Source: a virus. From it: 32,657 bases of DNA. Position 1 is the stretch's first letter, and the number at the start of each line of letters is the position of its first letter. The notes beneath the pieces are model-generated. The model did no database searches. It saw only the letters and a list, made by a program, of their open reading frames with translations, and had not been told where the DNA came from. The stretch is taken from positions 1-32,657 of the IMG/VR virus record IMGVR_UViG_3300033571_010858. The stretch is one strand, 5' to 3'. Shown piece by piece: positions 1 through 32,657 of this stretch. The position numbers were made by a program, and so were the translations under genes.

Positions 1-87
1 GCTGGCTCCCCGCAGCAGATCGAACGGCAAAGGGCCGTGGCGATTCGCCCGGCCCGTACAACGATCTTGCCAGCCTTGACCAGTACC
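1..87. repeat. terminal direct repeat, left copy
   Basis: These 87 bases are identical to 32571..32657. They lie inside the coding frame of the Cys-rich protein that resumes at the other end of the window. A reading frame that joins perfectly across the ends shows a circular sequence opened at an arbitrary point, with a k-mer-sized overlap, and not a physical phage terminus. Confidence 0.95.
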
Positions 88-95
88 TTTGCCAT
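1..95 (-). CDS. 5' end of the junction-spanning Cys-rich tail protein
   Basis: The ATG at 95..93 overlaps the TAA stop of the preceding gene in a TAATG arrangement, which suggests translational coupling. The frame runs to base 1 and continues without a break at 32570, supplying 52 residues ahead of the GTG codon at 32509. This N-terminal piece starts MAKVLVKAGK and already holds seven cysteines. The complete product is 428 residues; see the entry at 31379..32657. Confidence 0.9.
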   Translation of the reverse strand, partial: MAKVLVKAGKIVVRAGRIATALCRSICCGEP

Positions 96-940
96 TACGG
101 AACGCCGTCAGTGCCATAGCTCGTCGGACCACCGACGCCACCGCGATAGCTGACGTTGCTGAACGTGATGGTTGCGGCCTTGGCCTGGCGGTCGTAGGTG
201 AACCGGGCACCGACCACGAACGCCGTGCCGCCGATGGTCAGATCCGTCGTGGCGTTGGCAAGGATGAGACGGCCGCTGTTGCCCGTCATCGTGGCGATGC
301 TGCCCGCGCGCAGATCGAACGTCCCGCCGCCGTCGATCGTCACCGTGCCCGGCGTGCCAGACGCGGCAAGGAACACCACCTTGGAATTGGGCCCGGACAC
401 CTTCAGCGTGCCGGTGAAGTTGCGATACAAATACAAGGTGCCGCCGTGGACCTCGACGTTCGTCAGCGCCGTCCCGCCCGCGTCAACCGTCACAGTCCCG
501 CCGTACTGGTAGAGCGTGGCCGGCACACACTGATCGTTGACGTAGGTCGATCCGTTCTGGACTTCGAGCGTGGTGATCGTGCCGCCCTGCAGGTACAGCG
601 AACCCGAGCCGTCCTGAATGATCCTGGTGGCGACGTTGTTGCCGCCGTTGGCCCGGTAATAGAACGCCCCGCCGCTGGCGGAATACTGGATGATGCCCGG
701 CGAAACGTCACAGTCGAATCGGGCGGGTCCAGCCGTGGCCGATCCGATGCTCCCGAAGAACGCGGGGCCAACATGGAACCGAGCTACGCCGGTGCCGAGG
801 CTCGATTGGTCGAGCCCGCTGGAGATCGTCTGTGAACCCTCGACAATGCGAAGCTCAGCCGAGTTTGCAAAGCCGATCGTGTCGGCCCAGTTCGCCGCAG
901 CAAACGACGTTGCTCCGGTTGCCAGTGTGGTGAATGCCAT
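95..940 (-). CDS. beta-rich tail fibre / receptor-binding-like protein
   Basis: 281 residues. The sequence is dominated by short Gly/Thr/Ser/Val-rich strands with repeated turns of the types GGTxT, NGSTY and GGTLYL across about residues 100-220, as in right-handed beta-helix or autotransporter-like stalks. There are almost no charged stretches and no enzymatic motif that I recognise. It follows a 122-residue tail protein with a 3-base gap and couples through TAATG to the Cys-rich protein, so these products are probably made together as distal tail or fibre parts. A role in host binding is inferred from position and composition only. The start at 940 gives MAFTTLATGA, which resembles the N-termini of other structural proteins here. 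Confidence 0.6.
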   Translation of the reverse strand: MAFTTLATGATSFAAANWADTIGFANSAELRIVEGSQTISSGLDQSSLGTGVARFHVGPAFFGSIGSATAGPARFDCDVSPGIIQYSASGGAFYYRANGGNNVATRIIQDGSGSLYLQGGTITTLEVQNGSTYVNDQCVPATLYQYGGTVTVDAGGTALTNVEVHGGTLYLYRNFTGTLKVSGPNSKVVFLAASGTPGTVTIDGGGTFDLRAGSIATMTGNSGRLILANATTDLTIGGTAFVVGARFTYDRQAKAATITFSNVSYRGGVGGPTSYGTDGVP

Positions 941-943
941 GCC

Positions 944-1312
944 TCAGACTCCTGTACCAGTGGTGGTGATGTAAACATCGCCCTTGAGCGCAGCGCCCTC
1001 GGCGGTGGTGAGTTCCAAGATGAGATAGCCGAATCCCCGAACGTCGATGCGAGGGGACATCTGCGCGGCGGATGTGACGGTGACGGCAGACTCGAGCGCC
1101 TGCGGGGTCGCGGCCAGATCGTTCGTCCGCTTGACGGTGACGACGGCCGTAGACCACGAAGCCGCACCCGTCCCGCTGGGCACGGGCACAATCTGGACCG
1201 TGGCGTAGGAGTACCCGGCAGCGGGCACGACCACCTTGTTCCCCTCTCCTGCTTGCAGGGGGGCGCTTGCGGTGCCGTTCAGATTGCAGTTGCGAAACGG
1301 GGTCATGATCAT
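944..1312 (-). CDS. small tail-module structural protein
   Basis: 122 residues, beginning MIMTPFRNCN. Short alternating hydrophobic strands (VVVPAAGYSYATVQIV, later GFGYLILEL) suggest an all-beta domain, similar in texture to the decoration-like proteins at 6353..7385. The ATG is formed from the last TAA of a duplicated 15-base element plus TG, with GAGG four bases upstream. It lies between the 91-residue protein and the fibre protein. A minor tail or tail-tip decoration role is inferred from position; I do not recognise the family. Confidence 0.55.
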   Translation of the reverse strand: MIMTPFRNCNLNGTASAPLQAGEGNKVVVPAAGYSYATVQIVPVPSGTGAASWSTAVVTVKRTNDLAATPQALESAVTVTSAAQMSPRIDVRGFGYLILELTTAEGAALKGDVYITTTGTGV

Positions 1313-1367
1313 TAAGCCTCACACGCGAGTCGGTACGTTCGTTAATCGACGTTTAAGCCTCACACGC
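1312..1367 (-). repeat. 15-bp direct repeat carrying stop and ribosome binding site
   Basis: TTAAGCCTCACACGC occurs at 1312..1326 and again at 1353..1367, a 41-base period. On the coding (minus) strand each copy reads GCGTGTGAGGCTTAA. The upstream copy is the end of the 91-residue gene (codons for ACEA then TAA). The downstream copy supplies GAGG and the TAATG start of the next gene. Confidence 0.9.
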
Positions 1368-1628
1368 CTCGACCTGAAAGCCTTCCCTTGCATCCCACAC
1401 GAATACGTTGTCTGCCGTGAAGTACCCGAAGACCGGGGTGCCGACGCGAAGCGGAACCGTCAGCAGCGGAGCCGGATATCGAAACCCCCACGGGGTGAGC
1501 CCGGACACAACCAGCGGCGAGCCCTGCCCCGTGTCTATCGCAAGAGTATATGTAATGGAGGACGCAACGGCGGGCACAAGTGACGATGCCGCGCGAATGA
1601 CCGCCGGGAACATCGGCGTGGGCTTCAC
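1353..1628 (-). CDS. small tail-module protein, unknown
   Basis: 91 residues, starting MKPTPMFPAV. Its ATG sits in an ATGA overlap with the stop of the 277-residue gene upstream (1625..2458), so the two are probably co-translated. Predicted to be mostly beta, with a hydrophobic PLLTVPLRVG stretch and two aromatic-rich segments. It ends in the duplicated element described at 1312..1367. Its position between a distal-tail-type protein and fibre genes suggests a structural role. I do not recognise the family. Confidence 0.55.
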   Translation of the reverse strand: MKPTPMFPAVIRAASSLVPAVASSITYTLAIDTGQGSPLVVSGLTPWGFRYPAPLLTVPLRVGTPVFGYFTADNVFVWDAREGFQVEACEA

Positions 1629-2458
1629 AGCGTCACCCCCGGTAGTGCCTGCCAGCCGACCGGGTTGAAGACGAACCGCTCAACGTCAGCGAAGATCGGG
1701 GGGACTTCCGGATCGACCGGGATCGTCACGAACAGCCGATGCGGGCGACGGCAGACGGCGGGGTTGGGGGCAGTGGGTTCGGGGTAGAAAACACCCGCGC
1801 CCGTCGCGTCCGTGATCGGTGGCGTGCCCGTGTCGCCGAGCCACTGATACTCAACGTCCCATCGGGTCGTGTCGCCCGGCCGAAGGTTGGCGTTCGCGCC
1901 CAAGAGCCGGAACTGATACCCCTCGGGGAAGCCCGGCAGAAGGTGGATCTTGTTCACCTCGCTCATCATCGTCGTCAGCTCAGCCGACGACAGCGAAGTG
2001 ATGACGCATTGCACGCGAACGCTCAGCCGACTCTCCTCGCTCTTGAACGTCTCGACCACATACACCGACTTGTTGACTTCGCCACCTTCGAGCGTGGGGA
2101 ACGACACCGACCGCAGGACCGCGTAGGGAATCTCGACCACCTCGGATTGCGAGCCGATCTGCCACACCGGGAAGGGCAAGTCTTCGGGCTTCGGCGGGGG
2201 CTCAGAGAACCGTGCGCCCCGGTTGGTCGTGTACGTCACCGTCACCAACGAGCTTTCGGGCGAAAAGTAGACCGCGCTCTTGGCGTCCACCTTGGCGTTG
2301 GCGAACTCGGGGTGAAGTTCGTTGTACGCGGGCACACCGTCCGCCGTGATCGCCGCGCCGGTGGGTGCGTAGACCTCGAACGTGCGTACAAACTGCCCTG
2401 CATTCTTCGCATCCAGGGAGTTCGACGGCCTCTCAAGTTCGCGTACCGTGGTTGGCAT
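1625..2458 (-). CDS. distal tail / baseplate-like protein, unknown family
   Basis: 277 residues. It begins three bases after the tape measure stop (TAA then ATG, with GAGGAG just upstream), the position normally held by the distal tail or first baseplate protein in siphoviruses. The sequence is beta-rich with a central charged segment (ETFKSEESRLSVRVQCV) and a Pro-rich last third. No catalytic motif is visible. The distal-tail role rests on gene order (major tail, tape measure, this gene) and not on a recognised domain. Confidence 0.6.
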   Translation of the reverse strand: MPTTVRELERPSNSLDAKNAGQFVRTFEVYAPTGAAITADGVPAYNELHPEFANAKVDAKSAVYFSPESSLVTVTYTTNRGARFSEPPPKPEDLPFPVWQIGSQSEVVEIPYAVLRSVSFPTLEGGEVNKSVYVVETFKSEESRLSVRVQCVITSLSSAELTTMMSEVNKIHLLPGFPEGYQFRLLGANANLRPGDTTRWDVEYQWLGDTGTPPITDATGAGVFYPEPTAPNPAVCRRPHRLFVTIPVDPEVPPIFADVERFVFNPVGWQALPGVTL

Positions 2459-3457
2459 TTATCTCCTCGAACTTTCAATTCGATTGATGATCTGGGCGAT
2501 GCGTTCGACGGTGACGGTCAAGCGGTCCAGGCCGTTGGTCTGCTGCTGGCGGATGGAGTCGAAGGCCGATGAGATGGCCCGCTGGAGTGCGGCGGCTTGG
2601 CGCTCGGCGGAGGCGATGGCCTCGCGCTCGGCTCGTGACAACGCCGCCCGCTGCTGCTGCTCTTCGGCGAGGATCGTCTCGACCTTCTTCTCGTAGATTC
2701 TCTGGATGGTCTTGATGCTTCGATCTAGGTCATCCTGCAATCCTGCATCGGTCGTCTTCTTGCGCAGTTCTTCGGCCGTGCGGATGGCCTTGTTTCTTTC
2801 GTATTGCGCGAGCTCGATGCCGTCTAGCTCTGCCTTTGTCTGCTCTTCGGTGAAGGCGATGATCTGATCGCTGGCGATCTTGGCATTCAATCGCTTGCGC
2901 GTAGCTTCGGTCGATTCGAGCAGAGATTTCTCAATCTTCCTGAGCTCTGCAATTTCAGACTTGATAGATTCGGCGGTGGTGCCAGTGATTCTGTCGATGA
3001 CGCGGCCGAGGGCCTTTTGCCCCTCAAACCCGGCAAGATCGCTCTCAAGCTTTTTGATCTTCTTAGATGTGTCATCCAGTGCGGCGGCCTGATTGGACAG
3101 ATCCAGACCCAACGAAAACTCTTCCGCCCGGTCAGCGCCCGTCTTCAGCATGTCATTGACTTGGCGGCCGATGTTGTAGAACAGCGTGAACACGCCGACG
3201 ACGGCTGTGACCTTCCCGATCAGGCCGGTAAACGTCTCGATTGAACTGCCGACACCCTTTTTTAATCCTTCCGCAAACCTACCAACTGCCGAATTAGCCT
3301 TGCCTCCAAGTTCCCTATCTGCGGTGTCTGCGAACTTTTTGGTGGACTTTTCCGCATCGTTCAACGCACCTTGTAGGGGAACGGTGTTACCGTGAACGTC
3401 GATGCGAACACCGCCGACCGATTCCGAACCGCTAAGATCGCCCTGATTCAATGCCAT
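2459..3457 (-). CDS. tail tape measure protein (short)
   Basis: 332 residues. The N-terminus (VRIDVHGNTVPLQGALNDAE) has the typical opening of tape measure proteins. It is followed by Ala/Lys-rich helices, a hydrophobic segment near residues 80-100, and long heptad-like coiled coils rich in Glu, Lys, Arg and Gln to the C-terminus. The gene lies downstream of the major tail protein and upstream of the distal tail gene, as expected. At this length it is near the small end for tape measures. With the usual rule of about 0.15 nm per residue it predicts a tail of roughly 50 nm. No peptidase or lysozyme domain is embedded. Confidence 0.75.
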   Translation of the reverse strand: MALNQGDLSGSESVGGVRIDVHGNTVPLQGALNDAEKSTKKFADTADRELGGKANSAVGRFAEGLKKGVGSSIETFTGLIGKVTAVVGVFTLFYNIGRQVNDMLKTGADRAEEFSLGLDLSNQAAALDDTSKKIKKLESDLAGFEGQKALGRVIDRITGTTAESIKSEIAELRKIEKSLLESTEATRKRLNAKIASDQIIAFTEEQTKAELDGIELAQYERNKAIRTAEELRKKTTDAGLQDDLDRSIKTIQRIYEKKVETILAEEQQQRAALSRAEREAIASAERQAAALQRAISSAFDSIRQQQTNGLDRLTVTVERIAQIINRIESSRR

Positions 3458-3471
3458 ACGGGAGTACCGCC

Positions 3472-3684
3472 ATGAAGAATGAAGCCACCGTCAATACATT
3501 TCAGACCGCACTTGAGAACGTGAACAGGAAGCGAACAAGGAACGCCGTTCTGATCCTGCTTGGACTGGCCGCGTTTGGTGTCACCATGCTCTTTCTCCGG
3601 GGCGTGATGGACTCCGATGACCAGCTCCAACGCGACCGCGAACGCTCTCGCAATCAAGCCACCGTCAACGCCCCGCTCCCCTGA
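3472..3684 (+). CDS. small single-pass membrane protein on the opposite strand
   Basis: 70 residues from ATG 3472, preceded by GGAGT at a 7-base spacing. Residues 1-20 are polar, RKRTR forms a positive cluster at 19-23, residues 24-43 form one hydrophobic helix, and the tail (QLQRDRERSR) is highly charged. The positive-inside rule puts the N-terminus in the cytoplasm. It lies antisense between the major tail protein, overlapping its 3' end by 31 bases, and the tape measure, with its ribosome site over that gene's start. Tail assembly chaperones normally occupy this slot. The minus-strand frame here is a poor protein candidate. Function unknown; a holin-like or membrane-modifying role is only a guess. 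Confidence 0.5.
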   Translation: MKNEATVNTFQTALENVNRKRTRNAVLILLGLAAFGVTMLFLRGVMDSDDQLQRDRERSRNQATVNAPLP

Positions 3685-4487
3685 GCGACCGCACGCACTT
3701 CGATCATGTTGGCCGTGGGCACGCTGACACTCAGCGACCGCAGGTAGGCGTTGCCCGTGTACGTCCGGCCTGACGCCGCCGTGATGACCAGCGACCTATC
3801 CGCAACGCCGTCGCTGTCGTTGTCCCAATCGGGAAGGGCAAGGGCACCAGCGGGGAGCATGTTGGTCGAACCCACCACCGTCAGATCGCCCGAGCCCGAG
3901 AACGCATAGTCGCCCTCCACCCGGTTCCCGATGGTGATGCCGACGCCCAGGCTCTCGGTTCGGATGCTGCCGGTGAAGCTGTTGTCGGTCGCGCCTTCCT
4001 CCGTCACCTTGAACGTCGCGGCGCTCGGTGCCGCGGTCGCCGCCGTGGGCAGGCTCAGGCCCGTGCCGCTGTCGGCGAGCACCTGATACGTCCCGCTCCA
4101 CTGGAGATGCCGGGGCCGGAACGCCTTCCACACAACCGCCGTGGAAGCCTTCTCCGTGACCTCTACCGCGCCCCAATCTAGGTTCAACGAGTAGTCGCCC
4201 AGATGCAGGACGTAGCCCGCAGCGAACGTAATGAGCCCCTCGTTGCCACCCTTGGGAGTCGATCGCGGGAACCGGGCGGTGATCTCCACCTCCCAAGCGC
4301 CGAGCCCCGACCGCACCGCACGCGACTTGAGCCCCGACGCAAACACCGTCGCGTCCAGAGTCTCCGTCGTGATGCTCAGCCGGGCCTGATACGGGGCCGT
4401 GCCGGTGTTCAGGAAGTGGTAGCAATCGTCGCCCGAATCGCCCCACGAAGTCACGATGCCCTCTTCGCCGATGATCTGGTATCCCAT
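3654..4487 (-). CDS. major tail tube protein
   Basis: 277 residues. Position and composition fit a tail tube subunit: it follows the gp10-like and tail-terminator genes and precedes the tape measure, and it is rich in Thr/Ser/Gly beta strands. The N-terminus MGYQIIGEEGIVTSWGDSGD, an internal WEVEITARF segment and a C-terminal beta domain (about 180-277) suggest a tube core plus an extra Ig-like decoration domain, since simple tube proteins are often shorter. It is probably one of the most abundant virion proteins. The family name was not confirmed by any search. Confidence 0.7.
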   Translation of the reverse strand: MGYQIIGEEGIVTSWGDSGDDCYHFLNTGTAPYQARLSITTETLDATVFASGLKSRAVRSGLGAWEVEITARFPRSTPKGGNEGLITFAAGYVLHLGDYSLNLDWGAVEVTEKASTAVVWKAFRPRHLQWSGTYQVLADSGTGLSLPTAATAAPSAATFKVTEEGATDNSFTGSIRTESLGVGITIGNRVEGDYAFSGSGDLTVVGSTNMLPAGALALPDWDNDSDGVADRSLVITAASGRTYTGNAYLRSLSVSVPTANMIEVRAVAQGSGALTVA

Positions 4488-4496
4488 GAGAACTCC

Positions 4497-5000
4497 TTAC
4501 GCGGGCGTGTACGAAATACCCGTCGCGTTTGATTGCCTTACTTGATACTCTTCGATGAAGTGATACACATCCTTCTCGTGCGCCGTGGTCCCGCCGCGCC
4601 GCGTCATCGGCGAGCAAGCCCATTCCATCGTGCCCGACTCGACCTGCGGAACCCAGCGATGAAACCCGTATGTCGGCAAGCGGCTTCCCTGCTTGACGGC
4701 ATCACCCCGCAGGCGGGCGAGGATCTTGCTTGCCCGGTCAACCGGGTCGAGAGCCGAAGCCGTCGCGTCGATCCAAACGTGGAACGTGATCGTCGTCGTC
4801 ACCGCGTCAGTCTGGAAGGTGTCGTCTTCGGTGTCGAAGGTATCGACCGTGATGTACGGGAACGCGAGCGTTTGCGAGCCACGGGATGCATATATGCCGG
4901 TGATGAGATTCGAGTTTGCACGGAACAACCCGCCTGAGCCGGTGTCGGCTTCGGCGCGGTCCATAATCGCACGCAAGAGGCTTGCAAGGTTGCTGCTCAC
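4497..5000 (-). CDS. tail terminator / completion protein
   Basis: 167 residues from a GTG start in a GTGA overlap with the gp10-like gene's stop; the frame is open further upstream, but that part only shadows the neighbour. It starts SSNLASLLRAIMDRAEADTG, a helix followed by strands (FPYITVDTFDTED, TTTITFHVWID) that match the alpha-beta layout of DUF3168-type tail terminators capping the tail tube. Position between gp10-like and major tail genes supports this. The C-terminal segment ending YHFIEEYQVRQ is the expected last strand. It is somewhat longer than usual members. Confidence 0.65.
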   Translation of the reverse strand: MSSNLASLLRAIMDRAEADTGSGGLFRANSNLITGIYASRGSQTLAFPYITVDTFDTEDDTFQTDAVTTTITFHVWIDATASALDPVDRASKILARLRGDAVKQGSRLPTYGFHRWVPQVESGTMEWACSPMTRRGGTTAHEKDVYHFIEEYQVRQSNATGISYTPA

Positions 5001-5395
5001 TTCACCCCCAGCGCGGCTTTGAATGCGTTTTGGAAGATCCGAACGGAGCGTTTCCCGGTGGAGAACTCGCTCAGGACCGGGCGCACCCACGGGCGAGATT
5101 CCTTCATCTTGGTAGTTCCGAACTCAAGCCAGAAGCCGTATCGAAGATTGGTGCCCGCCCGCGCGAGGAGCGTTGCAGGCTGTGCGGCTTGGTGCGTGAC
5201 AGAGTTGCGGAGCCGACCCGTCTGGACCGCCGGCGGCTGTCCGGGCTTCGACGGCTGACGATCGGTCGTCAGCGTCATCTTCTCCCTCATCCGCCCCTGT
5301 GCCCGGATCGCAACAGCCGTCAGGCCCTTCGCCGTGGCAGCCGTGGCGCGGGCCTTGAACTCCTCCATCTTCGTGAAGTCAGATCGCACGGTCAT
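4997..5395 (-). CDS. HK97 gp10-like head-tail joining protein
   Basis: 132 residues. The hallmark pattern of this family is clear: an N-terminal amphipathic helix, then PSKPGQPPAVQTGRLRNSV, then YGFWLEFGTTKM and RPWVRPVL, followed by a C-terminal helix. Such proteins contribute to the neck between the head completion proteins and the tail terminator. Its ATG overlaps the stop of the upstream stopper-like gene in ATGA, and its own stop overlaps the GTG of the terminator gene, so the connector genes form a tightly coupled block. Confidence 0.85.
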   Translation of the reverse strand: MTVRSDFTKMEEFKARATAATAKGLTAVAIRAQGRMREKMTLTTDRQPSKPGQPPAVQTGRLRNSVTHQAAQPATLLARAGTNLRYGFWLEFGTTKMKESRPWVRPVLSEFSTGKRSVRIFQNAFKAALGVK

Positions 5396-5742
5396 GAACG
5401 CACCTCCATGTCCGCGACGATCAGCACATTGCCCAGCCCGCCCGGAATCTCACGCGGCGGGCCGATCAGGTGATACGTCGTCGATCCAACCACCACCTTC
5501 GTTTCCTTGGTCATCGCCAGCGCCGTGCCCGTCGAATTGGTCAGATCGAAATAACCCTTGGCGCGGGTGAACCCCGTGGTCCTCGACCACGCCAAAGCCT
5601 CCGAACTGGAGTCGGTTTCGACGCGGCAGCGAACAGTCACGCCGGAGCCATCGCTCAACACGCGAGCGCCGGTGTTGGAGATCGATTCGGTTTGGACGTA
5701 CACCGTCGCCGAAGCGTTGAGGAGATGCAGGGGCGTTCTCAT
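5392..5742 (-). CDS. head closure (stopper)-like protein
   Basis: 116 residues from ATG 5742, which sits in an ATGA overlap with the connector gene stop; the frame extends upstream only as a shadow. It opens MRTPLHLLNASATVY and continues as a small beta-barrel-like sequence (KVVVGSTTYHLIGPPREIPG), as in Phage_H_T_join/stopper proteins that seal the portal channel after DNA packaging. Position between connector and gp10-like genes is the conventional one. The family call is by layout and texture. Confidence 0.65.
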   Translation of the reverse strand: MRTPLHLLNASATVYVQTESISNTGARVLSDGSGVTVRCRVETDSSSEALAWSRTTGFTRAKGYFDLTNSTGTALAMTKETKVVVGSTTYHLIGPPREIPGGLGNVLIVADMEVRS

Positions 5743-6353
5743 GCGAGTCGCCTCCATCCATCGAAGAGCATTTGGTATCTCTTCCACGCATCATCGACGG
5801 CCCCCAGGGTGTACGAATACGAGCCGATGGATTCGGAAGTGACGGACGTTCCCCGCCCGCGCGAGTTGACCACCTCATCAATCACCGTGTAGATCGCCAT
5901 TTGCAAATCCACCGGGACCGTGGCGTAGCCGCCGACGTAGACCACGCGGTAGTTGTCGAAGCCTGGAGCCCAGCACGGCCAGATCCCCACGCGGGTTCTC
6001 GGCGCGTCATCCTCGAACGATGAACGCACGATGCCAGCACGGGCACCGATGCGGAACAGCAGCCCGCTCTCCGAGTTGAACCGATACTCCCCGCTGGCGA
6101 GAGTGGTGTAGCTGCCGGAGTCGTCCCGCTCCTCGACCGACGTAATCGACGTGATGGGGTAGTTCTTGAGCCGCAGCGTCTCGCCGCCCGTGCCCGAATA
6201 GAACTCCGTGAACGTGCCAGTCTCAATTGTGCGGTCGATGTAGCGGGCGACCTTGGCGTTGACGGCCGTGACGATAGCACCGAGCGCCGTGTCGTTGGCC
6301 GTGCCCGTGATGCCGTTGAACGCCTTGTAGTCCGCCAGCGTCGTCAGTGCCAT
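5739..6353 (-). CDS. head-tail connector (adaptor) protein
   Basis: 204 residues. The N-terminal MALTTLADYKAFNGITGTANDT, followed by an Ala-rich helix with ARYIDRTIE, is typical of gp6-like/gp15-like head-tail adaptors, which form a ring below the portal. A middle beta region (ETLRLKNYPITSITSVEE) and the late segment YVGGYATVPVDLQMAIYTVIDEVVN also fit this family. The ATG overlaps the stop of the preceding gene (TAATG). It is the first neck gene after the capsid module. Confidence 0.78.
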   Translation of the reverse strand: MALTTLADYKAFNGITGTANDTALGAIVTAVNAKVARYIDRTIETGTFTEFYSGTGGETLRLKNYPITSITSVEERDDSGSYTTLASGEYRFNSESGLLFRIGARAGIVRSSFEDDAPRTRVGIWPCWAPGFDNYRVVYVGGYATVPVDLQMAIYTVIDEVVNSRGRGTSVTSESIGSYSYTLGAVDDAWKRYQMLFDGWRRLA

Positions 6354-6910
6354 TACACCACCATTGCTTCGATTTCGATCGCCCCGGAACCGGCGCTAAT
6401 CGCCGCCGCAGTTTCAAGGACCACGATGAGATACTGAGCGCCAGCCAGATCACCCACCGCCGAGAACGGCGAGGTGACAACAAGGGGGGCGCTGTACTTG
6501 CTCACGCTGTCTCGGATGTCGTTCGTGCCGTCGAGTGTGATCGTCCGGCCGGTGGTGCCACCCGCCGCAGCGTCGAGCCGCACAAGCCGCACGGTGCCAT
6601 CGTTGACAAATGAGCCAGCATCGTTGACGGCCGTGCCATACGCGGCGAAGATCCGCACCGTAGGATTGGTCGTCATCGCCGTGATCGCCGTCGCGTACTT
6701 CGCACGGATCAGCACCGACGTACTGGTCGAACTCAGCAGCACGGGCCGCACGTTGTCAGTCGTGATCGACAACGGCTGCAACAGCTCGGCGGCAGAGTTG
6801 GCCGACGCCTTGGCGTCCGCGATGACGGTTGCCCATGTGCCCTTGGCAGACACAGCAACCACGGGAGTCAGAGAAGCAACAATCGGTGATGTGCGAACAA
6901 GGGTTGGCAT
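6353..6910 (-). CDS. capsid-associated / decoration-like protein
   Basis: 185 residues, rich in Ala, Thr, Val and Ser with few charges, starting MPTLVRTSPIVASL. Beta strands such as TVRIFAAYGTAV and QYLIVVLETAAAI suggest a jelly-roll or Ig-like fold. It lies between the 143-residue decoration-like gene and the connector and couples to the connector by TAATG. A terminator-like hairpin separates it from the highly expressed capsid genes upstream, so it may be made in lower amounts. Function inferred from position; I do not recognise the family. Confidence 0.55.
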   Translation of the reverse strand: MPTLVRTSPIVASLTPVVAVSAKGTWATVIADAKASANSAAELLQPLSITTDNVRPVLLSSTSTSVLIRAKYATAITAMTTNPTVRIFAAYGTAVNDAGSFVNDGTVRLVRLDAAAGGTTGRTITLDGTNDIRDSVSKYSAPLVVTSPFSAVGDLAGAQYLIVVLETAAAISAGSGAIEIEAMVV

Positions 6911-6911
6911 A

Positions 6912-6955
6912 AAGCCCCGACGCGGCTTTCACCGCACCGGGGCCGGAAGGGGCTT
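6912..6955 (-). terminator. terminator-like hairpin after the capsid genes
   Basis: An outer stem AAGCCCC (6912..6918) / GGGGCTT (6949..6955) encloses a nested GCGG (6922..6925) / CCGC (6932..6935). On the minus strand it begins at the TAA stop of the 143-residue gene and ends in GGGGCTTT, just before the next ATG at 6910. The T run is only three bases, so partial attenuation or transcript-end protection is more likely than full termination. Confidence 0.5.
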
Positions 6956-7385
6956 AGAGGAACACGCTCACCGAGTTGCCTCGGCCGGTGTTGTCAGTCG
7001 GGGAAGTCTCGGCCTTGTAGAGCGTGGCAATCGCCGCCACGAACGTACCCAAAGTGCCGTCGCCAGCCGTGAAGTCGAGATCCCAATAGCGCTTGGGATT
7101 CTGGGTCAGGGGAACGTAGTACGAAACCACGGTGTCATCGACAGTCGCCGTCACCGAAGACGCGATGTCAGTGCCGCTCACAGCGGCCTGATCGCTGGCA
7201 TTCGCCAGATCGCCAGCGGTCAACCGGCACACCGCCGCAGCGATGTCGGTTGCGCCGATGAGGATGTCGATGACCATCGAGTGATAGCCAAAGGTGTCGA
7301 TCAGGTTGGTCGTAGCAGCGGCATTGTCAAGACGCGCCGCAGGGGAAGTCACAAGAACCTTCTTCGTCATGAACTCGGGATACAT
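6954..7385 (-). CDS. putative capsid decoration protein
   Basis: 143 residues following the major capsid gene, with AGGAG seven bases before ATG 7385. It starts MYPEFMTKKVLVTSPAARLD, and the rest alternates short strands and turns (MVIDILIGATDIAAAV, TVDDTVVSYYVPLT). The second Met at residue 6 is a possible alternative start. In many HK97-like phages the gene just after the capsid gene encodes a decoration or head-fibre protein, and its composition resembles the next gene. The role is positional inference. Confidence 0.55.
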   Translation of the reverse strand: MYPEFMTKKVLVTSPAARLDNAAATTNLIDTFGYHSMVIDILIGATDIAAAVCRLTAGDLANASDQAAVSGTDIASSVTATVDDTVVSYYVPLTQNPKRYWDLDFTAGDGTLGTFVAAIATLYKAETSPTDNTGRGNSVSVFL

Positions 7386-7426
7386 AGTCAGTCTCCTATG
7401 CGGCTCTCGCCGCCAGTGTGCGGTTA

Positions 7427-8968
7427 TTACGAGGCAGCCGAGATGAGGCCGACGATGGGACCGGGCTCGCGCGAGGAAGCCGTGGCGCTGGCATTGCCAA
7501 CGTCATGGACAACGATCGCAACACGCTCGGTTGCACGGATGGCGATTTCGTCCGTGTCGAAGTAACGCTGGTCGGAGATCTCCATCGACATGGACCCGGC
7601 GACTTCGCCGAAGAACACGCCGCGAGAGAAGTCGCCGAACAGTGCGCAGACCTGCGAGTTCGCATCGGCCTTGGGCATCTTGGGGCTGGTGACAACGGGG
7701 TAGCCCTGGAAGGTGTCGCCCAGACCGCCGCCGATGGTCTGAACGGTGTTGCCCGCGCCGGTGGCCGAAGCAACAGCCGCGCCGCCGCCGTACTGCAAAC
7801 GGCCCATGACGGTGTGGCGGAAGTAGCGGTTGACGAGCCAGAACGTCTTGCCCTCGGAGTCCGCGTACTCGGGGAGCTTGGCGACCACATCCGAGAAGTC
7901 GGGCAGAGTGAACTCAGAGAACAGGTTGCCCGACGCCACGGTCAAACCCGCGATGTTGGCAATCGTGGCGTTGAGGCTGAGGAGCTTGGAAGTGATGCCA
8001 ACGATGCCGTAGTCGGTCGAGATGCCAGTGCCGGTAAAACCGACACGATCCTCTTCGCCCGCAAGAGCGCGGGAGAACGATTCGGTCACCATGTCGATGA
8101 CGCTGATAGGCGAGTCCGCCAACAGCTCATTCGGGATCTTGACCAACCCACCGATCTTCTGAGCGACCGCCTGATTCAGACCAGTCGTCGGACGGTTCTG
8201 ATCGGAGATCGTGCCGCCCTGCGCAAGGCCGCTGATCGTCACGTCGGTGTCCAGACGCGGGATCTGGCACACGGGCGAGGACATGGGGAACGGATTGATG
8301 ATCTTGCGGAGAGCGCCGAAGCGGTCCTTGTTGACGATCAGGGTGGGGATGAACTCATCGGGAACTAAAGCCTGCCCGGTGGTAATGCCCGTGCCGTTGA
8401 GGCCCTTGAGGACCGCCTCGTCATACGCCTTCTGCTCGGCGCTCATGCGGGCGCGAGCCTTGGGGTTGATGTCGCAAAGGTTGGTGCGGAACCACGCACC
8501 GAACGCCTCAGCGTGATCGGCGGACTCGTGGAGAGCGCCGCCCGACTTCACACGGCTGTTGTACAGCTTGCGCTGCATGAGCCGCTTCTGCATCCCCGGC
8601 GTCCAAGCCTGCCGGTTGTCGGTGCCGCTGTTCGCGCCGCCGATCTTGGCGAAGCCCGAACCGGACTTGGCAGCCTGCTCGCGGCGAACGCGATCGGCGT
8701 AGGACTTGGGGGCAAGCTCGGGATCAGCCTCGGGATCGGCCTCGGGGTCCATGCCCTTTTCGCCACCGACCACCTGGACATCTTCGCCCGCGTCGGCGCT
8801 GACGGAGATCGTCACGGTCTTCGCAAACGCACGGGTGAGATCATCATCGGAGATGCCGGAAAGAACGATGTTGTTGTCAGAGATCCACGACTTCAGCGCG
8901 GCCAGATCGTCAGCACCGGAGTACCCGGCCTTGCCAACGGCTGCAAGAATCTTCTTGCGAGTAAACAT
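7427..8968 (-). CDS. major capsid protein, HK97 fold
   Basis: 513 residues. Residues 1-100 are helical and acidic with a short DPEADPEADPE repeat, as in a delta/scaffold domain removed by the prohead protease encoded upstream. From about residue 200 the sequence follows HK97-type capsid proteins: ALVPDEFIPTLIV, the GLVKIPNELLADSP segment, FTLPDFSDVVAKLP, FWLVNRYFRHTVM, GYPVVTSP, then FGDFSRGVFFG and a final ATERVAIVVHDVGN strand. AAAGG precedes the ATG by eight bases. A structured 139-base leader lies upstream. This should be the most abundant product of the late module. Confidence 0.9.
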   Translation of the reverse strand: MFTRKKILAAVGKAGYSGADDLAALKSWISDNNIVLSGISDDDLTRAFAKTVTISVSADAGEDVQVVGGEKGMDPEADPEADPELAPKSYADRVRREQAAKSGSGFAKIGGANSGTDNRQAWTPGMQKRLMQRKLYNSRVKSGGALHESADHAEAFGAWFRTNLCDINPKARARMSAEQKAYDEAVLKGLNGTGITTGQALVPDEFIPTLIVNKDRFGALRKIINPFPMSSPVCQIPRLDTDVTISGLAQGGTISDQNRPTTGLNQAVAQKIGGLVKIPNELLADSPISVIDMVTESFSRALAGEEDRVGFTGTGISTDYGIVGITSKLLSLNATIANIAGLTVASGNLFSEFTLPDFSDVVAKLPEYADSEGKTFWLVNRYFRHTVMGRLQYGGGAAVASATGAGNTVQTIGGGLGDTFQGYPVVTSPKMPKADANSQVCALFGDFSRGVFFGEVAGSMSMEISDQRYFDTDEIAIRATERVAIVVHDVGNASATASSREPGPIVGLISAAS

Positions 8969-9020
8969 GAGATATGCCTTTCAGTGAATGGCGACCCACA
9001 CACCGATCAGGCACATCAGC

Positions 9021-9101
9021 CCTGCGGCAGTTGCTTACGCAAGCCCGCAGGCGGTCATCTGCCGGTCGGAAACAATCTCGCGCCGCACGTTTCCATGCGG
9101 C
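9021..9101 (-). promoter_or_regulatory. two-hairpin leader before the capsid gene
   Basis: The 139-base gap before the capsid gene holds two structures. One is GCCGCA (9082..9087) / TGCGGC (9096..9101) with an 8-base loop. The other is CCTGCGG (9021..9027) / CCGCAGG (9045..9051) enclosing GCTT (9033..9036) / AAGC (9041..9044). Neither is followed by a T run on the coding strand. They may stabilise a processed capsid mRNA or mark a cleavage point. No sigma70 promoter is obvious. Confidence 0.45.
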
Positions 9102-9107
9102 ACGCTC

Positions 9108-9803
9108 TTAGAGTATAACCACGATAGTCGGCTTGCGTGTTGGAACCTGCATCGCCCGTTCAATTGTTTCGCGGCTCTTGCTCTTGGCAATGACCCCGGC
9201 GAGCTGGATGGCTTTGCCCTCGTCGAAGGTTACCGCTTGGCTCTGGCATTCCACGTTGCACGGCATGAACGTGTAGCTGACTTCGATGACCTTGCCCTTT
9301 CGCACAATGGCCTTGGCGTTCGGGTAGAGCGTCTTCTCCTCGGGCGTGGGAGCGCCGTAATCCGTGGCCTCGAATGCGATGGACATGCCGATAGCGCCGT
9401 CTTCGGCCCCAGCAATAACAGCTTCTTTCTTCGGGTTTGTGGGCACGGTACGCACTACCCCGCGAAGCAGCCAACCCCGTCCGCCGGTCGGGGTTTTAAC
9501 CAGAACGGGATTGCGGCCGTATCCGATTCGGTCAGTGACGGAATACTCGTGGTCCGCGAACATCTGATTGCCGTTGCGCTTAAAGTACGCATCCCAATTC
9601 ATCCCCTCGGGGATAACAACGTCGCCGACTGAATCCACGTTGTCAGTCGTTGCAAATCCGACGATCTCGAAAATCTCCGGATTGGGGGTCTTCTCTTTCC
9701 GCACGGCCGCGAACGACGACACAACACCGATCGGCTTATCGGCATCAAGGAAGTGTCCGAACTCCTTGCGGATGCGTGCAACAATGTCAGGACCGTTCAT
9801 CAT
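9108..9803 (-). CDS. HK97-type prohead protease (S78-like)
   Basis: 231 residues from ATG 9803, which overlaps the portal-MuF stop (ATGA) with GGAGG seven bases upstream. The family layout is present: an N-terminal strand FEIVGFATTDNVDSVGDVV, the catalytic-His region QMFADHEYS, and the Ser region GAIGMSIAFEA, followed by the strand VIEVSYTFMPCN. These enzymes sit inside the prohead, cleave the capsid delta domain and then destroy themselves. The gene order portal, protease, capsid is canonical. The frame extends 14 residues upstream without added support. Confidence 0.85.
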   Translation of the reverse strand: MMNGPDIVARIRKEFGHFLDADKPIGVVSSFAAVRKEKTPNPEIFEIVGFATTDNVDSVGDVVIPEGMNWDAYFKRNGNQMFADHEYSVTDRIGYGRNPVLVKTPTGGRGWLLRGVVRTVPTNPKKEAVIAGAEDGAIGMSIAFEATDYGAPTPEEKTLYPNAKAIVRKGKVIEVSYTFMPCNVECQSQAVTFDEGKAIQLAGVIAKSKSRETIERAMQVPTRKPTIVVIL

Positions 9804-12163
9804 CCCTCGTCCTCCAAGTCCGCTGGCAATAGCGTACAGCGGCATTGCGGGTGTGCTGGTGGAGAATATACAGGCCGGTAATCAAATACGAACACACCCT
9901 TGGAAGTTGTCACCGTGTCACCCAGATCGTAGAACGATTCGTCGATGGGATGCGGGCCGGGGTACTCCTCGGCGATCTTCTCACAGATCGGGCAAGGTCC
10001 GCCGGCCAGCTTCCACCGAACATGCGTGATGCCCGCGTCGGCCCATGCGTACTTCTCGCCAAGGTTCAAGGCGTATGACGTTTCCGTGCGGGCGATGACC
10101 TCGGCACGGGTCGCGGACATCTCGGGCACCAGCTTCCGAAGATCGGCCTTGATCTCCTCCAGGTTCTTGCCCTCGGCGAGCCCGGTGGTGATGGCTTGCT
10201 TCACGTTGGCCGCTAAGCCCCCTGCAACGTCGCCAGCGAGCTTCGGGGTCCTCTCCCGATAGAAGCTCAAGGCATTCTCGGGGACGACAGAGAACGCATC
10301 TCCGGGCTCGTCAGCGGTACCGGCGCTCGAGGCGATGGCAGCCAGCCCACGGCGAGCGCCCTCGGCCAGTGAGTTGCTGACCTCTTGGTACATCGCGGCG
10401 GCAAGGGCGTTGATGGCGCTGGGCGAAATGCTGACGCCGCCCGCAGCCGTCGCGGAGTCGATGGCTTCCTCTGCCATGTTGCGGATGTCGCCGCCGATGG
10501 CCTGTTGCATGGCGTCGGCAAGGCGATTCAGCAGCCGAAGATCGTCATCATCATCCTTCGTGATGGTGTTGCCGCACCCACAGGCGCAGTCGTTTACGCT
10601 ACGATGATGGCATGAAGCTTCTGCAATCGGAGTCGTATCGGAACTCTTGCATCGTGGCCCGCATGGTTCAGGTGCCGTGCCGGTGGACGGGGCAGGACAC
10701 GCGGCTTTCGTCTGAGATTGATCTTCTGTGTGCTGCGGTCGGGCAGATGACGTACCGGGTACGCAAGTCTGCGGAGGCAGTGCGCGGGTTAGATTGGCGG
10801 CAATATCCACAGTGCCTGCCGTTGGAGCCGTATTCGGGTCCGTGCCCAGACCAGTCGGGGCCGTCGTCTGGGGACGATCCAGCGGCATGCCGTTGATCCT
10901 CAGCACATCGCCGCCGTCCAGCGGCTCATAGCCAAGCTCGGCGCGAAGCTCGTTGATGGTCATGACGCCGGTTGACACGAGGCTCTGCGCTCGAGCTTCC
11001 GTCGCCCGCTCATCGCCCTTGACCGGCGAGTCGAACGCCAGCCAGTAGCCTTCCAGCCCGAACATCGGCAGCAGCCACTCCGTCAGCGTCTCCGCGATCT
11101 TCTGGGCGCGGGGAAGGATCGTGAGTTCGGCATACTGGCGATTGCCCGACGCCGCCGATGCAAGGTTCGCATCGTTCAGTTTCAGCAGCGACTGCGGCAC
11201 GCCGAAGGCATTCCAGATGCGCTCCGCGATCATCTCTTGGCCCTTGACGTACTCCATCTCGGCGGGCTTGAACTCCAACGATTCGGGCTTGCCGGAGAGA
11301 GCGTTGGTCACCAGCATCTTGCCCGCGTTGTGCGTGCCGCGATACTCCGATGCAATCGACGCCTTCACCGCTCGCATCTCGTCCTGCGTGATCCCATCCC
11401 GCACCGGCAGCCACATCGACGGACGGCCCGCGTTGAGCCAGCGGGAGATTTCGTTCTGCGTTGCAAGGGCCTGGAGTTCAGCCTCGCGCACAACGGCGTG
11501 GAGACACCCGCGCCCGAGATACGGCGAGTCGAGATTGGGGAACAACCGCACATGCCCCACCATCGCGGGGTCGATGCTCACCTCGACCTCAGCCGACCGC
11601 CCGTAGATGTACGCGGCAATGAACTTGTCCGGGTCGGGCGTGATCCGCACATACTGCGGCGCCATCGTGTACAGGTCCGCAGGCGCTACGTCCGTGCCCG
11701 AGAACAGGAACGCATTGCCGGTCATTTCCAGCGAGTACACCACCTGCTCGATCAACTCCGATGCCGAGTAGCACCAGGGGTTGGGCTTGGACAGCAGCGT
11801 GAGTACCGGGTGGTCGGTGACTTCCTCGACCGCATCCATGCCGCCATCAATCGCCTTCGTCATGCGGCGATTGGCGACCCGCAGAGACTTCGCCTTGACC
11901 TTCTGCGTCGGGAACTCGTACCGCTTGCGGCCCGAGCCTGCGGGCTTGTACAGCCGCATCGTCAGTGATCCAACCGTCGATGCATTGATCCTCGCGCAGA
12001 TCTCCGCGTACTGCGTCACAAGGGCGAGGAGCTGACGGGCCTCGGTGTTGGTGTACCGCAGCGTTGCATCTTGCGTCCGCACAGTGGCCGACACCCACTC
12101 CGCAGACGCGGGTGACATGCTTGCGGCCTTGTATGTGTCGATTCCTGGACCAAGGATCATCAT
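9800..12163 (-). CDS. portal protein fused to a MuF-like minor head domain
   Basis: 787 residues, about twice a normal portal. Residues 1 to about 440 are an HK97-type portal (SKPNPWCYSASELIEQVVY, TGNAFLFSG, IAERIWNAFGVPQSLL, ERATEARAQSLVSTGVMTINE). Residues ~450-531 are a Pro/Thr/Ser linker with eight Cys and an HH pair. Residues ~535-787 resemble the MuF family: an Ala-rich helical region, ARTETSYALNLGEKYAWADAG, PCPICEKI and the signature HPQCRC near 771-776. The portal forms the DNA entry ring and MuF proteins line or enter the head interior. The reading frame is continuous. It follows TerL by three bases and couples to the protease by ATGA. Confidence 0.85.
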   Translation of the reverse strand: MMILGPGIDTYKAASMSPASAEWVSATVRTQDATLRYTNTEARQLLALVTQYAEICARINASTVGSLTMRLYKPAGSGRKRYEFPTQKVKAKSLRVANRRMTKAIDGGMDAVEEVTDHPVLTLLSKPNPWCYSASELIEQVVYSLEMTGNAFLFSGTDVAPADLYTMAPQYVRITPDPDKFIAAYIYGRSAEVEVSIDPAMVGHVRLFPNLDSPYLGRGCLHAVVREAELQALATQNEISRWLNAGRPSMWLPVRDGITQDEMRAVKASIASEYRGTHNAGKMLVTNALSGKPESLEFKPAEMEYVKGQEMIAERIWNAFGVPQSLLKLNDANLASAASGNRQYAELTILPRAQKIAETLTEWLLPMFGLEGYWLAFDSPVKGDERATEARAQSLVSTGVMTINELRAELGYEPLDGGDVLRINGMPLDRPQTTAPTGLGTDPNTAPTAGTVDIAANLTRALPPQTCVPGTSSARPQHTEDQSQTKAACPAPSTGTAPEPCGPRCKSSDTTPIAEASCHHRSVNDCACGCGNTITKDDDDDLRLLNRLADAMQQAIGGDIRNMAEEAIDSATAAGGVSISPSAINALAAAMYQEVSNSLAEGARRGLAAIASSAGTADEPGDAFSVVPENALSFYRERTPKLAGDVAGGLAANVKQAITTGLAEGKNLEEIKADLRKLVPEMSATRAEVIARTETSYALNLGEKYAWADAGITHVRWKLAGGPCPICEKIAEEYPGPHPIDESFYDLGDTVTTSKGVFVFDYRPVYSPPAHPQCRCTLLPADLEDEG

Positions 12164-12166
12164 GCT

Positions 12167-13441
12167 TCAAAACCCCCAGTCGGGATCGTCTCGCAATCTC
12201 TGGAACGTCTGCGACAGTGGCTCATCGCTGGTTGTCAGCGGGGGATTACCGCCCGCCCACTCTGCAATGTATCTTACACCGCCATATCGTAAGCGGCACG
12301 AATGTGCAAGTGCCAAAGCACACACGCAATCATCATGGAATCCGACGGCCGCTTCGTACCGCACCCGGCCCCCGCGATACTCGAAGACGAATGACTCCAG
12401 CTCATCGACGATGACGCCTGCGGGGTAGTGAATCTCACCCGATTGGATCGCCAGCGCCAGCCCTTCGATGATGGTCTGCTTCGTGTCGCTGGTGAACTTG
12501 AACGGTTCGACGCGGCGCGACTCTTTCGCCATCCGCTCATAGATGGGGTCACCTACGCCGGTGGCGTCCACCAGAACATGCCCGTCGCCGTACATGCCTT
12601 TGGCGCGGATGATGGAGTGATCCCACGTCAGCCCCTGCCAGCGGTCAAAGGCCGCCACACGGCCCTCAGCGTCCAGCCCAATCACCACGAAGTAGTCTTG
12701 GGACTTGGCAACGTCCACACCCCAGAACACCGGCTTGCCCGTCTGGGTGCCCGTGGGCATGATGCCGTTGCGAATGGACGAGATGCCGAAGGGGTTGCCG
12801 CCGTCATCGGCGGGGATGCCCTCCATCTCCTGCGCGAAGACGGCAGCCGACATGGACCGGCGAGCGGCCTCGACCTCATCGGCGTCGATGTGCGGGTTCT
12901 CGACCGTGCGGAACCGCCAGGACTTCCATTCAGGATCGTCGGCATCCTGCCCGAGCATGAAGAGCGAATGAAAGTAGTTGCGGCCCTTGGGCGTGCCCGC
13001 GAACCACGCCTCACCCTTGCGGTCAACCAGCGTCGGGCGGATGGCTGCGGCCCAGCGCTCCTCGAGATCCTTGACGAGCCCGGCCTCGTCGATGAACGCC
13101 TCGTTGTACTGGCGACCTCGGGCGGGGTCTTCACCGTCCAGCGTCCAGAAGTCGATGACGCCGCCCGTCACCAGTTCGATCCGCTTCTCTTGCTCGTTGG
13201 CCTTCTTGATCGCTGGCCCGAGTACGCGGTTCACATCACGCCACGGATCGGCCATGAGCTTGTACGTCGGGGCGAACCATGAGAACAGCCGACCACTGCC
13301 AGCCACCTTCACAGCGCGGCGAACACCAAGCGTCGTCTTGCCAAAGCGTCGGCCGCATTGCAGTACGTTGAACCGCTTGCGTTCACGCAACACCTGAGCT
13401 TGCGCCGGGTGTGGCTTGATGAGTTCAATGGTTTCGGTCAT
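12167..13441 (-). CDS. terL: terminase large subunit
   Basis: 424 residues. Walker A is GRRFGKTT at 30-37, Walker B with the catalytic Glu is AFIDEA at 115-120, and the C-terminal RNase H-like nuclease domain starts near WGVDVAKSQDYFVVIGLD (about 238) and includes VDATGVGDPIYERM. Length and order match Terminase_6-type large subunits, which drive ATP-powered packaging through the portal encoded just downstream and cut concatemeric DNA. It overlaps the small-subunit candidate by 17 bases. The packaging strategy (cos or headful) cannot be read from the sequence. Confidence 0.93.
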   Translation of the reverse strand: MTETIELIKPHPAQAQVLRERKRFNVLQCGRRFGKTTLGVRRAVKVAGSGRLFSWFAPTYKLMADPWRDVNRVLGPAIKKANEQEKRIELVTGGVIDFWTLDGEDPARGRQYNEAFIDEAGLVKDLEERWAAAIRPTLVDRKGEAWFAGTPKGRNYFHSLFMLGQDADDPEWKSWRFRTVENPHIDADEVEAARRSMSAAVFAQEMEGIPADDGGNPFGISSIRNGIMPTGTQTGKPVFWGVDVAKSQDYFVVIGLDAEGRVAAFDRWQGLTWDHSIIRAKGMYGDGHVLVDATGVGDPIYERMAKESRRVEPFKFTSDTKQTIIEGLALAIQSGEIHYPAGVIVDELESFVFEYRGGRVRYEAAVGFHDDCVCALALAHSCRLRYGGVRYIAEWAGGNPPLTTSDEPLSQTFQRLRDDPDWGF

Positions 13442-13733
13442 TAGGATCTACGTCCACGATCCGAAGTCCCTCGGTCGCCTTGCCGTCGTCGAGTCGGGCG
13501 TTTTTCTCTGCCAAATGGTCGTCGGCCATGTTGTCGGCCTCCATCGCACGCAACACCGACGCGGCCTTGATTGCGTCCCCGTCCTCGGGCGAGCCCTTGA
13601 CGATCTCCAGCATCCGCGTGACGATCTCGGGCTTGCGTTCGTCGGGGATGGGCCAGCGCCGACGCACAGCGCGAGCGATCAGCTTGATATCGCTCGTCTG
13701 CCGATGCGGGTCTGTCAGCAGCTCATCGCCCAC
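13425..13733 (-). CDS. putative terminase small subunit
   Basis: 102 residues from GTG 13733, with GGAGA five bases upstream; a longer frame starts at 13802 but would run deep into the fibre gene. The first half contains IKLIARAVRRRWPIPDERKPEIVTRMLEIV, a helical DNA-binding-like region. The second half is acidic-basic mixed helix (DAIKAASVLRAMEADNMADD). It overlaps the large terminase by 17 bases, the standard location for TerS. I do not see a textbook TerS helix-turn-helix, so the assignment is positional. Confidence 0.6.
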   Translation of the reverse strand: MGDELLTDPHRQTSDIKLIARAVRRRWPIPDERKPEIVTRMLEIVKGSPEDGDAIKAASVLRAMEADNMADDHLAEKNARLDDGKATEGLRIVDVDPNDRNH

Positions 13734-16188
13734 GGGTTCTCCATGAGGGGGCGTTGCCAAGGTTGCGGTCTGCGATGTACGCCGAGCCAACCAGCGCTCC
13801 AACCTGACGCATCCATCCGTTCCATGTGTTGCGGTACGGGTGGGCCGATCCGTCCATGAGCATGGAGCGTGCGTACTGGGCCACCGGGGAGCCGATGCTG
13901 CGGTCGGTCAAGAGGGACAGGTACGTCAGCCCGTCCGACACCGACACTTCACGCATCGCGGCTTGGTGCGTGTTGTAGTTGCTGGCGGCTTCGGTGATGT
14001 TGGGAACGGATTCGGATGCCGAGTGTGAACCCTCGCCCGCCATGACGATTTCAGCGTTGGGAGCGCCGAGCTTGATGTAGTTGATGTACGTCCGGATGAT
14101 GCCGGGCAGCAGTGACTTCGTGCTGGTGTTGCCCTGATCCGCAACAGTGAACATCACCAAGTCAGGGTCCAGCGTCTCGAAAAGACGCTGGCTCATCGTC
14201 TTGCCGTCGCGGGCCGAAACGATGTGGGACATCTGCGTATACTGATCCGTCCACCCACGGCCCGACCAACCGATCGGCATGATCTCCGGGCCGGGTCGCG
14301 TGACGTTGCTGACGCCGAAGCCCAGCAGAATTACGCCGCCGCGCGTCGCGCCCGATGTGATCTTGAGCCCGCGCCAGTTGGCATTTGTCTGACTCGCCGC
14401 GTGCGTGGCGCTGATCTTGTGAATGGCCGGGGCACACCACTTGAGGGTGTAGTTCGCGGGCGTGCCCGCGATGGTCGCGCCGGTCTTGAACTTTCCATCG
14501 ACGGTAATGGTGTCGGACGTAATCGCCGTGATGACCGCCAGCTCAACATCGGTGATGGTGTTGCCCGACGAGTCGCACACCTCCAGCATGTCACCGACCT
14601 GGGCGTCGGCAACAGTGTTGAGGCCAGAGAAGACGTTGGTGGTCGCGTTGTAGCCCGTGAACGTCGCCGCACTCATCGAAGTGCCAAGGGCGGGCACCGT
14701 CTCATTCGAGTAGCCGAGCGACAACGCCGCCCCGTTCTGGACGTGCTGTGCCGCTTCCTTGATGACCGTGGCTTCCGACGAGTTCGGGTAGTTGAGAATG
14801 TAAACATCGACCGTGATCGCATCGCTCGGCGCGAGCCCGATCTCCGGTCCCGCGCACAGCCGATAGCTTGCCGACGTGGGCACGCGGATCGGATCGCCGG
14901 GGCCTTGGTACGTCGGGGATGATCCGCCGGCAACACGGGTGCCCGTGCCAAACCTTGCCGCCGTGGTGTCCGACAAATCGACGCACGCCGTTCCCGTGGT
15001 GAGCGGAGCATGATCGGTGCAGTTGAAGCCCCATGCCCCGCCGTTGGTGGTGTTCAATGGCGGCTGGAAGTTGTGTCGGCCCGCAGCAGTTCGGGCAAAC
15101 TCCCAGAAGAAGTCGTAGTCCACAAGGTTGCCCGACATCACGCGGCCCGTGGTTGCGTTGTCGCCCGGCAGGATGTACGGGCAGGCGTTGGCAATCGAAC
15201 AGCGCGAGTTGGCAAGCAACGCGATACGCATCGACGCCGAGAACACGCCCGTGCGCCACGAGTTCCAGAGCGTGCCAAGGCGACCCGTAGCAGACGCCGC
15301 AGTCAGCGTCGGCGAGCCAACCGAGAACGATGCGGGGGCAGAGCCGTCCACCGTCGTCACAGGCAGAGACGGCGGGATGTTGGAATACTGGAACGGATCA
15401 ACACACTCGACGTTTGCATCCACCGTCGCGCCTGCGCGGTTGATGTACAACAGCGCGGGGCTTGACGCCGCGTTGATGTCGAAGGTCATAATGTTGGCGC
15501 TGGTCGCGTACTGGCCGGCCAAGCCCGAAGACGACACGCCGAAGAGCCCGACGTTGTAGACGCAATTGGCCTGATGCAGATCGAACGCGGCCGTCCAGCT
15601 ATTGAGAGCAACCAGCGTGTCAGCCTGGGCATCCGAGAGGGCGACGTTCAGGAGCGTCGTAGAATGCACGCCGCGACAGACCGTGAACGCCGAAGATGTC
15701 GTGGCGAATCGGTTGGTGTAGCAGAACTCGGTCGGGCGAGTGGTCGAAGTTGCTGAGACGCTTGTTGCGGTCCCGCTGCCCCACAACACACCGTCCAGAT
15801 ACACGCGGCAGGCGTATGTATTCCCGCTCTCGGAGAACGCCAGAACCGACGTGATCTTGCGGCCCAGCGGATTGATTGCGGGCGAGCAATCGACGTTCAG
15901 CACGTCAGGCGAACCGGACGAGCCAATCTTGAGGGTGAACCGAACTCGCGGCACCGATGTGTCAACTCGAACATGCCATGAGATGCAGTTGTTGGTGCCG
16001 TCGTTGGTTTCAAACATCACCTTGCGGGTGTTGTTGACGGTGGTGTCCTCGTAGAAACAATCGTGAATCCAAGTGTGATCCGCAGCCTCCGCGTTGTCGG
16101 TATGCAGGATCGCCCCGGTGTTGGCAGACATCGGGAACGAACGGCATTCGCCGGCGGTATCGGATTCGTTGCGAAGACGGATCGCCAT
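13723..16188 (-). CDS. LamG/ConA-like plus SGNH hydrolase-type fibre or tailspike
   Basis: 821 residues, the largest single-domain-string protein here. Residues 1 to ~200 look like a LamG/concanavalin-type jelly roll (TWIHDCFYEDTT, ACRVYLDGVLWG). About 200-600 is Gly/Thr/Ala-rich beta sequence. The last ~190 residues resemble an SGNH esterase: GWSGRG with Ser 642 as block I, LDPDLVMFTVADQGN as a modified block III (ADQGN replaces GxND), and DGSAHP with Asp 779 and His 783 as block V. Such enzymes deacetylate or cleave surface polysaccharides. It is first in the late module, ahead of the terminase, which is unusual for a fibre. The SD (AGGAG) sits in a hairpin loop. Confidence 0.65.
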   Translation of the reverse strand: MAIRLRNESDTAGECRSFPMSANTGAILHTDNAEAADHTWIHDCFYEDTTVNNTRKVMFETNDGTNNCISWHVRVDTSVPRVRFTLKIGSSGSPDVLNVDCSPAINPLGRKITSVLAFSESGNTYACRVYLDGVLWGSGTATSVSATSTTRPTEFCYTNRFATTSSAFTVCRGVHSTTLLNVALSDAQADTLVALNSWTAAFDLHQANCVYNVGLFGVSSSGLAGQYATSANIMTFDINAASSPALLYINRAGATVDANVECVDPFQYSNIPPSLPVTTVDGSAPASFSVGSPTLTAASATGRLGTLWNSWRTGVFSASMRIALLANSRCSIANACPYILPGDNATTGRVMSGNLVDYDFFWEFARTAAGRHNFQPPLNTTNGGAWGFNCTDHAPLTTGTACVDLSDTTAARFGTGTRVAGGSSPTYQGPGDPIRVPTSASYRLCAGPEIGLAPSDAITVDVYILNYPNSSEATVIKEAAQHVQNGAALSLGYSNETVPALGTSMSAATFTGYNATTNVFSGLNTVADAQVGDMLEVCDSSGNTITDVELAVITAITSDTITVDGKFKTGATIAGTPANYTLKWCAPAIHKISATHAASQTNANWRGLKITSGATRGGVILLGFGVSNVTRPGPEIMPIGWSGRGWTDQYTQMSHIVSARDGKTMSQRLFETLDPDLVMFTVADQGNTSTKSLLPGIIRTYINYIKLGAPNAEIVMAGEGSHSASESVPNITEAASNYNTHQAAMREVSVSDGLTYLSLLTDRSIGSPVAQYARSMLMDGSAHPYRNTWNGWMRQVGALVGSAYIADRNLGNAPSWRTRGR

Positions 16189-16192
16189 GTAA

Positions 16193-16208
16193 GCAGCCTC
16201 CTAGCTGC
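16193..16208 (-). promoter_or_regulatory. hairpin presenting the ribosome binding site of the first late gene
   Basis: GCAGC (16193..16197) and GCTGC (16204..16208) form a 5-bp stem whose 6-base loop is TAGGAG on the coding strand, so the Shine-Dalgarno sequence lies in the loop. The ATG is at 16188. A loop-exposed SD of this kind can be a target for a translational repressor, but a chance fold is possible at this size. Confidence 0.4.
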
Positions 16209-16246
16209 CCACATGCTATAACGCCTACACAACAATTGCTAGCCCA

Positions 16247-16280
16247 ACAAATAAGGGGCCGGGAGTTTCCCCCTGACCCC
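16247..16280 (-). terminator. intrinsic terminator of the replication/accessory operon
   Basis: On the minus strand an outer stem GGGG (16280..16277) / CCCC (16258..16255) and an inner stem GGGGG (16273..16269) / CTCCC (16265..16261, one G-U pair) with loop AAA are followed by TTATTTGTT. It lies 23 bases after the stop of the 52-codon gene and before the late module. The bases from 16189 to 16246 probably hold the late promoter, but I see no good sigma70 match there. Confidence 0.6.
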
Positions 16281-16302
16281 CGAACATTCGTATGACTTCA
16301 GC

Positions 16303-16461
16303 TTATGCAACCGGCTTTGCATACCGGCCTGCGTGCCGTGCCGCCCACACCTTGAACGGCGTCGGGTCGCTGGACTTCTCCCATCGTCGGTAGAGCCTGA
16401 CGATGGTGTCGTTGTTCACCTTGCTCTTGGGCTCCCTGCGGGTTTCGCTAATGATCCTCAT
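16303..16461 (-). CDS. 52-residue basic protein, last gene of the early operon
   Basis: ATG 16461 sits in an ATGA overlap with the stop of the 82-residue gene, with GGAGGG just upstream, and the frame runs 52 codons to TAA at 16303. The product starts MRIISETRRE and is strongly basic, with RLYRRWEKS followed by PFKVWAARHAGRY. Composition suggests nucleic-acid or protein binding, possibly a small helical DNA-binding protein. It is followed by an intrinsic terminator. I do not recognise a family. The coupling and the terminator right after it are the main evidence that it is real. Confidence 0.6.
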   Translation of the reverse strand: MRIISETRREPKSKVNNDTIVRLYRRWEKSSDPTPFKVWAARHAGRYAKPVA

Positions 16462-16706
16462 CCAACCCTCCTCGCGTCTTTGAGCAGCTTGCGGGCCTGG
16501 CTCTTGAAGTACCGTTCAATCTCGGGGTCGCTGGCGTCGATGCCATCGGGCCACGTCAGCTCGATGTGTGCGTCATCGACGCAGAGCTTGAAGATCATCC
16601 GGCCATCTTCGCTCTGGTATCTGACGCTGGCCCGTGCCCGTGGCCCGAGCTTGTAACGCACCTCGGTTCGCCAGATGTCGGCGATGGGGCCGTGGTAGTC
16701 GGTCAT
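16458..16706 (-). CDS. hypothetical protein, 82 residues
   Basis: Starts MTDYHGPIAD with AGGAAA a few bases upstream. A central beta section (ARASVRYQSEDGRMIFKLCV) is followed by a helix with ERYFKSQARKLLKDARRV. It is coupled to the 52-residue gene by ATGA and lies three bases after the winged-helix gene. No recognised domain. The two-part strand-then-helix layout looks like a small folded protein. Confidence 0.6.
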   Translation of the reverse strand: MTDYHGPIADIWRTEVRYKLGPRARASVRYQSEDGRMIFKLCVDDAHIELTWPDGIDASDPEIERYFKSQARKLLKDARRVG

Positions 16707-16709
16707 GGC

Positions 16710-17003
16710 TTATTTCCTGTCCATGTAAATCCAATAGTGGTTCTGCTTGCCCGGCACGCCGCCACGGTTCACGCTGACCACCCAGCCCTTTTTTCGCAGC
16801 TCAGCCAAACCCCGATCGACAAACGCATGGTGCTTGCCGACGAACTCGGCGATGACCTTACGCGACGGCCAGCACTCCATGACCTTTCCCCCGGCGTCGT
16901 CATCGACGAACGCCCCGGCATGGTGCAAGAGCGCATCCAGCACCACGCGAGCGCGAATAGTCAGCGCACGATACCTATCCGAATTCACAATCGCGTCTAT
17001 CAC
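16710..17003 (-). CDS. winged-helix DNA-binding protein
   Basis: 97 residues from a GTG in a GTGA overlap with the preceding gene. Helices at about 15-35 (ARVVLDALLHHAGAF) and 48-75 (SRKVIAEFVGKHHAFVDRGLAELRKKGWV) are followed by a wing-like hairpin, as in the HTH_36-like and Rep-type winged helix found in phage replication and regulatory proteins. The recognition helix would be HAFVDRGLAELRK. Its location at the distal end of the early operon, just ahead of the late genes, would suit a late-gene regulator, but that is inference. Confidence 0.6.
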   Translation of the reverse strand: MIDAIVNSDRYRALTIRARVVLDALLHHAGAFVDDDAGGKVMECWPSRKVIAEFVGKHHAFVDRGLAELRKKGWVVSVNRGGVPGKQNHYWIYMDRK

Positions 17004-17251
17004 TTCCCATTCCCCCCCGGCCTCGGGCCGTACTTGGCTTCAAAGTCTTCCACCACGTCTTCCATGCCACCGAGGTTTCCTTCTTCGTAGTAAGAGTAAC
17101 TGAGGTTTGCCTCGCCCCACCCCTCCCACGCCGCCTTTCGCACGGCGGCGTCGATGAGGGCGGATGTCACGTCGTAGTCCAGCACGCCGGTTTCGATTTG
17201 GTCGATGAGCTTCCTGACAATCCTCTCCCCCGTCGTCAGCTTCTTAGGCAT
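17000..17251 (-). CDS. hypothetical protein, 83 residues
   Basis: Starts MPKKLTTGERIVRKLI, with GGAGG six bases before the ATG. An N-terminal helical half is followed by an acidic, aromatic segment with LSYSYYEEGNLGGMEDVVEDF. The ATG overlaps the previous gene's stop by eight bases and its own stop overlaps the GTG of the winged-helix gene. No family recognised; the acidic second half could be a protein-interaction tail. Confidence 0.6.
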   Translation of the reverse strand: MPKKLTTGERIVRKLIDQIETGVLDYDVTSALIDAAVRKAAWEGWGEANLSYSYYEEGNLGGMEDVVEDFEAKYGPRPGGNGK

Positions 17252-17867
17252 TGCCCACCTCCCCCCTATCGCACATGGCCTCGGGGTAGTGGCCGCGAGC
17301 TTCGCAGTCGCGGGCGAGGGCTTCGGGCAGATACTTGCTCACCCACCCCTGCGGCCGCTCCTCTTTCCACACCCCGCCGCTTGAAAGAGTCCAGTTTCCA
17401 GACACAACGTCGTAGAACCCTCTTGATGTTCCAACCACCCTGATCTCCCACCCCGTCGCCTTGGCGAGGGCGCGGAGGGCGTCGGCTTTGTCCAGCCAAC
17501 CATCGGCCTCTCCGTCAGGCTCGTCGTGGTCAGCGGCCACCCACTTACAACCCGTGTAGAAGAACTCCTGAACGCCGTTGACGCGGCGAGTAAACCAGTA
17601 CACGTCGGTATCGCCGTCGCCATCGCGGATGAGCTTCGGCCCGTGGTCCGGCGGGGTGGGGGGTGAGGGCTCCACTGCAAACGTGCGCATCAGCACCTCG
17701 GCGTACACGGATGCGTCCATGAGTTCATCCTGAAGATGCTGGAACCACTGCAGCGGCGTCAGATCCTTTCGTTCGGTGGTGGTGCCATACTTGCGGAGCC
17801 CGGTGGCTGCGCGTTCGGCGAGCTTGGCGCGGACGGCTTCGACGTTGCGGTCGGTCATATCACCCAT
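17244..17867 (-). CDS. phage protein with nucleotide pyrophosphohydrolase-like N-terminus
   Basis: 207 residues from ATG 17867, seven bases after a GAGGAG. Residues 1 to ~60 carry a pattern I know from many phage proteins, GLRKYGTTTERKDL followed by QWFQHLQDELMDASVYAEVL, an all-alpha segment with acidic residues spaced as in MazG/NTP-PPase-like enzymes. Such proteins may hydrolyse non-canonical or host dNTPs; activity here is unproven. Residues ~75-207 are a separate region with two Trp-rich strands (YWFTRRVNGVQEFF, GGVWKEERPQGW), possibly a sensor or binding domain. It overlaps neighbours by eight bases on each side. Confidence 0.6.
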   Translation of the reverse strand: MGDMTDRNVEAVRAKLAERAATGLRKYGTTTERKDLTPLQWFQHLQDELMDASVYAEVLMRTFAVEPSPPTPPDHGPKLIRDGDGDTDVYWFTRRVNGVQEFFYTGCKWVAADHDEPDGEADGWLDKADALRALAKATGWEIRVVGTSRGFYDVVSGNWTLSSGGVWKEERPQGWVSKYLPEALARDCEARGHYPEAMCDRGEVGNA

Positions 17868-18075
17868 TGATCTGCTCCTCCCCCTGCGGGGTGTTGTGCG
17901 TGCCAATCACGCGGATTTCGAGTTGGTTGTCGAACACGGGGTTCCAGTACTTCAGCCCGTGTTCCGCGTCCTCATGCGTCAGGTACGCGGCCACTGCGGC
18001 CCCGTCCTGCGATGCCTTGAACCATCGCTTCAGTCCAACATGCCACAGCCCGTAAATCCTCGCCGCGTCAGTCAT
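17860..18075 (-). CDS. hypothetical protein, 71 residues
   Basis: ATG 18075 lies in an ATGA overlap with the methyltransferase-like gene's stop and has GGAGGAG seven bases upstream, so this start is favoured over the Met six residues earlier. The sequence IYGLWHVGLKRWFKASQDG, THEDAEHGLKYW and LEIRVIG has a strand-helix-strand pattern rich in Trp. It resembles a small phage protein that decodes or displays a side chain-rich beta sheet. I do not recognise a family. Confidence 0.6.
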   Translation of the reverse strand: MTDAARIYGLWHVGLKRWFKASQDGAAVAAYLTHEDAEHGLKYWNPVFDNQLEIRVIGTHNTPQGEEQING

Positions 18076-18629
18076 CGGTGTACTCCTCCCCACTGTTCAG
18101 CCATCGCGTCGGCGATGCCCTGGTATGTGCGGCTGCGGTTCTTCCAGCGGTCAGGCCCAGGCGGTTCGCGGTGAATCCTCGCCGTCCTTCCATCCACGAT
18201 GTTCGTCGGCACCAACTGCGGAAGGCCCTTGAGCCAGAGGCATGTCGCCTTCACCTCGCCGTGCCCGAACTGCCACGGGTTGATGATCTGGTCGGGCTTG
18301 CGGATCTTGGAGCTAATGATGCTCACGGGGTTCTCCAGTGCGATCCGCTCGATAGGCGCGGCAAGCAGCGCCCGCACGAAGTCCAGTGCCGCAGCCTGTT
18401 CGTCGCGCTTGTCCCTGAACCACCGGGCACCGCTGACGGCAAGGTGCGTGCATGGCGGGTGTGCAATCATCAAGTCCCATCCGTCCCCGAGAATCTCCGT
18501 CACGTCGCCAACGATGTGCTGCCCTGGCTTCTCGGTTGGCAGAAGATCACAGGACCATGCGTCATGCCCACGGCGCGCGAAGGCGTCGCGGACAGTTCCG
18601 GAGAATTCACAGGCAACGAGAACTTTCAT
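18072..18629 (-). CDS. DNA cytosine methyltransferase-like protein (small phage type)
   Basis: 185 residues from ATG 18629. The opening MKVLVACEFSGTVRDAF is a SAM-binding motif I. WSCDLLP and DLMIAHPPCTHLA follow, the last with PPC, the catalytic Cys region of C5-methyltransferases (PPCT in place of PPCQ). ALENPVSII corresponds to the ENV motif region. The family is common in phages and is annotated as C5-methylase or as a Dcm-like protein of uncertain activity. It lacks room for a full target-recognition domain. The frame continues 45 residues upstream but the ribosome-site-like GGGG and conserved opening favour 18629. Confidence 0.75.
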   Translation of the reverse strand: MKVLVACEFSGTVRDAFARRGHDAWSCDLLPTEKPGQHIVGDVTEILGDGWDLMIAHPPCTHLAVSGARWFRDKRDEQAAALDFVRALLAAPIERIALENPVSIISSKIRKPDQIINPWQFGHGEVKATCLWLKGLPQLVPTNIVDGRTARIHREPPGPDRWKNRSRTYQGIADAMAEQWGGVHR

Positions 18630-18638
18630 AATCCCCCG

Positions 18639-18656
18639 CCCCGGCGTTGGCCGGGG
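18639..18656 (-). promoter_or_regulatory. GC-rich hairpin over the methyltransferase ribosome site
   Basis: CCCCGGC (18639..18645) and GCCGGGG (18650..18656) form a 7-bp stem with a 4-base loop. On the coding strand the 3' arm runs into GGCGGGGG, the only Shine-Dalgarno candidate for the ATG at 18629. It could restrain translation initiation or act as a weak terminator, though there is no T run. Confidence 0.4.
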
Positions 18657-18675
18657 GAGGGGGTTCAGTGGGCGG

Positions 18676-18903
18676 TTACTCAGAGTCCTCGCCAAGAACG
18701 CCATGCCTCCAGCCTTCTGTGCCGAAGAAGTCGGACTCGTCGCACTCGTCGAGAGCGTCTTCAAGAATGTCGATGTACCTGAAGATGTCCATGAGTGCCG
18801 CTTTCTCGGCGGCGTCCGTGACCATCAAAGACTTGCCCCGCATGATGTTGATGAACTGCTCCCAGTTCTTGTTTCCTTCCGGACACCGTGTAAGCTCGCT
18901 CAT
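18676..18903 (-). CDS. hypothetical acidic protein, 75 residues
   Basis: Preceded by AAGGAG five bases before ATG 18903. The sequence MSELTRCPEGNKNW leads into a helix (AALMDIFRYIDILEDALDEC) and an acidic C-terminus (DESDFFGTEGW). It is nearly all helix and negative, as in DNA-mimic or small adaptor proteins, but no family is recognised. A CCGGG/CCCGG hairpin (18921..18925 with 18932..18936) sits in the 71-base gap upstream, so it may be expressed partly independently of the preceding gene. Confidence 0.6.
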   Translation of the reverse strand: MSELTRCPEGNKNWEQFINIMRGKSLMVTDAAEKAALMDIFRYIDILEDALDECDESDFFGTEGWRHGVLGEDSE

Positions 18904-18974
18904 GCCAACTCCTTCAAACTCCGGGACTGCCCCCGGCGGCTGCCCTCAGTGGGCGGGTGATGCGATGCGCTGCT

Positions 18975-19154
18975 TCACGCCGTCAGCCCATTCGTTGACC
19001 ATGAGGCGGAACCAGTCTGCAAGCTCGGCGGAACGCTGATCTGATCCAAATTCCACAATGACGGCTTGCCCGCGCTGATCCTGAAGACCCCGCCGTTGTC
19101 AAACTGCACGCTGATCTTCGTGTGGTCGTCGGTTGTGACGCTGTTCTCTTTCAT
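18975..19154 (-). CDS. hypothetical protein, 59 residues
   Basis: ATG 19154 overlaps the preceding stop (ATGA), with GGAGG seven bases upstream; the longer frame upstream is only a shadow of that neighbour. The sequence starts MKENSVTTDDHTKIS and contains a beta hairpin (ISVQFDNGGVFRISAG). No recognised family. Translational coupling and a strong ribosome site are the evidence for expression. Confidence 0.55.
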   Translation of the reverse strand: MKENSVTTDDHTKISVQFDNGGVFRISAGKPSLWNLDQISVPPSLQTGSASWSTNGLTA

Positions 19155-19549
19155 GCCTTGACCTCCACCCCAACCTGTGCCGCGAGCTGGGCGGGGGACA
19201 GGGAGGCGAGGTCGGAAACGGCTTCCGCTTGAGTGAAATAAATCCCGGTTCCGAGATCGGTGTGTAGACGCCACATTTGCATGTCTGGGTTCCACCATTC
19301 GAGCCCGTCATTGCCCCGCACAACCAACCACTGCCCATCCTCGCACTGCACCACCCTCGGCTCCTCGCCGGGCGGCGGGTAGGTGGGTTGCACTTGGGCC
19401 GCTGGCATCCTCGCACGCAGCTCGCGGACGGCGGCGTCGGCGTTACGAACCGCGCTCATCAACGGCTGATCCTTGCTGACAGACTCAAACACAGAAGTCC
19501 ACAACCGCCGCTCGTCATCGTTCTGAAAGATGATCGCCTGAATGCTCAC
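19151..19549 (-). CDS. hypothetical protein, 132 residues
   Basis: The GTG at 19549 forms a GTGA overlap with the preceding stop and has GAGGGGG just upstream. Residues 1 to ~55 form a helix (FQNDDERRLWTSVFESV, AVRNADAAVRELRARM). A Pro-rich linker and a compact beta part follow (VVQCEDGQWLVVRGNDGLEWWNPDMQMW). The last helix is Ala/Leu-rich. The repeated Trp-containing strands resemble small domains in neighbouring orphans. Function unknown. Confidence 0.6.
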   Translation of the reverse strand: MSIQAIIFQNDDERRLWTSVFESVSKDQPLMSAVRNADAAVRELRARMPAAQVQPTYPPPGEEPRVVQCEDGQWLVVRGNDGLEWWNPDMQMWRLHTDLGTGIYFTQAEAVSDLASLSPAQLAAQVGVEVKA

Positions 19550-19782
19550 ATATCCCCCTCTGAGTAAAGAGCCTTCTTCGTTGACACAGACTGCGAGTTT
19601 TCGGTGGACCCGATGACGCGCTTCGTGCGGAGGATCGGACGCCACAACCTCCACCACCAATCATCGAATGCCGCCGTCGCCGTGATGTGCGTCACCGGCG
19701 CGGCGTACTTCACGCCTTCGTTCACGCCGTGGGCAATGCTCAGCCCGCAAAGAACCCCGACCAGAAGTGTGTACCGCATCAT
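19546..19782 (-). CDS. small membrane or exported protein
   Basis: 78 residues from the ATG at 19782 (a second ATG follows directly), overlapping the nuclease stop in ATGA with AAGGAAGG upstream. The N-terminal ~20 residues (MMRYTLLVGVLCGLSIAHG) are hydrophobic after a single Arg, as in a signal peptide or signal anchor. Next come aromatic residues (DDWWWRLWRPIL) that could lie at a membrane surface, and a polar tail. Possibly an inner-membrane effector such as a superinfection-exclusion factor, but there is no direct support for that. Confidence 0.5.
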   Translation of the reverse strand: MMRYTLLVGVLCGLSIAHGVNEGVKYAAPVTHITATAAFDDWWWRLWRPILRTKRVIGSTENSQSVSTKKALYSEGDM

Positions 19783-20183
19783 GCACCTTCCTTTGTTCGC
19801 TTGCTCGCGTTGTACGACACGTCGAGCCATTCCTTGATGTCTTCCTCGCCCGCGATCGTCGGCCATGCGTTCGCGTCATGCACGCGATACGTCAGGCAGA
19901 CCGGGCCACGGTTCCGTTTCCAGATCACGCACACGTCGGGCACATCCAACGGCTTGCAGTCCACCGCCTGGATCGTCGCGTCTTTCAGTGCCTTCGTGCC
20001 GAGCCCGAAGCTCTCATTGAACTTCACCTCGATATGCACGCAGTCACGAAGCGACGGGCAAGAGATGTCCTCGCCTCCACGGACCCCAATGCGTGCCGCC
20101 CGAGTCGCCGGGTAGCCCAGCCGCGTCAGCATTGCCGCAACGTACCGCTCGCCGCGTGCTCCTTTTTGTCGGCTGTTCGTCAC
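19779..20183 (-). CDS. PDDEXK-type endonuclease / Holliday junction resolvase-like
   Basis: 134 residues from GTG 20183 (GTGA overlap). The motif order fits the fold: an N-terminal KGARGERYVAAML helix with the first Glu, GGEDISCP with the metal-binding Asp, and HIEVKFNE with the E-x-K pair. Phage proteins with this layout serve as resolvases or VRR-like nucleases that process branched replication or recombination intermediates. It belongs to the same operon as the Sak4-like ATPase and SSB-like protein, which supports a recombination role. I cannot tell resolvase from general nuclease by sequence alone. Confidence 0.72.
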   Translation of the reverse strand: MTNSRQKGARGERYVAAMLTRLGYPATRAARIGVRGGEDISCPSLRDCVHIEVKFNESFGLGTKALKDATIQAVDCKPLDVPDVCVIWKRNRGPVCLTYRVHDANAWPTIAGEEDIKEWLDVSYNASKRTKEGA

Positions 20184-20545
20184 GCTCCACCCCCATCGGC
20201 CTGCGGGTAGTCCTTGTGCTTGCGGAGGAGGGCGGCGAACTTCATGGCATCAAGCTCGTAGTCAAAATGCCAGTTGTCGCCGTGGCCGCCGGTGTTCCAT
20301 CTGTCCCCGTCCCACCCGTATTCGCCACAGACAATCACATAAGTATCTTCGTCGTAGGGCACCACCTCAATGACCGGCGCGTCCGGGTCCTCCAGCGCCG
20401 CGAGTTCGGCGGGGGTGCCGCGAGCGACTTCGGTGAGCTTGTACACCGTGTACATGCCGGGGCTGCGCTGCACGGCCACATCGCTCCACGGCACTCCGTT
20501 GTGTTCGCTCTTCGTCACAATGTATCGACTCTCAGGCTTGCTCAT
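20180..20545 (-). CDS. hypothetical acidic protein, 121 residues
   Basis: Begins MSKPESRYIVTKSEHNG and contains alternating strands (MYTVYKLTEVARG, APVIEVVPYDEDTYVIVCGEYGW) and a final helix (DAMKFAALLRKHKDY). A Gly/Trp/Asp loop (GWDGDRWNTGGHGDNW) lies between. ATG 20545 shares its A with the stop of the preceding gene (TGATG), and its stop overlaps the nuclease GTG. It looks like a folded alpha-beta protein; family unknown. Confidence 0.6.
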   Translation of the reverse strand: MSKPESRYIVTKSEHNGVPWSDVAVQRSPGMYTVYKLTEVARGTPAELAALEDPDAPVIEVVPYDEDTYVIVCGEYGWDGDRWNTGGHGDNWHFDYELDAMKFAALLRKHKDYPQADGGGA

Positions 20546-20769
20546 CAGGCTCCTCTCAGTTCGTCATACGCCTTGTCCAGGTCATCCACAACCCGGCACA
20601 TTTCATTCCTCATCGCTATCACGTCATCCAATTCGACTTCACCAAACTGCGGCACTCGCATCGCCGCAAGGAAGTTGTCGATGTCCGATCTCAGTACCGC
20701 CAGCCGGACAACGATCGTCGCCGCTGGCCCCTGTAACGCCTTCTCAGGCTTCTTCGCGCCGGTACGCAT
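20545..20769 (-). CDS. hypothetical helical protein, 74 residues
   Basis: Start taken at ATG 20769; the TTG at 20772 is in frame but less likely. It overlaps the upstream HTH gene by 26 bases. After a basic N-terminus (TGAKKPEKAL) the protein is two long helices (TIVVRLAVLRSDIDNFLAAM and MRNEMCRVVDDLDKAYDEL), consistent with a small helical-hairpin or coiled-coil protein. No family recognised. Confidence 0.55.
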   Translation of the reverse strand: MRTGAKKPEKALQGPAATIVVRLAVLRSDIDNFLAAMRVPQFGEVELDDVIAMRNEMCRVVDDLDKAYDELRGA

Positions 20770-20947
20770 CAAAGTTTCCCAACCCTTCCCGGAGCTTCCT
20801 GAGCGCCCGTTGCTCGACCAGATGCACGGCCTGCTTCGTGATCCCCAGTGACGCCGCGACTTCCGACATGCTCATCCGTGCGTGCGTCCAGTTCTCGCCC
20901 CGCTTGCGTTTGGGCTCGGGGTCGGTGCGTCCCTTGACCTTGCTCAT
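20744..20947 (-). CDS. sigma-region-4-like helix-turn-helix protein
   Basis: 67 residues from ATG 20947 (ATGA overlap, GGAG seven bases upstream). After a basic leader (KGRTDPEPKRKRGENW), residues ~25-57 read MSMSEVAASLGITKQAVHLVEQRALRKLREGL. This is the helix-turn-helix of sigma70 region 4, including the typical QAVHLVEQRALRKLR recognition helix. There is no region 2, so it cannot act as a complete sigma factor. Phage proteins of this size act as anti-sigma-like or activator proteins that touch RNA polymerase or the -35 element. A role in switching to late genes is inference. Confidence 0.7.
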   Translation of the reverse strand: MSKVKGRTDPEPKRKRGENWTHARMSMSEVAASLGITKQAVHLVEQRALRKLREGLGNFDAYRREEA

Positions 20948-21822
20948 GGCCTCGCTCCGGACCTTGACCCCAGCCTGCGGATGTTTGCCGACAACGCGCC
21001 AAGGCCCAAACTCACCGGCCATGCATTCGTGGTGCGCACAACCTCAAGCGTCCGCGACTCGTGATACGCAGTAATTGCGGTGATTGTCCTGCGGTAGTGA
21101 TCTACCTGAGCTGCACCGGAATTGCCCGCACCGCCGTTGCGGAGAAGATAATCCCTCAACATCCTGGCGGGCTGCACCGGGCCGTCCGCCTGTGCAAGAG
21201 TGTCCCAGAATGCACGGGCACGGCTTTCGTTCGCGTGGAAGTACATGCCAAGTGCGGTACACACAGAGACTCGGCATCCGGGCTGCGATCTTGTCCTGTT
21301 GCACTCAGCAGCAAATATCCAACCTTCTTCGTTCAGGTTGTTCACCGCAAGGTAAACTCCATCTGTCTGCCGCTCGCCGTTCTGTGTTTCGCACGCGATG
21401 GCAGTGCGAAGAATCGAACCGATGCGAGTTGAAAGGGCGACGTCCTCATCAAATCGGACGGCAGAGCCAATCGACCGAGGAAGGCCGCGATCATGCGCCC
21501 GGATCAATTCCTCCGGGCACATGGTTTCCACTCGGAACCTGTAGGGCTTTCCAGTCGAGACAACCATCTTGGCCCGATGTTGTCCGTTCCGCAATCGGCC
21601 GAATCCGTCAAACATCAATGGATCGGCGGCGCACTCAACAATCTCGCCGAGCTCGCTGCTCTTGCTGAACAAGCGAACCCGCTGCGCGTTCGCTTTGCGC
21701 AGGTTGTCCTGGGCGTCAATGATTTCTGATGCGTCATCGGGTGTGATGAGCACGTCGAAATAGCACGCGCGTTCGTAGAAGTTGATGTCCTTGAACGCAA
21801 CACTGTTTGTAAAAGCCTTCAT
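20944..21822 (-). CDS. DGQHR/ParB-like phage protein
   Basis: 292 residues from ATG 21822, which overlaps the preceding stop (ATGA). Around residues 65-115 the sequence has the pattern DGFGRLRNGQHRAKMVV, then HDRGLPRSIGSAVRF. This matches the ParB/DGQHR-type phage family, in which an N-terminal strand-helix unit ends in G-x-R-x-x-x-GQHR and a D/H-x-G-x-x-R segment follows. Members bind or hydrolyse nucleotides like ParB CTPases or are uncharacterised. The C-terminal half (residues ~130-290) is helical with ARMLRDYLLRNGG. DNA binding or partition-like function is inference. Confidence 0.6.
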   Translation of the reverse strand: MKAFTNSVAFKDINFYERACYFDVLITPDDASEIIDAQDNLRKANAQRVRLFSKSSELGEIVECAADPLMFDGFGRLRNGQHRAKMVVSTGKPYRFRVETMCPEELIRAHDRGLPRSIGSAVRFDEDVALSTRIGSILRTAIACETQNGERQTDGVYLAVNNLNEEGWIFAAECNRTRSQPGCRVSVCTALGMYFHANESRARAFWDTLAQADGPVQPARMLRDYLLRNGGAGNSGAAQVDHYRRTITAITAYHESRTLEVVRTTNAWPVSLGLGALSANIRRLGSRSGARP

Positions 21823-22286
21823 CGTGAAACCCCTTTCGTTGAAACACTGCCCCGATTCCGCTTCTCTTCTGCAATCGCCCGCTTCATCCACCGGAACCCG
21901 TTCCACTCACGCTCGTCGAGTTGCACCTCGCCCGACTCCACGGCCGCGATGAACTCCCGCACGGTTCGCTTCGGGCTCGCGTCGTCCTGGTCCTCGATGA
22001 TCTGACCTTTCCGGCCCGTCGCAGTTCCGCCGACCCGAGCTTGCTTGTTTTGCCTGCGGATCTCTCGCAGCCGACCACACAGGCGAGACATCAGCTTTTG
22101 TGTTCCGGAATTCGTTCGATACTCCTCGCGGATGGCGGCTTCGGCTTGAGCCAAATCCATGTCACGAATTTCGTCAACAAAGATGTCCCGCTGTTCGCTG
22201 CACCAGTACGAAGGCCACTGCTCATCAAGGGTTGAAGGCCAGCAGCTTCCAACCAATTTCAAAGCTGCACGCTGATCGTTGTTCAT
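21819..22286 (-). CDS. putative helicase-loader-like protein
   Basis: 155 residues from ATG 22286 (ATGA overlap with the initiator, GGAG seven bases upstream). The N-terminal ~75 residues (LVGSCWPSTLDEQW, FVDEIRDMDLAQAEAAIREEY, KLMSRLCGRLREIRR) are all-helical with the rough pattern of phage helicase loaders of the G39P type, in which a short helical domain precedes a flexible tail. The C-terminal part is charged. Position directly after the initiator gene fits loading of a host replicative helicase, since no phage helicase is seen. The family call is weak. Confidence 0.4.
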   Translation of the reverse strand: MNNDQRAALKLVGSCWPSTLDEQWPSYWCSEQRDIFVDEIRDMDLAQAEAAIREEYRTNSGTQKLMSRLCGRLREIRRQNKQARVGGTATGRKGQIIEDQDDASPKRTVREFIAAVESGEVQLDEREWNGFRWMKRAIAEEKRNRGSVSTKGVSR

Positions 22287-23122
22287 CTTGCGTCTCCATC
22301 CAGCCAAGCGTCTATGTCAACCAATTTGTTCTTGCGCTTTTCCCCATCGCCCGTCCCTGCACGCCACTCGTCGATTTGCCCGACGACGCACGCGACGGCG
22401 TAGCTGACACCCTTGAACGGCGTGCCCCGCACCCGCAGGGCTTCGGCGGCCTGAGCCGCCAGCGTGACGGCTGGCACCAGAGCCCCGCCGTGGGGCACAG
22501 GAGCCGCTTCAGCAAGTTCCCCGGACAATCGCTCGCCCAACTGCTGCGGCTCGCCCCTAGCGGCATCCAGGCCCCTCTTGCGTGAAGCTGACGCCCAGCG
22601 GTCGCACATCCGCACGGCCTCGCCGATCGCGTCGGCGGTTTGCGGGCTCGGCTTCGGGGAATTTCCGGGGGGGGTATATAGGGGGGTATTCTCTTCTTTT
22701 CTCTTCTCTACTATTGGGGCGGTTTCTGACCGGTTGGAAACCGGTTGGAAAACCGTTTGCGACCGGTTCTCAACCGGTTCAAAACCGGTTGACGATGGAC
22801 ATTTTTCAATCCATCCGATGTCGATCAGGATGTTCCAGTACCGGGTGATGTCACGCTTCGGGGTGCCGAGTTCGGCGGCAACATCTTCGGGCGTCATGTC
22901 GCGCCCGTTCATCGTCAGTGCCCCGCCCGTCCTTTCGCGGGCGACAATCGACACGACGGCCAGGAAGATGATGTAAGCCTCTCGACCTGCGGCCGTAGAC
23001 ATGAGGGTGCGGAATCGCACAGACCGGCGCGTGACGGGGTACTTACACCAGCTCACATCGCGGTGCGCCTCCACATCCTTCAGCCAGAACACCTTCTTGA
23101 AATCCTTGATACGCATGGTCAT
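22283..23122 (-). CDS. replication initiator with winged-helix N-terminus
   Basis: 279 residues. Residues ~35-110 (FRTLMSTAAGREAYIIFLAVVSIV, MTPEDVAAELGTPKRDITRYWNILIDIGWIEK) match the winged-helix N-terminal domain of phage replisome organiser proteins. Residues 114-135 are two 11-residue repeats (FEPVENRSQTV, FQPVSNRSETA) encoded by iterons. A Pro-rich linker follows, and the C-terminal part (~160-279) resembles the helicase/loader contact region of DnaD- or O-like proteins. The arrangement copies lambda O, where the origin lies inside the initiator gene. The CGAGGG before ATG 23122 is a weak ribosome site; GGAGGAG lies farther upstream. No phage polymerase or helicase gene was found, so host replication proteins are likely recruited. 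Confidence 0.75.
   Translation of the reverse strand: MTMRIKDFKKVFWLKDVEAHRDVSWCKYPVTRRSVRFRTLMSTAAGREAYIIFLAVVSIVARERTGGALTMNGRDMTPEDVAAELGTPKRDITRYWNILIDIGWIEKCPSSTGFEPVENRSQTVFQPVSNRSETAPIVEKRKEENTPLYTPPGNSPKPSPQTADAIGEAVRMCDRWASASRKRGLDAARGEPQQLGERLSGELAEAAPVPHGGALVPAVTLAAQAAEALRVRGTPFKGVSYAVACVVGQIDEWRAGTGDGEKRKNKLVDIDAWLDGDAR
22670..22727 (-). other. candidate duplex-unwinding element beside the iterons
   Basis: This stretch is unlike its GC-rich surroundings. It combines a G-rich run with TATATA and a pyrimidine tract (TTCTCTTCTTTTCTCTTCTC at 22690..22709). On the coding strand it directly follows the iterons, the same order as in the lambda origin. It codes for the initiator's Glu/Lys-rich and Pro-rich linker. 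Confidence 0.5.
22728..22793 (-). repeat. six 11-bp iterons: candidate replication origin
   Basis: The heptamer ACCGGTT occurs at 22729, 22740, 22762, 22773 and 22784, with a degenerate copy (ACCGTTT) at 22752, so six units lie in tandem at about 11-bp steps, one helical turn each. Each unit contains the palindrome ACCGGT. Helical phasing, position inside the initiator gene and the adjacent AT/pyrimidine-rich stretch together argue for an initiator-bound origin. Confidence 0.75.
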
Positions 23123-23134
23123 CGGAAACCCTCG

Positions 23135-23305
23135 TTAGAAACTCCTCCCCCCAGCGAACCAGGAGGAGGAGTACGGCCCCCTCGCGCGACCTCCCAGGGG
23201 CTCGATTCCTGAAACCCCCGCCACGGCAGTAACCATGACGGGAGCGGAAGAACGTCGCCGCTGTTTACCCACCTGCGGCTGGGGCGATGAACACTGATCC
23301 GTCAT
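23135..23305 (-). CDS. small basic hypothetical protein, 56 residues
   Basis: ATG 23305 has a strong GGAGGGG seven bases upstream, better than the in-frame GTG at 23374. The product starts MTDQCSSPQP and has a basic patch (KQRRRSS), then a Gly/Ser-rich C-terminus. It fills the 290-base gap between the SSB-like gene and the initiator. A hairpin folds its ribosome site away. No family recognised. The segment VSGIEPL looks superficially like translated tRNA 3' ends, but no T-arm pairs correctly here. Confidence 0.4.
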   Translation of the reverse strand: MTDQCSSPQPQVGKQRRRSSAPVMVTAVAGVSGIEPLGGRARGPYSSSWFAGGRSF

Positions 23306-23313
23306 CCGCTTTC

Positions 23314-23346
23314 CCCTCCGCGTCGGCAACACACCAACGCGGAGGG
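23314..23346 (-). promoter_or_regulatory. 10-bp hairpin sequestering a ribosome binding site
   Basis: CCCTCCGCGT (23314..23323) and ACGCGGAGGG (23337..23346) are perfect inverted repeats with a 13-base loop. On the coding strand the 3' arm ends in GGAGGG, the Shine-Dalgarno of the 56-codon gene at 23305. There is no T run, so control of translation is more likely than termination. Confidence 0.55.
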
Positions 23347-23412
23347 TTTGCGGAGCTTTACGACAAACCCCCACCCGCCGTTTCCGCAGCGGGGGGAGTA
23401 GAGGAGGAGAGA

Positions 23413-23883
23413 TCAGAAGGGGATGTCTTCGTCGTCGATCGTGGTGTTAGCAAGGTCCGCACTCGGCTTGCTGGCCGGTGCCGCCGTGCGTTTGGGCGCG
23501 GCTTGCTGCGGAGCCTTGCGGCTTGGCGCGGCGAGCGAATAGCCGACGATCTGGTTTTGCTCGCCGTAGTCCGGGCTGGTCCTGGTGCCGACCTTGACGC
23601 GGAGATTGGTGCCGATGAGCGAGATGGGATCGAACTTGCCAGCCTTGAACGCTTCGCTCTGCCCCACGGCTGACGCGAACGCGGCGATCTTCCATGTCGT
23701 CGCCTGACTGGAAACCAGATAGTCGAACAGAACGATCTCAGAGTCCTCGGCGTAGACGCGAACGGTCATCTTGACCATCGGCTTGCCGGCCTTGCTGGTC
23801 TGGTGTTCAGCACCTTCCAGAACGGCGTCGTAGTCGCCCTCGGGAATCACGCGGCTTGCTTCTTTGGGGTCGTACCAACTCAC
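23413..23883 (-). CDS. single-stranded DNA-binding-like protein
   Basis: 156 residues from GTG 23883 (GTGA overlap with the Sak4-like gene). The first ~105 residues form an OB-like beta domain (VIPEGDYDAVLEGAEHQ, KPMVKMTVRVYAEDSEIVLFDYLV, GTNLRVKVGT), similar to DUF669-type phage SSB-like proteins. A flexible Ala/Pro/Lys-rich linker then leads to an acidic tip DDEDIPF. This tip matches the C-terminal peptide of bacterial SSB that recruits repair and replication partners. Coupling to the Sak4-like ATPase fits a single-strand annealing/recombination module. Confidence 0.75.
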   Translation of the reverse strand: MSWYDPKEASRVIPEGDYDAVLEGAEHQTSKAGKPMVKMTVRVYAEDSEIVLFDYLVSSQATTWKIAAFASAVGQSEAFKAGKFDPISLIGTNLRVKVGTRTSPDYGEQNQIVGYSLAAPSRKAPQQAAPKRTAAPASKPSADLANTTIDDEDIPF

Positions 23884-24764
23884 TTCGTCACCTCTTCTTT
23901 CTGTTCAACTCGGGACTTCATGAACGCGATGGCCTTCTCGATGTTGGCCTTGGAGAACTCGCCCCAAGTCGCGGCCTGGGCCTTGGTAAACCACTTGTCG
24001 AGCATGTCGCCCTCGATGTTCAGCAGCTTCGCCAGCCGATCGGCGTCCGCCGCCTGCTCGCGTGTCGCCAGATCCTCGGGCACCGAATCACGCTCAAGCT
24101 GCGGGCGTCCGTACTTCGCCGCGATCTCGTCGTAGCTGAACGGGAACACTTCACCTTCGGCGAACGGCTCGACGCGCGTCTTGCGCACGATGCCCACGCG
24201 ATCCTTCCCGCGACGGCCGACCTCAAACACCAGATCGAACAGGTATTCGAGCTTGCTGTAGCAGTCGAACGTCATGCCCTGCTGCACGGCAACGTCCTTG
24301 CCCTTGGAGTCCTTCGCCTGGACCCAGTTGCCCTTGGCGTGGCTGGTGATGATGACGTTCATATCCAGCCGCAGCAGCATGTGAAGCAGGCGCTTCACCT
24401 TGCGATCGGGCTCGATCTTGTGACGCCCAAACTCCGTGCCGTTGAGTTCCGCGGAGCGGTCAACCATCTCGTTATAGACCACGGTGAGCGGGTCGATGAT
24501 GACGGTCTGATATGGATGCTTCTCCGTGAGGAGGGCATTCACTTCCGTCAGCAGCCCGTCGAACGTCGGCTCGAACAGGTAAGCGCCCTCGCGTTCGTTG
24601 AGTAGCCGGGTGTACTGCTCACGCTCCGCACCGCGTTCCGTGTCGATCAGGTACGGCCGGGGAAACTGAATCGCGGCAGTTGTCTTGCCCGCGCCGGGAG
24701 TGCCGAAGAAGAGAGCTTTGAGCCTCTTGTCAGCGGATGTCGGTTTCGTTCCTCGAAGTGCCAT
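23880..24764 (-). CDS. Sak4-like RecA-fold ATPase / annealing protein
   Basis: 294 residues. Walker A is GTPGAGKTT at 21-29, Walker B-like TVIID at 87-91, and a sensor-type LRLDMNVIITSHAKG lies near 160-175. The RecA-core order matches AAA_24/Sak4 phage ATPases, which promote ssDNA annealing with an SSB partner. The C-terminal ~70 residues are helical (KLLNIEGDMLDKWFTKAQAATWG). AAGGTGG lies four bases before ATG 24764. The gene opens a pair with the SSB-like gene. It lacks the full RecA DNA-binding loops, so strand exchange is not expected. Confidence 0.75.
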   Translation of the reverse strand: MALRGTKPTSADKRLKALFFGTPGAGKTTAAIQFPRPYLIDTERGAEREQYTRLLNEREGAYLFEPTFDGLLTEVNALLTEKHPYQTVIIDPLTVVYNEMVDRSAELNGTEFGRHKIEPDRKVKRLLHMLLRLDMNVIITSHAKGNWVQAKDSKGKDVAVQQGMTFDCYSKLEYLFDLVFEVGRRGKDRVGIVRKTRVEPFAEGEVFPFSYDEIAAKYGRPQLERDSVPEDLATREQAADADRLAKLLNIEGDMLDKWFTKAQAATWGEFSKANIEKAIAFMKSRVEQKEEVTK

Positions 24765-24785
24765 CTTTCCACCTTTCTAAATGGT

Positions 24786-24971
24786 TCACACCAAGCCCAT
24801 CAACAGCCCCACCACAACCATGCCGGTGACGATGCCCATGACGTACTCCGTCCAGTGGAACATGTCGGGGAAGTAGTCCACCTCCGTATCGCCCTGGCCC
24901 AGCTTCACCAGCGGCAGCATGTCCTGCTCAGGAAGTTCGTGGCCGGTGACTTTGCAACTTTGGTAACTCAT
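24786..24971 (-). CDS. small C-tail-anchored membrane protein
   Basis: 61 residues from ATG 24971 (ATGA overlap, GAGGAGG eight bases upstream). The N-terminal two thirds are soluble (SYQSCKVTGHELPEQD, acidic), followed by WTEYV and one hydrophobic helix of ~18 residues that reaches the C-terminus. A C-terminal anchor would leave the N-terminus in the cytoplasm. The Cys-x-x-x-x-His start could hold a metal only with a partner. No known family. Confidence 0.55.
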   Translation of the reverse strand: MSYQSCKVTGHELPEQDMLPLVKLGQGDTEVDYFPDMFHWTEYVMGIVTGMVVVGLLMGLV

Positions 24972-25150
24972 CGCCCAGTCCTCCTCGGCGCGTGCCCGTC
25001 TTCGTCCACCAGGGATTCCTGATAGTCCTGCCAAACGTCCACCTCGAACATCTCGCAGGCTTCGTTCAGGCAGCACGCGCCGCCGCCGATGCCAACGTCG
25101 AACTCGGGCATGAGGACATCAACGTCCTGCTCACACTTGGAACACTTCAC
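24968..25150 (-). CDS. small Cys-rich zinc-binding-like protein, 60 residues
   Basis: It opens MKCSKCEQDV, and a second group reads GGACCLNEACEMFE, giving CxxC plus CCxxxxC, a likely zinc ribbon or knuckle. The rest is acidic (DVWQDYQESLVDEDG). The ATG and stop both lie in ATGA overlaps with neighbours. Small zinc proteins of this type in phage early operons often bind other proteins; its partner is unknown. Confidence 0.6.
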   Translation of the reverse strand: MKCSKCEQDVDVLMPEFDVGIGGGACCLNEACEMFEVDVWQDYQESLVDEDGHAPRRTGR

Positions 25151-25347
25151 AGTTCACCTCCCGCCGTAGACGCAACAATCTCTTCCGCCCGGCGAACGAT
25201 GAGCGAATTCGAGAGCTGGTACAGCTCAAGCAACCGCTCGCACGTTTCGGTGGGCACGCCGTAGACGCGCTCGATCTGGATGAGGATGCGAACGAACGTG
25301 GCGTTCGTGTCGCGGGTCTGTTCCGCCGTGTCGGGGGTGGAGATCAA
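25147..25347 (-). CDS. hypothetical helical protein, 66 residues
   Basis: It starts MISTPDTAEQTRD. Two helices (ATFVRILIQIERVYG and TCERLLELYQLSNSLIVRRAEEIVA) are separated by a VPTET turn. The fold looks like a small helical hairpin. Coupled on both sides by ATGA overlaps. No family recognised. Confidence 0.6.
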   Translation of the reverse strand: MISTPDTAEQTRDTNATFVRILIQIERVYGVPTETCERLLELYQLSNSLIVRRAEEIVASTAGGEL

Positions 25348-25595
25348 AGGGCACCCCCATTGATCTTGACGAACTTTGGGAGATTGGCGTCGATCTCCAT
25401 GACCCAGCGAACCGGCACGCCACGCACCGCCGCAAACACCCGCTGCTCAGGCGTTGCCATCGCGTCGTCGTAGATCCGCTCATGCTTGCGGATTTCGGCC
25501 AAGTTCAGCGCCGTGTGCCGCTCATTGGCGCGGGCAAGTTCCGCCGCCTGCGGGTCCAAGTCGTCAATCCGTTCGCCTTCGATCTTCGTCGTCAT
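25344..25595 (-). CDS. first gene of the early operon, hypothetical, 83 residues
   Basis: It starts MTTKIEGERIDDLDPQA and is mostly helical (AELARANERHTALNLAEIRKHERIYDDA) with a short C-terminal strand (PVRWVMEIDANLPKFV). A GGGAGG lies four bases before the ATG inside a small hairpin whose stem touches the start codon. It overlaps the integrase reading frame by 32 bases. It is the first of the coupled series running down to 16303. Function unknown. Confidence 0.6.
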   Translation of the reverse strand: MTTKIEGERIDDLDPQAAELARANERHTALNLAEIRKHERIYDDAMATPEQRVFAAVRGVPVRWVMEIDANLPKFVKINGGAL

Positions 25596-26916
25596 CGGAC
25601 CTCCCTTGGGTCCGACTCAGCAGGCGGGAACATTGAACCAGAAGGGACGCGGCAGTCTGGAGGATTTCAGCTACCGTGTCGTTCATGGGGGAGGCGGGTT
25701 CAAATCCCGCCACCCCGATTCGGTTCTCCCTCCCTTTGCGGGGAGGGGAACCCTTCTTCGTCAGGCTCTCGCACTGCGGAATCGGATCGTGGAACTCAAC
25801 TGCAACGCCCCGACTCTCGGGGTTGCCCCCGAAATTCTCACGTTCGCCAATGCTCGGCAGAGTCGGGGCGTTGTCGTCGAGTTGTGATGGTTGTTGAGCA
25901 TTGGACCTCTGAACGTGAGTGGGATGATCTTCGGCGTTTCCCGCCTCCGGGTCAACAATATTCCCGCGAATTTTTCCCGCATCCGGAATTCCCGCTGACG
26001 CCATCATGTCATTGAGGGCGGCGCTGAGGCCCATCAATCGCGGGTCCGTGTAATGACGGAGGGTCGTGCGCAAGTCTTTGTGCCCAACGATCATGGCAAG
26101 TTTCAATGGGTCGATGTTTCTCGACAAGGCATCGGTGATGAACGTCTTCCGCAGACTGTGCCACTGGCCCGCATCGCGGATGCCCGCCGATTCAAAATCT
26201 GTGTCGATCACCTTCGGGTGGGGCCAGCTTGGCCATACGCGGGCCTCAGGATCGCCCTGGGCGTGCCTCTTGAGGATGTCGAGTGCTGGCCCGATCAAAG
26301 GCACGCGGCGAATCTGACGGCTCTTAGCGGCCCGTGCGGGGATGGCTAGATGGGGCTCGGGAGTGCGGACCTGAATCCACCCGCGCCGCATGGCCTGCAT
26401 CTCGCCCAGCCTCAGCCCGGTCCACCTTGCCACCAAATACAGCTCGCTTCGGTCGGCATCGTGCCTCCGGTAAATTGCGGAATTTGATCGGTTGCCCAGC
26501 GGTCCTTTCGGCGGCTTGGCTTCGTCAGCTCGGGCGCACGCGATCAACCGATCGAACTCGGCAGAGGAAAGGGCTCTGGGTTCATCGACCTCCAGGATTC
26601 GCGGGAGCGTCACACGGGATGCCCACGGATCGGCCAGCATGTCCCGATCCCGCAGCCACTTCTGAAAGCTCGCCATCATCGCGCGCTTGTTGTGCTTCGT
26701 CTTTGATGAAACGGCAGCCGCGAGGAGGAAGGTTTCGTAGGCCGTGCGTCCGCCGGCCAGATCCTCCACGTCCGCCCAGCCGAGGGCGAGCGTGGTCCGA
26801 TCAAGCTCCCGCCGCGTGTGGGCAGCGTCCCGCGCCGGCGTGCCCGTAGACACCTGCCACCGCTCATACTCCACCAGCAACGGCGCGAGTCCCACCCGAG
26901 TTTGCGGCGTCTCCAT
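25564..26916 (-). CDS. int: tyrosine integrase
   Basis: 450 residues when started at ATG 26916, 40 bases after a sigma70-like promoter; the frame stays open to a GTG at 27048, but that part lacks a ribosome site. Residues ~8-100 are a SAM-like core-binding domain. Catalytic residues are Arg 169 (TGLRLGE), Lys 198, His 253 and Arg 256 (HSLRK), His 279 (VGHKD) and Tyr 289 (HYTD). The tail from ~306 to 450 (145 residues) is not part of the known fold. It covers attP-like repeats, and residues 401-407 (GVAGFEP) are the antisense translation of a tRNA T-arm. The style resembles Planctomycetota integrases. It would join attP to a host tRNA gene. Confidence 0.9.
   Translation of the reverse strand: METPQTRVGLAPLLVEYERWQVSTGTPARDAAHTRRELDRTTLALGWADVEDLAGGRTAYETFLLAAAVSSKTKHNKRAMMASFQKWLRDRDMLADPWASRVTLPRILEVDEPRALSSAEFDRLIACARADEAKPPKGPLGNRSNSAIYRRHDADRSELYLVARWTGLRLGEMQAMRRGWIQVRTPEPHLAIPARAAKSRQIRRVPLIGPALDILKRHAQGDPEARVWPSWPHPKVIDTDFESAGIRDAGQWHSLRKTFITDALSRNIDPLKLAMIVGHKDLRTTLRHYTDPRLMGLSAALNDMMASAGIPDAGKIRGNIVDPEAGNAEDHPTHVQRSNAQQPSQLDDNAPTLPSIGERENFGGNPESRGVAVEFHDPIPQCESLTKKGSPPRKGRENRIGVAGFEPASPMNDTVAEILQTAASLLVQCSRLLSRTQGRSDDDEDRRRTD
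25596..25614 (-). promoter_or_regulatory. hairpin over the ribosome site of the first early gene
   Basis: CGGACC (25596..25601) and GGTCCG (25609..25614) form a 6-bp stem abutting ATG 25595, with a 7-base loop. On the coding strand the Shine-Dalgarno AAGGGAGG runs from loop into stem. It resembles the loop-SD hairpin at 16193..16208 at the head of the late operon. Confidence 0.45.
25691..25720 (+). other. attP: attP core: tRNA 3'-end fragment
   Basis: The bases form a perfect tRNA T-arm, stem GCGGG (25694..25698) / CCCGC (25706..25710) around TTCAAAT, followed by acceptor strand CACCCCG (25711..25717) and discriminator A. No full tRNA precedes it. Tyrosine integrases typically recombine into tRNA 3' ends, and this block would restore the host gene. 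The acceptor strand pairs with CGGGGTG, common in tRNA-Pro, but the identity is not certain. Confidence 0.8.
25728..25747 (+). other. GC hairpin just beyond the attP core
   Basis: CCCTCCC (25728..25734) and GGGAGGG (25741..25747) form a 7-bp stem with a 6-base loop, ten bases past the tRNA end. It may be the captured terminator stem of the host tRNA gene or an integrase/IHF-type site. No clear T run follows. Confidence 0.4.
25803..25919. repeat. two interleaved inverted repeats in the attP region
   Basis: Repeat A is a perfect 15-bp inverted repeat (25803..25817 with 25859..25873). Repeat B is split: CTCACGTTC (25837..25845) and CCAATGCTC (25847..25855) pair with GAACGTGAG (25911..25919) and GAGCATTGG (25896..25904), 9 + 9 bp. 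The order A-B-A'-B' is interleaved, so both cannot form as simple nested stems. The arrangement suits integrase arm sites or a pseudoknot. Confidence 0.85.
25938..25995 (+). repeat. four TTCCCGC direct repeats near attP
   Basis: TTCCCGC occurs at 25938..25944, 25961..25967, 25974..25980 and 25989..25995, same strand, spaced 23, 13 and 15 bases. They lie where the integrase catalytic domain ends and its attP-encoded tail begins. Arm-type integrase or excisionase binding sites are plausible. Confidence 0.6.
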
Positions 26917-26955
26917 ACAAAGAGATTCGCAGATCCCGGCGTTCAATCCCCGTAA

Positions 26956-26984
26956 ATTAGCGGAAAAGATGCCCGCTAGGTCAA
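26956..26984 (-). promoter_or_regulatory. candidate integrase promoter
   Basis: On the minus strand TTGACC (26984..26979, 5/6 of the -35 consensus), a 17-bp spacer, and GCTAAT (26961..26956, 4/6 of the -10). Transcription would start near 26949, ahead of ATG 26916, which supports the shorter integrase start. Confidence 0.45.
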
Positions 26985-27126
26985 GATTAGCCCAGTGTTT
27001 GTGGCCCGTTTGGTCTTCGGTCACCAGCCATGCACGGAAGATGGCCACGCCCCATCTATATGCCAGACCGATGGGGGTCGTGGGAAAGCGGCGTGACCGG
27101 AGCGTGTCAGGGCATTGTGGCCGGCG

Positions 27127-27387
27127 TCACTTGTTGCTGTGTTCCAGCGCCTTCGGGTCGAGCTTCTGGACCGCATCGGAAAGGATCTGTGCCGTCCGCT
27201 CCGTGCCGCTCACCACATCACGCACCTGCCCGGAGATCATCACCACCCGATCAAGGGCCGGAGCAATCGCCTTGCTCCAGATCTGAATGAGGCAGATTGT
27301 GAGGATGATGGCAAGGGCACCAAACAGCCCGCCCTGTTCGATGATGTGGGTAGCCGACGACGCCATATCAGCCTCAGCAATAAACAT
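27127..27387 (-). CDS. holin-like membrane protein
   Basis: 86 residues from ATG 27387 (TGATG overlap with the preceding stop, GGAGG eight bases upstream). A short polar N-terminus (MFIAEADMASSATHIIEQ) precedes one hydrophobic helix (GLFGALAIILTICLIQIW, about residues 20-37). A long helical cytoplasmic part with alternating charges follows (LDRVVMISGQVRDVV). A single membrane span with the N-terminus outside fits class III holins and BhlA-like peptides. It lies next to a candidate spanin gene, but no endolysin is beside it, so the lysis role is tentative. Confidence 0.45.
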   Translation of the reverse strand: MFIAEADMASSATHIIEQGGLFGALAIILTICLIQIWSKAIAPALDRVVMISGQVRDVVSGTERTAQILSDAVQKLDPKALEHSNK

Positions 27388-27659
27388 CAACCGCACCTCC
27401 ATACGCCGTGAACGTGCGGGGCAGGCCCGAGCGCAAACGCAGCCCCCGTCTTTGGATCTCCGATGATGACTTCGGGCGGCTTCTCGCCCTGCCTGCGGAT
27501 CGCGTCGGCCCGCTTGCCCAAATCCAGGCCCGCGACGGTCGGAACGAGTTCCATCTCAATTCGTTCACGACACCCGCAATCGGGGTGTAGAACGTCGGTC
27601 CAGACCATCTCTTTGCAATGGATGCAAGAGCGGTGTTGCTTGGGCCGGGTGGTGTTCAC
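27387..27659 (-). CDS. small Cys-rich zinc-binding-like protein, 90 residues
   Basis: Start GTG 27659 in a GTGA overlap with the preceding stop. The N-terminal half has CIHCKEM and PDCGCRERIEM, a CxxC / CxC arrangement for zinc. The rest (LDLGKRADAIRRQG, PPEVIIGDPKTGAAFALG) is alpha-beta without a known domain. It is next to another Cys-rich protein (27656..27880), a possible functional pair. Confidence 0.55.
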   Translation of the reverse strand: MNTTRPKQHRSCIHCKEMVWTDVLHPDCGCRERIEMELVPTVAGLDLGKRADAIRRQGEKPPEVIIGDPKTGAAFALGPAPHVHGVWRCG

Positions 27660-27880
27660 TCGCGGTCCTCCAACTGACGGCGCGCGTTTGAGTACCAGCC
27701 GTTTGAGTCGATGTCGCGTTCTTGGCCTGTACCGTTTCGGGAGTTGACGTGATTGAGTTGAGGCGACTTTGCCCGCTGAACCTCAACGCACGCGGCGCAG
27801 ACGTGGCCGTACTTGCCGACGACGGTTTCGCGTCCGCAGCGGCGGCATGTCGTCAAGACGACTTGATCCGCTTCGCTCAC
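27656..27880 (-). CDS. zinc-ribbon-like protein, 74 residues
   Basis: Start GTG 27880 in a GTGA overlap with the lipoprotein stop. Residues 12-31 hold CRRCGRE and HVCAAC, a four-Cys ribbon. A basic, Asn/Arg-rich tail follows (QLNHVNSRNGTGQERD). Such short ribbons are often DNA- or RNA-polymerase-binding. The long open frame upstream is only the shadow of the lipoprotein gene. Confidence 0.6.
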   Translation of the reverse strand: MSEADQVVLTTCRRCGRETVVGKYGHVCAACVEVQRAKSPQLNHVNSRNGTGQERDIDSNGWYSNARRQLEDRE

Positions 27881-28557
27881 TTCGCCACCTCGAAAAGATC
27901 GGCGGACTTCGGTGCCATGAACGCCGACAGAACCTTGGCAAGCTGGTCGGACTTCTGGGCATCGTCCCAAGTCGCGTCGATAGCCTTCTGGTGGGCCTCA
28001 CGTTCGTCCCAACCAATGTCCTTGCCCTTGGCCTTGCCCGTGGACCTACCGATACCGAAGGCCCCCAGACCGGCTGTAATGGCCGCAAGGACAAGCCCGC
28101 CGCCGGGAATGGATGACGCAGCGCCCTGAGCGGCTGGGCCGAGGATGTTCACCGCAGCGGTGAAAGCGGCGTTCTGCTGTTCAATGGCCGCGATGCGAGC
28201 CGCGGCGGCGCGGTTCAGCTCATCGACCTTCGCCTGACGGTTGGCGATGAACGCGGCGAGAGCTTGCTCGCGTGAAAGGCCCTTGTCGGAAAGCTCGTCA
28301 GCGATGGCCTGAATCTGTGCGTCGGTGGCGTTCTTGAGTTCCGCGATCTGCCGGTTCGAATCCCTCTGTGCCTTCGCAAGCTCGAGCGCGACCCGCTGTT
28401 TCTCAGTCTCGACCTCGCGCGTCTTTGCGTCGATCTCTGCCTTCGTCTCTGCAACGATGCGGGACTTCTCAGCCTCGCCGCCGTCAAGCAGCGCGCAGCC
28501 GGGGAGCGTGACAATAGACGCAAGTCCGAACGCTAAAAGCAGTCCGTGCCGATTCAT
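27877..28557 (-). CDS. coiled-coil lipoprotein, candidate unimolecular spanin
   Basis: 226 residues. Residues 1-21 form a lipoprotein signal with lipobox LPGC (Cys 21). Residues ~27-130 are a charged heptad coiled coil (VETEKQRVALELAKAQRDS). Residues ~130-168 are hydrophobic and Gly/Ala-rich (ILGPAAQGAASSIPGGG, LVLAAITAGLGAFGIG), and the last ~55 are polar. An outer-membrane lipid anchor, periplasmic coil and inner-membrane segment is the topology of u-spanins, which fuse the two membranes in Gram-negative hosts. Here the C-terminal tail is longer than usual. GGAGG lies four bases before the ATG. It could instead be a virion or exclusion lipoprotein. Confidence 0.6.
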   Translation of the reverse strand: MNRHGLLLAFGLASIVTLPGCALLDGGEAEKSRIVAETKAEIDAKTREVETEKQRVALELAKAQRDSNRQIAELKNATDAQIQAIADELSDKGLSREQALAAFIANRQAKVDELNRAAAARIAAIEQQNAAFTAAVNILGPAAQGAASSIPGGGLVLAAITAGLGAFGIGRSTGKAKGKDIGWDEREAHQKAIDATWDDAQKSDQLAKVLSAFMAPKSADLFEVAK

Positions 28558-28605
28558 GTTGCCTCCGTGCGGTATGCTATGCCCGCTGTTTTGGTCGTTG
28601 CTAGC

Positions 28606-28917
28606 CTACTTCTGTGCCGCCATCCACTTCAACAGGCCGGGATTGCGGCGGAATACCTCGACAATCGCCTCGCTGACGGCGCACGCAATCAGCTCCTCGT
28701 CCTTGTCCGCCAGCTCGATACCGGCGCGGTCGATGAATGCGTGGATCAACTCATGCCAGAGGAACACGGGCCGCATGTCCTCGCGCGTTTCAGGGTGGAA
28801 GGTAATGGCGCCTTCGTGATAGATGGCGTGCGCGTCCGGCCCGCAGCGTTCTGCGTCGATGCGGATCGGGATTGCTCGCGTCCCGAGAAGTACGCGGCGC
28901 GGCATCTTCGGGGGCAT
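28606..28917 (-). CDS. HExxH metallopeptidase-like protein
   Basis: 103 residues with AAGGAG six bases before the ATG. HELIH at 55-59 is a perfect HExxH zinc site. Residues 61-75 (FIDRAGIELADKDEE) could supply a third ligand. The short length and basic start (MPPKMPRRVLLGTR) resemble stand-alone IrrE/ImmA-type or minimal gluzincin-like domains that cleave phage or host regulators. It lies next to the spanin-like gene, but nothing shows that it cuts peptidoglycan. Substrate unknown. Confidence 0.6.
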   Translation of the reverse strand: MPPKMPRRVLLGTRAIPIRIDAERCGPDAHAIYHEGAITFHPETREDMRPVFLWHELIHAFIDRAGIELADKDEELIACAVSEAIVEVFRRNPGLLKWMAAQK

Positions 28918-28920
28918 CGC

Positions 28921-29229
28921 CTACTCCTTTTGCATCTCCAGAGCGAACCGCAGGTAGTTCATCGCGTCAACGATGTTGTCAGCGTGGGCAACGCCGGTGC
29001 CCATGCGGTCGATCTTCACGGTTGCCATGAAGAGCGCCGCCGCCCAATCGCTCAACTCCACACGTTGATATGACCCACAATCAACCAAACGCATTTGCCC
29101 GTTGCTGAGCATTTGGGTGAGCAACCCCGCGATCTGCTGACTGGTCCCCGCCATGTTCGGATGTGGCGGGCCGTACTTCGCGGAACGCTCGGCCACAATC
29201 TCACTTGCATCTTGAACGTTCACTTGCAT
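28921..29229 (-). CDS. DUF6378-like phage protein
   Basis: 102 residues. Overlaps the winged-helix gene by 10 bases. The pattern ERSAKYGPPHPNMAGTSQQIAGL, then VELSDWAAALFMATVKIDRM and DNIVDAMNYLRFALEM, matches the DUF6378 layout seen in many phages (an N-terminal YG-x-P-x-x-N helix and a C-terminal D-x-x-D-x-x-x-Y helix). Family function is unknown; the acidic residue spacing recalls NTP-PPase helices. Confidence 0.7.
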   Translation of the reverse strand: MQVNVQDASEIVAERSAKYGPPHPNMAGTSQQIAGLLTQMLSNGQMRLVDCGSYQRVELSDWAAALFMATVKIDRMGTGVAHADNIVDAMNYLRFALEMQKE

Positions 29230-29480
29230 GTTTCACCCACAATCTGATAGACCGGCGTGCGGCATGGTCTGCCGTCGATGCCCTTGCCGTGACGGTGCCC
29301 GGCGTGTTTGAGCTTGCCCTGCTGGATCAATCGGCCGGTGAGCAAGCGGGTTCTGGAGAGGCCCAACCCGAGACATTCGGCGAGTTCTGCCATGCTCCAT
29401 CCCTCTGCGTCAGTTCGTCCAGAAAGCTCTGCGAGCGCGAGGCGGATGTCTTCGATGTCAATGGTTCGCTGTGCTGCCAT
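29220..29480 (-). CDS. winged-helix DNA-binding protein
   Basis: 86 residues. It starts MAAQRTIDIEDIRLAL, with AAGGA eight bases upstream. Residues ~10-60 read as helix-turn-helix (MAELAECLGLGLSRTRLLTGRLIQQGKL), followed by a wing (CRTPVYQIV). This is a plausible transcription regulator of the nearby promoter at 30207..30235 or of lysis/late genes. The first 154 bases overlap the 3' end of the metallophosphoesterase in another frame, which is unusually long. Confidence 0.6.
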   Translation of the reverse strand: MAAQRTIDIEDIRLALAELSGRTDAEGWSMAELAECLGLGLSRTRLLTGRLIQQGKLKHAGHRHGKGIDGRPCRTPVYQIVGETCK

Positions 29481-30184
29481 ACCTGTATGTCCTTGGTATC
29501 AAGGTTGACCGATCCCCATGCCCATCCCTTTGTCCATCGAAGCTGGGCCGGAGTTGTTTTCATGTAGTCTGGAACGGCATCCATCATGCAACTGACCGAC
29601 CACGCCTTTGCCCCGTCATAGCTGGCAACTGTCGCTTGGTCCGCGTAGTGGATGTGGCCCATGACGACGTTGCCGTAAATCTTGGCGGCGTTCGTCAGCG
29701 CGCTTTGTCCGGCCGTGTACCCATGAATGAATCGCAGCGGCCCGATTCCAAACACCCCTTCGCGGGCGTTGTATGGGAACATCGTTGAAATCTTGCAATC
29801 GGCAATGTTGTCGATGATGGAATTGCAGAGCTTCCTCAGCGCGCCGTTGACCTTTCCTTGTTCGCGCAGGACATTGAGCCGATGATCGTGGTTGCCCCAC
29901 ATCAGCACGTCGGGATGAATTCGCCGAAGAACCGATATTCCCTTTTCGATGTCCTGATCGACATCTTCGGCGCGTTCGTCATCGGTCGCGCCCTTGCGGA
30001 GCCACCGGAAATCGAACGCATCCCCAAGGTGAATCGTAATGTCGGGCTTGATCTGTGATCGGTGTTCAAGGGCCTTGTCTACCAGCGATTCGGAGACAAG
30101 ATCGCCGTGTGTGTCCGAAATCACAAAGAACGTGATCGTGCGTTTTCCCGTTCCCAAGTGACCCCCTTGCGGCGAATCCGTCAT
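29327..30184 (-). CDS. metallophosphoesterase (calcineurin-like)
   Basis: 285 residues. All core motifs are present: VISDTHGD (Asp 24, His 26), LGDAFD (54-59), GNHDHR (97-102), FIHGY near 154 and GHIH (176-179), so an active two-metal site is expected. Substrate could be DNA ends, cyclic dinucleotides or a phosphoprotein. Phage relatives act as SbcD/Mre11-like nucleases or cNMP/signal phosphatases, and the length suits a single-domain enzyme. The last ~50 residues overlap the winged-helix gene and look non-domain. A good sigma70 promoter lies directly upstream. Confidence 0.85.
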   Translation of the reverse strand: MTDSPQGGHLGTGKRTITFFVISDTHGDLVSESLVDKALEHRSQIKPDITIHLGDAFDFRWLRKGATDDERAEDVDQDIEKGISVLRRIHPDVLMWGNHDHRLNVLREQGKVNGALRKLCNSIIDNIADCKISTMFPYNAREGVFGIGPLRFIHGYTAGQSALTNAAKIYGNVVMGHIHYADQATVASYDGAKAWSVSCMMDAVPDYMKTTPAQLRWTKGWAWGSVNLDTKDIQVWQHSEPLTSKTSASRSQSFLDELTQRDGAWQNSPNVSGWASPEPACSPAD

Positions 30185-30206
30185 ACTCTCAGATCAGAGG
30201 CACATC

Positions 30207-30235
30207 AGTATGGATACACAAATCGTCATTGTCAA
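30207..30235 (-). promoter_or_regulatory. sigma70-type promoter for the metallophosphoesterase
   Basis: Minus strand: TTGACA (30235..30230, perfect), 17-bp spacer, CATACT (30212..30207, 4/6). The start would be near 30200, about 16 bases before ATG 30184. The -10 box overlaps the ATG (30210..30212) of the opposing gene. A weaker plus-strand match (GTGACC 30158..30163, 18 bp, CATACT 30182..30187) could serve that opposing gene. Confidence 0.65.
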
Positions 30236-30431
30236 GGCAGCGGGTGGACCTTTAGACGGAATGGAGGCTGTGTGCGCGATCGAAACGGGCCGGGTTCACT
30301 TCCCTTATAGCGCCTTCGATGACGGCCACACCCACCTTTACGAAGCCGACCCGGCAGCATCTACCGCCCAGATCATGCAGTGGAAGTACCTCGGCGCTGT
30401 AGCCAAGTCTGATACCAAGCCTTCGCCCTGA
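30210..30431 (+). CDS. GGPLDG-type small phage protein
   Basis: 73 residues, on the opposite strand to its neighbours, with AGAGG upstream of ATG 30210. It begins MDTQIVIVKAAGGPLDGMEA and ends near YLGAVAKS. The GGPLDG motif with a later His-x-Tyr (HTHLYEAD) and YLG is a recurrent small domain in phages of high-GC bacteria, function unknown. It diverges from the metallophosphoesterase with 25 bases between ATGs, and its end overlaps the Cys-rich gene below by 59 bases tail to tail. Confidence 0.7.
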   Translation: MDTQIVIVKAAGGPLDGMEAVCAIETGRVHFPYSAFDDGHTHLYEADPAASTAQIMQWKYLGAVAKSDTKPSP

Positions 30432-30735
30432 CGATGCACCCGCAGCCGTCCCACACTTCGGAGACGCACGCGCGGGGCGAGTGGGCATCCCATAGCCAGC
30501 CCTTCAGGCGAAGCCACAGACGCACAGGGAAGGGCACGCCGTACCACCGGACACCAAGGAACCGCGTTTGCCCAGGCCCGGCGTAATGCTTCCCCAGCGG
30601 GCAGTGCGGCTTGCCCATCGCCGTGAGCTGGACGAGCTGCGTGGTAGACCGCCCGCACCACCGGGGGCACGCGGCGCACATCGCCGCGATGGTAGCGGGA
30701 GATACCTTCGTCGATGATGAACATCCGCAGGTCAC
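30373..30735 (-). CDS. small Cys-rich protein, 120 residues
   Basis: GTG 30735 lies in a GTGA overlap with the methyltransferase stop, with GGAGG seven bases upstream; the longer frame from 30780 is a shadow. The product has TCGCSSS, MCAACPRWCG, HCPLGKH and CGCIV. These form several CxC/CxxC groups, with the PHCPLGKH piece typical of a zinc knuckle. Trp-rich segments (RWYGVPFPVRLWLRLKGWLW) resemble a small beta domain. Convergent to the GGPLDG gene. Family unknown. Confidence 0.6.
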   Translation of the reverse strand: MTCGCSSSTKVSPATIAAMCAACPRWCGRSTTQLVQLTAMGKPHCPLGKHYAGPGQTRFLGVRWYGVPFPVRLWLRLKGWLWDAHSPRACVSEVWDGCGCIVRAKAWYQTWLQRRGTSTA

Positions 30736-31382
30736 TGTGCAGCCTCCGCTTCCACGATCCTCTTCTTCGCAATCTCGCAATACCCGGCGTCAAGTTCGAT
30801 GCCGATGAACTTGCGGCCCGTCTTGATGGCGGCTACGCCCGTGGTGCCGGAGCCCATGAATGGGTCGAGGACTGCGGCTTTGTCTGGAGCAACCCTCACA
30901 AGCCGCTCCATCAGCGCCACGGGTTTTGTGGCCGGGTGATTCCACGCATTGCGGCCCCCAGTGCTTTCGGTCAACACGTCACGCGCAAATCCGTCTTGTC
31001 GCTTCGGCAGCGACCAGCAGTAAATTGGGTGCCACTTGAAAAACACCCCATTTTTGCGAGATCCGCTAAGCGAAAACTTAGGTGCCCAAATCAGAACTCT
31101 GTGTGGATTTATGGCGTTCAAGTCCCTCTGCATCGTAGGAGACGCACCAAACCACAGCACCGGGCCAGCCGATACACGGGCCATTTCGGATTGCAGTGGG
31201 GCAATGTTTGCGAGCCAATTATCCTCCGAGTCGTCAAACGCTCCGTTGTCTTTGTAATCAACCCCATACGGCGGGTCCGTCACGACGGCATCGACACTGC
31301 CCGCCGCAAGCTGCGGAAGCACCGCCAAGCAGTTGGCGTTGTAGAGAGTCACGCGGTCGGATTGGTAGAACGGTTCGATCAA
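30732..31382 (-). CDS. DNA adenine/cytosine-N4 methyltransferase
   Basis: 216 residues from TTG 31382, which overlaps the Cys-rich tail gene's stop as TTGA and has GGGGGGAT upstream; an ATG downstream would cut off the catalytic motif. Motif IV DPPY is at 36-39 and SAM-binding motif I FMGSGT at 175-180, so motif IV precedes motif I as in the beta class. NPHRVLIWAPKF lies between. With no partner restriction gene it looks like an orphan phage methyltransferase protecting phage DNA or marking it. Target not inferable. Confidence 0.85.
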   Translation of the reverse strand: MIEPFYQSDRVTLYNANCLAVLPQLAAGSVDAVVTDPPYGVDYKDNGAFDDSEDNWLANIAPLQSEMARVSAGPVLWFGASPTMQRDLNAINPHRVLIWAPKFSLSGSRKNGVFFKWHPIYCWSLPKRQDGFARDVLTESTGGRNAWNHPATKPVALMERLVRVAPDKAAVLDPFMGSGTTGVAAIKTGRKFIGIELDAGYCEIAKKRIVEAEAAQ

Positions 31383-32657
31383 AAGAATCCCCCCAGCCCG
31401 CCATCGTTGGTGGCGACAGTCTGAAACTCGGTCGCACAGTTCTTGCAGCAGCCGGGCGAGTTGGACCACTCGACCTCGCGGCGGGTGCGTTCGCTCAGGT
31501 AGTAGGCCCCGTCGTTCGCTTGCGTATACCTCTCCTCTGTATATGCAACGCGATTGCACGCGATGGACACGTTCAGATCCTTGCGTGATTCATTGTTTCG
31601 GGGTGGGAATTCAAGCCCGCCACCGGTGCCGTATATGGCAGGCAAAATTGCTTGACATGGGACAGCGCCAGAACCTTGCCCGGATTCGGTTTCAAATCTC
31701 AGCGGGTTTCCGCACCCGTCAAATGTCTCGCGGTCGATCTGGTATGATGTAGTCCCGCCGACGACGCTGACGCCCGAGTATTTATAACTTCCGGTTTTGG
31801 CCCCCAGCGGGTATCCGTTACAGTTGGCGAGCGGGTCCGCTTGGTAATAGGTGGAGTCAACGAGTAGGCTAAGCGTGCCGTTGGTCTTGTTGCAACATCC
31901 ACACTTGCTTGCTGCGTACCTTGCCAGATCATCGGAAAGCCCGATGGTGTCTCGCCAGTACAGAATCACATGAGCAAGACGCTCACCGCCAAACGCATCA
32001 AAGCTGTTGGGTGGTTCGCAGATGCCTTGGACGCAATCGCAGCACCCGTTGTATCCAATGCTCCGCACTTCAGCTCCGCTGGGCAATGGAACAAGCTGCA
32101 AATCCTGCCCGCTGATCGTGCCGCAAATATCCTGCCCAAACTCCGCAGCCCCGCAGCCATCGTTGTTGATGATGTCGATGGCGTTCTCGTCGATGGGCAC
32201 ATATCCGACCGATCCGTTCTGGCTGCACTCGCATCGCGTGGCGAGCGCGTAGCACGGGCGAGATTCCCCGCAGCGTGGGTCGCTGCATCCGGTCATCACA
32301 TTGGCCGGGTCGATGATCCCCGGTGGGCGGCAGTTGTTGACCGCGTTCGTGGCGTCATAGCACGGGGGCGGCAGTGTCCCGATGGGTTGCGTGCCGTCCG
32401 CCAAGGGGAGCGCGTACAGAATCGACGTATCAACCGTCAGGCAATTGCCATTGGACCGGAACACCGTGCCCGCCGTCGCCAGTGGGTCGTCGGACCAGAT
32501 GTAGCCCACGCACGCTGTCAGCCCGCAGAATTGTTCCCCGCACGTCCTCGCACAATAGAACGTCCGCGGAGCTGGCTCCCCGCAGCAGATCGAACGGCAA
32601 AGGGCCGTGGCGATTCGCCCGGCCCGTACAACGATCTTGCCAGCCTTGACCAGTACC
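31379..32657 (-). CDS. Cys-rich tail protein, joined across the circle end
   Basis: The complete product is 428 residues, starting at 95 on the window's left end and reading through the 87-bp overlap; a GTG at 32509 is only internal. About 31 Cys (7 percent) are spread along its length, many paired (CSDPRCGESRPC, CCDCVQGIC, CGCCNK, CCKNC). Pro/Gly-rich turns and short strands dominate, with no signal peptide. The density suggests metal sites or disulfides in a stable extracellular distal tail/fibre part. It follows the beta-rich fibre gene and overlaps the methyltransferase TTG. No family recognised. Confidence 0.75.
   Translation of the reverse strand, partial: VLVKAGKIVVRAGRIATALCRSICCGEPAPRTFYCARTCGEQFCGLTACVGYIWSDDPLATAGTVFRSNGNCLTVDTSILYALPLADGTQPIGTLPPPCYDATNAVNNCRPPGIIDPANVMTGCSDPRCGESRPCYALATRCECSQNGSVGYVPIDENAIDIINNDGCGAAEFGQDICGTISGQDLQLVPLPSGAEVRSIGYNGCCDCVQGICEPPNSFDAFGGERLAHVILYWRDTIGLSDDLARYAASKCGCCNKTNGTLSLLVDSTYYQADPLANCNGYPLGAKTGSYKYSGVSVVGGTTSYQIDRETFDGCGNPLRFETESGQGSGAVPCQAILPAIYGTGGGLEFPPRNNESRKDLNVSIACNRVAYTEERYTQANDGAYYLSERTRREVEWSNSPGCCKNCATEFQTVATNDGGLGGFF
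32571..32657. repeat. terminal direct repeat, right copy
   Basis: Exact copy of 1..87. It continues the Cys-rich reading frame on the minus strand without any gap. This is the overlap expected when a circular assembly is written out linearly, so it should be counted once. Confidence 0.95.

What the first reader, a model, noticed from the sequence alone, without database searches (positions are those of the whole stretch)
25803..25919. Interleaved inverted repeats A-B-A'-B' beside attP
A perfect 15-bp inverted repeat is interlocked with a split 9+9-bp repeat whose two halves are 1 base apart on one side and 6 on the other. Chance is unlikely. It may form a pseudoknot in RNA or place integrase monomers around a DNA bend.
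Basis: seen in the sequence. Interest (0 to 1): 0.65.

Follow-up and report, generated by a model that had tools for sequence, protein, structure and literature searches.

The report
Interlocked palindromes inside phage attachment site
The two interlocked inverted repeats are real and far beyond chance; they lie inside the tail end of a phage integrase gene that doubles as its chromosome-attachment site, but no relative shares them, so they look like a lineage-specific ornament (most likely strong RNA hairpins) rather than a conserved machine.

Summary
Arm A (15 bp perfect, 25803-25817/25859-25873, extending to 25 nt at 88%) interlocks with split arm B (9+9 bp; halves 1 and 6 bases apart). It is the strongest inverted repeat in the window; shuffles never came near it. 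The block lies within codons 377-419 of a 494-aa tyrosine-integrase ORF (25564-27048, -), between the catalytic Tyr and a tRNA 3' end (25694-25718, probably tRNA-Pro; attP core). About 50 Planctomycetota relatives (27-37% identity) were fetched. In 26 an antisense tRNA T-loop lies 218-438 nt after the Tyr, and in 21 the int frame runs open through it, so attP inside int's 3' end is this family's architecture (known precedent: phage Mx8). None of the 26 has significant interlocked repeats of this size. Better integrase arm-site candidates are four GCGGGAA copies (25938-25995), mirrored by one beyond the core; some relatives have analogous short repeat arrays. My best guess is RNA-level: very stable hairpins (z to -8) at the convergent junction of int and the tRNA gene. 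A DNA accessory site or a mutational relic is nearly as likely. No close relative exists, so covariation could not be tested. Modest interest.

The parts
25803..25817 (+). Arm A, perfect 15 bp (weaker extension to 25793)
25859..25873 (+). Arm A' (weaker extension to 25883)
25837..25855 (+). Arm B, 9+1+9
   Evidence: I13, I14
25896..25919 (+). Arm B', 9+6+9
   Evidence: I13, I14
25564..27048 (-). Tyrosine integrase ORF, 494 aa; catalytic domain about aa 200-340; R-K-HxxR-H-Y all present; the tail runs through the IR block and the attP core
25694..25718 (+). attP core: tRNA 3' end (T-arm and acceptor), probably tRNA-Pro
   Evidence: 25 nt found in 24 bacterial contigs, mostly at tRNA 3' ends; of seven contigs scanned by ARAGORN, six give tRNA-Pro and one tRNA-Gly there; 29 of 30 nt match to a phage tRNA-Pro
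25722..25752 (.). Short hairpin directly after the core (possible end signal of the tRNA gene)
   Evidence: -23.7/-23.2 kcal/mol; several relatives have their best stem in the same place
25938..25995 (-). GCGGGAA x4 (25938, 25961, 25974, 25989): candidate integrase arm-type sites
   Evidence: 4 copies in 58 nt, never more than 3 in 1000 codon shuffles
25624..25630 (+). Fifth GCGGGAA, on the other side of the core and inverted: candidate opposite-arm site

Best explanation
The block is a lineage-specific pair of interlocked palindromes in the linker of a Planctomycetota-type phage tyrosine integrase, where the 3' end of int, the int-side attP arm and the tRNA-derived core overlap. Most likely it works as RNA. 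In int mRNA the A stem (8+15 bp, about -57 kcal/mol) forms and traps B in its loop. In RNA read from the tRNA side (as would occur in the prophage) A and B are almost equally stable alternatives. Such hairpins would pause, cut or insulate the two transcription units that converge at this junction in the lysogen. Shown: the geometry, its improbability, its position, the family architecture, and the predicted stabilities. Inferred: that RNA, not DNA, is the acting form, and what the hairpins do.
For: Arms of 15-25 bp, separated by 40-65 nt, suit RNA stems better than protein half-sites (inference). The A region folds at z -8.2 (-) and -6.6 (+), and B on the + strand at z -5.6 with a G-U-extended stem. 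On the + strand the A and B states are -58.8 and -60.2 kcal/mol; on the - strand -60.0 and -44.3. int is convergent on the tRNA end in the window and in 26 relatives. A separate GCGGGAA array already supplies plausible integrase arm sites, so the palindromes are not needed for that role.
Against: No U-tract and no terminator or promoter match in the region. No relative has the structure. Perfect DNA palindromes fold well as RNA whatever their role. If the tail is translated, ribosomes would melt the sense-strand hairpin. No covariation data exist.
Confidence: 0.36

Rival explanations
1. The palindromes are DNA sites in the attP intasome: accessory binding sites (Xis/RDF, a host bending protein, or a second set of integrase sites) spaced between the arm array and the core.
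For: They lie between candidate arm sites (25938-25995) and the core (25694-25718). B halves have start-to-start spacings of 10 and 15 bp, helical-phase-like values. Non-conservation is expected for phage-specific sites. Predicted arm sites of mycobacteriophage CrimD also come as pairs, inverted relative to each other, flanking a tmRNA-end core, with a stem-loop terminator between the core and P3 (PMC3203893).
Against: A 15-bp perfect arm (25 nt in all) is longer than the 7-11 bp arm-type sites in this window and in CrimD. A and B share no motif with the GCGGGAA array. Relatives do without them.
Confidence: 0.3
2. A neutral or selfish relic: a palindromic insertion (REP/MITE-like) or template-switch products tolerated in a disordered linker.
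For: The linker is longer than the family median (353 versus about 290 nt). The block is unique among 26 relatives. The tail is weakly conserved in sequence.
Against: No second copy in the window, and none in the viral, phage or plasmid collections. Insertion would have had to keep the int frame open. A simple inverted duplication gives A-B-B'-A', not A-B-A'-B'.
Confidence: 0.26
3. A true H-type pseudoknot in int mRNA (or its antisense) with both stems formed at once.
For: The topology is that of an H-type pseudoknot.
Against: Stems of 18-23 bp with connecting loops of 12, 3 and 19 nt would need threading of two long helices. Each structure alone already reaches about -60 kcal/mol on one strand. 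No slippery heptamer in the right frame was found upstream (GGGAAAC at 25943-25937 is out of register, read from the sequence).
Confidence: 0.06

Closest known systems
Myxococcus phage Mx8 int/attP
   Same: attP lies inside the int coding sequence, so integration gives int a new 3' end (PMC6070905).
   Different: Here the core is a tRNA 3' end, and interlocked palindromes sit between the catalytic domain and the core. The Mx8 sequence was not compared here.
Mycobacteriophage CrimD (cluster K1) attP
   Same: Core is the 3' end of a structured RNA gene (tmRNA), predicted arm-type sites in inverted orientation on the two sides, stem-loop between core and one arm (PMC3203893).
   Different: 11-bp arm repeats; no interlocked long palindromes are described in the section read. 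attP lies on the 5' side of int rather than in its 3' end.
Phage lambda sib retroregulation (own knowledge, not looked up)
   Same: A strong hairpin near attP in the int transcript.
   Different: sib lies across the core from int and is separated from it on integration; this block stays attached to int.

Membership tests
Tyrosine integrase with attP inside its 3' coding end (Mx8-like layout; Planctomycetota prophage integrases) | Tyrosine recombinase with R-K-HxxR-H-Y | tested here: met
   PF00589 E 3.9e-9; phrog_1 integrase 3.9e-26; catalytic residues invariant in the alignment
Tyrosine integrase with attP inside its 3' coding end (Mx8-like layout; Planctomycetota prophage integrases) | int frame open, antisense, through a tRNA 3' end downstream of the catalytic Tyr | tested here: met
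   Window: open at 353 nt. Relatives: 21 of 26 open
Tyrosine integrase with attP inside its 3' coding end (Mx8-like layout; Planctomycetota prophage integrases) | Recombination at that core | not testable with these tools
   No integrated copy or empty attB of this phage was found
Heterobivalent (lambda-like) attP with arm-type sites | Short repeated sites on both sides of the core | tested here: met
   GCGGGAA x4 on one side, x1 inverted on the other; binding untested
Arm-type sites formed by the A/B palindromes themselves | Arms share a common motif with each other or with the repeat array | tested here: not met
   No 7-mer shared between A, B and GCGGGAA (sequence)
RNA pseudoknot | Covariation in both stems among relatives | not testable with these tools
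   No relative has the block; nearest integrases about 30-37% identical
Intrinsic terminator | G+C hairpin followed by a U-tract | tested here: not met
   None found in 25500-26200
Known Rfam RNA family | Covariance-model match | tested here: not met
   No match in the window at gathering thresholds

The most novel reading that the evidence does not exclude
A bistable RNA element inside attP: RNA read from the host tRNA side flips between the A and B hairpins (predicted within 1.4 kcal/mol), while int mRNA is locked in A, so int expression or tRNA read-through is tied to whether the phage is integrated.
Probability: 0.08. Interest if true: 0.65.

Novelty: new member of a known kind. Interest (0 to 1): 0.3.

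Why it matters
It fixes the attachment-site anatomy of a phage with a Planctomycetota-type integrase. It also shows that in this integrase family the 3' end of the gene, the attP arm and the tRNA-derived core usually overlap, so integration should rewrite the integrase C-terminus. The interlocked palindromes would add an expression or intasome control layer if functional, but there is no evidence yet that they are.

Tried and rejected
Close int relatives in viral and genome collections: none. Terminase relatives (up to 43%) carry no close integrase. attP core in viral contigs: none. Palindrome A as a pattern: none. Palindrome B half-pairs: 14 viral stretches, none with the second arm. BLAST of the block in phages and plasmids: chance-level only. 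Integron attC-like reading: first arm fits the RYYYAAC motif, but the partner arm breaks it (sequence). Frameshift pseudoknot: slippery site out of frame. Intrinsic terminator: no U-tract. Myxococcota as alternative source of relatives: none at E 1e-13. In one search the 'second stem' column is invalid (masked N paired with N) and was replaced.

Full report
OBSERVATION. A: 25803-25817 / 25859-25873, perfect 15 bp, part of a 25-nt pair at 88%. B: 25837-25845 + 25847-25855 paired with 25896-25904 + 25911-25919. The order is A-B-A'-B'. A is the only perfect inverted repeat of 12 bp or more within 130 nt anywhere in the 32.7-kb window, and the pair is the best interlocked pair in the window. Of 25 whole-window dinucleotide shuffles the longest stem was 13 and the best interlocked sum 20. 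Of 500 synonymous-codon shuffles of int the longest stem was 14 and the best sum 20. Observed: 15 and 24, or 33 with both halves of B.

SURROUNDINGS. All ORFs for which a family match was found lie on the minus strand. The block lies in codons 377-419 of the 494-aa integrase ORF 25564-27048 (-), after the catalytic Tyr (aa 333). Nearer the ORF's end, at 25694-25718 (+), are 25 nt also found in 24 bacterial contigs, mostly at tRNA 3' ends; of seven contigs scanned by ARAGORN six give tRNA-Pro there and one tRNA-Gly. No whole tRNA gene is present in the window. This is the expected look of an attP core. A small hairpin follows it at 25722-25752. The int-side arm holds GCGGGAA (int sense) four times in 58 nt (25938, 25961, 25974, 25989), with a fifth, inverted copy at 25624 beyond the core. 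Codon shuffles of int never gave more than three copies of any 7-mer in such a span. One spacing is 13 nt, so the repeat is not a protein repeat. These are the best candidates for integrase arm-type sites.

RELATIVES. No close integrase relative was found. About 50 Planctomycetota integrases with 27-37% identity were fetched. In 26 of those measured an antisense tRNA T-loop lies 218-438 nt after the catalytic Tyr, mostly 245-312 (window 353), and in 21 the int frame is open through it, although the chance of that was at most 0.26 for each. So int reading antisense through the tRNA-derived core is the family architecture. By inference integration replaces the C-terminus of Int, as described for Mx8 (PMC6070905). 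Several relatives carry short direct repeats at 10-14 bp spacing in the same linker (L108 GCTTGGGGC, L116 ACAAAAA, L141 TCCCCGTTG), analogous to the window's GCGGGAA array. Interlocked palindromes are absent: none of the 26 reaches the window's score (24 versus 17 at most), and linker folding is on average near random (mean z -0.8 sense, -0.7 antisense, against -4.8 and -2.9 for the window). Where relatives have a strong stem it is often next to the tRNA, matching the window's 25722-25752 hairpin rather than A/B.

MECHANISM. As RNA the block is very stable. On the int-sense strand the A state (-60.0 kcal/mol) beats the B state (-44.3). On the other strand A (-58.8) and B (-60.2) are near equal, helped by G-U pairs that extend B. 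This makes mutually exclusive hairpins more plausible than a pseudoknot of two helices of about two turns each. In a lysogen int and the tRNA gene converge here, so a structured RNA could pause, be cut, or insulate. There is no U-tract or promoter match. As DNA, the block sits between likely arm sites and core, where accessory proteins could bind; CrimD offers a partly similar predicted layout (PMC3203893). As a relic, the longer linker and the uniqueness fit, but no other copy was found. I rank RNA slightly above DNA and relic; none is shown.

VERDICT. Real, non-random, correctly linked to attP, but lineage-specific and without evidence of function. The integrase-monomer and pseudoknot readings are each weakened. 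Known kind of locus with an unusual local feature.

Noticed in passing
25938-25995 and 25624-25630: GCGGGAA x4 on the int side of attP and once inverted on the other side: candidate integrase arm-type sites. The motif resembles the core flank GGCGGGTT.
   Followed up: yes
25564-26049: Int C-terminus is encoded through the tRNA-derived core, so integration should swap it. The same layout holds in 21 of 26 Planctomycetota relatives measured.
   Followed up: partly
22729-22791: Iteron-like array ACCGGTTNNAA, period 11, about 6 copies, inside ORF 22283-23122 (-), which might be a replication initiator gene; possible replication origin.
   Followed up: no
L104, L116, L117, L120, L121, L124, L126, L130 (int tails): A recurring peptide (A/K)TGT, often followed by D or N, about 20-35 residues after the catalytic Tyr in otherwise unalignable integrase tails; absent from the window.
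   Followed up: no
L090:3097-3188 (-): ARAGORN calls a 92-nt tRNA-Gly(CCC) with a long variable arm, unusual for glycine, in a deltaproteobacterial MAG.
   Followed up: no
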